Position numbers and translations under genes: made by a program. A model generated the notes under the pieces. That model did no database searches. It worked only from the letters and a program-made list of their open reading frames with translations, and was not told the origin of the DNA. A stretch of 64,000 bases of DNA from Salinisphaera orenii subsp. halophila YIM 95161. GTDB taxonomy: Bacteria; Pseudomonadota; Gammaproteobacteria; Nevskiales; Salinisphaeraceae. Positions 1 to 64,000 of the stretch are shown here, piece by piece (within the stretch, counting starts at the first letter, position 1; each line of letters starts with the position of its first letter). The stretch is taken from the NCBI RefSeq assembly GCF_003732545.1, contig NZ_AYKF01000024.1, positions 1 to 64,000 on the forward strand, written 5' to 3'.

Positions 1-204
1 ACTCATCAAGCACTCCGCCAATAGCCTGAGAGAAGTTTAGCCGGTGGGAGCGTTTTCACACAGCCTGGGCCGATAACGGCCAGTCTTGACGACGCCACTT
101 GCGCAGACGCCATATCAAAGCCGAACCAAGACGACTAATAGATAAGTAAACTTATTACGTCAGTGGAGAGCGCAGTCGTTAACGACTTACGGTTCGCCGC
201 GGAA
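1..204. other. element DNA without a recognisable gene
   Basis: No convincing coding frame is seen here. A small inverted repeat (ATAAG, 4-nt loop, CTTAT) lies near 143-156, just downstream of the AlpA-like gene, and could be a weak terminator. This part is outside any gene I can support. Confidence 0.4.
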
Positions 205-402
205 TTATTGCTGACTTTTTAACCAGTCCACGACTTGCTCCACGATCCATCGTCGCGCGCCGCCAACACGAACATGAGGTGGCATTTGTCGTCCCTGCGA
301 GATTCGATTCGCAATTGTCTGCGGCGCGATCTGGAGAAATTCCGCGAGCTGTACATCGGTCCATAAAGGAACAATATGGGTTGAAACCTCTTTCGTGCGC
401 AT
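205..402 (-). CDS. AlpA-type small helix-turn-helix regulator / excisionase-like protein
   Basis: A 65-residue protein with the layout of the AlpA / HTH_17 family: a short N-terminus, then a winged-helix DNA-binding motif (LWTDVQLAEFLQIAPQTI, about residues 13-30), a recognition stretch ending in RRW (about 50-52), and a C-terminal helix ending in WLKSQQ. Family members act as activators of integrase or excision genes in P4-like satellites and islands, or as recombination directionality factors. It lies about 260 bp from the tRNA-Pro attachment fragment and reads away from it, with a repeat array in between. That placement fits a role in excision, which is inference. Its base composition is poorer in GC than its chromosomal neighbours. 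Confidence 0.65.
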   Translation of the reverse strand: MRTKEVSTHIVPLWTDVQLAEFLQIAPQTIANRISQGRQMPPHVRVGGARRWIVEQVVDWLKSQQ

Positions 403-546
403 TCAGATCTCTCACTGTCGAGGCCACGTCGGCCCCAGCACCCACACTAGTCCGGCGGCGGACAAATCTTTCCCGCAATCGATGATGCCTCTTAATATCA
501 GTAAGACGAACTTGCTCTACCGCAACGGCAAAGAGGCTGCTAAATT

Positions 547-620
547 GGTTGCAGTGGTTGCAAATAAACAACCAGCCATCGGTAACGATTGGTAACGCTT
601 GGTATAAAACGGTTACATAA
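547..620. repeat. phased short repeats next to the attachment site
   Basis: Four consecutive 10-bp units all start with GGT: GGTAACGATT (581-590), GGTAACGCTT (591-600), GGTATAAAAC (601-610) and GGTTACATAA (611-620). Just upstream, GGTTGCA occurs twice (547-553 and 556-562), and TGGTTG (555-560) faces CAACCA (569-574) as an inverted repeat. The 10-bp phasing puts every unit on the same face of the helix. This is typical of cooperative binding by an integrase arm domain or an excisionase. The binding protein is not known; the AlpA-like product nearby is the obvious candidate. Confidence 0.55.
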
Positions 621-664
621 ACAGCCAGTTGCAATTCAACTCGTTGTTTGTACTAGGGCATTTT

Positions 665-714
665 CCACCTTCGGGAGGTGGAGGTCGTAGGTTCAAATCC
701 TGCTACTCCGACCA
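665..714 (+). mobile_element. att site: detached 3' half of tRNA-Pro(CGG)
   Basis: The sequence contains a full anticodon arm (stem CCACC/GGTGG at 665-669 and 677-681, loop TTCGGGA, anticodon CGG at 672-674), then the variable loop, T arm (stem GTAGG/CCTGC, loop TTCAAAT), the 3' acceptor strand TACTCCG, discriminator A and encoded CCA (712-714). No D arm and no matching 5' acceptor strand (expected CGGAGTA) are found upstream; the preceding bases are AT-rich. It is therefore not a functional tRNA but a duplicated 3' part starting at the anticodon arm, as expected for integration at the anticodon-loop sublocation of a tRNA gene. Confidence 0.85.
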
Positions 715-934
715 TCGACGCGATGTCCCGCCCCACCTGTGACCGCAGACCGTTTCCGGTACGGCGCATCCACACGGCGGCCCGCGTTCTCCGACCTGCA
801 TCCCCGCCCACCTGAATACCGACGCCGAATTCCGGATTAATGCGGATGGCGACGTCATCACATCCGGTTCACCCTGCATGGACATTCCGGTCGTCGACGC
901 ACCGGCGCGGCGACCCGACATTGCAGGAGTCTTC

Positions 935-1321
935 ATGCAGACCGATCGTTTCATCGCCCACGTCAATCACGCCTGCCCTTCCCTGGACGCGGATGTCGCC
1001 CACGAGGTCACGCTGATCACGCTGGAAACGCTGTGCGAGCAGCTGCCGCTGGATCAGGCCAAGCGCCTTGCCGCCCAGCTGCCCCAGGAGTTGACGGAGG
1101 CCGTCGAGGCCGGCGGCGACCGAGGCGAGACCTCCGACGTACCGATCACACTCGCCGAGTTCTACAGCAAGCTGATGTTCCGCACCGAGCTCGAGGAGGA
1201 CACCACGCGCCGCGTCGCCCAGGCGGTCGCCAGCGCGCTTCGCCAGGCCGTATCGGACGGCGAGATCTCCGATGTGGCCCTCGATCTGCCGTCGGAACTC
1301 GACCAGCTCGTCGCGGCCTGA
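935..1321 (+). CDS. DUF2267 domain protein
   Basis: A 128-residue acidic protein matching the DUF2267 pattern: an all-helical domain with a repeated motif in which a helix ending LPLDQAKRLAAQLP is followed by an acidic linker and a second helical repeat. The function of the family is not established. The start at 935 is chosen because AGGAG sits at 925-929 with proper spacing. An in-frame ATG at 878 would add 19 residues without a visible ribosome site. It is the first chromosomal gene after the tRNA fragment and stands alone, with about 490 bp free downstream. Confidence 0.75.
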   Translation: MQTDRFIAHVNHACPSLDADVAHEVTLITLETLCEQLPLDQAKRLAAQLPQELTEAVEAGGDRGETSDVPITLAEFYSKLMFRTELEEDTTRRVAQAVASALRQAVSDGEISDVALDLPSELDQLVAA

Positions 1322-1810
1322 AGCCTCGCGGCGACCACGCCCGGTCCGCGAGCGAGCCCGGCGCAGAATCGCACAACGAGCCCACAAGGCCTCACGGCGC
1401 GGTAGGCGACACGACGTCGCCTGGACGTCCCGGGCCAATAGGCTAATACCGCACGCTCGAGTGTGCGGGGCGCACTCGTTTCGCACCGAGCCCGCTCACT
1501 AGGCCGCCGTCTTGTCTGCGAACGCGGCGCCGAGGGCATGTCGGCTCGTGCACAACCAGGCTTGGTGCGCCGCTTGGCTCCAGCCGCGCACGGAGTTCAG
1601 CCGATCGCCGCTACCCGATGAGTTCACGCCCGCCTCGCGGTGGGCGCGAGCTCACCGGCCGTCTACCGGTTCTTGAGGCCTCGATCGCGTCGCGAGAGGT
1701 ATGCACGGCGGTCGACCGCGACCAGGAGCGATCGGGCGACGCTGGGCGCCTGGCGACCGCGCTTCGCCCGTCGCACACCGCGCGCGCCACACGCGCACGT
1801 CGATTTCAGT
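1322..1810. other. gene-free spacer
   Basis: I see no supported gene in these 489 bases; the open frames here have no recognisable content. The only structure noted is a near-perfect 20-bp palindrome at 1449-1468 (CCGCAC...GTGCGG around CTCGAG) and a small hairpin GGCGAC/GTCGCC near 1407-1424. Neither is followed by a T-tract. Confidence 0.5.
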
Positions 1811-2251
1811 TCAGCCGGTCATTTCTGCCATGAAGGCGTCGTAGCTTTTGGCCAGCTCAGTCTTGTCCTCCTCACCGAGCACCCGGCCGGCCTGTTGAAA
1901 GACTTCTTGTTCCTCTTCTTCCAGATGGTGCGTGACCAGTTCCCGCAGCTTTTTCGCATCGCTCAGCCAGGCGGGTGAGCTGTAGTCGGTGGTCTCCAGC
2001 GACTCGACCAGTTCGTCGATCTCGTGATGCTCGGCGACGCTGTGGCGTGCCTTTTCCTGCGTCATGTCGTATTCCATCAGCGGCACGTAGAAATACCGCT
2101 CCTCGGCCGCCGCGTGGTGGGCCAGTTCGGCCTTCAAGGCCACGAAGATGCCGTCGCGCGTATCGCTGTCGCCATGCGTATCCGTGAGCGCATCGAGCAG
2201 GCGACGCTGCTTGTCGTGGCTCTCGCGCAGGGCCTCGAATATGTTTTTCAC
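1811..2251 (-). CDS. hemerythrin HHE-domain protein
   Basis: A 146-residue soluble protein of the bacterial hemerythrin-like (HHE) family, a four-helix bundle that can bind a di-iron centre and oxygen or act in iron or redox sensing. Metal-ligand candidates follow the family order: ESHDKQRRLLD near residues 8-18, HHAAAEERYFY in the middle, a second HxxxE-type segment (AEHHEIDELV), and HHLEEEEQEVF near the C-terminus. The start is GTG at 2251; an in-frame ATG farther upstream would run through the intergenic region. It is divergent from pilB with 177 bp between them. Which of oxygen, NO or iron it handles cannot be told from sequence. Confidence 0.85.
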   Translation of the reverse strand: MKNIFEALRESHDKQRRLLDALTDTHGDSDTRDGIFVALKAELAHHAAAEERYFYVPLMEYDMTQEKARHSVAEHHEIDELVESLETTDYSSPAWLSDAKKLRELVTHHLEEEEQEVFQQAGRVLGEEDKTELAKSYDAFMAEMTG

Positions 2252-2428
2252 GTACCTTCCCCGTTTTTGGTCGATCGCGCATGGTAGCGTCATGACAAAC
2301 ACCATAGAATCCGTACCGTTGCTGACGCACATCGATCTTCGTCCCCGCCCGCCGGCCATCCGTGTCGGGGCTTTTGTGGCAGACCGTTCCATAGCGCGGG
2401 CGCGTTCTGGCCGTCCGGGGATACATCC

Positions 2429-4153
2429 ATGGCGATGAACAGGCGCAACGCGGCGACGCCTGCCCTCGGCGGTCTGGCGCGACAGCTGGTCGAGGACGGC
2501 CTGATTGAGGCGGAGACCGCGGCGCAGGCCCAGCGCGAGGCGGTCCGCGACGAGGAGTCGTTCGTTGCCCGCGTGGTGAACCGGGGCCTGCTCAGCGCCG
2601 CCGTTCTGGCCAAGGCGGCATGCGAGGAGTTCTCGATGCCACTGCTGGATCTGCGGGCGATCGATCTGGCCCAGGCGCCGGTCCAGAAGGTGTCCGAGTC
2701 GCTGATCCGCAAGCACGGCGCGCTGCCGATCTTCCAGCGCGGGCGCAACCTGTTCCTCGCGGTGGCGGATCCGACCAATCTGGCCGCCCTCGATGAATTC
2801 CAGTTCAACACGGGGCTCAACATCGAGCCCGTGCTGGTCGAGCAGGACAAACTCGCGCGCGCGATCGACAGCGCGTTCAGCGCGCTCGACAGCGCCATGG
2901 CCGGCCTCGACGACGTCTCGCTCGACAATCTCGGCGTGGATGAAGGCGAAACCGAGATTCCCGACGCGACGCGGGTCGATTCCGACGATGCGCCGGTGGT
3001 GCGGTTCGTGAACAAGGTATTGCTCGACGCGATCCACAAGCGGGCCTCGGACATCCACTTCGAGCCCTACGAGCAACGCTATCGGGTACGCATGCGTCAG
3101 GACGGCGTGCTGCGCGAGGTGGCGGCGCCGCCGGCCGCGCTCGGGATGCGACTGTCGGCGCGCCTGAAGGTGATGGCGCGCCTGGACCTCGCCGAGCGGC
3201 GTATCCCCCAGGACGGCCGTATCAAGCTCAACCTATCTCGCAACCGCGCGATCGACTTCCGCGTGTCCACCTGCCCCACGCTCCACGGCGAGAAGATCGT
3301 GCTGCGTATCCTCGATCCGGCCAGCGCGCAGATGGGCATCGAGGCGCTGGGTTACGACGATGCCCAGCGCGCGCTGTTCGAGGATGCCATCCATCGCCCC
3401 TACGGTATGGTCCTGGTCACCGGTCCAACCGGCAGCGGCAAGACGGTGTCGCTCTACACCGCGCTCAACATCCTCAATACCGCCGACCGCAATATTTCGA
3501 CGGCCGAGGATCCGGCGGAAATCAATCTCCCGGGTATCAATCAGGTCAACGTCCACCCGAAGGTCGGGCTGACATTCGCGACCTGCCTGCGTGCCTTTCT
3601 ACGCCAGGACCCGGACGTGATCATGGTCGGCGAGATCCGCGACCTGGAAACCGCCGAGATCGCCATCAAGGCGGCGCAGACCGGCCATATGGTGTTGTCG
3701 ACGCTGCATACCAACGACGCACCGCAGACGCTCACACGGCTGATCAACATGGGCGTGCCGGCCTACAACATCGCCGCCTCGGTCTCGCTGATCATCGCCC
3801 AGCGACTGGCGCGCCGCCTGTGCCCGCACTGCAAGCAGCCCGCCGAGATTCCGACCGCGGAGCTCGTGGCGGAGGGTTTTCGCGAAGACGAGATCGACGC
3901 CCTGACGATCTTCGAGGCGAACCTCGAAGGCTGCGACAATTGCACCAAGGGCTATTCCGGCCGTGTCGGCATCTATCAGGTGATGCCGGTGACCGACGCC
4001 GTCGGGCAGATCATCATGGACGGCGGCAATGCGCGCGACATCGAGCGTCAGGCCGAATCCGACGGCGTACTGGATCTTCGCCAGGCCGGGCTGCAGAAGG
4101 TCCGCGCGGGCGTGCTCGGCCTGGCCGAGGTCAATCGCGTCACCGTCGACTGA
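2429..4153 (+). CDS. pilB: type IV pilus assembly ATPase PilB
   Basis: A 574-residue GspE/PilB-family hexameric ATPase that drives pilus extension from the cytoplasmic face of the inner membrane. An N-terminal GspE_N-like domain (about 1-150) precedes the ATPase core with Walker A GPTGSGKT (332-339), an Asp box, the Walker B region DPDVIMVGEIRD (394-405) and a His box GHMVLSTLHTND. A tetracysteine zinc motif is present, CPHC (465-468) and CDNC (502-505), as in PilB and GspE. Length and domain order are normal. In most gammaproteobacteria pilB is followed by pilC and pilD; here the next gene is convergent clpA, so pilB is isolated. GspE is a less likely alternative because no type II secretion genes are nearby. 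Confidence 0.9.
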   Translation: MAMNRRNAATPALGGLARQLVEDGLIEAETAAQAQREAVRDEESFVARVVNRGLLSAAVLAKAACEEFSMPLLDLRAIDLAQAPVQKVSESLIRKHGALPIFQRGRNLFLAVADPTNLAALDEFQFNTGLNIEPVLVEQDKLARAIDSAFSALDSAMAGLDDVSLDNLGVDEGETEIPDATRVDSDDAPVVRFVNKVLLDAIHKRASDIHFEPYEQRYRVRMRQDGVLREVAAPPAALGMRLSARLKVMARLDLAERRIPQDGRIKLNLSRNRAIDFRVSTCPTLHGEKIVLRILDPASAQMGIEALGYDDAQRALFEDAIHRPYGMVLVTGPTGSGKTVSLYTALNILNTADRNISTAEDPAEINLPGINQVNVHPKVGLTFATCLRAFLRQDPDVIMVGEIRDLETAEIAIKAAQTGHMVLSTLHTNDAPQTLTRLINMGVPAYNIAASVSLIIAQRLARRLCPHCKQPAEIPTAELVAEGFREDEIDALTIFEANLEGCDNCTKGYSGRVGIYQVMPVTDAVGQIIMDGGNARDIERQAESDGVLDLRQAGLQKVRAGVLGLAEVNRVTVD

Positions 4154-4168
4154 GCGCAACGAACACGA

Positions 4169-4200
4169 CAGGGCGGCGCCACCCCGCCGGCGCCGCCCTG
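4169..4200. terminator. strong hairpin between convergent pilB and clpA
   Basis: A 12-bp perfect GC-rich stem (CAGGGCGGCGCC with GGCGCCGCCCTG) encloses an 8-nt loop and lies in the 71-bp gap between the two stop codons. There is no T-tract on either side, so it may be a bidirectional 3'-end stabiliser or a weak terminator. Confidence 0.5.
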
Positions 4201-4224
4201 AAGATCCGGCCCCGTCGTCCGGAA

Positions 4225-6486
4225 TCAGGCCTCGGCCGTCTCCTTCGGCGACACGTCGAGTTCCAGTTCGTCGTCGTGCACCCGCACGACCACGCGACCG
4301 CCGTCGGCGAGCCGACCGAAGAGCAGCTCCTCGGCGAGCGGCTTCTTGATGTGCTCCTGGATCACCCGCCCCATCGGACGTGCGCCCATCTTCACGTCGT
4401 AGCCGCGCTCGGCGAGCCAGTGGCGGGCTTCCTGCTCGACCACGAGCTCGACGCCGCGGGCCTCGAGCTGGGCCTCCAGCTGCAGGATGAACTTGTCGAC
4501 CACCCGCTCGACGACCTCGCCCTGCAGCGGCTGGAACTGGATGATCGAATCCAGACGGTTGCGGAACTCGGGCGTGAAGCCGCGGCGGATCGCCTCCAGC
4601 CCGTCGCTGCTGTTGTCCGACGGGTTGAAGCCGATACCACGCCGGGCCATGTCCTCGGCCCCGGCGTTGGTCGTCATCACCAGGATCACGTTGCGGAAGT
4701 CCGCCTCGCGTCCGTTGTTGTCGGTCAGCTTGCCGTGGTCCATGACCTGCAGTAGCAGGTTGAAGATATCCGGATGCGCTTTCTCGATCTCGTCGAGGAG
4801 CACCACGGAGTGCGGCTGCTTGGTCACCGCCTCGGTGAGCAGGCCGCCCTGGTCGTAGCCGACATAGCCCGGCGGCGCGCCGATCAGACGGGATACGGTA
4901 TGCCGCTCCATGTACTCCGACATGTCGAAGCGGATGAGATCGACGCCCAGATGCAGCGAAAGCTGGCGCGTGACTTCGGTCTTGCCCACGCCCGTCGGGC
5001 CGGCGAACAGGAAGGAGCCGATCGGCTTGTCGCGGTTGTCCAGCCCGGAGCGCGACATCTTGATCGCGCTTGCCAGCGAGGTGACGGCCTCGTCCTGGCC
5101 GAAGATCACGAGCTTGAGATCGCGTTCGAGCGTCTTGAGGACATCGCGATCGTCACGGGAGACGGTCTTCGACGGAATCCGCGCGATGCGCGAGACCATG
5201 TCCTCGATGTCACGCACCTGCACGGTCTTGCGACGCTTGCCGGAGGGCCGCAGACGCAGCCGCGCGCCGGCCTCGTCGATCACGTCGATGGCCTTGTCGG
5301 GCAGATGCCGATCGTTGATGTGACGCGCCGAGAGTTCGGCCGCGGCTTCCAGCGCCGGCTGCGTGTAGCGCACCTGGTGATGACTCTCGAAGCGATCCTT
5401 GAGCCCGCGCAGAATCTGGACCGTATCCGCGACGGTCGGCTCGGGCACGTCGATCTTCTGGAAGCGACGGGCCAGCGCGCGGTCCTTTTCGAACACGCCG
5501 CGGTATTCCTGGTAGGTAGTCGCGCCCATGCAGCGCAGCTCGCCCGAGGCGAGCTTCGGCTTGAGCAGGTTGGAGGCGTCCATCACGCCGCCGGAGGCCG
5601 CGCCCGCGCCGATCACCGTGTGGATCTCGTCGATGAACAGGACTGAGCCTTCCTGCTTGCCCAGTTCGGCCAGCACCGCCTTCAGCCGCTTCTCGAAATC
5701 GCCGCGATACTTGGTGCCGGCGATCAGCGCGCCGAGATCCAGCGCGTAGATCACACTCTTGCTGAGCACGTCCGGCACCTCGCCATCGACGATCTGGCGG
5801 GCCAGACCCTCGGCGATCGCGGTCTTGCCCACACCGGCCTCGCCGACCAGCAGCGGGTTGTTCTTGCGCCGGCGGCACAGCGTCTGCACCACCCGTTCGA
5901 TCTCGTGATCGCGGCCGATCAGCGGATCGACCCGGCCTTCGGCGGCCTTGCGGTTGAGATTGGTGGCGTACTGGTCCAGCGCCGACTTCGACTCGCCCGC
6001 CTCGTCGCCGGTCTTCTCGGCGCTGTCGGTCGGCTGCTCGCCGGACTCCTCGCCCGACTTGCTCACGCCGTGGGAGACGAAGTTGACCACGTCCAGCCGG
6101 GTGACACCCTGCTCGCCGAGCAGGTACACGGCGTGGGACTCCTGCTCGGAGAAGATCGCGATCAGGACATTGACCGCCGTCACCTCTTTCTTGCCGGACG
6201 ACTGCACGTGATAGACCGCACGCTGCAGCACGCGCTGGAAGCCCAGCGTCGGCTGCACCTCGTGGTCCTCACCTGCCGGCACGACCGGCACGTGGGTATC
6301 GATATAGCTCTTGAGTTCGCGCTCCAGGCGCGCGATGTCGGCATTGACCGACTCCAGCACCTCGATCACCGCCGGATTGTCGAGCAACGACATCAGCAGG
6401 TGTTCGACGGTCAGCATCTCGTGGTGCTGCCGCCGGGCCACCATGAAGGCGGCATCGAGTGCGGTTTGCAGTTCCTGGCTCAGCAT
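4225..6486 (-). CDS. clpA: ATP-dependent Clp protease ATP-binding subunit ClpA
   Basis: A 753-residue class I AAA+ unfoldase, close to the usual ClpA length of about 758. It unfolds substrates, including those handed over by ClpS, and feeds them to ClpP. The sequence shows an N-terminal Clp_N double repeat (1-145), an acidic linker, D1 with Walker A GEAGVGKT (215-222), and D2 with Walker A GPTGVGKT (496-503). An [14 protein letters not shown] pore or Walker-adjacent stretch follows. The start at 6486 (MLSQEL) is the canonical ClpA N-terminus; upstream in-frame Met codons run into unlikely sequence. clpS lies 61 bp upstream on the same strand, the standard pairing. clpP is not in the window. 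Confidence 0.97.
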
Positions 6487-6547
6487 TTTGCGTCCCCGAA
6501 CTTGGCGTTCGATTGAGGCCGGATCGTCCACCGCCGATCGGCGGCGA

Positions 6548-6880
6548 TCAGGCTTTTTCCATAGTACACAACAGCGGGTGCTGGTGGGCACGCGCATGGT
6601 CGTTGACCAGTGCCACCTTGGTCTCGGCGACCTCGGCGGTATAGGTGCCGGCAACGCCCTTGCCGCGCGTATGCACGGTAAGCATGATCTGTACCGCCTG
6701 CTCCCGGCTCAGGCTGAAATAGGTCGTCAGCACCTCGACGACGAACTCCATCGGGGTGTAGTCGTCGTTGTGCAGCACCACCTTGTACAGCGGCGGCTGC
6801 TTGGTCTTGGGCTCGCTGGCCTGAACGGCGGTATCGCCGTCGTCCTCGACCATCGGATTCGGTTTGTCCTTGTCACTCAT
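6548..6880 (-). CDS. clpS: ATP-dependent Clp protease adaptor ClpS
   Basis: A 110-residue adaptor that binds N-degron substrates and delivers them to the ClpA N-domain. After a disordered acidic N-terminus (1-30), the folded domain has the hallmark [16 protein letters not shown], which includes the Asn/Asp residues of the N-degron pocket, then the [13 protein letters not shown] segment ([18 protein letters not shown]) and a C-terminal helix. Length is normal. It is directly upstream of clpA in the same direction and probably co-transcribed. Confidence 0.96.
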
Positions 6881-7060
6881 GACGTGCACCTCGGCTCGCG
6901 TGCACCGGCACGGCGCCGCGCGGGGTGGCCCCGTTGTCGCTGTACGCAGGATATAGGGATTTAGGGGCGCCGAATCAATCGTTCGAGCACAACCGAAAAG
7001 CGTCGAACGGGGCGACCGGGCGGCTGCCGTCGCCATACGCGCGGCGTGGCGGGCGCCGCC

Positions 7061-8074
7061 CTACTCGCCCAGGTTGTGCGCGAGCAGATCGTGGATGCGC
7101 TGGGGCACCTGCTGATCGACCGCCATCCGCGCGACGTTGATCGCGCTGGCGAAGGCAACGGCATCGGCGTCGCCGTGGGATTTGATCACCGTCCCCTGCA
7201 GGCCGACCAGGGTCGCGCCGTTGTACTGCCGGGGGTCCACGCGCAGACGAAAGGCCTTGAGCACCGGCATGGCGAAGAAGGCGGCCGTGCGGGTCAGCGC
7301 GTTGCGCGAGAACTCCTCGCGCAGGAACTGGGCGATCAGCTTGCCGAGCCCTTCACTGGTCTTGAGCGCCACGTTGCCGACGAAACCGTCGCAGACGACG
7401 ACGTCGACGTCACCGATGTAGATGTCGTCACCCTCGACGAAGCCGATGTAGTTGAGTTCGCTGTCCGCGAGCAGCTTGCCGGCCTGCTGGATCTGGAGAT
7501 TGCCCTTGATCTCCTCCGCCCCGATGTTGAGCAGTCCGACGCGCGGCGACTCGATGCCGTGCACTGCGCGCGCCAGGACCGCACCCATGACCGCGAACTG
7601 GAACAGCTGCTCGGGCGTGCACTCGGCGTTCGCGCCCAGGTCCAGCATCAGCGTGCGGCCGCGACGTGACGGGATCGGCGACACGATCGCGGGTCGATCG
7701 ATGCCGGCCAGTGTCTTGAGCACGAAGCGCGCGGTGGCCATGAGCGCGCCGGTATTGCCCGCGGACACACAGGCCTCGGCCTCGCCCGCCTGCACGAGGT
7801 TGATCGCCACGCGCATGGACGAATCCTTTTTCTGGCGCAGCGAGCGCGCCGGCGACTCGCACATGCCCACGACCTCGCCCGCGTGATGCAGACGCAGGCG
7901 GTCGTCGAAACGATCGGCCTTGCGGCGACGCCCGAGTTCCTCGCGCAGGGCGGCTTCGTCGCCGACGAGCACGAGCGCGAGCTCCGGATGCGCCTCAAGA
8001 CTGGCCAGCGCGGCATCCACGGCCACAGGAAGGCCACGGTCGCCGCTCATGGCGTCGACGGCAATACGAATCAT
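7061..8074 (-). CDS. plsX: phosphate acyltransferase PlsX
   Basis: A 337-residue PlsX-family enzyme that converts acyl-ACP and phosphate to acyl-phosphate for the first step of phospholipid synthesis; it is peripheral to the inner membrane. Family signatures are the N-terminal IAVDAMSGDRG, SAGNTGALMA, the LGANAEC segment and the DGFVGNVALKTSEG segment. It is 59 bp downstream of rpmF, the usual yceD-rpmF-plsX order. Unusually, fabH, fabD or fabG does not follow: the next gene downstream is clpS after about 180 bp, so the fatty-acid cluster is separated in this genome. Confidence 0.96.
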   Translation of the reverse strand: MIRIAVDAMSGDRGLPVAVDAALASLEAHPELALVLVGDEAALREELGRRRKADRFDDRLRLHHAGEVVGMCESPARSLRQKKDSSMRVAINLVQAGEAEACVSAGNTGALMATARFVLKTLAGIDRPAIVSPIPSRRGRTLMLDLGANAECTPEQLFQFAVMGAVLARAVHGIESPRVGLLNIGAEEIKGNLQIQQAGKLLADSELNYIGFVEGDDIYIGDVDVVVCDGFVGNVALKTSEGLGKLIAQFLREEFSRNALTRTAAFFAMPVLKAFRLRVDPRQYNGATLVGLQGTVIKSHGDADAVAFASAINVARMAVDQQVPQRIHDLLAHNLGE

Positions 8075-8133
8075 GACAATGCGGGCAGGTCACGCGACCA
8101 CTCGGCCGGTGACCCGCCGGAGCGTCGTCGTGG

Positions 8134-8316
8134 CTAGACGTCGTCGCCGAGTTCGACGACGCGGCGGCCCCGGTAGAAGCCGTCACGCGTGACGTGGTGA
8201 CGTCGATGGGTCTCGCCCGTGGTCGCGTCGATCGACAGCGTCGGCCGCACCATGCGGTCGTGGGTGCGACGCTTGTCGCGCTTGGAGCGGGATTTGCGGT
8301 TCTGCTGAACGGCCAT
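8134..8316 (-). CDS. rpmF: 50S ribosomal protein L32
   Basis: A 60-residue basic protein with the L32 N-terminus [17 protein letters not shown] and the conserved core ending [11 protein letters not shown]. No zinc-binding cysteines are present, which is normal for many proteobacterial L32 proteins. It sits between yceD (41 bp upstream) and plsX, a linkage conserved across proteobacteria. Confidence 0.97.
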
Positions 8317-8357
8317 GGCCTTTCGCCTGTATCAGATGGGTGTGTTCGTCGTGTCGT

Positions 8358-8891
8358 CTAATCGTCCCGCGTCAGCCGGTCGAGCCCGGCAAACGGGAAC
8401 TGTCGTTCATCGGCCTCGGGCGCCGGTGCTTTCGGTTCGGCCGCGTGGCGCGAGCGGCAGTCCGCCCGCTCGCAGCGGCCCACGCTCGGCAGCGCGAGCA
8501 ACAACTCGTCGCTGATCAGCGCGTGCAGGTCGAGCGTGTCGCCCTCGGCCAGCACCGGCTCGTCGGCGCGCGGCACGTTCGCCGCGGCCTCGTCGCTGCC
8601 CACGACCACCCCGGCAATCGGAGCGTCCATGGCCTGCGCGTAGTCTCGCAGACAACGCTGACAGATCAATGTCAGCGTCGTCCGAATCGAGCCCTCGACG
8701 CGAACGCGCCGCTGGGCGTCCTCGAAGAACCGGAGTTCGGCCTCGACCTCGTCGTGCTCGCCCGGCCGGCGAGCGCAGATGGCCGCCACGCGCGGCAACC
8801 GCCCGAGGGCGATCGCACCACTCACCTCGCGCCGCTGGGTCGCCAGCCGCCGGTAATCGACGTGATGTGCCAGCGTGCCCGGCTCGTACAT
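8358..8891 (-). CDS. yceD: YceD / DUF177 family protein (23S rRNA accumulation factor)
   Basis: A 177-residue member of the DUF177 family, named YceD in enterobacteria and DUF177 in plants, where it is needed for 23S rRNA accumulation. The central CQRC motif (with ICQRCLRDY around it) and a C-terminal acidic DLHALISDELLLALP stretch followed by C...C are typical. It is the first gene of the yceD-rpmF-plsX block and is divergent from maf, with 138 bp for promoters. Its exact molecular role remains uncertain. Confidence 0.9.
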   Translation of the reverse strand: MYEPGTLAHHVDYRRLATQRREVSGAIALGRLPRVAAICARRPGEHDEVEAELRFFEDAQRRVRVEGSIRTTLTLICQRCLRDYAQAMDAPIAGVVVGSDEAAANVPRADEPVLAEGDTLDLHALISDELLLALPSVGRCERADCRSRHAAEPKAPAPEADERQFPFAGLDRLTRDD

Positions 8892-9029
8892 GGCGCGCGA
8901 TGATAGGGCCCGGATCGGGGCAAGTCAAAGATTTTCGCCTTTGGCAGGCGCGCCCGGCCGGACCGCGCGCCCCGAGGGCCGTGATCCATTATCCTTGCCC
9001 ACCCAGTTCCACCGCAAGCGCTGCATATC

Positions 9030-9620
9030 ATGGCCAAGGACCATCCGCTGCTCATTCTCGCATCGAGCTCTCCGTGGCGCCGCCAGTTGCTGCGTCAGCT
9101 CGGCGTCCGCTTCGAAGCGACCGCCCCCGAGGTCGACGAGACCGCGTTGCCGGGTGAACCGCCGATCGATCTCGCCCGTCGGCTCGCCCGAGCCAAGGCC
9201 GAGCGCGTGGCCTCGATGTGGCCGGAGGCGATCGTGATCGGCTCCGATCAGGTCGCCGACGTCAACGGCACCATCCTCGGCAAGCCCGGCAGCCGCGACC
9301 GCGCGATCGAACAGCTGCAGCAGCAATCGGGGCAAACCGTGTACTTCCACACCGGTCTGTGCGTCTGCGCTCCCGGCCTGGACACGCCGCTGCTCACGGT
9401 CGAGACGGTGACCACGACCTTCCGCGAGTTGGGCGACGACGAGATTCGGCGCTATGTCGCCGCAGAGGATGTGACCGCGACCGCGGGCAGCATCAAATCC
9501 GAGGGCCTCGGCATCGCACTGGTGGAGTCGCTTCAGTCGCGCGACCCGAGCACGCTGGTCGGCCTGCCGCTGATCGCGCTGCGGCACTTTCTGGCGCGGG
9601 TCGGCATCGCCGTTCCCTAG
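9030..9620 (+). CDS. yceF: Maf-family nucleotide pyrophosphatase, YceF type (7-methyl-GTP)
   Basis: A 196-residue Maf protein. This subgroup hydrolyses 7-methyl-GTP and related modified nucleotides as a house-cleaning enzyme in the cytoplasm. Signatures are the N-terminal SSSPWRRQLL, the acidic EVDE, catalytic GSDQVADVNG, and GSIKSEGLGIALVE near the C-terminus, the last being characteristic of the YceF subfamily rather than YhdE (dTTP/UTP). It is divergent from yceD and convergent with gph. Length is normal. Confidence 0.92.
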   Translation: MAKDHPLLILASSSPWRRQLLRQLGVRFEATAPEVDETALPGEPPIDLARRLARAKAERVASMWPEAIVIGSDQVADVNGTILGKPGSRDRAIEQLQQQSGQTVYFHTGLCVCAPGLDTPLLTVETVTTTFRELGDDEIRRYVAAEDVTATAGSIKSEGLGIALVESLQSRDPSTLVGLPLIALRHFLARVGIAVP

Positions 9621-9964
9621 GCCGCCCGACGCCGGCCGACAGCCCGGAACGCATCGAGTACGGCGGTCCGGCCAGGCGACTGATCGACGGGCCGCAAGCC
9701 TGTGCCCTCGGGCCCGGCCGCACGATGCGTCGTCGGAACTCGCGCGAGGTGGTCTTGTGATTCGCCCAGCGCGCGGGCTCACCCCCAACGCGCCGCGGCT
9801 CGCGCCGAGCGCACACGTCTTCGCGCGCCCGCCGGCCCGTCGAGGCGTGGGCGCGATCGGCCGCGCGGGCTGGTAGCGATGATCGGGGCGGCCGAGGCCT
9901 GCCGAACGCTCCGGTCCGGCAGGCGGATCCAAGCAAATCGCGACCCAGCCGCGCGATCGGCGGA
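9621..9964. other. gene-free spacer between maf and gph
   Basis: These 344 bases lie between two convergent genes and hold no frame I can support. In Pseudomonas, as I recall it, the peptidase gene sppA occupies this position; no trace of an SppA-like sequence is visible. No clear terminator hairpin was found. Confidence 0.45.
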
Positions 9965-10639
9965 TCAGCCCGGCCGCACCTCGCCCGCGGCCCGCCGATC
10001 GAGCCAGGCCGGCAGCGCCTCGACGCTATCCAGCACCTCGAGCGCGCCGGCGCGGGCCAGCCGCTCGGCATCGTGCACGCCCCAGCCGACGCCCACGGAA
10101 TCGATGCCGGCCGCGCGCGCCATCGCCACGTCGTATTCGGTGTCGCCGATCATCAGCGCCCGCTCGGGCAGCGTGGCGGTGCGCAGGAGAATATCCTCCA
10201 GCATGTCCGGCGCCGGCTTGGGCACGGATTCGTCGGCGCAGCGCGTGGTCTGGAACAGATGCCGCGTGCCGCTCGACGCCAGCGCGTCGTCGAGGCCCCG
10301 CCGGCTCTTGCCGGTGGCCACGGCCAGCGTGAAATCGCGGTCCCGCAGCACGTCCAGCGTGGCGATCACGCTGGGAAAGAGCACGGCGCGCGAGCGCTGC
10401 ATGCCGTAGCGGCGTCGATAGTCGTCGAGCCGGGCGCGCACCCTCCGGGTGTCGAGCTCCGGAAACAGCCGCGCCAGGACATCGTTGAGTCCGAGCCCGA
10501 TCAGCTCGCGCATTTGCGCCGGCGTGCGCTCGGGCAGCCCGGTGTCCTGTATCGCCTGCTGCATCGAGCCCACGATCTCGCCGGCCGAGTCCATCAGCGT
10601 GCCGTCCCAGTCGAATACCAGCAGCTCGTAGGACTTCAT
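9965..10639 (-). CDS. HAD-family hydrolase, phosphoglycolate phosphatase-like
   Basis: A 224-residue HAD subfamily IA phosphatase. Motif I is DWDGTLMDS (nucleophile Asp at about residue 10), motif II lies in VATGKSRRG, motif III includes the lysine of PKPAPDML, and motif IV is GDTEYDVAMA. Substrates could be phosphoglycolate or another small phosphate ester; sequence alone does not decide. Its ATG overlaps the rluC stop by 4 bp (ATGA), so the two are translationally coupled, the rluC-HAD pairing seen in Pseudomonas. Confidence 0.85.
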   Translation of the reverse strand: MKSYELLVFDWDGTLMDSAGEIVGSMQQAIQDTGLPERTPAQMRELIGLGLNDVLARLFPELDTRRVRARLDDYRRRYGMQRSRAVLFPSVIATLDVLRDRDFTLAVATGKSRRGLDDALASSGTRHLFQTTRCADESVPKPAPDMLEDILLRTATLPERALMIGDTEYDVAMARAAGIDSVGVGWGVHDAERLARAGALEVLDSVEALPAWLDRRAAGEVRPG

Positions 10640-11559
10640 TCCGCCGCGTCCAGTCGCTCGAGCACGCGCTGCAGGTCGGCGGGCAGATCGGCCTCGAATA
10701 CGAGCCGGCAGCCGTCGTAGTCGATCTGGAGCTCGGCCGCGTGCAGGAACATGCGCCGCAGACCGCGCTCGCGCCAGCGCGTGGCCACGGTGTTCGCCCC
10801 GTACTTGTCGTCACCGACCACCGGGTGGCCCTTGTACGCCGCATGCACGCGGATCTGATGGGTGCGGCCGGTGCGGATCGCCACCGACATGAGCGTCGCG
10901 TCGGTGAAGGCCGTCTTCGGTTCGAACCACGACAGACTGGTCCGGCCGCTTCGGGGATCCACCTCGACCATGCGTTCACCGCTGCGCTCGTTGTCGCGCG
11001 ACAGCGGCGCGTCCACCTCCACCGCACCGTGGCGCCAGCGGCCGTCGACCAGCGCGAGATAGCGTTTGCTCGAGGAGACGTCGTTCAGCGCGGCCCGCAG
11101 GCCATCCAGCGCGGCGCGTGAACGCGCGACCAGCAGGCAGCCGCTGGTCTGGCGATCCAGCCGATGCACCAGCTCCACGAACTCGCCCGGCCGCAGAGCC
11201 CGCAGGACCTCGATCAGTCCGAAGCGCAGGCCGGTTCCGGCGTGCACCGCGAGCCCGGGCGGCTTGTTGAACACGAGATAGTCGTCGGTCTCCGCGATCA
11301 GCGCGCGTTCGACGCGTTTCAGGAGCGCGTCGGGCGGCCGCCCCGGCCCGGGCCGGTCGCGCTGGCGAACCGGCGGCAGACGGATCTCGTCGGCTTCGGT
11401 CAAGCGGGTGCCGGGCTTCGCGCGGCCGCGGTTGAGCCGGACCTCACCGCTTCGGATGATGCGGTAGACACGCGATTTCGGCACATCGCGGAAGGTTCGC
11501 AGCAGAAAATTATCCAGGCGCATGCCGGAATCGTCGCGAGTGACGCGGACATAGCGCAC
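10636..11559 (-). CDS. rluC: 23S rRNA pseudouridine synthase RluC
   Basis: A 307-residue RluA-family synthase that forms pseudouridines at positions 955, 2504 and 2580 (E. coli numbering) of 23S rRNA. An N-terminal S4 RNA-binding domain (RLDNFLLRTF... to about residue 75) precedes the catalytic domain with HRLDRQTSG, whose Asp is the nucleophile. The start is GTG at 11559. It is divergent from rne, an arrangement also known in E. coli and Pseudomonas. Together with the neighbour this supports RluC rather than RluD or RluA. Confidence 0.93.
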   Translation of the reverse strand: MRYVRVTRDDSGMRLDNFLLRTFRDVPKSRVYRIIRSGEVRLNRGRAKPGTRLTEADEIRLPPVRQRDRPGPGRPPDALLKRVERALIAETDDYLVFNKPPGLAVHAGTGLRFGLIEVLRALRPGEFVELVHRLDRQTSGCLLVARSRAALDGLRAALNDVSSSKRYLALVDGRWRHGAVEVDAPLSRDNERSGERMVEVDPRSGRTSLSWFEPKTAFTDATLMSVAIRTGRTHQIRVHAAYKGHPVVGDDKYGANTVATRWRERGLRRMFLHAAELQIDYDGCRLVFEADLPADLQRVLERLDAAE

Positions 11560-11588
11560 TTGAGCATGCGTCGTTGTCAGATTACACT
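11560..11588 (+). promoter_or_regulatory. putative sigma-70 promoter for rne
   Basis: TTGAGC (11560-11565), a 17-nt spacer and TACACT (11583-11588) give four of six matches in each box. The position would yield an rne leader of about 310 nt, close to the long leader known in E. coli. It is only a sequence match. Confidence 0.4.
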
Positions 11589-11906
11589 CCCAAGGTCGAG
11601 CCGATATAGCGGCCTGCGCTCTTATTCCTATCCCGCGCGGGCGGCGATCGCCGACCGACAGTCAATGCCACACGCTGCATCGCGCAAGTCCAGCCTAGCA
11701 TGGCGTTCTCCGGCAGCGTGTTCATGAATCAATCGTTCGAGTCATTCACTTCATGCGCTCCTGTCTCATTGTTGCTGCCTACCGCGTGATCCTCGAGGCC
11801 CTGACCGGGCCCGGACATTCGAGCGGGGCAGTCAACGGCGCCCGCGTGTGCGCGCCGCAAGCCGCAGCGACACCCGGCAGTCGAGCGCCAGCCGGAATTC
11901 AATTCA
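11589..11906 (+). promoter_or_regulatory. long 5' leader of rne
   Basis: About 318 bases without a gene precede the rne start. E. coli rne has a structured leader of roughly 360 nt through which RNase E autoregulates its own mRNA. The equal position and length suggest the same function here, although no specific hairpin was matched. The ribosome site before rne is weak (GGAA about nine bases upstream), consistent with control at the mRNA level. Confidence 0.5.
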
Positions 11907-14900
11907 ATGAAACGCATCCTCATCAATGCCACCCAGCCGGAAGAGCTGCGGGTGGCCATCGTCGACGGCCAGAAGCTCCATGATCTAGACATCGAGGTCG
12001 GCAGCCGCGAGCAGCGCAAGGCCAACGTCTACAAGGGGCGCGTCACCCGCGTCGAGCCGAGCCTGGAAGCCGCCTTCATCGACTACGGCGGCAATCGGCA
12101 CGGCTTCCTCCCGCTCAAGGAGGTCGCCAAGGACTACTTCAGCGGCGACGGCAAGGACAGCATCAAGTCCGCCCTGTCCGAGGGCCAGGAGATTATCGTC
12201 CAGGTCGAGAAGGAGGAGCGCGGCAACAAGGGCGCCGCGCTCACCACCTTCGTCAGCCTGGCCGGGCGCTATCTGGTGCTCATGCCCAACAACCCCCGCG
12301 CCGGCGGCGTGTCCCGCCGCATCGAGGGCGAGGAGCGCAACGAACTGCGCGAGGCGCTCAACCAGGTGCAGGTGCCCAAGGGCATGGGTGTCATCGTGCG
12401 CACCGCCGGCGTGGGTCGCTGCGCCGAGGAGCTGCAGTGGGACCTGGACTATCTGGTCCATGTCTGGAAGGCGATCACCGACGCGTCCGCCGAGCGCAAG
12501 GCGCCGTTCCTGATCTATCAGGAATCGAACGTTATCATCCGCGCGCTGCGCGACTACCTGCGCGACGACATCGGCGAGGTCGTGATCGACCAGGCCGAGA
12601 TCTACGAGACCGGTCGCGAGTTCATGCAGCAGGTCATGCCGCAGGCGCTGTCCAAGCTCAAGCACTACACCGACGAGACGCCGCTGTTCTCGCGTTTCCA
12701 GATCGAATCCCAGATCGAGAGTGCCTTCGAGCGCGAAGTCACCCTGCCCTCCGGCGGCGCGATCATCATCGACCACACCGAGGCGATGACCACGGTCGAC
12801 ATCAACTCCGCGCGCGCCACCAAGGGCGGCGGCATCGAAGAGACGGCCTTCAACACCAACCTCGAAGCGGCCGAGGAGATCGCCCGCCAGCTGCGCATCC
12901 GCGACCTCGGCGGACTGGTGGCGATCGACTTCATCGACATGGAGAACAACAAGAACCAGCGCGAGGTCGAGAATCGCCTCAAGCAGGCGGCCAAGGCCGA
13001 CCGTGCGCGGGTTCAAATCGGGCGCATCTCGCGTTTCGGTCTGCTGGAGATGTCGCGCCAACGGCTCAAGCCGTCGCTGTCGGAGTATTCGAACCAGGTC
13101 TGCCCGCGCTGTCTCGGCCAGGGCAGCATCCGCAGTGTGGAGTCGCTGTCGCTGTCGATCCTCCGCCTGCTCGAAGAGGAGGCGATGAAGCCCGCCACCG
13201 GACGCGTGATCGTCCAGCTTCCGATCGCGGTCGCCAGCTTCCTGCTCAACGAGAAGCGCGAGGACATCGCGGGCGTCGAGCGCCGGGCCAAGACGCTGGT
13301 CACGCTGGTGCCCAACGAGACGCTCGACACGCCCCACTTCGAGATTCGCCGCATCCGCGGCGACGAACTCGCCACTGACAACAACGATGCCACCAGCTAT
13401 CGCCTGGACAATGAGGTGGACATCGAGAAACCGGTCGAACCCAACCACGCCGGCAGCACCGCCGCCGCGAAGCGCGAGGAGCCGGCGGTCAAGCGCGTCG
13501 AACGCCCCGACGCGCCCGTAATCGAACGCACGGCCGAGCCTGAAAAGGAAGCGGAGACCACCGAAGCGGCCCAGGCTCAGCCCCAGCCGGCGCCGGCCGC
13601 CGCCGCGATGACCCCGTGGCAGCAGCTCTGGGACGCGCTGCGCCGCATAGTCTCCGGCGACGAGCAGTCGACGACGGCCACGCAAGCGCAAGCCACCGCC
13701 TCTGGCCCTGCGAAGAAGAAGCCGGAGTCCGGAACGTCGGCCGGGTCCGAGAGCGGGACGGGCGAAGAGACGCGCAAGCACCGCCCCAGCCGCAATCGGC
13801 GCGGCAGCGACGACAGCAACGAGGGCAGCCGCTCGCGCTCGCGTCGCGGCGGCCGCAATCGTCGCGGCTCGGGCTCGGGCTCGGGCGACGGTCGCAAGGC
13901 CGATAGCGACGGCACCGACAAGAACCGCAGCCCGTCCGGCTCGAACGGCAAGAAGACGGACGGCAGCAACAAAAACGCACCGAGCGGCGGCAAGGACAAG
14001 TCGGCCAACGACAAACAGGCCAACGACCGCAACGGCGGCTCCACCAAGACGGCGGCCGGCGCCGAGACCGCGGGCGACAGCGCCGCTAGAAATATGGAGA
14101 AAGCCGTCGGCAACCGCGCCGACAAGACCGGCAAGCCCGACAAGTCGAACAAGACGGAGTCAAACGACCGGTCCGCCAAACCGGACCGCGCGGACAAGAA
14201 GAACGACAAGAACGACGAGGATCGGAAAGCGGCCAAGACGGCAACGCCTGAGGTCGCAGAGCAAAGCGAGCAGGCCGAAGACGGCGAGACGCACAACCGC
14301 GACAACGACGATTCGGACAACAACACTGGCGGCGGCCGGCGGCGGCGCCGGCGGCGCGGTGGCCGCGGCCGGCGCGGTGGCCGCAATCGCGGCAACGGCG
14401 CGCAGAGCGATGATAACGGCAGCACCGACGACAACGCCGGCAAGACCCCGGCGGCCGCCGACACCGACGACGGCGACGCGGACCACTCGGCGCCGGAGCA
14501 TGACAACGCACCGCAGCCCCGAGCCGACCAGGCGTCCGCGTCGAACGATCAGCGCAACAAGGCCGACGACGACGCGCCGCCCCGCGACGCCGCGGCTGCG
14601 CCGGCGTCCGCAGCCGATGCCTCGGAAACCGAGGACACCCCCCGCGTGGCCGACGATGTGCGGCTGAACGGCGACCCCCAGGGCGCCACCGACACCGCAC
14701 CCACCGCGGTACCGGCGGACGCCGACCAGCCCGCCGCGGAAGACGGGCCCGAGGACGCCGCACAGACGAAGAACACGACCGCGGTCAAGCCGCCGGCGCC
14801 CGAGAACGACGAGCCCTGGTCGGCCGCGCGCGCAAGCGACAACGCCCGTGCCGCCTCGCGCCAACACGGCGAGGTCGCCTCGGATGACCCCGCCGCCGGG

Positions 14901-15491
14901 TCCGAGTCTCGTGCCGTCGAGACGCCTGAGACGCCTGAGACGGCTGAGACGGCTGAGACGCCCGAAAAGGCCGAGAAGGATAAACTCACAACCGCATCGC
15001 CGAGCAGCGATGAGGCGGCCTCATCCGCGACGGCTGACACCGCGCCCGGGGACTCCGCCGTTACAACGGCGGCGCCGGAACCGGCCGCCGAGACCGAGAC
15101 CGAGGCCGAGACGAGTGATGATCGGGCCCGGGCCGAGGTCGATTCGGAAAACACCTCGGACCATGTCCAATCCGGCACGGCTTCCGACGCGGCGCCGGAG
15201 ACCGCCGCCGACGATGACTCGGCCCTGCGCCAGGTCGAAACCGATGCCCGTCGCAGCGTCGACCAGACGGCGATCGAAGACACCGCCATCGACACCCGTG
15301 AGGACACCGAGAGCACGGACGATACGGACGAGAGCCCGAACGCGGACGGCGCGATGCCGAGCGCCACACCGCGGGCCGATGCCAAGCGCGTCGTCGCCGA
15401 GACTGTGGACGACACGGAAGACGCGGCCCTGAAGCAGGTCGAGACGCAGCGGGCCACCGGCACCGAGGACGACACCCCCGGCGGCCGTTAG
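11907..15491 (+). CDS. rne: ribonuclease E
   Basis: A 1194-residue RNase E, longer than the E. coli enzyme (1061). The catalytic half (about 1-500) contains an S1 domain near residues 39-120, the DNase I-like metal-binding Asp residues D298 (TVDINS) and D341 (IDFIDME) with the same spacing as E. coli D303/D346, and the zinc-link CPRC (399-402). A short amphipathic segment ([16 protein letters not shown], from residue 569) lies where E. coli has its membrane-targeting helix. The remaining 600 residues are disordered, with Arg-rich patches (about 642-660 and 808-831) and very acidic stretches, serving as a degradosome scaffold and RNA-binding arm. It is divergent from rluC and convergent with a tyrosine phosphatase gene. 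Confidence 0.97.
14919..14963 (+). repeat. 9-bp tandem repeat inside rne
   Basis: Five consecutive 9-bp units (GAGACGCCT or GAGACGGCT, with small changes) are in frame with rne and encode Glu-Thr-Pro or Glu-Thr-Ala triplets at residues 1005-1019. A sixth decayed unit follows. Such a repeat in a disordered tail can vary in copy number between strains. Confidence 0.8.
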
Positions 15492-15500
15492 CGGCGTGCA

Positions 15501-15530
15501 CGGCGCCCGTCGGCGGTCCGACGGGCGCCG
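15501..15530. terminator. hairpin between convergent rne and LMW phosphatase
   Basis: A perfect 13-bp stem (15501-15513 with 15518-15530) around a CGGT tetraloop fills most of the 50-bp gap between the two stop codons. There is no T-tract, so it is a candidate bidirectional 3'-end structure rather than a proven intrinsic terminator. Confidence 0.5.
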
Positions 15531-15541
15531 CGACTCTCGCG

Positions 15542-16048
15542 TCAGCCCGGATCGCGCTCCAAGTCCGCGCGTATTTCGACGAGCAGACCCTCGGCGGCGT
15601 CCTCGATGAGATCGAGCACGCGCTCGAAGCCGTCCTCGCCGCCGAAGTACGGGTCGGGCACGGCCGCCCTGGGGTGACGACCGCTGTAGTCGCCGAACAG
15701 GGCGACACGGGCGCGCGCGTCCGCGCTCTCTCGGGCCAGCCGCTCGAGCACGGCGAGATTGTCGGCATCCATGGCGAGCACGTAGTCGAAGGCCCGGAGA
15801 TCGGCCGCTGCGACCTGGCGGGCCCGCAGATCGCCGATATCGCAGCCGCGTGCCGCCGCTGCCGCACGGGCCCGCGCATCCGGCGGCTTGCCCACATGCC
15901 AATCGCCGGTGCCCGCCGAGTCCACCTCGATCCGGTCGACGAGACCGGCTGCGGCGACGCGGTCGCGAAACACCCCGTGCGCGGTCGGCGAACGGCAGAT
16001 GTTGCCGAGGCACACGAACAGCACGCGTATCCGGTTCCGTTGCGTCAT
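15542..16048 (-). CDS. low-molecular-weight protein tyrosine phosphatase
   Basis: A 168-residue LMW-PTP. The P-loop CLGNICRS has the nucleophile Cys13 and Arg19, and the general acid Asp132 lies in the conserved DPYF motif. In bacteria these enzymes often counter BY-kinases in polysaccharide export, or act on arginine or tyrosine phosphate. No kinase is near. It overlaps the kdsB stop by 4 bp (ATGA) and is the last gene of the exbB-exbD-msbA-lpxK-kdsB operon, so a link with lipopolysaccharide control is possible but is inference. A similar kdsB-phosphatase pairing is recalled from Pseudomonas. Confidence 0.92.
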   Translation of the reverse strand: MTQRNRIRVLFVCLGNICRSPTAHGVFRDRVAAAGLVDRIEVDSAGTGDWHVGKPPDARARAAAAARGCDIGDLRARQVAAADLRAFDYVLAMDADNLAVLERLARESADARARVALFGDYSGRHPRAAVPDPYFGGEDGFERVLDLIEDAAEGLLVEIRADLERDPG

Positions 16049-16794
16049 GTCGCCGCCAGTAGCCGTTCGACCGCCGCCAGGTCGGCCGCGGTGTCAACCC
16101 CCGGCCCGGGTACGGCGACCGCGCACACCAGCGCGATCGGCAGCCCGAGGTCGAAGGCACGCAGCTGCTCCAGCGACTCGCGGCGTTCCAGTACTCCGAC
16201 CGGCGCCGCGGCGAAGCTGCGCAGAGCGTCGGCTCGATAGCCGTAGATGCCGATATGACGGCTGGCCGCGTCGTCGTCGACGAGACGATTGCCGCTGTCG
16301 CGATGGTAGGGAATCGGCGCGCGACTGAAATACAGCGCGCGTCCGGCCGCGTTCGCCACCACCTTGACGATGTTGGGGTCGTGAAAATCGTCCGCGCGCA
16401 GGATCGGCGTGGAGGCGGTCGCGATCGCCGCGCCGGCATCGGCGACCAGCGCCTCGCCGATCTGATCGATCAGCGCCGGGGGCATCAACGGCTCGTCGGC
16501 CTGCACGTTGACCACGATCGTCTCGTCGCCCCAGTCCCGGGCCGCCGCGACCTCGGCGATTCGATCGGTCCCGCAGGGATGATCGTCCCGCGTCATCACC
16601 GCGTCCGCGCCGGCTTCGCGGGCGGCCTCGGCGACCACCGGATCGTCGGTCGCCACCAGCACCGCCCGCGCGCGGCTGGCATGGGCGGCCGCACAGACAT
16701 GCGCCAGCATGGGCCGCCCCGCGATGTCGCGGAGCACCTTGTCCGGCAGCCGGCTGCTGGCCCGCCGCGCGGGGATCACCACGACGAAACTCAT
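16045..16794 (-). CDS. kdsB: 3-deoxy-manno-octulosonate cytidylyltransferase
   Basis: A 249-residue CMP-Kdo synthetase that activates Kdo for lipid A inner-core assembly in the cytoplasm. The N-terminal nucleotide-binding motif is PARRASSRLPDK, followed by ATDD, the HPCGTDR segment, and NVQADEP. Length is normal. It overlaps lpxK upstream and the phosphatase downstream by 4 bp each, so all three are translationally coupled. Confidence 0.96.
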   Translation of the reverse strand: MSFVVVIPARRASSRLPDKVLRDIAGRPMLAHVCAAAHASRARAVLVATDDPVVAEAAREAGADAVMTRDDHPCGTDRIAEVAAARDWGDETIVVNVQADEPLMPPALIDQIGEALVADAGAAIATASTPILRADDFHDPNIVKVVANAAGRALYFSRAPIPYHRDSGNRLVDDDAASRHIGIYGYRADALRSFAAAPVGVLERRESLEQLRAFDLGLPIALVCAVAVPGPGVDTAADLAAVERLLAAT

Positions 16795-17786
16795 CGCGTC
16801 GCTCCGGGATGCACCGCGAAATGCGCGAGCGCTCGCTCCAGGCGCGCCGCGCCGGCCTCGGTCAGCTGCGCGTCCACGGGAACATACCAGCGCGTCTCGG
16901 CCGCCAGATCGGCACACTTGACGGCATCCTTTTCGGTCATCAGCACCGGCGCATCATCGTCGAACATCAACTCCCCGGCGGTATACACATGGTGATCGGG
17001 CATCGGATGCTCGATCACGGTCAGGCCGCATCCGCGCAGCATAGCGAAAAAACGCCCGGGATCGCCGATGCCCGCCACCGCGTGCACCGGCCGGCCGACG
17101 AAATCCGCCAGCGCGCGCGTGCTGGTGTGGTCAAGCGACTGTGCCGCGCCCGGCACGAGCTCGAAGTCACCGCCGGCGCCGTGAACCAGTGACAGATCGA
17201 CCCCGTCCAGTCGCCCCGGTGGCTCCCGCAGCGGCCCCGCCGGTAACGGTCGTCGATTGCCGAGCCCGCGGCGGGCGTCGGTCACCGCGATCTCCATATC
17301 CCGGGCCAGACGATAGTGCTGCAGCCCGTCGTCGGCCACCACGCAGTCGACGCCGGCTTCGGCGACAAGCGCGGCGGCCCCGCGCGCGCGGTCCGGGTCC
17401 ACCGCCACCGGTACGCCCGCGCGGCGGGCGATCAGGACGGGCTCGTCGCCGGCCACGGCGGTTGGCGTCGTTGCGGTCACGCGCAGCGGGTAGCGCTCCG
17501 CCCGGCCGCCATAGCCGCGCGAGACCACGCCGGGGCGCAGTCCCCGCGCCTGCAGCGTGCGCACGATCAGGATCACCAGCGGCGTCTTGCCGCTGCCGCC
17601 CACGGTGATGTTGCCGATCACGAGCACCGGCACGCCGACCCGCCGCGAGCGCAGCCAGCCACGGGCATAGGCCGCGCGCCGCAGTGCGACGACCCGGCCG
17701 AACAGCCAGGCGAGCGGTAGCAGCGGCCACCAGGCGCCACCGGGCCGGTACCAGGCGCGCTCGAGCGCGCGCGCGAGGCGTTTCAT
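16791..17786 (-). CDS. lpxK: tetraacyldisaccharide 4'-kinase LpxK
   Basis: A 331-residue membrane-associated kinase that phosphorylates the lipid A disaccharide precursor at the 4' position. It has an N-terminal hydrophobic segment (PLLPLAWLFGRVVAL), a variant P-loop GNITVGGSGKTP, the SRGYGG motif and the DDGLQHYRL segment typical of LpxK. Its start shares one base with the msbA stop (TGATG) and its end overlaps kdsB by 4 bp. Confidence 0.96.
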   Translation of the reverse strand: MKRLARALERAWYRPGGAWWPLLPLAWLFGRVVALRRAAYARGWLRSRRVGVPVLVIGNITVGGSGKTPLVILIVRTLQARGLRPGVVSRGYGGRAERYPLRVTATTPTAVAGDEPVLIARRAGVPVAVDPDRARGAAALVAEAGVDCVVADDGLQHYRLARDMEIAVTDARRGLGNRRPLPAGPLREPPGRLDGVDLSLVHGAGGDFELVPGAAQSLDHTSTRALADFVGRPVHAVAGIGDPGRFFAMLRGCGLTVIEHPMPDHHVYTAGELMFDDDAPVLMTEKDAVKCADLAAETRWYVPVDAQLTEAGAARLERALAHFAVHPGATR

Positions 17787-19549
17787 CAGCCCGGCTGCGA
17801 GAACTGGATGTCGTGCAGGTTGCGGTAGTGGCCGCGCTGGTCCATCAACTCGCTGTGCGTGCCCTGCTCCACCAGCTCCCCGTCGTGCAGCACCACGATC
17901 CGGTCCGCGTCCTGGATCGTGGACAGTCGGTGCGCGATCACGAGCGTGGTGCGGTCGCGCATGAGCACCTCCAGGCCCTTCTGTATCGCCCGTTCCGACT
18001 CGGTATCCAGCGCCGAGGTCGCCTCGTCGAGAATCAGGATCGGCGAATCCTTCAGCAACGCGCGTGCAATCGCGATGCGCTGGCGCTGGCCGCCGGACAG
18101 CATGATGCCGTTCTGGCCGACGAGCGTGTCGTAGCCCTCGGGCAGCGACTCGATGAATTCGTGCGCGTAAGCCCGCCGCGCGGCGTCGATCACGGTCTCA
18201 CGGTCCGCGCCGCCGAGGGTGCCGTAGGCGATGTTGCCCGCAACCGTGTCGTTGAACAGCACCACGTTCTGATCGACGAGGCTGATCTGGGCGCGCAGAT
18301 CCGCCAGCCGGTACTCGGACAGTTCGTGCCCGTCCAGCCGGATGCTGCCGGCCTCGTAGTCGTAGAAACGCGGCAGCAGCGACAGCAGCGTCGACTTGCC
18401 GCTGCCGGAACGGCCGACGAAGGCCACCGTCTGGCCCGGTTCCACATCGAAGGTGATGTCGCGCAGGACATAGGCCTCGGTGTTCGGATAGCGAAACGCC
18501 ATCTCCGAGACCTGGATCTCGCCGCGCGCGCGGTCGATGGTCAGCCGGCCTGGATCGCGCTCCGCCGGCTCGTCCAGCAGCTCGAAGATCGCGCCCGCCG
18601 CCGCCATGCCGGCCTGAATGGTGGCGTTCACGCTGGTCAGGCGCTTGATCGGCTGCATCATCCCCATCATCGCGCCGAAGAAGGTCGCCAGATCGCCCGG
18701 CGACATCATGCCGCCGCCGGTGTCGCGCACGGCGATCGCGACCACGCAGGCCGCGGCGATCGCGGTGATGAACTGCAGCACCGGCACGCTGGCCGCGGTC
18801 GTGGTGGCCTTGCGCATCGACATGCGGCGGAAGCGCTCGTTGATGCGATCGAAGCTGTTGCGTTCGTGCTCCTCGCCGCCGAAGACCTTCACCACCCGCT
18901 GCCCGGTGAGCACCTCTTCGCTGATGTGCGTGATGTCGCCCATGGACTGCTGCATGGTCACGCTGTAGCGACGAAAGCGCTTGGAGACGTTGCTCACGAT
19001 CAGGGCGATGATGGGCCCGACCACGAAGACCACCATCGCCAGCGACCAGTTCACCCAGAACATCAGAAAGGTGAAGCCGATGATGCGCATGGTGTCCTGC
19101 ACCACGATCGTGATCGCGCTGGTCGCCGCCCCGGAGATCTGGCCGGTGTAATAGGTCAGCTTGGCCGTGGTCTTGCCGGTCGAGTGGTCGTCGAAAAAGC
19201 TCGTCGGCAGCTGCAGGAACTTGGCGAACACGTCCCGGCGCACGTGATAGATCACGCGGTTGGCGACCCACGACATGCCGTAGCTCGACAGGAAACCGAA
19301 CACGCCGCGCACCATCAGCAGTCCGAGCAGGAAGACCGGAATCCAGCGGATCATCCACGGGTCGCGATCCACGATCGAGCCGTCCAGCAGCGGCTTGAGG
19401 ATATAGATCAGCCCCGTATCGGCCGCGGCGTAGCCCACCATCCCGATCGCCGCGATACCGAGCCATTTCCGATGGGCCCAGGTATAGCGCAGCAGCCGCG
19501 GATAGATCTCGCGGACCGGCATGTCGGTATGAACTTTCTGGCGCGCCAA
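17786..19549 (-). CDS. msbA: lipid A export ATP-binding/permease protein MsbA
   Basis: A 587-residue homodimeric ABC exporter that flips lipid A-core across the inner membrane. Six transmembrane helices occupy about 1-330, followed by a nucleotide-binding domain with Walker A GRSGSGKST, signature LSGGQRQRIAIARAL and Walker B ILILDEATSALD. The start is TTG at 19549, supported by AGGAG (19555-19559) five bases upstream and inside the end of exbD; an in-frame ATG at 19522 is the alternative. It sits 2 bp after exbD and one base over lpxK, the classical msbA-lpxK pair. Confidence 0.95.
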   Translation of the reverse strand: MARQKVHTDMPVREIYPRLLRYTWAHRKWLGIAAIGMVGYAAADTGLIYILKPLLDGSIVDRDPWMIRWIPVFLLGLLMVRGVFGFLSSYGMSWVANRVIYHVRRDVFAKFLQLPTSFFDDHSTGKTTAKLTYYTGQISGAATSAITIVVQDTMRIIGFTFLMFWVNWSLAMVVFVVGPIIALIVSNVSKRFRRYSVTMQQSMGDITHISEEVLTGQRVVKVFGGEEHERNSFDRINERFRRMSMRKATTTAASVPVLQFITAIAAACVVAIAVRDTGGGMMSPGDLATFFGAMMGMMQPIKRLTSVNATIQAGMAAAGAIFELLDEPAERDPGRLTIDRARGEIQVSEMAFRYPNTEAYVLRDITFDVEPGQTVAFVGRSGSGKSTLLSLLPRFYDYEAGSIRLDGHELSEYRLADLRAQISLVDQNVVLFNDTVAGNIAYGTLGGADRETVIDAARRAYAHEFIESLPEGYDTLVGQNGIMLSGGQRQRIAIARALLKDSPILILDEATSALDTESERAIQKGLEVLMRDRTTLVIAHRLSTIQDADRIVVLHDGELVEQGTHSELMDQRGHYRNLHDIQFSQPG

Positions 19550-19551
19550 AA

Positions 19552-19953
19552 CTACTCCTGTGATCGCGTGGCGACGTCCACCCGGGCGAAACCGGCGGCC
19601 GCCGCAGCATCGAATACGCGCACGACCGCACCGTGTCGCGCATCGCGATCGGCGCGCACCCGCAATGCGCGATCCGGGTATTGTGCCCGCTGCGCGCGCA
19701 GCGACGCGACCAGCGCCTCGGCGGCGACCGACTCGCCGGCGACTTCAAAGCCGCCGCCGGGGGTCACGCGCACGTCGACGTGCGCCTCCTTGGTCGCGCC
19801 CGCATGGGCCGCCGGTGGCAACTCCAGCGCCAGCACGCGCTCGTCCGCGAACCGCGCCGATACTATGAAAAAGATCAGCAGAATGAACACGACGTCGATC
19901 AGCGGCGTCAGGTTCACCCGCGGCTCGGTATCGTCATTGCGGCCGAATCTCAT
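19552..19953 (-). CDS. exbD: ExbD/TolR-family transport protein
   Basis: A 133-residue protein with one N-terminal transmembrane helix (LIDVVFILLIFFIVSARF) that carries the essential Asp of the ExbD/TolR proton channel, then a periplasmic domain. With ExbB it uses the proton-motive force, typically to energise TonB. No tonB gene is adjacent. The pair next to msbA/lpxK/comEC is a recurring arrangement in gammaproteobacteria. It overlaps exbB by 4 bp. Confidence 0.93.
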   Translation of the reverse strand: MRFGRNDDTEPRVNLTPLIDVVFILLIFFIVSARFADERVLALELPPAAHAGATKEAHVDVRVTPGGGFEVAGESVAAEALVASLRAQRAQYPDRALRVRADRDARHGAVVRVFDAAAAAGFARVDVATRSQE

Positions 19954-20561
19954 CGCGCGGCCGCCGGCGATCCCTGCTCGGTGTCCATCAGCCGTACCGC
20001 CCAGCGCTCGAGCAGCAGCGCCCGCTCCGCCACGCAGCCGGTGAAATAACGATGCGCGGCCAGCGCGGGGATGGCCACGCAGAGGCCGGCCGCGGTCGTC
20101 AGCAGCGCCTGCCCGATACCGCCGGCCAGCCCGCCGGCCGCACCGGAGGCCTCCAGCGCGGCGAAGACGTCGATCATGCCGGCGACCGTGCCCAGCAGAC
20201 CCAGCAGGGGCGCGATCGCCGCGATCGTGCCCAGCGTGTTGAGATAGCGCGACATGTCATGGGCGGCGCGGCGCCCGGCCTCTTCGATGCGTTCGCGGCG
20301 CTGATCGGGCGACGCCCCGCGCGACGCCGCGACCGCCGCCCACACCTGCCCCAGCGGGCTGTGCGCGGCCAGTGCCTCGCGATCCGAGGCACTCAGCGCG
20401 CCGGCGCGCGCGATCCGGGCGAGCTGACCGGTCAGGGCGGGCGGCGCGACCCGCGTCGCCCGCAACGCCCAGGCGCGTTCGATCACGATCGCCAGCCCGA
20501 GCACCGAGCACAGCAGGATCGGCAGCATCAGCCACCCGCCGGCCATCGTCATCTGCCCCAT
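19950..20561 (-). CDS. exbB: ExbB/TolQ/MotA-family proton channel protein
   Basis: A 203-residue inner-membrane protein with three transmembrane segments: one N-terminal (WLMLPILLCSVLGLAIVI), and a pair after a cytoplasmic loop (TIAAIAPLLGLLGTVAGMID and QALLTTAAGLCVAIPALA). The conserved LLGLLGTV segment and a Thr/Ala-rich third helix are MotA/ExbB hallmarks. It forms the channel with ExbD, encoded immediately downstream with a 4-bp overlap. comEC ends 94 bp upstream. Confidence 0.94.
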   Translation of the reverse strand: MGQMTMAGGWLMLPILLCSVLGLAIVIERAWALRATRVAPPALTGQLARIARAGALSASDREALAAHSPLGQVWAAVAASRGASPDQRRERIEEAGRRAAHDMSRYLNTLGTIAAIAPLLGLLGTVAGMIDVFAALEASGAAGGLAGGIGQALLTTAAGLCVAIPALAAHRYFTGCVAERALLLERWAVRLMDTEQGSPAAAR

Positions 20562-20655
20562 GCGTCGTGCTCCCTTAGATCAGACGCGCACCGGAGCCAA
20601 GCCGGCACGCTCGCGCAGGCATCATAGTCGTCGCCCACGGGCCGCGGCCAGCGGG

Positions 20656-22986
20656 TCACGGCACCTGCCAGAGCCGCGGGTGCTGGTCACGCCAGCGGGT
20701 GACACGGATCGCGCGTTCCGCACTGCCGGGTACGGCCACCCTCAGCGCCCCGCCCGTCGCCGTGCCGATGCGCTGCGCGCCGACAGCCGAGAGCCGTTCG
20801 CGCACGCCCTCGGTGGGAAATCCCCAGCGATTGCGCCAGCCGGCGGAGATCAGCGCAAATCGCGGCCGCACGGCTTCGAGGAAGGCCGAACTGGAGGAGC
20901 TGTCGCTGCCGTGATGTCCGACCACGAGCACCTCGCCGGCGAGCGCCTCCCCATTGCGGGCGATCAGGCGCGCCTCACCCGCGGCGTCCAGATCGCCGGT
21001 GAGTAGCACCCGCCCGCCGGGCGAAGCGATGCGCAACACGCAGGAGCGTCCGTTGGTATCCGCGGCCGCCGCACGCTCGGCCCGTGTCGGATACAACACC
21101 TGAAAGTCGACGCCGTTCCAGCGCCATTGCTGTCCGGCCACGCAGGGGCTGTCGCCGCCCGCGCCCTGCCATCGGACCACCTCGAGTTCGCGGACGATGG
21201 CTGCCGCCCCGCCCCGATGATCGAGATCGGCGTGACTGATGAGCAGGCGATCCACCCGGGGGCGACCGACGTGGCGCAGATACGGCACCACGATGGCCTC
21301 GCCGGTATCGAAGCCGGTCCGATAGGCCGGCCCGGCGTCGAAGACCAGCGTGTGTTCCCGGGTGCGAACGACCACGGCCAGCCCCTGGCCGACGTCGAGG
21401 ACGGTCACGCGATAGGCTTCCTGCGGAATGCGTTGATCGGCGGGCTGCCAGCCGATCAAGGCCGGCAGCAGCAGCGCGGCACCCGCCCAGCGCCCCGGCA
21501 GGCCGCGCGGTAGCAGCAACAGTGCGATTCCCGCGATCGCAAGCAGCAGCGCGGCCACGCCGGGCAGCGTCAGATGAACCGCGGCCAGCGGCCAGTCGGC
21601 GACCCATGCCAGCCCCTGCCAGCCCGCTCCGAGAAGCCACGCCGCCCCCGTCAGCAAGGGTCCGCCGGCTGCCGGCCAGGCGAGCGCCAGGGCCGTGAGC
21701 GTCAGCAGCGCGGGCACCACGACCACCGCGAGCGGGATCAGCAGGGCGTTGACCACCGGCGCGACCATCGACGCCTGCTCGAAGAACCAGAGCGTCAACG
21801 GCGTCAGACCGGCGATGAGCGCGAGCTGGATATGACCGAAGGCCAGCCAGCGCCCCCGGCGCGGGCCGCTCGCGGCGATATAGAGCAGCCACGCCACGGC
21901 CCCGAACGACAGCCAGAACCCGGGCGCGATCACCGAAGCCGGGTCCCAGAAAAGCACTGCGATGGCGGCGAAGGCGAGCGTGCGCGACGGTGCCACATCC
22001 CGCCGCAGCGCCATGACGGCGAGCGCAACGGCAACCATGACCAGCGCACGCTGGGTCGGCAGCGCCAGACCGGCGAGCGCGGCGTAGCCGGCCGCACCCA
22101 CGAAGGCTGCCGCGGCCGCCAGACGATGCGCCGACCAACCCGGCGCCACCCGAAGCGCCAGCCAGCGCGCCAGAAAGAACAGCACGCCCGCGATCAGGCC
22201 GATGTGCAACCCGGAAATGGCGACCAGGTGGCTGGTTCCCGTGGCCCGCAGCACCGCCCACTGGGCGTCGCTGATCGCATCGCGTGCGCCCAGCGTCAAG
22301 GCCTCGATCAGGCCACGCGCCGGCGCATCCCCCAGTATCCGATCCAGCCGCCGCAGCGCCAGGGCGCGCAGTCGGTCGAGCGACATCGAAGCGGCCCGAT
22401 CGCAGTCTCCGGCCTCGCGCACGTAACCGGTGGCGTCGATGCGTTCGCGCCAGAGCCACGCCTCGTAATCGAAGGTGCCCGGGTTCGCCGAGCCGTGCGG
22501 GGTCTCCCACTTCACCGTGGCCCGCACGCAGTCGCCCGGCAACAGCGCGGGCGGGTCGTCGTACCAGGACAGACGCACCCGATACGGGGCGACGTCGCGC
22601 GCCAGCACGAAGCGACTGCGAAAGGCCTCATGGCTGACGAGTCCAGACACGCGTCCCACGACGGTGGCGGTCTCCCCGCTGCGTTCGACCGGCAGGCGCG
22701 CGTCGAGTCGATGCGCGACGTCCAGGCTCGCCCACAGCGCCGCGACCAGAGCGGCGGCGAGCAACGCCCGGCCGGGAAAACGCGGCAGACAGCACAGAAG
22801 CCCCGCCAACGGCAGTAGCGGCGCGATCGGCGTCTGCCACAGGTAGACACCGCCGGTAGCGCCGATACAGGCCAGTGCGAGCAGCCGCGGATCCCGGGCA
22901 TAGCGGGCGAGCACCCCGTGCCGCCCGCGGTCGGGGTCCAGCTGTGCGTTGTCGTCGCCCCGCCCCATCGTCGGCCGCCCGTTCAT
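20656..22986 (-). CDS. comEC: DNA internalisation protein ComEC/Rec2
   Basis: A 776-residue polytopic inner-membrane channel protein for uptake of single-stranded DNA in natural transformation. An N-terminal DUF4131-like soluble segment is followed by the competence domain with many hydrophobic helices (about 200-500) and a C-terminal metallo-beta-lactamase-like domain. The metal ligands lie in SHADLDHRGG and VVGHHGSDSSS, and DVGQG opens the domain. Length is typical. With the pilB at 2429 it is one of two genes here that could support transformation. It precedes exbB in the same direction. Confidence 0.94.
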   Translation of the reverse strand: MNGRPTMGRGDDNAQLDPDRGRHGVLARYARDPRLLALACIGATGGVYLWQTPIAPLLPLAGLLCCLPRFPGRALLAAALVAALWASLDVAHRLDARLPVERSGETATVVGRVSGLVSHEAFRSRFVLARDVAPYRVRLSWYDDPPALLPGDCVRATVKWETPHGSANPGTFDYEAWLWRERIDATGYVREAGDCDRAASMSLDRLRALALRRLDRILGDAPARGLIEALTLGARDAISDAQWAVLRATGTSHLVAISGLHIGLIAGVLFFLARWLALRVAPGWSAHRLAAAAAFVGAAGYAALAGLALPTQRALVMVAVALAVMALRRDVAPSRTLAFAAIAVLFWDPASVIAPGFWLSFGAVAWLLYIAASGPRRGRWLAFGHIQLALIAGLTPLTLWFFEQASMVAPVVNALLIPLAVVVVPALLTLTALALAWPAAGGPLLTGAAWLLGAGWQGLAWVADWPLAAVHLTLPGVAALLLAIAGIALLLLPRGLPGRWAGAALLLPALIGWQPADQRIPQEAYRVTVLDVGQGLAVVVRTREHTLVFDAGPAYRTGFDTGEAIVVPYLRHVGRPRVDRLLISHADLDHRGGAAAIVRELEVVRWQGAGGDSPCVAGQQWRWNGVDFQVLYPTRAERAAAADTNGRSCVLRIASPGGRVLLTGDLDAAGEARLIARNGEALAGEVLVVGHHGSDSSSSSAFLEAVRPRFALISAGWRNRWGFPTEGVRERLSAVGAQRIGTATGGALRVAVPGSAERAIRVTRWRDQHPRLWQVP

Positions 22987-23072
22987 CCGCGCGAATGCGC
23001 CTGCCCCGGAACCTTCACATTACACGAGGCCGGCGGCAACGCAGCACGGAGCGCCGTGGGTCGCGGCGAACG

Positions 23073-23783
23073 TCAGGCCAGGTCGGACAGCTCCGCGGGC
23101 GCCAGGCGACCATCCGACAGGGTCCAGACCTGATCCATGCGCTGGGCCAGCGTGCGGTCGTGGGTGACCATGACCAGACTGGTATCCAGCGACTCGTTGA
23201 GTTCGAGCATCATGTCGAACACGCTCGCCGCGGTGCGATGGTCGAGATTGCCGGTCGGCTCGTCGGCCAGGATGCAGGCGGGCCGCGTGACCAGGGCGCG
23301 CGCGACCGCGGCACGCTGGCGCTCGCCGCCGGACAGTTCCGTCGGCTTGTGCTCCAGCCGATCGCCCAGCCCCACGCGCTCGAGCAGTTCGCGGGCGGTC
23401 TGCAGCGCCGGCCCCGTGGGCCCGCGCCGTATCAGCAGCGGCATCGCCACGTTCTGGACCGTGGTGAACTCCGGCAACAGATGATGAAACTGATAGATGA
23501 AGCCCAGTTTTTCGTTGCGCAACCGGCCGCGGGCGGCGTTCGACAGTCGCGTCATGTCGTGCCCGCCGATGCGGATCTCGCCGCTGCTGGGCGTGTCCAG
23601 CCCCCCGAGCAGATGCAGCAGCGTCGACTTGCCCGAGCCGGAGGCGCCGATCACCGCGATACGCGCCCCGGGGGCGACCTCCAGGTCGATGTCGCGCAGA
23701 ACCGTGACCGGCTCGCGAACCTCGCTGAACAGCTTCGACAGACGGTGACAGGACAGTACCGGTGTGGCGCTCGCATCACTCAT
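23073..23783 (-). CDS. lolD: lipoprotein-releasing system ATPase LolD
   Basis: A 236-residue ABC ATPase that powers extraction of outer-membrane lipoproteins from the inner membrane. It has Walker [10 protein letters not shown], the LolD-specific [10 protein letters not shown] after the Q-loop, signature LSGGERQR and Walker [13 protein letters not shown]. It overlaps the permease gene upstream by 8 bp, so the two are translationally coupled. Confidence 0.96.
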
Positions 23784-25026
23784 AGCGCAGGGCCTCCGCC
23801 GGCTGCACGCGCGCCGCGCGCCAGGCCGGGTAGAGCGTCGACAGGAAGGACAGCACCAGCGACAGCGCCGCGATGCGGAGGACGTCGGTCTGGTGCAGTT
23901 CGGCCTTGAGCTGGCTGATGTAGTAGACGTCCGCGGAAAGCAGATCGGTGTTCAGCAGGCTCTCGAGCATGGGCACGATGTGCTCGATGTTGATCGACAG
24001 CAGCACGCCGAGCGCCACGCCGAGCACGGTGCCGATCACCCCGATCAGCGAGCCCTGGACCATGAAGATGGCCATGACCGAACGCGGCGTGAGCCCGAGC
24101 GTTCGCAGGATGGCGATGTCGCCCTGCTTGTCGGTGACCACCATCACCAGCATGGAGACGATGTTGAAGGCCGCCACGGCGATGATCAGGCTGAGGATGA
24201 TGAACATCACGGTCTTCTCGGTGGCGATCGCCTGGAAGAAATTGGCGTGCTGACGCGTCCAGTCGGAGACGCGCTTGCCGGGATCGAGTGTGGCCTCGAG
24301 TTGCCGGGTGACATCGGGCGCGTCGAACATGTCGGTCAGATGCAGCCGCAGGCCGGTCACGCCCTCGCCCATGTGGTAGAGCGTCGCGGCATCCTCCATG
24401 TGGATCATGACCATGCCGCGGTCGTACTCGTACATGCCGACCTTGAACACGCCACCCACGGTGAACCGCCGAAAGCGCGGCACGATGCCCGCCGGCGTGA
24501 TGTTGGCCTTCGGGATCATCAAGTCCACCTTGTCGCCGACGCCGACACCGAGCAGAGCCGCGAGCTCCGCACCGATGACTATCCGATATTCGCCGGCTTC
24601 CAGCGAATCGAAGCTGCCGGCGACCATGTGGTCGGCGACGTCGGAGACCTCGGTCTCCTGTGCCGGCAACACGCCGCGGATGAGCGTGCCCGACATATTG
24701 CGTCCGCTGCGCAGCATGCCCTCGCCACTGATATAGGGCGCCGCACCGTTGACGTCCGGCAGCCGCTCGTTGACCTGGGTCTTGAGTTCGCTCCAGTCCT
24801 GGAGCGCGTTCCGGCTGGAGGAGATCTCCACGTGCGAGGCCATGCCCAGGATTCGATCGCGCAGCTCGGCCTCGAACCCGTTCATCACCGACAGCACCGT
24901 GATCAGCAGCATCACCGCCAGCGCGATGCCGCCCATGGAGATCGACGAGATGAAGGAGATGAAGTGGTTGCGACGCTTGGCCCGCGTGTACTTCAGGCCG
25001 ACGTAGAGTTCGAGGGGTCTAAACAT
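23776..25026 (-). CDS. lolC: lipoprotein-releasing system permease LolC/LolE
   Basis: A 416-residue MacB/FtsX-type permease with an N-terminal transmembrane helix ([19 protein letters not shown]), a large periplasmic domain (about 50-265) and three C-terminal helices ending in [20 protein letters not shown], the usual LolC/E terminus. Only one such permease is present beside lolD, whereas enterobacteria and Pseudomonas encode both LolC and LolE. It may be a single fused-function LolF-type permease, or a partner gene lies elsewhere. Confidence 0.92.
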
Positions 25027-25103
25027 GGCGGCGCATTAAAGCATAATGAGCCCGCACGACGCAGCGCGGCGGCGCGCCGTACGGGGCCATCGGAAAATCA
25101 GTC

Positions 25104-25505
25104 ATGCGCATGAGAACGTTACATCGGCCGATAGTTCAGATCGGGCTGGGAATCGGCGCGGCACTCGTGCTCCTCGCCGGGGCGAGCACGAAGGCGGCAG
25201 CGGACGACTACGGCGCCGGGCCGACGCCGCCGCGCGCCACGACTGCGCCGCCGTCCTCTCCGGCCGCGCCGGCGGTGCGGCCGCAGCCGCCCTCGACCCC
25301 ACCCCGCGGCACATCCATGGCCCGCGTCGAGCGCGAGTACGGAGAGCCGCGCCGTCGCCACGCGCCCGTCGGCCAGCCGCCGATCACGCGCTGGGATTAT
25401 CCTGCCTACCGGCTCTATTTCGAACACGATCGGCTGATACACGCCTTGGTGCCGGCCGCTCCGGCGCCCGTGACCCACCGCGACGAACTCGCGGGGCCGC
25501 GGTGA
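25104..25505 (+). CDS. small exported conserved protein of unknown function
   Basis: A 133-residue protein with a signal peptide (basic start, hydrophobic stretch IGLGIGAALVLLAGAST, likely cleavage after the AAA near residue 33), a Pro/Ala-rich linker (about 40-65) and a conserved small domain. The domain reads MARVEREYGEP, then APVGQPPITRWDYPAYRLYFEHDRLIHALV. Similar small gammaproteobacterial proteins with a GEP...PPITRW.YP...YFE pattern exist; I recall them but know no function. It is divergent from lolC and its stop overlaps the next start by 4 bp (GTGA), so it is coupled to agmatine deiminase. Confidence 0.75.
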   Translation: MRMRTLHRPIVQIGLGIGAALVLLAGASTKAAADDYGAGPTPPRATTAPPSSPAAPAVRPQPPSTPPRGTSMARVEREYGEPRRRHAPVGQPPITRWDYPAYRLYFEHDRLIHALVPAAPAPVTHRDELAGPR

Positions 25506-26536
25506 ACGCGCGCCGACTCCCGCCGGAATGGGCGCCGCAGGCCGCCATGCTGCTGGTCTGGCCGCGGTCGGCGGGCGACTGGGGCGGGGGCCTGGCGGCC
25601 GCCCGCGACACCATCGCCGCGATGGCCGCCGTCCTCGCCGAGCGCCAGGCCGTGATCCTGGTGGCCGCGGACGCCGAATGCCGGCAGAGCATCGACGGCC
25701 ATCCGCGGCTGCGCGCCGCGGTCCCGCCGGTCGTGATCGACGCGCCGAACGACGACATCTGGGTCCGGGACACCGGCCCGCTGACCGTGTTCGACGACGA
25801 GCGCGTGTTCGTCGATTTTCGCTTCGACGGCTGGGGCGGACGTTTTTCGGCGCTCAACGACGACCGCCTGACCGTCACCCTGCACGCCGCGGGGGTGCTC
25901 GGCCGCGGCACGCTCGAACGGCGTTCGGCCGTGCTCGAGGGCGGCAGCATCGAAGCCAGCGGCACCGGCGCGCTGCTGACTACCGAACGCTGTCTGCTCG
26001 CCGGCCGGCGCAATGCCGGGCTCGGCCGCGGGGGTGTGGAGGCTATGCTCGGCGACGCCTTCGGCGCGACCACGATCCACTGGCTCGCCCACGGCGATCT
26101 CATCGGCGACGACACCGACGGCCACATCGACACCCTCGCCCGCTTCGTCGCGGTGGATACGATCGCCTATCAGGGCTGCGCTGACGAGAGCGACCCGCAT
26201 TTCGAATCGCTGACCGCCATGCGGCGCGAGCTCGAGGCGCTGCGCGCCCCCGACGGCACCGCCTATCGACTCATCGAACTGCCCCTGCCCGCGCCGATCC
26301 ACGACCCCGACGACGGCCATCGGCTGCCCGCCGGCTACGCCAACTTCGTCATCGCCAACGGCTGCGTGCTGATCCCGGCCTTCGACGACCCCGCCGACGC
26401 CGTGGCCCGGCAGCGGCTGGCCGACTGCTTTCCCGAGCGCGAGATCATCCCCATCGACAGCCGCGCCTTGATCCGCCAGCACGGCGGCCTGCACTGTGCG
26501 TCCATGCAGATTCCCGCCGAGACCGCCCATGGCTGA
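25502..26536 (+). CDS. aguA: agmatine deiminase
   Basis: A 344-residue guanidine-modifying enzyme that hydrolyses agmatine to N-carbamoylputrescine and ammonia. Catalytic features of the family are present: NDDIWVRDTGP (83-93), the EGGSIE segment (146-151), the general base His208 in DTDGHID, and nucleophile Cys332 in HGGLHC. The start is GTG at 25502, coupled to the preceding gene by GTGA. The stop overlaps the amidase start by 8 bp, so agmatine-to-putrescine conversion is encoded as a unit. A peptidyl-arginine deiminase role is less likely given the partner. Confidence 0.93.
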   Translation: MNARRLPPEWAPQAAMLLVWPRSAGDWGGGLAAARDTIAAMAAVLAERQAVILVAADAECRQSIDGHPRLRAAVPPVVIDAPNDDIWVRDTGPLTVFDDERVFVDFRFDGWGGRFSALNDDRLTVTLHAAGVLGRGTLERRSAVLEGGSIEASGTGALLTTERCLLAGRRNAGLGRGGVEAMLGDAFGATTIHWLAHGDLIGDDTDGHIDTLARFVAVDTIAYQGCADESDPHFESLTAMRRELEALRAPDGTAYRLIELPLPAPIHDPDDGHRLPAGYANFVIANGCVLIPAFDDPADAVARQRLADCFPEREIIPIDSRALIRQHGGLHCASMQIPAETAHG

Positions 26537-27413
26537 CACCCGCATCCGGCGCGTGGCCGTCGCGCAGTACGCCTGCACGCCCGAGCCCGCGACCAACCTG
26601 GACACCGCCGTGGCCCATATCCAGCGCGCTGGCGAGGCCGGCGCCGATCTCGTGCTGCTGCCGGAGCTGCACAACACGCCCTACTTCTGCCAGCGCGAGG
26701 ACCCGGCCGGCTTCGACCTGGCCGAGCCGATCCCCGGGCCCTCGACCGAGCGGCTGGCGAAAGCCGCCCGCACCGCCGGGGTGGTGGTCGTGGCCTCGCT
26801 GTTCGAACGCCGCGCCCCCGGGCTGTATCACAACACCGCGGTGGTGCTCGACCGCGACGGTCGCATCGCCGGCCACTACCGCAAGATGCACATTCCGGAC
26901 GATCCCGAATACTACGAGAAGTACTACTTCACGCCCGGCGATCTCGGCTTCACCCCCATCGACACGTCCATCGGCCGGCTCGGCGTGCTGGTCTGCTGGG
27001 ACCAGTGGTACCCGGAGGCCGCGCGGCTGATGGCGCTGGCCGGCGCGGAGATGCTGATCTATCCCTCCGCGATCGGCTGGGACGACGCCACCGACGACGC
27101 CGACGAGCAGGCGCGCCAGCTCGCCGCCTGGCAGGGCGTGCAGCGCGGCCACGCCATCGCCAACACCCTGCCCGTGATCGCCTCCAACCGGGTCGGCGTC
27201 GAGGGCGACGAGGACACCGAGATCCGTTTCTGGGGCCACAGCTTCGTGTTCGGCCCCCAGGGCGAAACCCTGGCCGAGGCCGGCGAAGGCGCCGAACTGC
27301 TCATGGCCGACATCGACACGACGCGCACCGAGACCCTGCGCCGCGTCTGGCCCTTTCTGCGCGACCGCCGAATCGACGCCTTCGGCGAGCTGACGCGGCG
27401 TTTCCGCGACTGA
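26529..27413 (+). CDS. aguB: N-carbamoylputrescine amidase
   Basis: A 294-residue nitrilase-superfamily amidase that cleaves N-carbamoylputrescine to putrescine, carbon dioxide and ammonia. The catalytic triad is visible: Glu46 (LLPELH), Lys119 (HYRKMHIPDD) and Cys156 (VCWDQWYPE). The YRKMHIPDDP and GYSAxxx-free WDQWYPE segments are the pattern of AguB rather than general nitrilases. The start at 26529 overlaps the aguA stop by 8 bp. mfd begins 56 bp downstream. Confidence 0.94.
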   Translation: MADTRIRRVAVAQYACTPEPATNLDTAVAHIQRAGEAGADLVLLPELHNTPYFCQREDPAGFDLAEPIPGPSTERLAKAARTAGVVVVASLFERRAPGLYHNTAVVLDRDGRIAGHYRKMHIPDDPEYYEKYYFTPGDLGFTPIDTSIGRLGVLVCWDQWYPEAARLMALAGAEMLIYPSAIGWDDATDDADEQARQLAAWQGVQRGHAIANTLPVIASNRVGVEGDEDTEIRFWGHSFVFGPQGETLAEAGEGAELLMADIDTTRTETLRRVWPFLRDRRIDAFGELTRRFRD

Positions 27414-27469
27414 AGCACGCACGGCCAGTCGTCTCGAGCGCGGGTCTGTGCAATAATCCGCGCCCTCAA

Positions 27470-30400
27470 ATGGCCGCTGCAGACGACATCGACGCGCGCA
27501 CCTCTCCGCTGTCACCGCCGGCGCTGACACCCGGTGCGCACGACCACTGGCAGGGGCTGGCCGGCTGTGCGTCCTCGCTGGCGCTGGCGCAGGCCGCCGA
27601 GGCCGCGGACGCGCTCACGGTGGCGGTCGTGGCCGACGAGCATCGTGCCTACCGGCTCGAGGAGGAACTGCGCTTCTTCGCCGGCGATTCGCTGGGCATC
27701 CGGCATTTTCCCGACTGGGAGACGCTGCCCTACGACGTCTTCTCGCCGCACGCCGACATCGTCTCGGAACGCCTCGCGCTGCTGCACGCCCTGCCCGGCA
27801 TGGGTCGCGGCATTCTGATCGTCGCCGCGGACACGCTGCTCCAGCCCCTGCCGCCGACGACCTTCGTCGACGCGCGTGCGATGGTCTTCGAGGTCGGCCA
27901 GCAGCTCGATTTCCACGCCCTGCGGCAACGCCTGGAGGCCGCCGGCTACGCCGCGGTGTCCGAGGTGCGCACGCACGGCGAGTATGCGATCCGCGGCGCG
28001 GTCATGGACCTTTACCCCATGGGCGCGGCCACGCCGTATCGGCTGGATCTGTTCGACGACGAGATCGACACCATCCGGGCGTTCGATCCGGAGACGCAGC
28101 GCTCGACCGACCGCATCGACACGATCCGGCTGCTGCCTGCGCGCGAGTTCCCGCTGGACGACGAAGCCATCAAGGCCTTCCGGCAGCGCTATCGGCAGGC
28201 GCTGGAGGGCGACCCGGGCAACAGCGTGATCTATCGCGATGTCTCCCGCGGCGTGCCGCCGGGCGGCATCGAGTCCTATCTGACGCTGTTCTTCGACGGC
28301 ACCGCCTCACTGTTCGACTATCTGCCGGCCCATGCCCGTGCGGTCGAGCTCGGCGACGTCGCCACGGCCGTCGACAGCGCCTGGACCGCTCTGTCGGAGC
28401 GCTACGAGCAGCGCGGCGTCAATCCCGAGCGGCCGCTGCTGCCGCCCGAGGCCGCGTTCGTGAACCCCGCGACCGTGCGCTCGGCGCTGGACGGGCTGAC
28501 CGCCGCCCGCATCGAGGTCGGCCGCGACGGCATCGACTTCGGCGCCACCGACGTGCCCGCGCTCACCGGCGCCGACATCGCCGCCACCGGCCGTGCCCTG
28601 CGTGATTTCTTCGACGGCTTCGACGGCCGGGTCCTGATCACCGGCGACTCCGCCGGCCGCCGCGAGGCGCTGCGCGACTGGCTCACCACGCTGGGGCTGG
28701 CCCCGGCACGCTGCGAGGACTGGGCGGATTTCCGCACACAGAACAAGCGCATCGCCGTGACCAGCGCGCCGCTCGAGGCCGGCTGCGTGATCGCCGCCGA
28801 CGGGCTGGCGATCATCGCCGAGACCCAGCTCACCGGCAGCCGACCGCCGGCCAAGAAGCGCCGCCGCGTGGTGCGCGATCCCGAGACCACGATCCGCGAG
28901 CTCACCGATCTCGCCCCCGGCGCTCCGGTGGTGCACCAGGACAACGGCGTCGGCCGCTACCGCGGGCTGATCAAGCTCTCCGCCGGCGGCGTGGAGAACG
29001 AGTTCGTCACCATCGAGTATGCCGGCGGCGACCTGCTCTACGTGCCGGTGGCCTCGCTGCATCTCGTGCACCGCTTCACCGGCGCCGACGGCGACAGCGC
29101 GCCGCTGCATCGGCTCGGCAACGAACGCTGGTCGAAGGCGCGCAAGAAGGCCGCGGAGCGCGCCCGCGACACCGCGGCCGAACTGCTGGAGGTCCAGGCC
29201 CGTCGGGCCGCGCGTCAGGGCACCTCGATGGTGGCCGATGCCGACGACTACGCCCGTTTCGCCGCCGACTTCCCCTTCACCGAGACGCCCGACCAGCAGC
29301 GGGCCATCGACGAAGTGCTCGCCGATCTCGCCGCGGGCACGCCGATGGATCGCGTGGTCTGCGGCGATGTCGGCTTCGGCAAGACCGAGGTCGCGCTGCG
29401 CTCGGCCTTCACCGCGGCCTCCGCCGGCTATCAGGTCTGCGTGCTGGTACCGACCACCCTGCTCGCCCAGCAGCACTACCAGAGCTTCGCCGATCGTTTC
29501 GCCGACTGGCCGGTGCGGGTGGCCGCACTCAGCCGCATGCGCACCGGCAAGCAGCGCGAGAGCCTGCTCGCCGAGATGGCCGACGGCAGCCTGGACATCG
29601 TCATCGGCACCCATCGGCTGCTGCAGAAAGACATCCGCTTCAAGCGGCTCGGCCTGCTGATCGTCGACGAGGAGCACCGTTTCGGCGTGCGCCACAAGGA
29701 GCGCATCAAGGCACTGCGCGCCCAGGTCGATCTGCTCACGCTCACCGCGACCCCGATCCCGCGGACGCTCAACATGAGCCTGTCGGGCCTGCGCGACCTG
29801 TCGATCATCGCCACCCCGCCGGAATCGCGGCTGGCGATCCAGACTTTCGTGTCCCGCCACGACGGCGCCCTGATCCAGGAAGCCGCCCGCCGCGAGATGC
29901 GCCGCGGCGGGCAGATCTACTATCTCCACAACAAGGTCAAGGACATCGAGCGCGTCGCCCGCGATCTGGCGGCGCTGCTGCCGGAGGCCCGCATCCGCGT
30001 CGCCCACGGTCAAATGCACGAGCGCGAGCTGGAGTCGGTGATGCTCGACTTCTATCACCGGCGCTTCGATATTCTGCTGTGCACGACGATCGTGGAATCG
30101 GGGATCGACGTGCCCAGCGCGAACACCATCATCATCGACCGCGCCGACACCTTTGGTCTCGCCCAGCTGCATCAGCTGCGCGGGCGCGTGGGCCGTTCGC
30201 ACCATCGCGCCTATGCCTACCTGCTGACGCCGCCGCGCGAATCGATGACGCCGGACGCCGAGAAGCGCCTCGACGCACTCGCCTCGCTGGACGATCTGGG
30301 CGCGGGATTCGCCCTGGCCACCCACGACCTCGAGATCCGCGGCGCCGGCGAACTGCTCGGCGAAGGCCAGTCCGGCCAGATCCAGGAGATCGGTTTCGAT

Positions 30401-30958
30401 CTCTACCGGCAGATGCTCGATCGTGCGGTGGCCGCCTATCGCCGGGGCGATGTGCCCGATATCGACGCCGACGGCCTGATGGGCGCCACCGAGGTCGAAC
30501 TCGGCGCCACCGCCCTGCTGCCCGAGGACTACATCCCCGATGTGCACATGCGGCTGGTGCTCTACAAGCGCATCAGCGCGGCTCAGGACGCCGCCGGCCT
30601 GCGGGCGCTCAAGGTCGAGCTGATCGACCGCTTCGGGCTGCTGCCGGAGGCCACGGAGACGCTGTTCGCCGCGACCGGCGTCAAGCTGCTCGCCGCGGGG
30701 CTGGGCATCGCCAAGATCGAGGCCGGCCCCGACGTCGGCCGCCTGCACTTCGGCCGCGACAGCCGCATCGACCCGGCCCGGCTGATCGCCATGGTGCAGT
30801 CGGACGCCCGGGCCTACCGGCTCGAGGGCGACGCCCGGCTGGTGTTCTTCAAGGACATGCCGGACGTCGACACGCGCGTGGCGCGCCTGACCGAGCTGCT
30901 CGGCAAGCTGGGCGCGCAGACCGAGGACACCGCAGGGGCCGCCGTCGCCGAAGGCTGA
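27470..30958 (+). CDS. mfd: transcription-repair coupling factor Mfd
   Basis: A 1162-residue translocase that removes stalled RNA polymerase from DNA lesions and recruits UvrA. It has an N-terminal UvrB-homology module (about 1-340), a CarD-like RNA-polymerase interaction domain around residues 480-560, the SF2 motor with Walker A GDVGFGKT (632-639), DEEH box (733-736) and the RGRVGRS motif VI, and a C-terminal TRCF/UvrA-contact domain. The start ATG at 27470 gives the usual N-terminus and length (E. coli 1148). It follows aguB in the same direction and ends 294 bp before a convergent gene; that gap holds no gene I can support. Confidence 0.97.
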   Translation: MAAADDIDARTSPLSPPALTPGAHDHWQGLAGCASSLALAQAAEAADALTVAVVADEHRAYRLEEELRFFAGDSLGIRHFPDWETLPYDVFSPHADIVSERLALLHALPGMGRGILIVAADTLLQPLPPTTFVDARAMVFEVGQQLDFHALRQRLEAAGYAAVSEVRTHGEYAIRGAVMDLYPMGAATPYRLDLFDDEIDTIRAFDPETQRSTDRIDTIRLLPAREFPLDDEAIKAFRQRYRQALEGDPGNSVIYRDVSRGVPPGGIESYLTLFFDGTASLFDYLPAHARAVELGDVATAVDSAWTALSERYEQRGVNPERPLLPPEAAFVNPATVRSALDGLTAARIEVGRDGIDFGATDVPALTGADIAATGRALRDFFDGFDGRVLITGDSAGRREALRDWLTTLGLAPARCEDWADFRTQNKRIAVTSAPLEAGCVIAADGLAIIAETQLTGSRPPAKKRRRVVRDPETTIRELTDLAPGAPVVHQDNGVGRYRGLIKLSAGGVENEFVTIEYAGGDLLYVPVASLHLVHRFTGADGDSAPLHRLGNERWSKARKKAAERARDTAAELLEVQARRAARQGTSMVADADDYARFAADFPFTETPDQQRAIDEVLADLAAGTPMDRVVCGDVGFGKTEVALRSAFTAASAGYQVCVLVPTTLLAQQHYQSFADRFADWPVRVAALSRMRTGKQRESLLAEMADGSLDIVIGTHRLLQKDIRFKRLGLLIVDEEHRFGVRHKERIKALRAQVDLLTLTATPIPRTLNMSLSGLRDLSIIATPPESRLAIQTFVSRHDGALIQEAARREMRRGGQIYYLHNKVKDIERVARDLAALLPEARIRVAHGQMHERELESVMLDFYHRRFDILLCTTIVESGIDVPSANTIIIDRADTFGLAQLHQLRGRVGRSHHRAYAYLLTPPRESMTPDAEKRLDALASLDDLGAGFALATHDLEIRGAGELLGEGQSGQIQEIGFDLYRQMLDRAVAAYRRGDVPDIDADGLMGATEVELGATALLPEDYIPDVHMRLVLYKRISAAQDAAGLRALKVELIDRFGLLPEATETLFAATGVKLLAAGLGIAKIEAGPDVGRLHFGRDSRIDPARLIAMVQSDARAYRLEGDARLVFFKDMPDVDTRVARLTELLGKLGAQTEDTAGAAVAEG

Positions 30959-31252
30959 CCGGGGGGGCCCGGCGGGCATGGCACACCGCCGCCGCGTCGT
31001 TGACGCTGGGCACGGCACCGGGCGTCCGCCGGTCAGCCGCGTGTCGCGATGCCGCGGGGCACGAGCCCGCCACGACGCAGGCTCGCTATCTCGTCGGGAT
31101 CGGATCATGGCGGTGGCTCGCGCGGGCCCACCTCTCACCGCCGGCGAGCGGGGCTCGCATATGACATCGGTTCGCGCATCGCGCCCAGGGCCAAAGCGCT
31201 GCGCGGCTGGGGCGGTAATCCAACCGGCCCGCGCGGGCCGCATGGACGCCGT

Positions 31253-32002
31253 CTAGAGCGCGGGCAACAGCCGTTCGAGAATGCGTTCCACGTTCGCCAT
31301 GCCGCGGGTCAGGGTGGCCTCGATCTCGGCGTGGATCGCGCTGCCGCCGCTGCGGCCGGCGGCCTTGTTCACGACCACCGCACAGCAGGCATAGTCGAGC
31401 CCCGCCTCGCGCGCGAGCGCGGCTTCGGGCATGCCGGTCATGCCGACGATGTCGCAGCCGTCCCGGTCCATGCGGTCGATCTCGGCCGCCGTCTCCAGGC
31501 GCGGACCCTGGGTCACACCGTGCACGCCGCCATCCGCCGGCGCGAGATCGAGACGCCGCGCGGTCTCCAGAATCGCCGTACGCAGCGCCGAATCGTAGGG
31601 CTCGGTGAAGTCGACGTGATCGAGACTGCCGCCGGCCGGATCGTCGTGGAAGCTGTGGGCCCGGCCCCAGCTGTAGTCGATGATCTGATCCGGCACGACG
31701 ATACGGCCCGCCCGCATCGCCGGTGTGATGCCGCCCACCGCCGCGACCGCGATGATCCGCCGGCAGCCCGCATCGGCCAGCGCGCGGATATTGGCGCGGT
31801 AGTTGATGCGATGCGGCGCGAGCCGATGTCCGGGGCCGTGGCGCATGACGAAGCAGGTGTCACGGCCCGCGAAGCGTCCACAAACCAGTGGCCCCGACGA
31901 CGGCCCGTAGGGTGTGGAGGCCGGCGCCGGGGTGCCGGCGGCCTCGAGTGCGGTCAGCTCGGCGAGCGCGGTGCCGCCGATGACGCCGATCGGCGCCGTC
32001 AT
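31253..32002 (-). CDS. 5'-methylthioinosine phosphorylase (MTAP/PNP family)
   Basis: A 249-residue purine nucleoside phosphorylase of the MTAP family. The N-terminal GVIGGTAL phosphate loop, RHGPGHRLAPHRINYRANI, VGGI, TQGPRLET and the IVGMTGMPEA segment follow the family order. It closely resembles the Pseudomonas aeruginosa enzyme that cleaves 5'-methylthioinosine to hypoxanthine and methylthioribose 1-phosphate, also encoded near nagZ. Hpt, one base upstream in the same operon, would turn the hypoxanthine into IMP. Methylthioadenosine phosphorylase is the alternative, but the neighbourhood and sequence favour methylthioinosine. Confidence 0.88.
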   Translation of the reverse strand: MTAPIGVIGGTALAELTALEAAGTPAPASTPYGPSSGPLVCGRFAGRDTCFVMRHGPGHRLAPHRINYRANIRALADAGCRRIIAVAAVGGITPAMRAGRIVVPDQIIDYSWGRAHSFHDDPAGGSLDHVDFTEPYDSALRTAILETARRLDLAPADGGVHGVTQGPRLETAAEIDRMDRDGCDIVGMTGMPEAALAREAGLDYACCAVVVNKAAGRSGGSAIHAEIEATLTRGMANVERILERLLPAL

Positions 32003-32003
32003 G

Positions 32004-32573
32004 TCAGCGGCCGCGGCCGACCGCGTAGACGGCCGGCAGCTGCCGGAAATAGCCCTTGTAGTCCATCCCGGCGCCGAAGACATAGCGATCCTCGACCGGG
32101 CTGCCGAGAATGTCGGCACTCATGCCCGGCTCGCGGCGATCGTGATCCTTCTGCAGCAGCATCGCGGTACGCACCGAAGCCGCGCCCTGGGCCTCGATGG
32201 CGCGCAGGATGGCGGCAAGCGTATGACCCTCGTCGAGGATGTCGTCGATGATCAGCACGTGTCGGTCGGCCAGCCGGATGCCGGGGCTGACCTTCCACAC
32301 CAGCTCGCCGCCATCGGTGTCGCCGCGATAGCGCGTGGCGTGCAGGTAGTCGAACTCGAAGGGGAACGCCAGCCGCTTGGTGATCTCCGCGGTCGGCTGC
32401 AGCCCGCCGAGCATGACGCACATGATCACCGGGTCGCGATCGGCGAGCTGATCGCTGATCTCGATCGCCATGCGGTCATAGCACTGCTTGAGCGCCGTCT
32501 CGTCGAGCACGCAGTCGGCGCCGGCGTAGACCGCACAGGCCTCCTCGTAGCGCTCGGGATCGAATCCGCTCAT
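32004..32573 (-). CDS. hpt: hypoxanthine-guanine phosphoribosyltransferase
   Basis: A 189-residue phosphoribosyltransferase that makes IMP or GMP from hypoxanthine or guanine and PRPP. The PRPP-binding signature IIDDILDEGHT is intact, and the purine-contact region near VFGAGMDYKGYFR is typical. It ends one base before the methylthioinosine phosphorylase start (TGACATG) and overlaps mscS upstream by 4 bp. Production of hypoxanthine by its neighbour gives a clear metabolic reason for the pairing. Confidence 0.95.
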   Translation of the reverse strand: MSGFDPERYEEACAVYAGADCVLDETALKQCYDRMAIEISDQLADRDPVIMCVMLGGLQPTAEITKRLAFPFEFDYLHATRYRGDTDGGELVWKVSPGIRLADRHVLIIDDILDEGHTLAAILRAIEAQGAASVRTAMLLQKDHDRREPGMSADILGSPVEDRYVFGAGMDYKGYFRQLPAVYAVGRGR

Positions 32574-33823
32574 GCCTCTCCTTCCTCGGTCGGGCTGTCC
32601 GGGCCCCGTTCATCGGTGTGGTGACGTTCGCGGGCCTCGGCCCGCCGCCGCTCGGATTGTACCTTGTCGGGGTCGATCTCTTCCTGCGTGGCCGCCGCTT
32701 CGGCGGTCGCCCGCTCGGCGCCGAGCACGCGCAGGACATCCGGCACGTGCAGCGTGGAGGTCGGATAGGCGATCGTCGCATCGTGCTCGCGGACGATGTC
32801 CTGGATGCGCTGGAGCACGCTCTGCTTCACCGCGAGATACTCGGTCCAGTCCGTGGTCCGCGTGTAGCAGTAGACCAGCAGATTGAGGGCACTCTCGCCG
32901 AGGCTGTCGAGATAGGTGAGGATGACCTGATCGCTGTCGATGCCCTCGTCGGCGTCGAGCATGTGCCGCACCGCGGTCACGATGTCGGGCACGGCCGCGG
33001 CATCGTCGTAGCGCAGCGCCACCGTCTCCATGATCCGACGATGGGTCATGCGCGAGGGGTTTTCCAGGGCCACGTTGGAGAACACCGCGTTGGGCACGTA
33101 CAGCGGACGCATGTCGAAGCGCCGCACGGTCGTCGCGCGCCAGCCGATGGCCTCGACCACGCCCTCGATGTCGCGGTCGGGCGAGCGGATCCAGTCGCCC
33201 ACGGAGAACGGCCGATTCAGGTAGATGGTCAGGCCGCCGAAGATGTTGGCGAGCACGTCGCGCGCCGCGAAACCGATGGCGATGCCGCCGACGCCGGAAA
33301 ACGCCAGCAGCGCGGAAGGTGCGACGCCGACGGCCTGCAGCAGCAGCAGCGCCGCCACGATCAGCACGACGATGCGCAGCAGTTTCGCCAGCGCGTCGGC
33401 CGTGGTGGCATCGATGCGGTTGCGTCGTGTCGCCGCCCGCGACAGCGCGTTGGCGCCCACCGAGCGGATGATGCGAAACGCCAGCCAGGTGCCGATCAGG
33501 ATCAGGGCGATCCGTCGCACCCGGGGTAGATACGCGAGCCAGCCCTCCGGATCGTCGGGAGCTGCGATTCGGATCATCACCGAGATGCCGATGACCCAGA
33601 TCGCGGCCTGCAGCGGGCCGTTGACGCTGCGATAGATCGCATCGTCCCAGATGTTGGCCGTGTGGCGCACGCGCCGGTGCAGCAGTGCGAGCGCACCCCG
33701 GGTGATCAGATCCAGCGCGACGGTCGCCGCGAGCACGGCCGCCAGGTCGAGCCAGATGCCCCAGGTCCCGCGCAGATCGCCGTAGGCGGCGACAAGATCT
33801 GCGATGAGCGTCTCGCCCGGCAT
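32570..33823 (-). CDS. MscS-family mechanosensitive ion channel
   Basis: A 417-residue small-conductance channel homologue. Several N-terminal transmembrane helices (from about residue 18) lead to the pore helix region SALLAFSGVGGIAIGFAARD and the MscS beta domain beginning FGGLTIYLNRPFSVGDWI. The C-terminal cytoplasmic part is followed by an acidic and basic tail (about 370-417). It would release solutes on hypo-osmotic shock. It is embedded between nagZ (1-bp gap) and hpt (4-bp overlap). Confidence 0.92.
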   Translation of the reverse strand: MPGETLIADLVAAYGDLRGTWGIWLDLAAVLAATVALDLITRGALALLHRRVRHTANIWDDAIYRSVNGPLQAAIWVIGISVMIRIAAPDDPEGWLAYLPRVRRIALILIGTWLAFRIIRSVGANALSRAATRRNRIDATTADALAKLLRIVVLIVAALLLLQAVGVAPSALLAFSGVGGIAIGFAARDVLANIFGGLTIYLNRPFSVGDWIRSPDRDIEGVVEAIGWRATTVRRFDMRPLYVPNAVFSNVALENPSRMTHRRIMETVALRYDDAAAVPDIVTAVRHMLDADEGIDSDQVILTYLDSLGESALNLLVYCYTRTTDWTEYLAVKQSVLQRIQDIVREHDATIAYPTSTLHVPDVLRVLGAERATAEAAATQEEIDPDKVQSERRRAEARERHHTDERGPDSPTEEGEA

Positions 33824-33824
33824 G

Positions 33825-34883
33825 TCAGGCGCGTGTGTACTCGTCGTCGCGCAGGCGCTCGAGTTCGGCGTGCGCCCGCCGCCAGCGCGGGTCGGCCCGC
33901 AGCGCCTTGAGATCGGGTGCGGGCGTCTCGCGCCCGCAGTCGGCGATCAGGCGCTCGCGGCGCGCGACGCCGGGCCCGTCGAGCGCCACCGTCTCGAGCA
34001 GGCCGTCGACGGCCGCGCGATCGTTGCAGACCGGCAGAAAATCGCAGCCCGCCGCCTGTGCCCGGCGGGCGCGCTCGCGGTGATCGCCGACGACCGCCGC
34101 GCCGCCCATGCTGAGATCGTCGCAGAACACGCAGCCCGAGAATCCGAGTTCACCGCGCAGCACCGTGTCGATCCAGTAGTGCGACAGGCTGGCCGGCTCG
34201 GCGTCGAGGGCCGGGTAGCGCACATGGGCCATCATCACCGAAGCCAGTCCCGACTCGATGAGTCCGGCGTAGGGCGCCATGTCGGCGCGAACGTCGCGGG
34301 CCTCACGTCGGTCCACCGGCAATTCCGCATGCGAGTCCGCGGCGACGAAGCCATGACCCGGGAAATGCTTGGCCGTGGCCGCGCTGCCGGCCTCGACGAG
34401 GCCGCCGGCGAAGGCGTCGGCGAGCGCGGCCACCGTCGCGGCGTCGGCGGCGAAGGCGCGATCGCCGATCACGGTGGAGGCGCCGTGATCGAGGTCGAGC
34501 ACCGGAGCGAAGGGCATGTGGACGCCCACGGCCGCGAGCTCCGCGGCCATCAGCCAGGCGATTTCGCCGGCGGCACGCCGCGCCGCCTCGCGGTCGGTGA
34601 CCGCGAGCCGGCCGAGCGCGCGCATCGGCGGCACGCGGGTGAAGCCGTCGCGAAAGCGCTGCACGCGGCCGCCCTCCTGATCCGCGGTGATCAGCAGGTT
34701 CGGCCGCGCCGCGCGCATGGCCGCTGTGAGCGCGGCCAGCTGGGCCGGGTCGGCGTAGTTGCGCGTGAACAGGATCGCCGCCCCGACCGCGGGGTGCGCC
34801 AGCAGCTCGACGTCGGCCGCGCTCAGCTCGGTGCCGGCGACATCGACCACCAGCGGCCCGGGGCGCGCCGGGGCGCTACTCAT
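33825..34883 (-). CDS. nagZ: beta-N-acetylhexosaminidase NagZ
   Basis: A 352-residue glycoside hydrolase family 3 enzyme. In the cytoplasm it removes GlcNAc from anhydro-muropeptides during peptidoglycan recycling; its product also controls AmpC in species that have it. Signatures are the ITADQEGGRVQR segment, the KHFPGHG motif with catalytic His and Asp in the following loop, and the nucleophile Asp in FCDDLSMGG. Length is normal. It overlaps the upstream YkuD gene by 8 bp, so both products are made together. Confidence 0.95.
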   Translation of the reverse strand: MSSAPARPGPLVVDVAGTELSAADVELLAHPAVGAAILFTRNYADPAQLAALTAAMRAARPNLLITADQEGGRVQRFRDGFTRVPPMRALGRLAVTDREAARRAAGEIAWLMAAELAAVGVHMPFAPVLDLDHGASTVIGDRAFAADAATVAALADAFAGGLVEAGSAATAKHFPGHGFVAADSHAELPVDRREARDVRADMAPYAGLIESGLASVMMAHVRYPALDAEPASLSHYWIDTVLRGELGFSGCVFCDDLSMGGAAVVGDHRERARRAQAAGCDFLPVCNDRAAVDGLLETVALDGPGVARRERLIADCGRETPAPDLKALRADPRWRRAHAELERLRDDEYTRA

Positions 34884-35370
34884 GGATATTGACCTTCGTG
34901 CCCACGACCACGCGGTCGAACAGATCGATCACGTCGTCGCTGGTCATGCGGATGCAGCCGATCGAGCCCGGCTTGCCCATGACCGCGGTGTCGGCCGCGC
35001 CGTGGATGTAGATGTAGCGGCGCATGGTGTCCATGGCGCCGAGCCGGTTGACGCCGACCTCCTCGCCACACAGCCATAGAATCCGCGTGAGGATCCAGTC
35101 GCGCCGCGGCGCGGCCTCGGCCAGTTCCGGCGAATAGATCTCGCCGGTCGGGCGTCGCCCCTTGAACACCGTGCCGCGCGGCGCGTCGGCACCGATCTTG
35201 GCGCGGATGCGATGACGACCGCGGGGCGTCTGATTGCTGCCCTCGAACTCGCCGCCGCCCTTGATCGCGGTGGAGACCAGATAGCGCCGGAGCTCGTGAT
35301 CCGCCGCATCCAGCACGACCAGCGTCTGCTGACCCAGGTCGATATCGACATGCACACCCGCAGCATTCAT
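34876..35370 (-). CDS. YkuD-domain protein without signal peptide (L,D-carboxypeptidase/transpeptidase-like)
   Basis: A 164-residue YkuD catalytic domain. The active-site signature is intact: His123 in YIYIHG and Cys139 in GSIGCIRM. There is no signal peptide or transmembrane segment; the protein starts directly with the folded domain (AAGVHVDIDLGQQTLVVLD). Most L,D-transpeptidases are exported, so this one probably acts in the cytoplasm. ElsL of Acinetobacter is a known cytosolic YkuD-family L,D-carboxypeptidase of peptidoglycan recycling. The coupled nagZ fits such a role. The start ATG at 35370 overlaps the CYTH stop by 4 bp; a GTG three codons upstream is possible. Confidence 0.85.
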   Translation of the reverse strand: MNAAGVHVDIDLGQQTLVVLDAADHELRRYLVSTAIKGGGEFEGSNQTPRGRHRIRAKIGADAPRGTVFKGRRPTGEIYSPELAEAAPRRDWILTRILWLCGEEVGVNRLGAMDTMRRYIYIHGAADTAVMGKPGSIGCIRMTSDDVIDLFDRVVVGTKVNIHE

Positions 35371-35840
35371 CCGCGCCACCGCCCGTAGGGTTCAAAGGAA
35401 AGCGCGTGATTGTAGTACCGCCGATCGTCGGAGACCTCGTCCCCGAGCCAGTCGGGGCGCGCGAAGGTCTCGTCGGCCGCGTTCAGCTCGATCTCGGCGA
35501 CCACCAGCGGCGCATTTTCACCTTCGAAGACATCGATCTCCCAGGTATGGCCGTCGTGATCCACCCAGTGGCGCGTCTTGATCACGGGCGGGGCGACGCA
35601 CAGCGAGGCCAGCATCTCGCGCGCCTCGGTCAGCGGAATCGGGTACTCGTACTCGGCGCGAGCGGTGCCGATCACCGCCGCCTTGACGTTGAGATTGGCC
35701 CGCGTGTCCTCGACGCGGACCCGTACCGAGGCCGGCCCCTCGCCGCAGAGATAGCCCTGCTCGAAACGGGCGCTGGCGCGCACGTGGTCGCGCCAGCCGT
35801 CCCCCGCCACCAGAAACTTGCGTTCGATTTCCGTCGCCAT
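35367..35840 (-). CDS. CYTH-domain inorganic triphosphatase-like protein
   Basis: A 157-residue CYTH tunnel-fold protein. The N-terminal EIERKF gives the ExExK metal and phosphate motif, and further conserved charged residues follow (VRVRVED, NVKAAV, EIDVFEGENAPLVVAEIEL). Family members of this length without a CHAD domain hydrolyse tripolyphosphate, or, less often, make cAMP or thiamine-triphosphate products. The gene lies 3 bp after rlmD and overlaps the YkuD gene by 4 bp. Confidence 0.88.
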   Translation of the reverse strand: MATEIERKFLVAGDGWRDHVRASARFEQGYLCGEGPASVRVRVEDTRANLNVKAAVIGTARAEYEYPIPLTEAREMLASLCVAPPVIKTRHWVDHDGHTWEIDVFEGENAPLVVAEIELNAADETFARPDWLGDEVSDDRRYYNHALSFEPYGRWRG

Positions 35841-35843
35841 CCG

Positions 35844-37175
35844 TCAGCCGTTCCTCTCGAAGACCGCCATCGATTCGATGTGCGCGGTATGCGGAAACAT
35901 GTCCATGACGCCGGCGTGCGTCAATCGGTAGCCGTACCGATGCACGAGCTCGCCCGCATCCCGGGCCAGGGTGGCCGGATGACAGGAACAGTAGACGATG
36001 CGCTTCGCCTCGCTCGCCGCCACCTGCGGGAGCACTTCGGCCGCACCGGAGCGCGGCGGGTCGATCAGCACCTTGTCGATGGGCGGCTGCGCCCAGGACG
36101 GCGATGCCTCGGGCTCGAACAGATTGGCGACATGGGCCTCAATGTTGTCCACGCCGTTGGCCCCTGCGTTGACCCGCGCGCGCTCGACCAGGCCGGCCTC
36201 GCCTTCGACGGTGACCACGCGCGCGGCCCGCCGCGCCAGCGGGACCGAGAAGTTGCCGAGACCGGCGAACAGCTCGAGCACGGTCTCGTCGGCCTGCACA
36301 TCGAGCCGCGCCAATGCCTGATCAACCATGCGGGCGTTGATCCCGGCGTGGATCTGGACGAAGTCGTTGGGCTGGAAATACAGCCGCGCATCATGCGCCG
36401 GCAGCGTGTAATAGAGCGCCGGCGCGTCAGCCGACAGCGGCGCGATCGTGTCCTCGTTGCCGGGCTGCAGATAGATCGAGAAGCCGTGCTCGGCGCCGAA
36501 CGTCGCCAACCGCTCGCGATCGGCCACCGTGGGCGCATCGAGCACCCGAAAGACCAGCGCGATGGCGTTGTCACCGGCCGCGACCTCGATCTGCGGGATG
36601 CGCTCGCGGACCGACAGCTCGTCGATCAGGTGCGCGAGGGCCACCAGCCGCGTGCCGACCGGCTCGACCAGCACCTCGCAGCGCTGCAGAACCGCGATGA
36701 ACGGCGCGCCGCGCTCGCGGAATCCGACCAGCGTGCCGCCCTTCTTGGGCACGTGCTTCACGCCCAGCCGGGCCCGGCGCCGATAATGCCAGCGCTCGGC
36801 GACCAGCGGCGCCAGGGTCGCATCGGGCTCGACCTTGCCGATGCGCGCCAACGCCTGCATCAGCTGGTCCTGCTTGAACGCGAGCTGGGCCTCCTCGCCG
36901 GCGTGCTGCAGGGCACAGCCCCCGCAGACGCCGAAATGGGCGCAGCGCGGGGTGACCCGATCCGCGGAGGCCGACAGCAGCGTCTCCAGCGCGGCCTCCT
37001 CGTAGTCGCGTTTCTGCCGGGTCGGGCGATAGAGTGCGCGCTCGCCCGGCAGCGTGTCAGCCACGAAAACCGCCTTGCCGTCGACATGGCCCACGCCGCG
37101 GGCATTGCTGGCCAGATCGACGATGTCGGCGATGTTGCGCTCGACCGGACGGCCGCGCCGGCGCCGTCGACTCAT
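35844..37175 (-). CDS. rlmD: 23S rRNA (uracil-1939-C5)-methyltransferase RlmD
   Basis: A 443-residue SAM-dependent RNA m5U methyltransferase. An N-terminal TRAM domain (about 10-65) is followed by the iron-sulfur cluster cysteines C..FGVCGGC, and a C-terminal Rossmann domain with LELFAGLGNFS, the DPPRSG motif and catalytic Cys in YCSCHPATLARD. The ATG at 37175 gives the standard start (MSRRRRRGR) and overlaps the stop of the exonuclease-like gene by 4 bp. RlmC or TrmA are less likely given the TRAM domain, cluster and length. Confidence 0.95.
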   Translation of the reverse strand: MSRRRRRGRPVERNIADIVDLASNARGVGHVDGKAVFVADTLPGERALYRPTRQKRDYEEAALETLLSASADRVTPRCAHFGVCGGCALQHAGEEAQLAFKQDQLMQALARIGKVEPDATLAPLVAERWHYRRRARLGVKHVPKKGGTLVGFRERGAPFIAVLQRCEVLVEPVGTRLVALAHLIDELSVRERIPQIEVAAGDNAIALVFRVLDAPTVADRERLATFGAEHGFSIYLQPGNEDTIAPLSADAPALYYTLPAHDARLYFQPNDFVQIHAGINARMVDQALARLDVQADETVLELFAGLGNFSVPLARRAARVVTVEGEAGLVERARVNAGANGVDNIEAHVANLFEPEASPSWAQPPIDKVLIDPPRSGAAEVLPQVAASEAKRIVYCSCHPATLARDAGELVHRYGYRLTHAGVMDMFPHTAHIESMAVFERNG

Positions 37176-37795
37176 GCCGCGCCCTCCGCCGGCCACGCCG
37201 CCTCTCGCTGATGGCGCTCCTCCGGGCTCATGCGGCCGCGGGCGACCTGCAGACGCAGCCAGAGCCGGTAGCGCCCTTCCGCGCGCGCGGCCGGCCCACG
37301 ATCGGCCATTGCGCCGACACCGAGCAACTCGTGGTATTCGAGCTCTGCGTCCGGCTCGGCCTCGGCCGTCGGGAAGCCCAGCGCATCGGCGAGGCCGAGA
37401 AATCCGTCCGGACACCAGCCCTCCGGCAGCGGCAGATCGTGCATCAGGGCCCGCGCGGCCAGCAGCTGCAGGTCCGCAGCGCACCAGGCCACGGCCTCCG
37501 CGCCCGGGTCCGGCCAGGCCGCGAACAGACGGCGCAACCGCGTGGCCTCGTCCACGCCGGCATCGGCGTCGACGTCCAGCCGGCGGATCGCCCGCCCCGA
37601 ATCGATCACCGCAGCGAGCCCACGCACCGCGCGCAGATGCGGCGGCCACGCGATACGTCCGGTGCGCTGCAGACGCACCTGCTCGAAGGCGCTGGTCAGG
37701 TCGGCGTCGTCGAGCCGCTCGTAGTCGCCCAGCCGGCGCGCCGCGCCGACATCGAGACCCGTGTCCAGCGCCAGCGCCACCACGCCGACGGTCAC
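37172..37795 (-). CDS. degenerate PolB-type 3'-5' exonuclease-like protein
   Basis: A 207-residue protein whose residues 1-64, about 102-123 and about 171-200 align well, by eye, with the predicted 3'-5' exonucleases related to the PolB exonuclease domain (DNA_pol_B_exo2), which also occur next to rlmD and cysM. The Exo I signature DIET has become ALDT (residues 9-12), the Exo II Asp is kept (D108 in AADLQLL), and the Exo III Asp before the RYRLWLRLQVARG helix is missing. About 50 residues that normally hold the HxDLMD region are also gone. It is probably catalytically inactive while keeping the fold. It overlaps cysM and rlmD by 4 bp each, so the frame is under translational constraint. Confidence 0.6.
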   Translation of the reverse strand: MTVGVVALALDTGLDVGAARRLGDYERLDDADLTSAFEQVRLQRTGRIAWPPHLRAVRGLAAVIDSGRAIRRLDVDADAGVDEATRLRRLFAAWPDPGAEAVAWCAADLQLLAARALMHDLPLPEGWCPDGFLGLADALGFPTAEAEPDAELEYHELLGVGAMADRGPAARAEGRYRLWLRLQVARGRMSPEERHQREAAWPAEGAA

Positions 37796-38700
37796 GGCTT
37801 GTCGTACACGCCGGTGGACAGGTAGCGATCGCCGCGGTCGCAGATGATCATGGCGATGGTCGCGTTCTCGACCTCGCGGGCCAGGGACAGCGCCGCGAAC
37901 GCACTGCCGCCGGAGGACGGGCCGGCGAATATGCCCTCCTCGCGCGCCATTCGCTTCATCGTGGCTTCGGCATCGGCCTGTTCGACGTTGATGACCCGAT
38001 CGACCCGCTCGGGCTCGAAGATCTTCGGCAGGTACTCCTCGGGCCAGCGCCGGATGCCGGGAATCTTGGATTCCCCGGCCGGCTGCACGCCGATGATCTG
38101 GGTGTCGGGATTCTGCTCCTTGAGATAGCGAGAGCAGCCCATGATCGTGCCGGTCGTGCCCATGGTGGCCACGAAATGGGTGATCTCGCCGCCGGTGGCC
38201 TGCCAGAGCTCGGGGCCGGTGGTCTCGTAGTGCGCGCGCGGATTGTCGGGATTGGCGAACTGGTCCAGCACCACCCCCTCACCGTCGGCGTGCATGCGCG
38301 CAGCGAGATCACGGGCGCCCTCCATGCCCTCGGACTCGGAGACCGAGACGATCTCCGCGCCGTAGGCACGCATGGACGCGCGTCGCTCCTCGCTCATGTT
38401 CTCGGGCATGATCAACTTCATCCGGAAGCCCTGCATGGCCGCCACCATCGCCAACGCGATGCCGGTATTGCCGCTGGTCGCCTCGATGAGCGTATCGCCC
38501 GGGCGGATGTCGCCGCGTTCGGCGGCACGCCGGATCATGCTGTAGGCCGGTCGGTCCTTGACCGAGCCCGCGGGGTTGTCGCCTTCGAGCTTGGCCAGCA
38601 GCGTGTTCGAGGCATTACTGCCATAGCCTTCGGGCAGGCGCTGCAAACGCGTGAGCGCGGAATTGCCGACGAAGTGATCGAGCGTGGGATAGTCTTTCAT
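37792..38700 (-). CDS. cysM: cysteine synthase B
   Basis: A 302-residue PLP-dependent O-acetylserine sulfhydrylase. PLP-binding Lys48 lies in NPAGSVKDRPA, and the phosphate-binding loop is EATSGNTGIAL. The variant with Arg/Tyr-rich active site and the MGTTGT segment match CysM more than CysK. CysM can use thiosulfate as well as sulfide. It is the first gene of the nine-gene leftward operon, 27 bp after pdxJ, so it may also be reached by read-through from pdxJ. Confidence 0.94.
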   Translation of the reverse strand: MKDYPTLDHFVGNSALTRLQRLPEGYGSNASNTLLAKLEGDNPAGSVKDRPAYSMIRRAAERGDIRPGDTLIEATSGNTGIALAMVAAMQGFRMKLIMPENMSEERRASMRAYGAEIVSVSESEGMEGARDLAARMHADGEGVVLDQFANPDNPRAHYETTGPELWQATGGEITHFVATMGTTGTIMGCSRYLKEQNPDTQIIGVQPAGESKIPGIRRWPEEYLPKIFEPERVDRVINVEQADAEATMKRMAREEGIFAGPSSGGSAFAALSLAREVENATIAMIICDRGDRYLSTGVYDKP

Positions 38701-38727
38701 GGCGCGATTCTAGCAGCGCACCCGCGC

Positions 38728-39492
38728 TCAGCGCAGTGCCCGACGGCCGGTATCCATGGCCGCCCGCATCTCGCGCACGGCCTCGGACAGGCCCACGAAC
38801 ACCGCGCGCGCGACGATGGCGTGACCGATGTTGAGTTCAACGATTTCGCCGATCGCCGCGATCGCCTCCACGTTGTCGACGTGCAACCCGTGCCCGGCGT
38901 GGACCTCCATGCCGAGCCCGGCGGCGTGTTGCGCCGCGGTGGCGATACGGCGGCGCTGATCGTCGCGCTCGGCCGTGCCGCGGGCATCGGCGTAGGCGCC
39001 GGTGTGCAGTTCGATGTGGCGGGCCCCGGCCGCGGCAGCCGCCTCGATCTGACGTGAATCGGGGTCGATGAACAGCGCCGCTCGGATGCCGGCGGTATGC
39101 AGTCGCCCGAGCGCCTCGGCCACGGCACCGACCTGACCGGCGATGTCCAGCCCGCCCTCGGTGGTCAGTTCGGCCCGCCGCTCGGGCACGAGACAGCAGT
39201 CGCGCGGATGGCCGCGCACGGCGATCTCGAGCATCTCGGCGGTCATCGCCATCTCCAGGTTGACCGCGATGTCGGTACCCTGCAGCAGCGCCTCGACGTC
39301 GGCGTCCTGAATGTGGCGACGGTCCTCCCGCAGATGGACGGTGATGCTGTCCGCACCGGCGGCCACGGCCTGACGCGCGGCCTGCACCACATCGGGATAG
39401 ACCGTGCCGCGCGCCTGCCGCAGGGTGGCGACATGGTCGACGTTGACGCCCAGCCGCAGGGGCTTGGTTGACGTTCGGGTGCTTGCGTTCAA
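38728..39492 (-). CDS. pdxJ: pyridoxine 5'-phosphate synthase PdxJ
   Basis: A 254-residue TIM-barrel enzyme that condenses 1-deoxyxylulose 5-phosphate with 3-amino-2-oxopropyl phosphate to give PNP, the last de novo vitamin B6 step. Signatures are [26 protein letters not shown], the [17 protein letters not shown] segment and GHGLHVDN. It overlaps the recO stop by 4 bp; recO-pdxJ is a conserved gammaproteobacterial pair. The adjacent cysM product needs PLP, which may be coincidence. Confidence 0.96.
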
Positions 39493-40244
39493 GTCGGGTC
39501 TCCCCTGGCGGTTCGTTGGGTGTCGGTGCCGGCGGCGAACTGCTGCATCGCCTGGAGCGTGGCCACGGACTTCAGCGGCCGGCCGCCCAGATGCGGCGCG
39601 ATCGCGGCCTGCATGAGGTCGCGCGCCGCGCGCACGTCGGCGCGGCTGTCGAAGCGCCCGGCGGCCAGCCCGCGCAGGGCGTCACCGGCGATCTGGACCT
39701 CGCCGGGCCCAGGCGCGCCGCGGGCCTGCCGCAGGCCGGTATCGGGATGATAGAGATAGCGCCCGCCCGCGACCACCGCCGTGTCGTCGTCGCTGGTGGC
39801 CTCCAGCGAGATGCCGTAGCCGAGCACGTCGAGCAGATCGCGCTCGAAGAATCGCAGCGCGACGATCGCCGGCGCTCCCGCGTCGAGTCCGTCGAGCAGC
39901 GCGATCAGGCTGTCGTAGAGCGGCGGATGCGGATCGTCACGCGCCAGCAGGCGCATGATCAGCTCGCTGGCGTAGAAGCCGCCCATCAGCGCGTGACCGC
40001 TCAGGCGGTAGCGCCGCGGCGCGTCCACGTCGGTCAGCGTATGCAGTTCGCCCCGGCCGGTCCAGGACAGGGCGAGACCGGTCAGCGGCTCCAGCACCCC
40101 CTGCCAGCGCGACTTCGGGCGCCGCGCCCCCTTGGCCAGCAGCCCGATCCGGCCGTGCTCGCGGGCGAAGGCCTCGACCAGCACGCTGGTATCGCGCCAG
40201 GCGCGGCGGTGCAGGATCAGTGCCGGGGCGAGTTCGACGCGCAT
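39489..40244 (-). CDS. recO: DNA repair protein RecO
   Basis: A 251-residue recombination mediator that helps RecR load RecA on SSB-coated DNA. An N-terminal OB fold ([37 protein letters not shown]) is followed by a helical C-terminal domain ([13 protein letters not shown]). Start ATG at 40244 matches the family N-terminus. It overlaps pdxJ by 4 bp. About 275 bp separate it from era, where close linkage is usual; no convincing gene fills the gap. Confidence 0.94.
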
Positions 40245-40519
40245 AGCGCTGACATCGGCGACGGGGGCATCACATCTGCGAGCACGCGATCGGCCGACGG
40301 CGCACCGTCCCACGGCCCGGCGGCGGCCGGCACGGGCTCGGGGCCAGGTCCGACCGGATCCCGCAATCCGCGCTGCGGGCGCGATTCGAGCGAGGCGTTG
40401 ACGAGTGGAATCGGACGCTGCGGACGTTCGAAACGCATGGTGACGCGCGTGGGACAGACCGTGAGAAACGGGGCCCAGGCGCGGCAGCCCGGTCGGCCGG
40501 TTTCGGCAAGCACGAGTGG

Positions 40520-41413
40520 CTAGTGGCCGAGATCGCGCACGCTGGCCTCGGAATCGATCCAGTTCTCGCGCACCTTGACCCAGAGCCGCAGATCGACCCG
40601 CGTATCCAGCCGCGAAACCAGATCCAGCCGCGCCGCCCGGCCGATCTTCTTGAGCATCTGGCCACCGCGACCGATCACCATCGCCTTGTGGTTCTCACGC
40701 GAGACCCAGATACAGGCGTGGATCTCGATTGGGACGTCGCTGCTGTCGAAGCGCTCGATCTCGACCGCGGCCGAATACGGCAGCTCCTGCTGCAAAAACA
40801 GCGTGAGTTTCTCGCGCACGGTCTCGGCGGCGATGAAGCGCAGATTGCGGTCGGTATACTCGTCGTCGGGAAACAGAAACGGGCCCGCCGGCATGCGGGT
40901 TCCGCACTCGGCGATGATAGCGTCCAGATTGCGACCCTTCTGCGCGGATATCGGCGCCACGAAGGCGAATTGGCGCTTCTCGCTGACCGACTGTATGAAA
41001 GGCAGCAGCTCGGTCTTGTCCGCGACCCGGTCGACCTTGTTGATGACCAGCCCCACCGGCGCCTCGACCCGCGCCAGCCGCGCGAGCGCCGCGGCATCCT
41101 CGTCGCGCCAGCGGCCCGCCTCGACCATGAAGAGCACGAGATCGATGCCCGCGAGGCTGGCCACCGCAGTCTCGTTGAGCACGCGATTGAGCGCGCTCTT
41201 GGCGGTCGTGTGCAGGCCCGGCGTGTCGACCAGCGCGATCTGCAGATCCTCGCGCGTATAAACGCCGATGATGCGATGACGGGTGGTTTGCGGCTTGGGG
41301 GTGACGATGCTCACCTTCTCGCCCACCAGCGCGTTGACCAGTGTGGACTTGCCCACGTTGGGCCGGCCCACGAGGGCGACCATGCCGCTGCGTGTATCTC
41401 GGGTCTCGCTCAT
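40520..41413 (-). CDS. era: GTPase Era
   Basis: A 297-residue essential GTPase that binds the 3' end of 16S rRNA during 30S maturation. G motifs are intact: G1 GRPNVGKST, G3 DTPGLH, G4 NKVD, and the C-terminal KH domain includes GRGGQMLKKIGRAAR. The ATG at 41413 overlaps the rnc stop by 4 bp (ATGA), the classical rnc-era coupling. Confidence 0.97.
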   Translation of the reverse strand: MSETRDTRSGMVALVGRPNVGKSTLVNALVGEKVSIVTPKPQTTRHRIIGVYTREDLQIALVDTPGLHTTAKSALNRVLNETAVASLAGIDLVLFMVEAGRWRDEDAAALARLARVEAPVGLVINKVDRVADKTELLPFIQSVSEKRQFAFVAPISAQKGRNLDAIIAECGTRMPAGPFLFPDDEYTDRNLRFIAAETVREKLTLFLQQELPYSAAVEIERFDSSDVPIEIHACIWVSRENHKAMVIGRGGQMLKKIGRAARLDLVSRLDTRVDLRLWVKVRENWIDSEASVRDLGH

Positions 41414-42108
41414 TGATCGTCCGCGTGAAGTCGTTCGAGCATACGCCGGGCCGCGTCCTGTTCGGCCTTGCGGCGGCCGCCGCCCTCGCCGTCCACCGTG
41501 TCTCCGGTGTCGGCGAGATGGCAGCGTGCCACGAAGTGCTGACAGTGGTCGGCGCCGGTGACGCTCACCAGGGTGTATTCCGGCCGCTCGCGGGCGCGCG
41601 CCTGCAGCCACTCCTGCAGCCGGGTCTTGGCATCCTTGAGGCTGTCGGCGCTGGGCAGCGCGGCCAGGCGGCTGGCGTACAGCGCGTGCACGACCGTCTG
41701 GGCGGCGGCGAAACCGCCGTCGCAGTAGATCGCGCCCAGCACGGCCTCGACGCCGTCGGCCAGGATCGAGGCCCGCCGACGGCTGCCGTCGCGGTTCTCG
41801 CCCGGGCCCAGTACCAGCGCCTCGCCCAGATCGATCTCCTCGGCGATCGCGGCGAGCGTGCGTTCGCGCACCAGCGCGGCGCGCAGCCGCGACAGATCAC
41901 CCTCCGGCGCCTCGGGGCAGCGCTCGAACAGCGCCGCCGCGATGACGAAGTTGAGCACGCCGTCGCCGAGGAATTCCAGCCTCTCGTTGTGATCGGAGGC
42001 CGCGCTCCGATGGGTGAGCGCGCGCGCGAGCAGCGCCGGACGCTCGAACGCGTAGTCCAGCCGGCGTTCCAGCCGGCCACCGGCGTCGCGCGGCGCGCTA
42101 GCGCTCAT
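41410..42108 (-). CDS. rnc: ribonuclease III
   Basis: A 232-residue dsRNA endonuclease for rRNA processing. The signature NERLEFLGDGVLN (usually ...GDSVL) carries the catalytic Glu/Asp, the second acidic site is in DGVEAVLGAIY, and a C-terminal dsRNA-binding domain spans about 155-228. ATG at 42108 is chosen; a GTG two codons upstream (42114) is possible. It begins inside the end of the DUF4845 gene (11-bp overlap) and overlaps era. Confidence 0.95.
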   Translation of the reverse strand: MSASAPRDAGGRLERRLDYAFERPALLARALTHRSAASDHNERLEFLGDGVLNFVIAAALFERCPEAPEGDLSRLRAALVRERTLAAIAEEIDLGEALVLGPGENRDGSRRRASILADGVEAVLGAIYCDGGFAAAQTVVHALYASRLAALPSADSLKDAKTRLQEWLQARARERPEYTLVSVTGADHCQHFVARCHLADTGDTVDGEGGGRRKAEQDAARRMLERLHADDQ

Positions 42109-42511
42109 CGCCACCGGCCAGCATGGCGCTTTCCTCGAACGAATAGACCAGCGACAGATTGAGCAGCATCGGCCGGCGCACTTCGTAGCTCAGCGAGATC
42201 CGGCGGCCGTCGCCGGCCCGCTCCACGGCTACATCGCGGCCGCTGAGGTTGTCGACATAGCCGGCGTCGAAGCGGCGCTGGACGGCCTGCTGGATCTCGC
42301 CGGCGCTGGCCCGACGCAGATCGGGGTCGTCGGCGACCGCCTGCAGCGTGGTGCGCACGTCGTAGGCGTTGAGATACACGGGCACGCTCTTGATCGCCAC
42401 CAGCGCGATCAGGCCGAGCGTGATCAGCACATAGAGCAATCCCCAGATGGTGATGCCGCGCTGAGCGCGGCGGTTCCGCATGCGTGTCGCTCGCTGCACT
42501 TCGCCTCGCAT
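42098..42511 (-). CDS. DUF4845 small membrane protein
   Basis: A 137-residue protein with one N-terminal transmembrane helix (ITIWGLLYVLITLGLIALVA, about 20-40) and a periplasmic domain with VKSVPVYLNAYDV-type start and RRFDAGYVDNL. It matches the DUF4845 family, which regularly sits between lepB and rnc in Pseudomonas and relatives. No function is known. The RNQRG-like segment before the helix recalls prepilin leaders (RRAQRGITIWGLL), but a conserved Glu at +5 is lacking. It ends inside the rnc start. Confidence 0.8.
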   Translation of the reverse strand: MRGEVQRATRMRNRRAQRGITIWGLLYVLITLGLIALVAIKSVPVYLNAYDVRTTLQAVADDPDLRRASAGEIQQAVQRRFDAGYVDNLSGRDVAVERAGDGRRISLSYEVRRPMLLNLSLVYSFEESAMLAGGDER

Positions 42512-42532
42512 TCCCGCTCGTCCCCGTCGCCG

Positions 42533-43312
42533 CTAGTGAAGAATATGGCCGATGCGCGAAAAGCGCACATCGAAATCGTCGAAATCGATGCTCATCCAAG
42601 TCATGAACGCCTTGCCGACGAGATGGTCCTCGGGCACGAAGCCCCAGACGCGCGAGTCGGCGCTGTTGTCGCGGTTGTCGCCCATGACGAAATAATGTCC
42701 TTCAGGCACGGTCACGCTTACATTCGGGCCGTTACGTCCGACCACCTGCAGCACCGGATGATCGGTGCCACCCGGCAGCTGCTCGATAAAACGCAGCATA
42801 CGGGCGTTGGCGTCGGCGTCGGGACCGTCGTAGACGCCCCGCTCGGCCAGCGGCACGCGTTCGCCGTTCAGGTAGAGATGCTCGTCGCGATAGGCGACGC
42901 GGTCGCCCGGCAGCCCGATCACACGCTTGATGTAGTCCTTGGTCGGGTCCGGCGGGTAACGAAAGACGACGATGTCGCCGCGTTCCGGTTCGCCCAGATC
43001 GAGAAACTTGGTGTGAAAGACCGGCGCACGCAGGCCGTAGCTGAACTTGTTGACCAGCACGAAGTCGCCGACCAGCAGCGTCGGCACCATTGAGCGTGAG
43101 GGAATCCGGAACGGCTCGAACACGAACGCGCGCAGCACCAGCACCGCGAGCAGCACGGGAAAGAACGAACGCGCGAACTCGATCGCCCAATTGGCATCCA
43201 CGCCGGCCGCACGCCGTCGTGCGAGCACGAGTCGATCGATCAGCCAGATCACGCCGGTCAGCACGGTGGCCAGCGCGAGCCAGGCCTCGAAGTCGAGATG
43301 TACGGTGTTCAT
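42533..43312 (-). CDS. lepB: signal peptidase I
   Basis: A 259-residue inner-membrane serine/lysine protease that removes signal peptides from exported proteins. Two N-terminal transmembrane segments (about 11-30 and 47-66) anchor it. Nucleophile Ser74 lies in PSRSMVPTLLVGD, general base Lys129 in DYIKRVIGLPGD, and the C-terminal GDNRDNSADSR box is intact. It is 24 bp downstream of lepA and 21 bp upstream of DUF4845 in a lepA-lepB-DUF4845-rnc-era order. Confidence 0.97.
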   Translation of the reverse strand: MNTVHLDFEAWLALATVLTGVIWLIDRLVLARRRAAGVDANWAIEFARSFFPVLLAVLVLRAFVFEPFRIPSRSMVPTLLVGDFVLVNKFSYGLRAPVFHTKFLDLGEPERGDIVVFRYPPDPTKDYIKRVIGLPGDRVAYRDEHLYLNGERVPLAERGVYDGPDADANARMLRFIEQLPGGTDHPVLQVVGRNGPNVSVTVPEGHYFVMGDNRDNSADSRVWGFVPEDHLVGKAFMTWMSIDFDDFDVRFSRIGHILH

Positions 43313-43336
43313 GGGCAGTTCGCGGCGGCGCCGGGC

Positions 43337-45136
43337 CTAGTCGGAATCGTCGGTCGACAGCACCGCGAGGAAGGCCTCCTGCGGTATCTCCACGCTCCCG
43401 AGCTGTTTCATCCGGCGCTTGCCTTCCTTCTGTTTTTCCAGCAACTTGCGTTTGCGCGAGACGTCGCCGCCGTAGCATTTGGCCGTGACGTTCTTGCGCA
43501 TGGCCTTGACCGTGGACCGGGCGATGATGCGGGTGCCGATGGTCGCCTGGATGGCGACGTCGAACATCTGCCGCGGAACGATGTTCTTGAGCTTCTCGAC
43601 CAGCGCCTTGCCGCGCTCGTAGGCGCGGTCGCGGTGCACGATGTGGGCCAGCGCATCGACCGCGTCGCCGTTGATGAGCACGTCCAGGCGCACGAGCTTG
43701 GCCGCCTGGAAACGGGCGAAATCGTATTCGAACGACGCGAAGCCGCGCGAGACCGACTTCAGGCGGTCGAAGAAGTCGAGCACCACCTCCGACAGCGGCA
43801 GCTCGAAGCTCATGGACACCGAATTGCCCATGTAGCTCATGTCCTTCTGCACGCCGCGCTTTTCCATGCACAGCTGCATGACAGGGCCGACGAAATCGTT
43901 GGGCATGAGGATCGAGGCGTGGATGATCGGCTCACGTATCTCCTCGATGTCACCCGGATCGGGCAGCGCCTGCGGGTTGCTGATCGACAGCACCTCCCCG
44001 CCGGTCGTCAGCACTTCATAGATCACGGTGGGCGCGGTCGTGATCAGGTCGAGGTTGTATTCGCGCTCCAGGCGCTCCTGCACGATCTCCATGTGGAGCA
44101 TGCCCAGAAAGCCGATACGGAAGCCGAAACCCAGGGCGGCCGACGTCTCGGGCTCGTAGTTGAGCGAGGAGTCGTTGAGCCGCAGCTTGGCCAGCGCGTC
44201 ACGGAAGTCCTCGTAGTCGTCGGAATTGACGGTGTAGACCCCGGCGAAGACCCGCGGCTGGATCTGGCGAAAGCCGGGCAGACGCGCCTCGCAGGGGGCA
44301 TGCGCGTGGGTCAGCGTGTCACCCACGGGCGCGCCGTCGATGTCCTTGATGCCGGCGATGACGTAGCCGACCTCGCCCACCTCGAGCGCCTTGCGCGGCG
44401 TCTTCTTGGGCGTGAAGATGCCGACGTCGTCGACCTCGTACTCGCGCTCGGTGGCCAGCACCTTGATGCGGTCGCGCGGGGTCATGCGACCGTTGACGAT
44501 ACGCACCAGCGAGACCACGCCCAGATAGTTGTCGAACCAGGAGTCCACGATCAGCGCCTGCAGCGGCGCGTCGGCACTGCCGACCGGCGGCGGAATGCGC
44601 CGGATGATCGCCTCCAGCACGTCGGTGACGCCCTCGCCGGACTTCGCGGAGACCAGCAGCCGGTCGGTCGCGTCCAGGCCGATCACATCCTCGATCTGCT
44701 GGGAGACGCCGTCGGGATCGGAGGCCGGCAGATCGATCTTGTTGAGCACCGGCACGATCTCGAGATCCTGCTCGATGGCGGTGTAGCAGTTGGCCACACT
44801 CTGGGCTTCGACGCCCTGCGAGGCGTCCACCACCAGCAGGGCGCCCTCGCAGGCCGCCAGGGAGCGCGAGACCTCGTAGGAGAAGTCGACGTGGCCCGGC
44901 GTGTCGATGAAGTTGAGCTTGTAGGTCTCGCCGTCGGCGGCCTGATAGTCCAGCGTGACCGCCTGCGCCTTGATGGTGATGCCGCGCTCACGCTCTAGAT
45001 CCATCGAATCGAGGACCTGCTCGGCCATCTCCCGCTCGGTCAGGCCACGACAGGCCTGGATGAAGCGATCGGCGAGCGTCGACTTGCCGTGATCGATATG
45101 GGCGATGATCGAGAAGTTGCGGATGCGTGACTGCAT
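43337..45136 (-). CDS. lepA: elongation factor 4 (LepA)
   Basis: A 599-residue translational GTPase that assists ribosome function and initiation under stress. G1 is [15 protein letters not shown]3 DTPGH, G4 NKID; domains II, III, V and the LepA-specific C-terminal domain (with basic [16 protein letters not shown] near the end) follow. Length equals the usual 598-600. It is first in the lepA-lepB-rnc-era block and lies about 115 bp downstream of mucD, separated by a terminator. Confidence 0.97.
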
Positions 45137-45161
45137 GAACGGTCCGGCGCGGCAATTAAGC

Positions 45162-45195
45162 CCAAAACAATCGCCCCGGCAGGCGCCGGGGCGAT
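45162..45195 (-). terminator. intrinsic terminator of the rpoE-mucD operon
   Basis: On the minus strand an 11-bp perfect stem (ATCGCCCCGGC with GCCGGGGCGAT, 45185-45195 and 45170-45180) and a 4-nt loop are followed by a T-rich run (TGTTTTGG). It lies 56 bp after the mucD stop, upstream of lepA. Confidence 0.75.
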
Positions 45196-45251
45196 ACGAT
45201 GAAGCGTCGTAGTATACGCCGAGGCCCGCCGCAGTTTCAGCGGCGGCGCCC

Positions 45252-46706
45252 TCAGTCGTCGCCCGGCCGCATGGCGAGATACAGTCGATTGCCCTCGCGC
45301 ACCACGAGCAGCGCTACCGGGCCGTCAGCCGCCTCGAGTGCTTCACGCAGGGCCTCGGGCGACCCGACCTTCTCCGATCCGACCGCGAGCACGACATCGC
45401 CGGGCTGCAGGCCCGCCTCAGCCCCGGCGCCCTCCGCGACCGCTCCGATGCGAACGCCGTCCTGCTCCAGATCGAGCCGGCGTCGCTCCGTCTCGTCCAG
45501 AGGCTCCAGCGTCAGGCCGTAGGGGCGGCTCTGCTCGCGCCTTGGCTCGCCGCCGCCGGCGCGGGTCATCAGATCCTCGGGCAGCGCCTCGATGGTGACG
45601 TCGATAGTCTGTTCGTCGCCGTCACGCAGCAGCGTCACGCTCGCCTGCTCGCCCGGGGCGATGGTGCCCACCAGCGGCGGCAGGGCGGCGGCATCGCCCA
45701 CCGCGTGATCGTTGAACGAGAGGATCACGTCCCCGGCCTGGATGTCGGCCGAAGCCGCCGGACTCTCGGGCACCACCCGTGCCACCAGCGCGCCCTCCGG
45801 GCGCTTGAGGTCAAAGGATTCGGCGAGTTCCCGGTTGACGTCCTGGATCTGCACGCCGAGCCAGCCGCGGGTCACGCTGCCGGAGTCGCGCAGCTGGCCG
45901 GCGACGTCCATGGCGATGTCGATCGGAATCGCGAAGGACACGCCCTGGTAACCACCGGTCTGGCTGTAGATCTGCGAGTTGATGCCCACGACCTCACCGG
46001 CGAGATTGAACAGCGGCCCGCCCGAGTTGCCGGGATTGATGGCCACGTCCGTCTGCAGAAACGGCACGTACTGGTCGCTGGCCAGGCTGCGCTGCTTCGC
46101 CGAGACGATGCCGGCGGTCACCGAGGTCTCGAAGCCGAAGGGCGAGCCGATCGCCACCACCCAGGAGCCCACCTGCAGCGCCTTGGGATCGCCGATCTCG
46201 ACCGTGGGCAGGTCGTCGGCGTCGACCTTGAGCACCGCGAGGTCGCTGTAGCGATCCTGGCCGACGACCCGCGCGACCAGTTGGCGCCTGTCGTTGAGCT
46301 TGACGATGATCTGGCCGGCGTCGGAGACCACATGACGATTGGTTAAAATGTAGCCGTCCTCGGAGATGATGAAGCCCGAACCGCGCGACGGATGCGGCGT
46401 CGACTCCGGCCCGCGCGGCATCGGCATCTCGTCGTCGCCGCGGCCGGGGCCCTCCTCGAAGAAGCGACGCAGCCAGTCCTCCATCGGGTTGCCGTCATCG
46501 CCTTCGCCGCCGCGCTCCCCGCTGCCGGGTTCCGGCGGCACCGCACTGATGTTGACCACGGCCGGTGACACCGACTCGACGAGACCCGTGAAGTCCGGCA
46601 GCTGACTGACCGGCCGGCTCTCGTCCTCGCCGCCACAGCCCGAAAGCGCGAGCAGCGCGACGATCAGAAGCGTGTACAGGCGCAGTGGATGACGTAGTCG
46701 CTGCAT
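45252..46706 (-). CDS. mucD: DegP/MucD-type periplasmic serine protease with a lipobox
   Basis: A 484-residue HtrA-family protease and chaperone for misfolded envelope proteins, last gene of the sigma-E operon. Catalytic His125 (TNRHVV), Asp155 (YSDLAVL) and Ser228 (GNSGGPL) are intact, followed by two PDZ domains (about 275-370 and 390-484). A Gly/Glu/Asp-rich loop (about 57-106) precedes the active site. The signal sequence ends in LALSGC (Cys24), a full lipobox with Gly at +2, so the protein is probably lipid-anchored to the outer membrane. Pseudomonas MucD, as I recall it, has a plain signal peptide. It starts 83 bp after mucB. Confidence 0.93.
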
Positions 46707-46789
46707 GAGGAAATGCCTATCGATTGCGTGCGGACGAGTTTCTGAAGGCCAACCCAAACAGCATGCCACGCCCCGGCCGGCCGGCGCAG

Positions 46790-47806
46790 TCACCCGTCGC
46801 CGTCGGCCGGCGCGCGAACCTGAGCCCGCTCACCGCCACGCTCCAGATTCTCCGCGATCTCGCGTACCGTCACCGCCGGCACCTCGCCGACGACGGTGAT
46901 CTGCGTGTCGTCGATCACGTGGCCGTAGGCGTTGACCGCGCCCATCGTAGTCGCGCCGTCCAGCGGCTTGCGCAGCCCCGCGGGCGCGATGAACGCGGAC
47001 ACGGTGGCCACGCCGTCGGTGAACAGCATCTGACGCACGAAACCATCCTCGGTGACACGGCGCACGCCATCCTCGGCCAGCTCGAAGCCCGGTGGCAGCG
47101 ATGTCGGCGTCCATGCCTCCTTCGGCACGGATTCCTCGGCGACCTCGACGGCCCGGTGCTTGATCACGCGGAAACCTTCGATATCGAAGCCCGGCTCGAA
47201 CGCGCTGTCGGGGATGGATTCCGGGAACTCGATCTCGGTGAACATCAGCTGCTCGAGGACGTCGCCATTACGCAGCAGATCGAGCTTGAGCGGCAGGCGC
47301 GTCTTTTCGTCGATGAGCATGCGGTAGCCGTAGCGGTACTGGTCCATCGGCTGGATGCTGATCAGACGGCCGACACGGTCGGCGAGCCGACGCTGGCCTT
47401 CGTCGCTCACCTTGTAGTGACGGCGCATCCGCTCGGCCGAGAATTCGGTGACGCTGCCCAGAAGGCCGTCTCGCTTGCGACGCGAGATGAGCACGACCTG
47501 GCTGTCGGGCAGAATCGAGGTCACAACGCCGCCGCGGCGGATGACCTCGCGCGGCTGCCCGGTCAGCGAGACCAGTCGCTCCTGCTCGAGGCCGTCGGCA
47601 AAGCGGTGCGTGACGCGGAGCGTGTCGAGCTGGTCCTCGCGCAGGTACACCATGACGCCGCGGTAGTTCTCGCGGCCCACGGCCTGCGAGGCACTGGCCA
47701 GCAGCTCGTTGACGGACTGATCGGACGAGGGCGGCGGATCCGACGCCGCGGCCGCCTGTCCGATAAAAACGAATAACAGGAAGAACGCTGAAAGCGCCCG
47801 GGTCAC
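46790..47806 (-). CDS. rseB: sigma-E regulatory protein MucB/RseB
   Basis: A 338-residue periplasmic protein that binds the anti-sigma factor and shields it from site-1 cleavage, and senses mislocalised lipoproteins or LPS. A clear signal peptide (SAFFLLFVFIGQAAA) precedes the N-terminal LolA-like domain (about 30-215) and the smaller C-terminal domain (230-325). It overlaps rseA by 4 bp, the standard coupling. Confidence 0.93.
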   Translation of the reverse strand: MTRALSAFFLLFVFIGQAAAASDPPPSSDQSVNELLASASQAVGRENYRGVMVYLREDQLDTLRVTHRFADGLEQERLVSLTGQPREVIRRGGVVTSILPDSQVVLISRRKRDGLLGSVTEFSAERMRRHYKVSDEGQRRLADRVGRLISIQPMDQYRYGYRMLIDEKTRLPLKLDLLRNGDVLEQLMFTEIEFPESIPDSAFEPGFDIEGFRVIKHRAVEVAEESVPKEAWTPTSLPPGFELAEDGVRRVTEDGFVRQMLFTDGVATVSAFIAPAGLRKPLDGATTMGAVNAYGHVIDDTQITVVGEVPAVTVREIAENLERGGERAQVRAPADGDG

Positions 47807-48495
47807 TGCGTCGATTCCTGCCCATACGTCGCCACCCGAACGAACGCCGGCGTCGTGCCCGACAGGCCGTAGCCGCGGGCCAACCCGTTGTGTTCGACGA
47901 GATAGCTGTTGAGTTCATCCTCCAGCGCGGGGTCGGACACGGACCAATGATCGGCCGGCCCCTCCCGAACCGTCTGCCGCGCGCTCGCATCACCGACCAC
48001 CGCGGCATCCATGCCGCCGCGCGCCGCAACTTCTTCCGTGGTCTCGAAGCGCGCACCGGCAGCCGTGGCGTCCGCGGAGGCGACGCTCGTGGCACTCATG
48101 GGCCGCGTCGAGCCGTCCGACTCGCTCTCCTGCTGCAGCGGCGGGTTCACCAGGAAGACGAAACCTGCCGCGGAGGCCGCCACGGCGAGGCCGGCCATGT
48201 TGCGCCAGCGGCGACGGCGCGGCGTGCGGGCACGCGGCAGTGACACGACCCGCGACGAGGACGCTTCCACCGCCTCGCCGTCCTCGGCCGCGATCGCCTG
48301 CATGACCCGATCGGAAAAACCGGTATCCAGCGGCACCGCGATCTCGCCGCGATGCGCCCGCAGGGTGGTTCGAAGCCAGTGCTGACGACTCCAGCTGTCA
48401 CGCAATTCCGGATCGCTCAACAGTCGGTTGACCACCGAGTCGGCTTCGTCGCGCGTGGCCTCGTTATCCAGAAATGCCGAAAAGCGCTCGTTCAT
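47803..48495 (-). CDS. rseA: anti-sigma-E factor RseA/MucA
   Basis: A 230-residue single-pass membrane anti-sigma factor. The cytoplasmic N-terminus (MNERFSAFLDNEATRDEAD) is the RseA sigma-binding domain, residues about 103-120 (MAGLAVAASAAGFVFLV) form the transmembrane helix, and a long periplasmic part follows. Regulated proteolysis (DegS/AlgW then RseP) would free sigma-E; those protease genes are not in this window. It is 7 bp after rpoE and overlaps mucB by 4 bp. Confidence 0.92.
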   Translation of the reverse strand: MNERFSAFLDNEATRDEADSVVNRLLSDPELRDSWSRQHWLRTTLRAHRGEIAVPLDTGFSDRVMQAIAAEDGEAVEASSSRVVSLPRARTPRRRRWRNMAGLAVAASAAGFVFLVNPPLQQESESDGSTRPMSATSVASADATAAGARFETTEEVAARGGMDAAVVGDASARQTVREGPADHWSVSDPALEDELNSYLVEHNGLARGYGLSGTTPAFVRVATYGQESTQ

Positions 48496-48502
48496 GCTGA
48501 CC

Positions 48503-49078
48503 TCACTTGTCCGCCAGGGACACCAGTTTCTGCTCGATCGCCGCGCGTGCGCGGAAGATGCGCGAACGGACCGTCCCGACCGGGCAATCCATTGATTGTG
48601 CAATCTCTTCGTAACTCATACCGTCCAGTTCGCGCAACATGATCGCGGTGCGCAGATCCTCCGGGAGATCGCGTATGGCACCGATCACGGTGTCCCGGAT
48701 CTCCTCGCTTTCCAGCAACGCCTCGGGCGTGTCCCGCTCCGAGAACCGGTCGGTGTGGCCGAACGCCTCGGCATCGGCCACGTCGATGTCCTGACTGGCC
48801 GGGCGCCGCGAGCGCGCGACCAGAAAGTTCTTCGCCGTGTTGATCGATATGCGGTATAGCCATGTGTAGAACGCGCTGTCGCCCTTGAATCCGTCGAGCG
48901 CCCGATAGGCCTTGATGAAGGCCTCCTGCGCCACGTCCGGTGCATCCGCCGGATTCACGTAGCGTGCGGTCAGCTTGATGACCTTGTGCTGGTACTTGCG
49001 TATGAGCAAGTCGAAGGCACGCGGGTCGCCGGCCTGAGCACGGGCCACGAGCTGCTCGTCGCTGGCGTCTTCGTTCAT
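48503..49078 (-). CDS. rpoE: RNA polymerase sigma factor RpoE/AlgU
   Basis: A 191-residue ECF sigma factor for envelope stress. Region 2 has DLLIRKYQHKVIKL and the -10-recognising FIKAYRALDGFKGDSAFYTW; region 4 ends in DGMSYEEIAQSMDCPVGTVR for -35 recognition. Normal length. It heads the rpoE-rseA-mucB-mucD operon and diverges from nadB, the same arrangement as in Pseudomonas and enterobacteria. No clear sigma-E-type autoregulatory promoter with correct spacing was found upstream. Confidence 0.96.
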   Translation of the reverse strand: MNEDASDEQLVARAQAGDPRAFDLLIRKYQHKVIKLTARYVNPADAPDVAQEAFIKAYRALDGFKGDSAFYTWLYRISINTAKNFLVARSRRPASQDIDVADAEAFGHTDRFSERDTPEALLESEEIRDTVIGAIRDLPEDLRTAIMLRELDGMSYEEIAQSMDCPVGTVRSRIFRARAAIEQKLVSLADK

Positions 49079-49288
49079 CTAGGAAAGACGCGAGCCGCAG
49101 CGGATTCCAAGGCAGCTGTCGCGCGAGAATACCTCGTCTGTCTGCGTTACCCGATGGGCGATGACACTATGGACCGCATCCGCGTCAGATAGTTCGCACC
49201 GGATTTGCGCTATGCTGCAAGCGTTCATCGATCTAGTCACCGTCAGGAAGCCATACCCCCGCGCCGAGGCGACAGTCTAGCGACGCGG

Positions 49289-50959
49289 ATGCGTTTCGTC
49301 ATGCCAATGCCCGAAGACAGTACCCACCGATCCTTCGATGTCGTGGTCGTCGGCAGCGGCGCCGCCGGACTCACGCTCGCCCTGCGCCTGGCGTCCAGCG
49401 GGCGCCGTATCGGCGTGATTTCCAAGGGCGCCCTCGCCGAGGGCAGTACACTTTACGCTCAGGGCGGCATCTCCGCCGTACTCGACGCCTCCGACAGCAT
49501 CGACGCCCATGTGGCCGACACCCTGCGCGCCGGTGCCGGCCTGTGCGACGAGCCGGCCGTGCGCTTCACGGTGGAGCATTCCCGGGCCGCGATCGAGTGG
49601 CTGATCGATCGCGGCGTGCCGTTCACGCCGGCCGACGAGAGCGACGAGACACCGGCCGGCTATGCCTACCATCTCAATCGCGAGGGCGGACACAGCCATC
49701 GCCGCATCATCCACGCCGACGATGCCACCGGCCGCGCCGTGGAGACGACGCTCGAGGGCCTGACCCGGCGGGCCCCGGAGATCACGGTGTTCGAGCACCA
49801 CATGGCCGTCGAGCTGATCATGACCCGGACGCCGGCGGCGGCGCGGGGGCACTGCCAGGGCGTCTACGTACTCGACATCAACCGGGATACGGTCCGCACC
49901 TTCGCCGCACGGCACGTCGTACTGGCCACCGGCGGCGCCAACCTCGCCTATCTCTACAGCAGCAACCCGCACGCGGCCAGCGGCGACGGTATCGCCATGG
50001 CCTGGCGGGCGGGCGCGCGGGTCGCGAACATGGAGTTCATGCAGTTCCACCCGACCTGCCTGTACCACCCGAGGGCGCGCTCGTTTCTCATCAGCGAGGC
50101 GCTGCGCGGCGAGGGCGCGGTGCTGCGGCTGGCCGACGGCCACCGCTTCATGCCGGATCACGACGAGCGCGGCGAACTCGCCCCGCGCGACATCGTCGCC
50201 CGGGCCATCGACGCCGAGATGAAACGCACCGGCCAGCCGCACGTCTGGCTGGATATCAGCCACCGCGACAAGGCATTCATCGAGAAGCACTTTCCCGCGA
50301 TCAACGCGCAGTGCCTTGAGCTCGGGCTCGACATGAGCGGGGAGCCCCTGCCCGTGGTGCCCGCAGCGCACTATACCTGCGGCGGCGTGATCACCGATGC
50401 GCACGGCTGCACCGATCTCGACGGCGTCTACGCCGTCGGCGAATGCGCCTTCACCGGCCTGCACGGCGCCAATCGCATGGCGAGCAACTCGCTGCTCGAG
50501 TGCATCGTCTACGCGAGTGCGGCCGCCGACGACATCGCTGGCCGCGATACCACGCCGCTCTGCGCGGATCTGCCCGACTGGGACGAGTCGCGGGTGACCG
50601 ATTCCGACGAAGAAGTGGTCGTGGCCCATAACTGGCAGGAGCTGCGCCGATTCATGTGGGACTACGTGGGCATCGTACGCACGACCAAGCGCCTGGAACG
50701 CGCCCTGCACCGCATCGAGCTGCTGCGCCGCGAGATCCACGACTACTACGGCAGCTTCCGCGTCACCCCCGGGCTGCTCGAACTGCGCAATCTCGCCCAG
50801 GTCGCGGAACTGATCATCCGCAGCGCCCTGTCCCGTCGCGAGAGCCGCGGCCTGCATTACATCAGCGACTATCCGAAACCGCTGCCGCGGGCGATGCACA
50901 CCGTGCTCTCACCGGAGCTCGGCACGGAATCGGCGACAGCCGGCTACCGTCCGCTCTGA
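49289..50959 (+). CDS. nadB: L-aspartate oxidase
   Basis: A 556-residue FAD enzyme that oxidises aspartate to iminoaspartate for NAD synthesis. The N-terminal dinucleotide fold is [17 protein letters not shown], the [16 protein letters not shown] segment and HTCGG-type FAD/substrate region ([13 protein letters not shown]) follow, with catalytic Arg in the RRESRGLHY segment. It resembles SdhA but has the NadB-specific C-terminus. The ATG at 49289 or those at 49301/49307 are all possible. It is divergent from rpoE and ends one base before the convergent hydrolase. Confidence 0.95.
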
Positions 50960-50960
50960 A

Positions 50961-52436
50961 TCAGTCCGAGCCCGCGCAGGAGACGCGCAGTGGCTCGGCC
51001 GGCGCCGCCCAGAAATCGCCGATGGCGGCGATCGCGCAGGCGTTGGTGAAGCTGGCGCCGTGGCCCGCGCCGGCGACCGTCAGCAACCTCGCTAGCGGAT
51101 GCCGATCGGCTAATGCCCGCGCCCAGTCCGGCGGTGTGACGGCGTCTTCGCTGCCGCTGACGACCAGCGCAGGGGCGGCCAGCGATGCGTCATGCGCGGG
51201 CGTCGCCGTTCGAGGCACCTGCCAGACGTCGCAGACCGGCGCGCCGCGGGCCGGCGCCAGATAGGCTGCGATGGCGGGATGGCGCGAGAGCGCGTCGCGC
51301 CACGCCGACATCGAGGGCACTGCGCCGCCGAGTGCACAGCGCGTGCTCCAGAAGACCGCTTCGTTGCGGCTGCTGTCGAGGGCCTGACGCCACAGCCGTT
51401 CGGCCAGCGGTCGCAGCGCGTCGGCCGAGCCGGCGCGTGCCCGCTGCAGGCGTGCGCGGGTATCGGCCGCGTTGTTGGCGTCGTAGCTCGCCATGAGCAC
51501 CATCAGCAACAGGCGATACGGTGTGACCTTGAATCGCGTCTCCACGGGCATCTCCGGCCCGGCCAGCGCGAGCGTCGGCGGTCGCGACGCGTAACGCGCG
51601 AGCAAATCGTCCACGAGATCACTGGGCACCGCGTCGCTTTTCCGACCGCAGGCGGGCGCCGCCGCACAGCTCGCATCGAGACGCGCCAGTGCCCCGCCGA
51701 TCTGCGCTGGCAGGGCAAGCAGGTCGTTGCGCGCGAACGGATAGACCGAGTCGAGCACCATCGCGCGCACCTGCGCCGGCTTCGCCTGCGCGTAGACACG
51801 CGCGATCCGGGTGCCGTAGGACACCGCCCAGAGATTGACCGCGTCGACGCCGAGCGCGGCCACCAGCGCCTCCAGATCGCGCCGCTGCGCCGCCGGCCCG
51901 AGGGCCGCGGCGGTCTCGCGCCCGAGCGATCGGTAGCAGCCTTCGGCGGCGCGCGCCTCCTGATCGAATTCGACGCTCGCCGAGGGCGCCTGCGCTGCGG
52001 CCGCCAGCCGGCGGCTGCGTATCGACTCGCAGGTCGGGCGCGGACGACTGCGGCCGGTTGCCCGCGGGTCGAACAGCACGATGTCGCGAGGCCAGCGCGC
52101 CCGCTGCTGCCAGCGCTGCCAGCCCGACAACGCCTCGGGCCCCAGGCCTGCAGCCGAGCCCGGCCCGCCCGGCACGTAGACCACCGGCGTTGCATCGATC
52201 CGGTCGGGCCGTGCACGCAACCGCACCACGCGCAGCCGCACCGCCTCGCCAGCCAGGCGATCGCCCGTCTCCAGCCAGCCGCAGTCGATCGCCGCGGCGC
52301 TGGTTTCTGGGGTGGCGAGGTCGCAATCGCCCCACGTGATCGATGCGGCCATCGCCGACCGCGGGCTGGCGAGCATGACGGTGATGCCGAGCAGCGCCAT
52401 CACGGCAGCCTTAGCCGCGCTAATTCGTCGCTTCAC
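50961..52436 (-). CDS. exported alpha/beta hydrolase, S33 / TAP-like peptidase
   Basis: A 491-residue hydrolase of the tripeptidyl aminopeptidase-like S33 group. A signal peptide (AVMALLGITVMLASPRSAMA) sends it to the periplasm. The oxyanion region is YVPGGPGS, the nucleophile elbow is AVSYGT (usually GxSYG), and acid and His lie in SEDAVTPP and GAGHG. The C-terminal TAP-like domain holds several Cys residues that could form disulfides. The start is GTG at 52436, inside the end of ygfX (17-bp overlap). Peptide or ester substrates are equally possible; its place after sdhE-ygfX has no known reason. Confidence 0.8.
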   Translation of the reverse strand: MKRRISAAKAAVMALLGITVMLASPRSAMAASITWGDCDLATPETSAAAIDCGWLETGDRLAGEAVRLRVVRLRARPDRIDATPVVYVPGGPGSAAGLGPEALSGWQRWQQRARWPRDIVLFDPRATGRSRPRPTCESIRSRRLAAAAQAPSASVEFDQEARAAEGCYRSLGRETAAALGPAAQRRDLEALVAALGVDAVNLWAVSYGTRIARVYAQAKPAQVRAMVLDSVYPFARNDLLALPAQIGGALARLDASCAAAPACGRKSDAVPSDLVDDLLARYASRPPTLALAGPEMPVETRFKVTPYRLLLMVLMASYDANNAADTRARLQRARAGSADALRPLAERLWRQALDSSRNEAVFWSTRCALGGAVPSMSAWRDALSRHPAIAAYLAPARGAPVCDVWQVPRTATPAHDASLAAPALVVSGSEDAVTPPDWARALADRHPLARLLTVAGAGHGASFTNACAIAAIGDFWAAPAEPLRVSCAGSD

Positions 52437-52887
52437 GGGCGTCGCGGGGCGGGGCCACGCGCAGGCGCGCGCGCAGACGGCGATGGTGCGCCGGGTCGGT
52501 GGCATCGCGAAAGACGATGCAGCGGCGGCGACGGCCGGCGGCGTATGGCTCGAGTGTCAGCACGACCAGCGCATCGCCGAGCGTCAGCGCCTCGACGCAG
52601 CGGCCCTCGACCCAGCCGCCGTCACCGGCCTGGCGCCAGCGGCAGTCGCCGTCGAGCAGAAAACGCAGGCGATCGATCGCACGGGGATGGCTGCGGCGGG
52701 CGTGGCGCCACGCCCGCACCGCGGGCACTGACAACATGACCAGCAACAGACCGACCACGGGCCGCGACAGCGCAAGCATCGCGCACACCAGCTCTGCACC
52801 GCCGTAGCTGCCCAGTACCAGCATGGACTCACAGCGCGATGGCCGTATGACCAGGTCCAGCGCCTGCATCATCGGGCTGCGAGGCAT
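52420..52887 (-). CDS. YgfX-like inner-membrane protein
   Basis: A 155-residue protein with two hydrophobic helices (about 29-57) after a conserved LDLVIRPSR start, then a soluble domain in which LRFLLDGDCRWRQAGDGGW and LTLEPYAAGRRRR match the DUF1434/YgfX pattern. In E. coli YgfX (CptA) is encoded with SdhE and has been described as a toxin affecting the cytoskeleton, an interpretation that is disputed. It lies 12 bp after sdhE. The exact start (MPRSPMM) is uncertain. Confidence 0.75.
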   Translation of the reverse strand: MPRSPMMQALDLVIRPSRCESMLVLGSYGGAELVCAMLALSRPVVGLLLVMLSVPAVRAWRHARRSHPRAIDRLRFLLDGDCRWRQAGDGGWVEGRCVEALTLGDALVVLTLEPYAAGRRRRCIVFRDATDPAHHRRLRARLRVAPPRDAREATN

Positions 52888-52899
52888 GTGCGTCGCGCG

Positions 52900-53154
52900 T
52901 CAGCCGGCGCCCGGGGGCCGCTTGAACTGCCGGATGCGCCGCAGCAGGTCCGCCTGGATCGCATCGGCCGGCTGCTCGCGTTCCATGATCAGGGCGTAGA
53001 GGTCCGGGTCCTCGAGCTGCACCAGCGCCAGCAGCCCCGCCCGTTCGCGCTCGTCCAGATCGTCGTACTCGGTTGCGACGAAACGCTCGAGAAGCACATC
53101 GAGCTCCTTCATGCCGCGACGACACAACCAGCGGATACGCGATTTCTCGCTCAT
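52900..53154 (-). CDS. sdhE: FAD assembly factor SdhE
   Basis: An 84-residue helical protein that promotes covalent flavinylation of SdhA. The functional RGxxE motif is present as R13-G14-M-K-E17 after the RIRWLCRRG start, followed by RFV, LDERERAGL and DPDLYALIM. The ATG at 53154 gives the usual SdhE length. It sits 63 bp after sdhB, so it is made with its client enzyme. Confidence 0.95.
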   Translation of the reverse strand: MSEKSRIRWLCRRGMKELDVLLERFVATEYDDLDERERAGLLALVQLEDPDLYALIMEREQPADAIQADLLRRIRQFKRPPGAG

Positions 53155-53217
53155 CGGACAAAGATCCTGCTGCGAGGCGGCGGGCGGCCCGCGGCGGGCC
53201 ACCCGCGACGCCGGAAA

Positions 53218-53997
53218 TCAGCTGCGGCGTTCAAGCAGCAGCTTCTTGGTTTCCTGAATGGCCTTGGCCGGATTCAGCCCCTTTGGACAGGTATTGGTGC
53301 AGTTCATGATCGTGTGGCACCGATACAGCTTGAACGGATCCTCGAGCTCGTCCAGGCGATCGCCCGTGGCCTCGTCGCGCGAGTCCACGATCCAGCGATA
53401 GGCCTGCAGCAGCACGGCCGGACCCAGATAACGCTCCGGATTCCACCAGTAGCTCGGGCAGGCGGTCGAGCAGCACGCACACAGGATGCATTCGTACAGG
53501 CCGTCGAGCTTGGCTCGGTCTTCCGGTGTCTGCAGACGCTCACGCGTGGGCGCCGGCGTGTCGGTCTTGATCCACGGCTCGATCGATTCGAGCTGGGCGT
53601 AGAAATGGGTCAGATCCGGCACGAGGTCCTTGACCACCGGCATGTGCGGCAGCGGATAGATGCGGACGTCGCCCTCGATGTCCTCGATGCGCGTCGTGCA
53701 GGCCAGCGTGTTCTTGCCGTCGATGTTGAACGCGCACGACCCGCAGATCCCTTCGCGGCAGGAACGCCGGAAGGTCAGCGTCGGGTCGATCTCGTTCTTG
53801 ATCTTGATGACGGCGTCCAGAACCATGGGCCCGCACCGGTCGAGATCGATGGTGAAACTGTCGACGCGCGGATTCTCTCCGGCCTCGGGCTCCCAGCGAT
53901 AGATGCGAAACGTCTTGGTGTTCTTCGCGTCGGCCGGCGCGTCGTGACGCCGACCCTTGGTGATGCGCGAATTCTTCGGCAGTCGGAATTGAGCCAT
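53218..53997 (-). CDS. sdhB: succinate dehydrogenase iron-sulfur subunit
   Basis: A 259-residue electron-transfer subunit of complex II. The [2Fe-2S] ligands are in [21 protein letters not shown]; the [4Fe-4S] and [3Fe-4S] ligands are in [12 protein letters not shown] and [15 protein letters not shown] slightly extended N-terminus is present compared with E. coli (238). It follows sdhA by 56 bp. Confidence 0.97.
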
Positions 53998-54053
53998 GAG
54001 CGGTCTCCGTTACTAAAACCGTGGTGCGGGCGCAGCGCCGCGGACGGCGAACC

Positions 54054-55844
54054 TCAGTAGGTCCGCTTCTTCGGCGGGATGTGTTCCATCTCGCCCGTCA
54101 TCGGCTGCATGTGCACCGGCCGATAATCGATGCGTACGTTCGCGCCGCCGTCGTGCCAGGTGAGCGTGTGCTTCATCCAGTTCTCGTCGTCGCGCTCGGT
54201 GTATTCCTCGTGCGCGTGCGCGCCGCGGCTTTCCTTGCGGTTGGCGGCGGCGTGCATCGTGGTGATCGCGCAGCCGAGCAGATTCTCGAGCTCCAGCGTC
54301 TCGACCAGATCGCTGTTCCAGGTCATGGAGCGATCGGTCACGCCTACGTTGACGAAGGATTCGACCTCGGCGTTGATCTGCTCGACGCCCTTGTCGAGAT
54401 TCTCGGTATTGCGAAAGACCGCGGCGTATTTCTGCATCGAGCTCTGGAGGCTGTCACGCAGCTGCGCCGTGGGCGTATCGCCATCGGCGTGACGCAGCCG
54501 GTCGAAGCGTTCGAGCGCGCGCGTCTCGGCGGCCTGGGTGTCGGCGCGGTGCGCCGCCCCCTTCTTGACCACCTCCGTGCAGCGATGCGCCGCGGCGCGA
54601 CCGAAGACCACCAGATCCAGCAGCGAGTTCGAACCCAGCCGGTTGGCGCCGTGAACGGACACGCAGCCCGCCTCACCGACGGCCATCAGGCCCGGCACGA
54701 TCGAATCCGGATCGCCGTCCTTGAGGGTCACGACCTCGCCGAAGGCATTGGTCGGCACGCCGCCCATGTTGTAGTGCACGGTGGGCAGCACCGGGATCGG
54801 CTCCTTGGTGGCATCCACGCCAGAGAAGATCTTGGCGGTCTCGGTGATCCCCGGCAGCCGCTCGTGCAGCACTTCAGGGCCGAGGTGCTCCAGATGCAGC
54901 AGCGTGTGGTCGGCGTTCTCGCCCACGCCGCGGCCTTCCTGAATCTCGACCATCTCGGCGCGACTGACGACGTCCCGCGAGGCCAGATCCTTGGCGTTGG
55001 GCGCATAGCGCTCCATGAAGCGCTCGCCCTCGGAGTTGGTCAGGTAGCCACCCTCGCCGCGCGCGCCCTCGGTGATCAGACAGCCGGCGCCATAGATGCC
55101 GGTCGGATGGAACTGGACGAACTCCGGATCCTGAAGCGGCAGGCCGGCGCGCAGCGCCATGCCCATGCCGTCGCCCGTGCAGGTGTGCGCGGACGTGCAG
55201 GAGAAATAGGCCCGCCCGTAGCCGCCGGTGGCCAGAATCACCTGATGCGCGCGGAACCGATGCAGCTGCCCGCCCTGCAGATCCCAGGCCAGCACGCCGC
55301 GGCACTCGCCGTCCTCGGTCATGAGCAGATCGATGGCGAAGTATTCGATGAAGAACTCCGCCCGCGCCTTGAGCGACTGCTGATAGAGCGTGTGCAGGAT
55401 GGCGTGGCCGGTCCGGTCGGCGGCCGCGCAGGTGCGCTGGGCCGTGCCTTCGCCGAAATGCGTGGTCATGCCGCCGAACGGACGCTGATAGATGTGACCG
55501 TCCTCGGTGCGCGAGAACGGCACGCCGTCGTGCTCGAGCTCGATGATCGCCGGCACGGCTTCCTTGGTCATGTACTCGATGGCGTCCTGGTCGCCGAGCC
55601 AGTCGCCGCCCTTGATCGTGTCGTAAGCGTGCCAGCGCCAGTCGTCCTCGCCCATGTTGCCCAGCGAGGAGGCGATGCCGCCCTGGGCCGCCACGGTGTG
55701 GCTGCGGGTCGGGAAGACCTTGGTCACGCAGGCCGTGGACAGGCCGGCGTCGGCCAGACCGCGGGTGGCCCGCAGGCCCGAACCGCCCGCGCCGACGACC
55801 ACGACGTCGTGCTGATGTTCGATGATGTCGTAGCTCTCGCTCAT
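54054..55844 (-). CDS. sdhA: succinate dehydrogenase flavoprotein subunit
   Basis: A 596-residue FAD subunit that oxidises succinate to fumarate. The FAD fold starts [13 protein letters not shown], covalent FAD attaches to His in [10 protein letters not shown], and the conserved [12 protein letters not shown] and [10 protein letters not shown] motifs are intact. Start ATG at 55844 overlaps the sdhD stop by 4 bp. Length is normal (E. coli 588). Confidence 0.97.
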
Positions 55845-56230
55845 CGGGCGGCTCCCACAAGAATCATGATCACGGAAAAGATGGCGGCGACGGCCAGCAG
55901 GATATTGGTCAACTGCAGCGCGATGAGCGCGGCGATCTTGACGGACTCGATGTGGACATAGTCCTCGATCACCACCTGCAGGCCGAGCTGAGAGTGATAG
56001 AAGATCGCGGCGAGATAGATCGCCAGCAGCGACGCCTGCAGCGGCGACGACAGCCACTCGGTGACGCTGGCGTAGTCGGCGCCGAACTGTGATGCGAGGC
56101 ACGCCACGAACCACAGCGTCAGGGGCACAAGGGCCACGGCACTCACGCGCTGCGCCCACCAGTGGGCCACGCCCACCTTCGCACTGCCCAGGCCACGCGC
56201 CTGCGCGAGCGAGGATCGGATACTGCTCAT
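55841..56230 (-). CDS. sdhD: succinate dehydrogenase membrane anchor SdhD
   Basis: A 129-residue hydrophobic subunit with three transmembrane helices. [18 protein letters not shown] starts the first; [15 protein letters not shown] contains the heme-ligand His and quinone-site residues. The start at 56230 ([13 protein letters not shown]) matches family members; an upstream in-frame ATG lies in the sdhC overlap region. It overlaps sdhA by 4 bp. Confidence 0.94.
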
Positions 56231-56264
56231 GTCGGAATCTCCGAAAGGACTGGAAAACGCGGGA

Positions 56265-56651
56265 TCAGGCGATGAGGGCCCAGATCCAGACAAACAGGGT
56301 CAGCGCGGCGGCGACGCCGATCGCGACATAGCCGGTCAGTTTCGCGGTCTCGAGATCCAGCCCGACGCCGACGTCCCAGACCAGGTGCCGGATGCCGTTG
56401 CACAGATGATAGAACAGCGCGAACGACCAGCAGAACATGAGCAGTTGCCCGAACCATGAGGCCGCGAAGCCGTTCACGCCCGCGAACGCCTCCGGCCCGC
56501 TGGCCGCAGCGATCAGCCAGACCGCGAGAAACACGCTGCCCAGCGACAGCACGATGCCGGACGCACGGTGCGCGATCGAAGTCAGCATCGAGATCTGCCA
56601 GCGGTAGATCTGCAGGTGTGGCGACAGCGGGCGGTTGGCCTGTTGGTTCAT
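56265..56651 (-). CDS. sdhC: succinate dehydrogenase cytochrome b556 subunit SdhC
   Basis: A 128-residue subunit with the N-terminal motif RPLSPHLQIYRW, the quinone-site Ser/Arg in SIAHRASG, and the heme-ligand His in FYHLCNGIRHLVWD. Three transmembrane helices are visible. It is 34 bp before sdhD and 31 bp after the SDHAF4-like gene. Confidence 0.95.
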   Translation of the reverse strand: MNQQANRPLSPHLQIYRWQISMLTSIAHRASGIVLSLGSVFLAVWLIAAASGPEAFAGVNGFAASWFGQLLMFCWSFALFYHLCNGIRHLVWDVGVGLDLETAKLTGYVAIGVAAALTLFVWIWALIA

Positions 56652-56682
56652 GGTGGTCCCCGGACGACGTGAAGGAAAAGCG

Positions 56683-56901
56683 CTAGAAATCGATGCAGCG
56701 CCCGTTCTTCTCCCAATCGCCGTAGCGCACGGGCTCGGGGCCCTTGCGACCGCCATATTCGCGCGGGCTCTCGGGCGCCTCGGCGGCAGCATCGTCGGGT
56801 GATTCGGAACGGACGGCGCGGTCGTTCGGCTCGGTCGGGGCATCGGGGGTGGATGCGTCGCGCGACACCGAGTCTGATGAACGTTGCTCTGACATGGTCA
56901 T
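56683..56901 (-). CDS. DUF1674 / SDHAF4-type succinate dehydrogenase assembly factor
   Basis: A 72-residue protein with a disordered acidic N-terminus and the family C-terminus GGRKGPEPVRYGDWEKNGRC ending IDF. This matches DUF1674, whose eukaryotic member SDHAF4 binds flavinylated SdhA and aids its assembly into complex II. E. coli lacks it. It is the first gene of the sdh operon, 31 bp before sdhC, and is divergent from ygfZ. Met codons at 56901 and 56895 are both possible starts. Confidence 0.88.
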   Translation of the reverse strand: MTMSEQRSSDSVSRDASTPDAPTEPNDRAVRSESPDDAAAEAPESPREYGGRKGPEPVRYGDWEKNGRCIDF

Positions 56902-57003
56902 ACTCTAAACCTCGAGGCCGCAGCTGGCAACGTGAACGACGGCTGAATCGCTGCCCGGACGCGCCGCTGCGGCTATCTTTACGGGCGGTCTAGAATACGG
57001 ACG

Positions 57004-57897
57004 ATGATCGATTTGGATGCAGCCATGAGCGAAGCCGGACGAGCCCCGTTGGGTGTGATCGAGGTCAGCGGCGACGACGCCGGGACGTTCCTGCGCGCCC
57101 AGCTGACCAACGATGTGCTGCGGCTCGGCAGCGACCGACATTTTCTCGCCGCCTGGTGCGATGCCAAGGGGCGCGCCATCCTGCTCGCGCAGGTCCTCGA
57201 GCAGGCGGACGACGGCTATCTGCTCATACTGCCGTCCACGCTCATCGACGCCGTGCTGCAACGGCTGCGCATGTATGTGCTGCGCGCCCGCGTCACGCTG
57301 ACCGATGTCTCCGACCGCTATCGACTCGCCGGCCTCCTCGGCCCCGACCTGCCGTCGGCGAATCGACTGACCGCGCTCGACGATGCCCGACTGCTCGGGC
57401 TGCCGCCGACCGCGGACGGCACAGCGCGCGCGTTGTGGATCGGCACGGCCGACGCGCATCCGCCCGAGAACTCGCTGAACACCGAGGCTCCGGAATGGGC
57501 GCTGGCGTGCATCGACGCGGGCGTGCCGGAGCTCGTGGGCGCGACCCGGGGGCTGTTCGTGCCGCAGATGCTCAACCTTCACTGGCTGCTCGCCATCGAT
57601 TTCGACAAGGGCTGCTATCCGGGCCAGGAGGTCATCGCGCGGCTGCATTACCGTGGCCGTCTCACACGCCGGCTGCATCGGCTGGCCTGGCGTGGCGACG
57701 AGCCGGCCCCGGGCGACGAGATCATCGACGACGCCGACCGCGTCCAGGGCACCGTGGTCAGCGCGGCGCCCACAGCGGGCGACGGCGGACACGGTCGCCT
57801 GCTCGCCGTGCTGCGGATCGACGGCGCCGGCTCGGCGCTGAGGGCGGGATCGACCGCACTCGAATTGCTGGACCTGCCCTACGCGACGCCCGACTAG
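57004..57897 (+). CDS. ygfZ: tRNA-modifying / Fe-S maturation protein YgfZ
   Basis: A 297-residue folate-binding protein of the GcvT-like fold that supports repair or assembly of certain [4Fe-4S] enzymes, including MiaB. The signature KGCYPGQEV, with the functional Cys, is intact, as is the N-terminal LRAQLTNDV. It is divergent from the sdh operon, whose SdhB is an iron-sulfur protein; in E. coli ygfZ is also near sdhE (ygfY) and ygfX. Its TAG stop shares the palindrome CTAG with the convergent lysS stop. Confidence 0.93.
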
Positions 57898-59408
57898 GAC
57901 GCCCCCCCGCCCTGCGGGCGTAGCTGCGGGAACAGGAGCACGTCGCGGATCGCGCTGCGACCGGTGAGCAGCATCACCAGCCGATCGATACCGATTCCGG
58001 CGCCGGCCGTCGGGGGCAGGCCGTACTCGAGCGCGGCGACGTAGTCGGCGTCGTAGTACATCGCCTCGTCGTCGCCGGCGGCTTTGGCATCGGCCTGGGC
58101 GGCGAACCGCTCGGCCTGGTCCTCGGCGTCATTGAGTTCGGAAAAGCCGTTGGCGATCTCGCGACCCGCGATGAACAGCTCGAAGCGCTCGGTGACCTCG
58201 GGAGCGTCGTCGCGCCGGCGCGCCAGCGGCGACACTTCGGCGGGATAATCGGTGATGAAGGTCGGCTCGATCAGCCGGTGTTCCACGGTCGCCTCGAAGA
58301 GTTCGGTCAACCATTTGCCGTGGCCCCAGCTCGCTTCACCCTTGACGCCCGCCGCCTCGGCGGCTGATTTGAGCGCGGCTTCATCATCAACGATCTGCGG
58401 CGTGATCCTGTCGTTGTACTTCAACACCGCATCACGCATCGAGAGCCGCTCGAATGCCGCTTCGAGGCGCACTGCGTCCGCGTTGCAGGCATCGGCGTGC
58501 CGGGTGGCCATGCGTTCCGACAGCCCGCGCAGGAGAGTCTCGATCAGATCCATCAGATCGCGGTAATCCGCGTAGGCCTGATAGAACTCGAGCATGGTGA
58601 ATTCGGGGTTGTGCCGTGTCGACAGGCCCTCGTTGCGGAAGTTGCGATTGAGTTCGAACACGCGCTCGAGCCCCCCGACCACCAGCCGCTTGAGATAGAG
58701 CTCGGGCGCCACACGCAGGTAGAAGTCGTGATCGAGCGCGTTGTAGTGGGTCACGAACGGCCGCGCGCTGGCCCCGCCCGGAATCGCCTGCAGCATGGGC
58801 GTTTCGACTTCGAGGAAATCGCGATCTTCGAAAAAGTCGCGCACGCCGCGCACGAGCGCGCTGCGGGCCCGGAACACCGCCCGGACCTCCGGATTCATGA
58901 TCAGATCGACATAACGCTGCCGGTAGCGGGCCTCGGTGTCCGACAGGCCGTGCCATTTCTCGGGCAGCGGGCGCAGCGACTTGGTCAGCAGCCGCAGCTC
59001 CGTCGCGCGCACGGACAGCTCGCCCTTGTTCGTACGCGACAGCGCGCCCGCGGCACCGACCACGTCGCCGATGTCGAGCTGCTTGAACGCCTGGTAGGCC
59101 TCCGCGCCGAGCAGATCCCGCTGCACGAACAGCTGAATGCGGCCGCTACGATCCTGCAGGGTCGCGAAACTGAGCTTGCCCATGACCCGTTTGGCCAGCA
59201 GGCGGCCGGCCACCGCGACCCGACGACCGGCGCTGTCCAGCGTCTCGGCATCGTCGTCGACGTGCGCACGCTGCAGCTCCCCGGCGAGCGCATCGGGCCG
59301 GAAGTCGTTGGGAAAGGCCGCACCCGCCTCGCGCCAGCGCGCGAGCTTTTCCTTGCGCTGAGCCACCAGACGGTGGGTATCGCCGTCACCGGCGTTGGAA
59401 TCGGTCAT
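57894..59408 (-). CDS. lysS: lysyl-tRNA synthetase, class II
   Basis: A 504-residue class IIb synthetase. An N-terminal OB anticodon-binding domain (about 60-150) is followed by the catalytic core with motif 2 [18 protein letters not shown] and motif 3 [13 protein letters not shown]. Length is normal. It is 9 bp after prfB, the conserved prfB-lysS pair. Confidence 0.97.
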
Positions 59409-59417
59409 CGGATGTCC

Positions 59418-60516
59418 TCAGAGACCTTGCTTGAGACTTTCTTCCACGAACTGATCCAGATCGCCGTCGAGCACGCCCTGCGTGTTGCCGACCTCGACGC
59501 CGGTGCGCAGATCCTTGATACGGGACTGATCCAGCACGTACGAGCGGATCTGGCTGCCCCAGCCGATGTCGGACTTGCCCGCCTCGGTGGCTTCCGCGGC
59601 CTCGCGTCGTGCCGCCAGTTCGCGCTCGTAGAGCTTCGACTGCAACTGCTTCATCGCCGTCGCGCGGTTCTTGTGCTGCGAGCGGTCGTTCTGACACTGG
59701 ACCACGATCCCCGTGGGGGCGTGCGTGATACGCACGGCCGACTCCGTGCGGTTGACGTGCTGGCCGCCGGCGCCGCTGGCGCGATAGACGTCGACACGCA
59801 GATCCGACGGGTCGATCTCGATATCGATCTCGTCGTCGATCTCAGGGGCGACGAAGACCGCCGCGAACGACGTATGCCGGCGCGCGCCCGAGTCGAACGG
59901 CGATTTTCGCACCAGGCGGTGTACGCCCGTCTCCGTGCGCAGCCAGCCGTAGGCGTAGCTGCCGGTGACCGCCACCGTCGCGCTCTTGATGCCGGCCACG
60001 TCGCCCGGTGAGTACTCGGTGACCTCGGTGGCGAACCCCCGCCGTTCGAACCAGCGCAGGTACATTCGCAGCAGCATCTCGGCCCAATCCTGCGCCTCGG
60101 TGCCGCCGGATCCCGCCTGGATATCGACGAACGCGTTGCTCGAATCCGCCTCGCCGGAGAACATGCGCTGGAACTCGAGCGCCTTGATGTGGGACTCGAC
60201 CTTGTCGAGGTCGTTCTCGATATCCGCTATCACGGACTCGTCATCCTCGGCCGCGGCGAGCTCCAGTAATTCGGTATTGTCCTCGATCGTGGTCACGGCC
60301 TCGTCCATGGGGCCCACGATCTCTTCCAGACGCACCTTCTCCTGGCCGAACGCCTGCGCCTGATCGGGGTTCTCGGCCCACAGCTCGCCGCGCGCGAGCT
60401 CGGCATCGATCTCCGTCAGCCGCTCTTTCTTGTCGGCATAGTCAAAGATACCCCCTGAGGTCGCTAAGCCGCTCGCGCAGCGTTTCCATGCGGCTTTTCA
60501 CAGCGTTCGTATCCAT
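59418..60516 (-). CDS. prfB: peptide chain release factor 2, with programmed +1 frameshift
   Basis: Release factor for UGA and UAA stops. The gene is in two frames: ATG 60516 encodes 24 residues ending RGYL, then an in-frame TGA (60442-60444); after a +1 shift the second frame runs from 60443 to the stop at 59418. The combined product is 365 residues, equal to E. coli RF2. SPF falls at 205-207 and GGQ at 250-252, exactly as in E. coli. A ribosome site (GGAG) precedes the start. This is normal autoregulation, not a pseudogene. lysS follows after 9 bp. Confidence 0.97.
60441..60456 (-). promoter_or_regulatory. RF2 programmed +1 frameshift site
   Basis: Read on the minus strand the sequence is AGG GGG TAT CTT TGA C. 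This contains the internal Shine-Dalgarno-like AGGGGG, the slippery CTT and the weak UGA-C stop context, identical to the E. coli element. Low RF2 lets the ribosome pause and shift by one base, so RF2 level sets its own synthesis. Confidence 0.97.
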
Positions 60517-60595
60517 TCCGACTCCGAGTTCCGGCGGCAGCAAAAGGGCGAGGATCATTGCAGTTTCGTTTTTTCGGCACAAGCCACTTGTCACA

Positions 60596-60625
60596 TTGCC
60601 ATTGGCCACCGGAACCCTCTATAAT
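60596..60625 (+). promoter_or_regulatory. sigma-70 promoter of the OmpA-family gene
   Basis: TTGCCA (60596-60601), an 18-nt spacer and a perfect TATAAT (60620-60625). The leader would be about 90 nt. A box this close to consensus fits an abundant outer-membrane protein. Confidence 0.75.
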
Positions 60626-60721
60626 CCGATTGCACGTCACCGGTTTGGGAACCTTAGTTCGCCACTTCGGTGAATGGGACCGCACAACAATCCCCAAACC
60701 CGCTCAAGGGAGTTAGAACCT

Positions 60722-61879
60722 ATGCAATTCAAGCAACCGCTAACCGCATGTGTTGCCGGTGCGCTTGGCCTGGCCGTTTCGGCCGGCGCCATGGCGCAGG
60801 ACAACACGCCGCAGGACAAGCGTTTTTACGTCGCGCCGATGGTCAGCTACGGCTTCTTCGACAACGACACGATCGGCGGCAGCGATTCGTCCTTCGGTCA
60901 GCTCAACGTCGACAGCGACGACAGCATCGGCGGGACGCTGGCGATCGGCAAGCCGATCAACAGCTGGCTGAATCTCGAGCTGTTCGGCTTCTATTTCAAT
61001 CCGGATCAGGATCTGAGCAACTCCGCAGGCAGCGATAACGCGGGCGATGCGGATCTGTACGGGTTCGGCCTGGACGCCCTGTTCTTCCCCGCGCGCGACA
61101 CCCTGCCGGTCTACGGCATCCTGGGTGCCTCCTGGGGCAAGTACGAGCCGGGCTTCGGTTCGATCAACGGCGCCGAGGTCGGCGACGACGCCGATGCCGA
61201 CTTCCTGGACGCGGGTCTGGGTTACATGTACCAGATCAACGATTATGGTCTCGCGGTGCGCGCGGAATATCGCTACCGCTACACCACGGTCGACAGCGCC
61301 GACGTGCTGGGCTCGGACTACGAGGATGCGCGCTTCGACGATCACATCGTTTCGCTCGGTCTTCAGGTTCCGCTGGGCGCGCCGCCGAGTGCACCTGCGC
61401 CCGAGCCGGCACCCGAGCCGGCCCAGCCGCAGGATAGCGACGGCGACGGCGTGATCGACGCCAACGACCAGTGCCCCGGCACGCCGCGCGGCACCGAAGT
61501 CGACGCACGTGGCTGCCCGATCGAGAAGAAGGCGCCGATCGTTCTCAGGGGTGTCACCTTCGAGTTCGATTCCTCCAAGCTCACGATGCAGGCCGAGAAT
61601 CGCCTCGACAACGTCGTGGACGCGCTGGAGGCCAGCCCGGACGTCACATTCCGCATCGATGGCTACACCGATAGCATCGGCACGGAACAGTACAACCTGG
61701 GTCTGTCGCAGCGTCGTGTCGACTCCGTGCGTGAATATCTGGTCGAGCACGGCATTCGCACGACCCGCATCACCGGTACGGAAGGCCACGGCGAATCCAA
61801 CCCGGTTGCGACCAACGAGACGGCCGCCGGCCGCGCTCAGAACCGTCGAGTCGAGCTGAACGTCACCAGCGACGAATAA
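60722..61879 (+). CDS. OmpA-family outer-membrane protein
   Basis: A 385-residue protein with a signal peptide (cleavage after AMA, residue 25), an N-terminal eight-strand beta-barrel (about 30-220; YVAPMVSYGFF, GLGYMYQI, VRAEYRYRY), and a Pro/Ala-rich hinge (APEPAPEPAQ). A single thrombospondin-type-3 calcium motif (DSDGDGVIDANDQCPGTPRG) with two Cys follows, then a C-terminal OmpA domain that binds peptidoglycan (FEFDSSKL, IDGYTDSIG, NRRVELN). It is closest to the OprF/OmpA class with an OprF-like TSP3 hinge. AAGGGAG lies before the ATG at 60722. It stands as a single-gene unit with its own promoter and terminator. Confidence 0.92.
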   Translation: MQFKQPLTACVAGALGLAVSAGAMAQDNTPQDKRFYVAPMVSYGFFDNDTIGGSDSSFGQLNVDSDDSIGGTLAIGKPINSWLNLELFGFYFNPDQDLSNSAGSDNAGDADLYGFGLDALFFPARDTLPVYGILGASWGKYEPGFGSINGAEVGDDADADFLDAGLGYMYQINDYGLAVRAEYRYRYTTVDSADVLGSDYEDARFDDHIVSLGLQVPLGAPPSAPAPEPAPEPAQPQDSDGDGVIDANDQCPGTPRGTEVDARGCPIEKKAPIVLRGVTFEFDSSKLTMQAENRLDNVVDALEASPDVTFRIDGYTDSIGTEQYNLGLSQRRVDSVREYLVEHGIRTTRITGTEGHGESNPVATNETAAGRAQNRRVELNVTSDE

Positions 61880-61911
61880 GCACGACCCGACCTGACCGCA
61901 TCATCTGCGGG

Positions 61912-61941
61912 GCCCGGCCTCTTCTGAGGCCGGGCTTTTTT
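61912..61941 (+). terminator. intrinsic terminator after the OmpA-family gene
   Basis: A 10-bp perfect stem (GCCCGGCCTC with GAGGCCGGGC) with a TTCT loop is followed by six T residues (61936-61941), 33 bp after the stop codon. This is a classical strong terminator. Confidence 0.92.
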
Positions 61942-62013
61942 GTGCGCGGCATCGCCAGCGCATCGCCTATCCCCATGCGATCATGAAAGCCCATTCGGCA
62001 TAGCCCGTCCGTC

Positions 62014-62526
62014 ATGTCGCAGATCCCCGCCGCCATTCGCGACCACTTGCAGGACATCATCATCCGGCACGCACCGGAGCGTCTGATGATCGTCGCCCCC
62101 GCCGGGCGCGGAGCGGATCTCGCCAAGCGCGTGGCCGACCAGGCGGGCGAAGTGGTGCAGAGCGAGCCCGCGGCGGTGTTCCAAGAGCTTGGCGACACGG
62201 CTCGCTACGATCTCGCCGTGGTATTCGCGATGCACGGCGACAAAGATGCCACGGTCGACACGCGCGTGATCGGCCGGCTGCGGGACGTGAATGCCGGCAG
62301 TGTCGTGGTGGCAGCCGCGCTGCAGGAGGCAACCCCGGCGGACCGCCATCCCTGGCGGACTCAGGATTTCATCGCCCTCGGTTTCCGGCGAGCTCCGGAG
62401 ACGCGGGATCTCGCGCCCGGCTGGGGCGTATTCCGCTACGACATACACGACTACAAGACCACGCCGAGCTGGCTGAACTCGCGTTACTGGGCCAACCCGG
62501 GGCGGTGGGACAAGGAACGCTGGTGA
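62014..62526 (+). CDS. conserved gammaproteobacterial protein of unknown function (possibly DUF6231)
   Basis: A 170-residue soluble protein. The N-terminal half looks like a truncated nucleotide or SAM-binding fold: ERLMIVAPAGRGADLAKRV resembles beta1-loop-alpha, and YDLAVVFAMHG and VNAGSVVVAAALQ resemble later strands. The C-terminus is highly distinctive, with RYDIHDYKTTPSWLNSRYWA then NPGRWDKERW. I recall similar proteins in Pseudomonas and relatives as DUF6231, unverified. It follows the OmpA-gene terminator by 72 bp and is convergent with gluQ (3-bp gap). No function can be assigned. Confidence 0.75.
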   Translation: MSQIPAAIRDHLQDIIIRHAPERLMIVAPAGRGADLAKRVADQAGEVVQSEPAAVFQELGDTARYDLAVVFAMHGDKDATVDTRVIGRLRDVNAGSVVVAAALQEATPADRHPWRTQDFIALGFRRAPETRDLAPGWGVFRYDIHDYKTTPSWLNSRYWANPGRWDKERW

Positions 62527-62529
62527 GGC

Positions 62530-63426
62530 TCAGCCTTGGGGCACGATGAGCGCGTCCAAGCGCGGCACGGCCTCTCGGCTCCAGTGATCGATCGCCCACC
62601 GCAGAATCGCGGCCGGCGTGCGGCATGCGAGTGTCGCGAGCGGCCGCTGGCCGAGCAGGCTGAGACAGCGTACGAGCTGCGGCCCGAGCGCATCGTCGGC
62701 GAGACCCAGCGCACCCGTACTCTTACTGAGCTTGCGGCCCTGATCATCCACGAGAACCGGGATGTGGGCATAGACCGGCGCCGCCAGGTCGAGCATCTCG
62801 GCCAGATACATCTGTCTAGGTGCAGACGACAGCAGATCGGCGCCGCGCACCACATGCGTGACGCCCTGCCAGGCATCGTCGACCACCGTCGCCAACTGAT
62901 AGGCCGCGTGGCCCTCGACGCGGCCTAGCACGAAATCGCCTACATCGCGCGCCAGCCGCTGCGTATATCGCCCCTGAATCGCGTCCGGGCACGCAACGGA
63001 CACATCAGCGACACATAGCCGCGTCGATCGTGCGCGACGGCCTGCCGGCATGCCTCGACGGCAGGTTCCCGGATAGATCGGCCCTTCATGGCCTTCCGGC
63101 CCTCCGCTCTGCTCCCGGCGCGTACAGGCGCAGCGAAACGCGCGGCCCGTGGCAAGCAGTGATGCGATCGCCTTGGCATGCGCCCCGTGGCGCTGACTCT
63201 GATAGAGGATGTCCCCATCCCACTCGAAGCCGAAACGCCGGAGTGTCGCGATGATGTCCTCGCTCGCACCGGCCACGGTACGTGCCGCGTCGAGGTCGTC
63301 GATACGCAGCAGCCAGGCACCGCCATGGGCCCGGGCATCAACGTAGCTCGCGGTCGCGGCCAGCAGTGAGCCCAGATGGAGCGGGCCGCTGGGCGTGGGT
63401 GCGTAGCGACCCACATACGCCGTCAC
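62530..63426 (-). CDS. gluQ: glutamyl-Q tRNA(Asp) synthetase
   Basis: A 298-residue truncated glutamyl-tRNA synthetase paralogue that attaches glutamate to queuosine in the anticodon of tRNA-Asp. The HIGH-type motif is PSGPLHLGSL, the KMSKS-type motif is RKLSKST, and zinc ligands lie in CACTRRE and YPGTC. No anticodon-binding domain is present, as expected. The start is GTG at 63426. In many gammaproteobacteria gluQ follows dksA; here dksA is not adjacent and the upstream gene is tRNA-Pro. Confidence 0.93.
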   Translation of the reverse strand: MTAYVGRYAPTPSGPLHLGSLLAATASYVDARAHGGAWLLRIDDLDAARTVAGASEDIIATLRRFGFEWDGDILYQSQRHGAHAKAIASLLATGRAFRCACTRREQSGGPEGHEGPIYPGTCRRGMPAGRRARSTRLCVADVSVACPDAIQGRYTQRLARDVGDFVLGRVEGHAAYQLATVVDDAWQGVTHVVRGADLLSSAPRQMYLAEMLDLAAPVYAHIPVLVDDQGRKLSKSTGALGLADDALGPQLVRCLSLLGQRPLATLACRTPAAILRWAIDHWSREAVPRLDALIVPQG

Positions 63427-63596
63427 GTCGACACGCCTGGTTGCGGCTGCGACGTCGGACGACCGCCCGACGTGACGCCGCGGCGCAGATTGTCGATGGT
63501 ACAGGCATGCACAACGTGATTATCGCGTTTGCTGCGGCGTCGGGACAACCGGCGCGCGCGCCGTGGGTTCATCCGCAGGGACGCCTCTCGGACACG

Positions 63597-63625
63597 AAAA
63601 AGCCCGCACCATGAATGATGCGGGC
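63597..63625 (-). terminator. terminator downstream of tRNA-Pro(GGG)
   Basis: On the minus strand GCCCGCA and TGCGGGC form a 7-bp stem (63619-63625 with 63602-63608) followed by five T residues. It lies 20 bp after the tRNA 3' end and would terminate its transcript before gluQ. Confidence 0.75.
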
Positions 63626-63645
63626 CGCGCTGACTTATCCGGTTC

Positions 63646-63722
63646 TGGTCGGGGTAGCAGGATTTGAACCTGCGACCTTCTGCACCCCATGCAGACGCGC
63701 TACCAAGCTGCGCCATACCCCG
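63646..63722 (-). tRNA. tRNA-Pro(GGG)
   Basis: A complete 77-nt tRNA is read on the minus strand. Its acceptor stem is CGGGGTA/TACCCCG; the D arm contains GCGCAGCTTGGTAGCGC. The anticodon stem TCTGC/GCAGA encloses loop ATGGGGT with anticodon GGG; the T arm GCAGGTTCAAATCCTGC is followed by discriminator A and encoded CCA. Its 3' half resembles the tRNA-Pro(CGG) fragment at 665-714 (2 differences in the last 32 bases), but the acceptor and anticodon stems differ, so it is not that element's target copy. Confidence 0.97.
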
Positions 63723-63736
63723 ATTACAGAGCGCGC

Positions 63737-63765
63737 ATGATACCAGAACTCGCCCCTGCGTCGAC
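63737..63765 (-). promoter_or_regulatory. putative promoter of tRNA-Pro(GGG)
   Basis: On the minus strand GTCGAC (63760-63765), a 17-nt spacer and TATCAT (63737-63742) are followed by GCGCGC, a GC-rich discriminator of the kind that makes stable-RNA promoters sensitive to ppGpp. The tRNA starts about 14 bases after the -10 box. Confidence 0.55.
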
Positions 63766-64000
63766 CATCTCGCGCCGGCGTCTGCCAGCACTTCATGCGA
63801 ACGCCGCGTTTAAGAGCGCACGCCGCATGCGGCAAGGTGTGGAGTCGCCGATCGTGGCGAGTCCCGATCGAGACTGGCAACGCCGCAGCACTCCCATGGT
63901 CAGGTTTCATGGGCAGCCCAAGCCGAATGGCCAAGCGCTGTTGTCGGCAAGCCAGCGTTGTCGCACGCTGGCGCAGAACAAGTGCGCGGCGTGCACAGTG
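63766..64000. other. right edge without a recognised gene
   Basis: No supported gene or RNA is seen in the last 235 bases. An open frame reading leftwards runs across the tRNA gene and is not credible. Confidence 0.4.

Follow-up and report, generated by a model that had tools for sequence, protein, structure and literature searches.

In the scheme of Williams 2002, anticodon-centred att sites reportedly form a class of their own (class A of Islander). Rhizobium phage 16-3 is said, in the title of Semsey et al. 2002, to integrate into tRNA-Pro(CGG) genes in different genera. According to the Islander paper, anticodon-centred sites, one of the two classes counted, account for 2083 of 3919 islands (PMC4383910). 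In Pseudomonas aeruginosa, PAGI-97A and its relatives occupy a single-copy tRNA-Pro(GGG) gene and are bounded by a 49-bp repeat, the tRNA 3' end having been duplicated (PMC8373256).

In this study, we analysed a window of 64,000 nucleotides of Salinisphaera orenii subsp. halophila YIM 95161, which starts at base 1 of its contig (C24). Positions 665-716 are almost certainly the attR of a genomic island inserted in tRNA-Pro(CGG) between ispB and a gene for a DUF2267 protein, with attL and attR on separate contigs. Like the anticodon-centred tRNA islands of Islander class A, the present island has an intact tRNA gene and a displaced 3' fragment as its ends and an integrase gene adjoining the intact tRNA. 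It differs from them in that an insertion sequence (IS) interrupts the integrase gene and the cargo is a benzoate cluster; in the integration itself we saw no difference. It belongs to the ordinary tRNA-targeting islands, with a repeat border that marks it as anticodon-centred, and its integration mechanism is textbook, with nothing new in it. The target tRNA-Pro(CGG) is shared with phage 16-3, a likeness known from the title alone. PAGI-97A is similar as an island at a tRNA-Pro gene bounded by a repeat of the tRNA 3' end, whereas it has the GGG isoacceptor, a P4-type integrase and other cargo (PMC8373256). The features of the window are as follows.

1-72, no strand: probable insertion-sequence end at the contig break, suggested by a weak 23-bp match (bases 50-72 equal C145:50-72, at the same distance from the contig start)
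73-664, no strand: low-G+C right tail of the integrated island (49.7%, versus 66.3% at 715-5000) and missing at the empty site of congener G012
205-402, minus strand: 65-aa helix-turn-helix protein, excisionase-like (Pfam HTH_17, E = 1.4e-5, just below the cut-off with 25.7 of 27 bits)
546-561, plus strand: two TGGTTGC repeats 9 bp apart (starts 546 and 555), candidate integrase arm-binding sites (shuffle test)
665-714, plus strand: displaced tRNA-Pro(CGG) 3' half, not a working tRNA gene (intact copy at C146:812-888, minus strand)
665-716, plus strand: attR, a 52-bp direct repeat in common with attL at C146:810-861 (100% identity; left border: first base of the anticodon stem)
717-1321, plus strand: chromosomal right flank with the DUF2267 gene at 878-1321 (Pfam DUF2267, E = 2e-24)

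Positions 665-714 read as the anticodon arm with anticodon CGG (CCACC-TTCGGGA-GGTGG), the variable loop, the T arm, the 3' acceptor strand and CCA. Upstream of 665, the D arm and the matching 5' acceptor strand were absent, both on reading the sequence and in a fold of 642-717. The best match of the block in the genome was C146:810-861 on the minus strand, identical over 52 bp (E = 1.1e-20), and the runner-up, with 94% identity over 33 bp, was the window's ordinary tRNA-Pro(GGG) gene. An earlier note on this DNA had described a tRNA 3' half lacking the D arm and 5' acceptor strand upstream, with an abrupt change to AT-rich DNA on its left; the fold and the step in G+C at the fragment bear this out. 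The note had also let the fragment begin at the anticodon arm, as we found, and end with CCA, but the identity runs 2 bases further and the repeat is 52 bp long. DNA resembling the 52-bp block was found in 71 phage and 22 plasmid records, and several of the phage matches among those listed were annotated as tRNA-Pro.

ARAGORN called a tRNA-Pro(CGG) gene at 642-714, yet only the 3' half is present there. The Rfam tRNA model scored this segment below its gathering cut-off, and the segment was missing from the 43 whole-genome tRNA matches (E ≤ 0.001). We therefore flag the call as false, and automatic annotation could overcount the tRNA genes by one at this place. A published account describes how partial tRNAs that result from such insertions come to be mistaken for genes (PMC9897764). 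The ARAGORN call would also suit another explanation that involves no integration, with the fragment arising from a stray partial duplication or from the decay of a second tRNA-Pro(CGG) gene; the same paper describes partial tRNA copies that arose in other ways (PMC9897764). We consider this explanation hardly credible, since the repeat extends from the anticodon stem to slightly beyond the tRNA 3' end, an integrase gene adjoins the intact tRNA gene, and both outer flanks are united at the empty site, as given below.

The intact gene was found by ARAGORN as a 77-base tRNA-Pro(CGG) at C146:812-888 on the minus strand. On its 5' side lies a gene with a polyprenyl synthetase domain match, which we take to be ispB, and the reading frames beyond it were presumably rplU, rpmA, obgE and proB (names assigned by reading). 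On the same strand, an integrase gene begins 160 bp past the 3' end of the tRNA; its start is probably the GTG at C146:651 in our reading. Thus, the second, intact tRNA-Pro(CGG) that repeats the block and has an integrase next to it, which the earlier note had proposed to look for, is present on C146.

Furthermore, the DUF2267 gene (878-1321) had a match in 12 of the 21 genomes searched, and the copy of congener G012 was 96% identical. At this locus (G012:C1), G012 has one intact tRNA-Pro(CGG). Over 1020 bases, the sequence to the left of the tRNA shared 98% identity with the ispB side of C146, and that on the right, which directly continues the intact tRNA, was 95% identical to window 665-1334. 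In the locus comparison, no element lay between the ispB and DUF2267 flanks of G012. The locus of G012 is an empty site joining both outer flanks, as its alignment to the two contigs indicates. Meanwhile, a 31-base tRNA pattern (up to 3 mismatches) occurred once in 12 of the 13 congeners and twice in the source genome only; it had no copy in the thirteenth congener, an assembly 81% complete, and the reversed control of the pattern gave no occurrence. One tRNA copy in 12 congeners and joined flanks in G012 are what insertion into the gene predicts, so attL lies on C146 and attR in the window. The intact tRNA gene and the displaced 3' fragment are thus the ends of the element, and because these ends are on two contigs, their order and orientation are deduced from the empty site. 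The empty site in a related genome was the other check suggested beforehand. With the intact tRNA, the integrase and the empty site in hand, the claim that the detached 3' half marks the end of an integrated element is supported. An island with its other end and cargo on separate draft contigs had been rightly predicted from a tRNA fragment of 50 bp close to the edge of a contig.

The island would have formed in a few steps. A tyrosine integrase would have recombined the attP of the element, carrying a copy of the tRNA 3' half, with the tRNA-Pro(CGG) gene. The 3'-half copy of the element would then complete the tRNA at attL on C146, and the original 3' half would have been moved to the opposite end of the island, forming the fragment of the window. 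Later, an IS3-type element would have entered the integrase gene, and autonomous excision was probably lost. The anticodon stem strands flank the 7-base loop symmetrically, and the identity block opens at the first base of the stem. This is consistent with a crossover in the anticodon loop, which could also have fallen at any of the 52 identical bases; the crossover is not placed more finely because all 52 are identical. The part of the earlier note that named a tyrosine recombinase acting at a tRNA gene stands, while its anticodon-loop crossover is a deduction from the start of the identity.

The tyrosine integrase gene lies within the element near an end, though it is interrupted by an IS. 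The piece on C146 (N-piece) matched the PHROG 1 integrase (E = 7.1e-13), and its sole Pfam match, an arm-binding one, fell below the threshold (E = 0.19). The other piece (C-piece) lies at C131:9578-10057 on the minus strand, adjoining an IS end, and matched PF00589 (E = 1.6e-14). The reading frame at C146:31-741 (236 aa) had been considered as an integrase fragment with a natural stop. We rejected this reading because its end falls inside the IS; C146:1-68 recurs in inverted orientation at both ends of contig C151, so the last residues of the 236-aa frame are coded by the IS.

A diverged IS on contig C78 matches the end of C146 with one of its ends (91% over 47 bases) and the right end of C131 with the other (91% over 43 bases). 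Its reading frames encode a 105-aa PF01527 transposase and a 301-aa rve/HTH_21 protein. A two-ORF transposase with PF01527 and rve and a short target duplication were taken by us to denote the IS3 type. The two-ORF transposase inside the ends was read from the diverged C78 copy, not from the copy in the integrase gene, and the short duplication is the 4-bp GTGC at C131:10060-10063 and at C146:69-72. Moreover, both pieces align end to end and in one reading frame with the integrases of two other loci (L069 and L087): the alignment of the N-piece reaches its final residue, and that of the C-piece opens 12 residues further on, at C-piece residue 13. The match to L069 had E = 1.2e-13 for the N-piece and 1.3e-11 for the C-piece; for L087, the N-piece match was weak (E = 0.018) and that of the C-piece had E = 2.7e-14. 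Because the GTGC duplications agree and the pieces abut on related integrases, C146 and C131 would be neighbours across one IS copy, with the connecting copy absent from the assembly. With an IS3-type element in its integrase gene, the island has probably lost its self-mobility.

Since the IS is multi-copy and contig ends at its borders are ambiguous, C131 could instead be foreign to the island, its truncated integrase coming from another element struck by the same IS. This is very improbable. The 4-bp duplications match between C131 and C146 and differ from the bases beside the C151 copies of the IS end (GTGG and AGGG), and both pieces abut on the same related integrases. In addition, among the nine PF00589 matches of the genome, only the C131 frame is as short as 174 aa, the others having 325-581 aa. 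C151 itself (4274 bp; L038/L045) has the inverted copies of one IS end at both sides and, at 696-1336, a MazE-type antitoxin and PIN-domain ORF pair, by its looks a toxin-antitoxin pair.

If C131 is the neighbour of C146, the whole contig (10,134 bp) lies inside the island by position, since no further copy of the att block was found on it. The ben cluster shares this contig with the integrase C-piece. The benD (NF040811) and benB (TIGR03232) genes scored above their cut-offs, and benA fell below its own (TIGR03229, 734.8 of 780.95 bits). The benC gene (NF040810) is in two frames, both pieces below the cut-off: at C131:943-1861 (L027), BenC positions 36-104 are in one ORF and 106-332 in another, which is either a broken gene or an assembly error. 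The other genes of C131 encode an AraC-type regulator, a ParD-like protein and an IS transposase. Thus, the cargo is predicted to be a benABCD-type benzoate dioxygenase cluster with an AraC-type regulator. No close BenA relative was found in the 13 congeners; six of the 13 had any match, at 23-30% identity or at 43% over about 84 residues. Meanwhile, 933 plasmid records matched BenA, and the eight listed of these 933 were 72-76% identical. The left end of C131 matched no other place in the genome. These results place the benzoate cluster on acquired DNA. A tentative reading, to which we give somewhat less than even weight, is that the tRNA-Pro(CGG) island brought the benzoate-degradation cluster into the lineage and that the IS in the integrase then fixed it in the chromosome. 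If this is true, a catabolic island has been caught while turning into a permanent part of the chromosome.

The earlier note had placed the element to the left of the fragment, with its integrase and cargo outside the window. This is right for the integrase and the known cargo, but the window does contain 664 bp of the element, including a small helix-turn-helix gene. The protein encoded at 205-402, which we liken to AlpA, matched PHROG 66, 'excisionase and transcriptional regulator' (E = 1.9e-5), and had no NCBIfam match at 0.001; its product may act as an excisionase. TGGTTGC also occurs twice near the other end of the element (C146:738-744 and 766-772). The top count was reached in 10 of 1000 shuffles for 7-mers, 11 of 1000 for 6-mers and 638 of 1000 for 8-mers, so the repeats are at most candidate integrase arm sites, and the evidence for that role is suggestive only. 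Scans of window 1-900 for promoters and terminators found none.

The assembly breaks at IS copies, and about 11.6 kb are assigned to the island (C146:1-811, C131 and window 1-664). With the middle unassembled, the element might be a prophage or a conjugative element that has its other genes there and may still be mobile, through a second integrase or in trans. The excisionase-like reading frame is open, and there are further integrase genes in the genome, both of which fit such an element. We regard it as rather unlikely, because the integrase gene is split by the IS and ten C131 proteins gave no phage structural or conjugation family in Pfam, relaxase and type IV secretion included (these ten are part of the ORFs, and PHROGs were applied outside the cargo). 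Furthermore, no plasmid matched either integrase piece at 1e-5 and no phage matched the N-piece at 1e-5; the C-piece matched 10 distant phage records (E up to 0.01), the best at 33% identity. The phage collection searched includes phage 16-3, and its record was not one of these 10. The island with a split integrase remains the preferred explanation.

With the 236-aa C146 frame as query, four of 61 genomes matched, namely the source genome and three weak matches outside the genus, and none of the 13 congeners did. At E up to 1e-8, the C-piece matched four of 369 genomes of the class, the source included, with two congeners among the matches listed. It had eight loci in the genome collection, and its 11 loci in all are 10 distinct ones, L067 being the same DNA as L088. 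Five of the 10 have a same-strand tRNA gene upstream: Arg in L068, L087 and L089, Thr in L069 and Ala in L073. In the other five (L066, L067 = L088, L070, L071 and L072), ARAGORN found no tRNA within the stretch seen, which covers only 763 upstream bases in L066 and 636 in L067.

Other integrases of the source genome are also near tRNA genes. The matches on C89 (one) and C99 (two) start within about 1.3 kb downstream of a same-strand tRNA, by coordinates. Beyond the window, C24:74470-75634 (L012) has a tyrosine integrase match at 75131-75634 downstream of tRNA-Asn(GTT) on the same strand, and this locus is probably another tRNA island.
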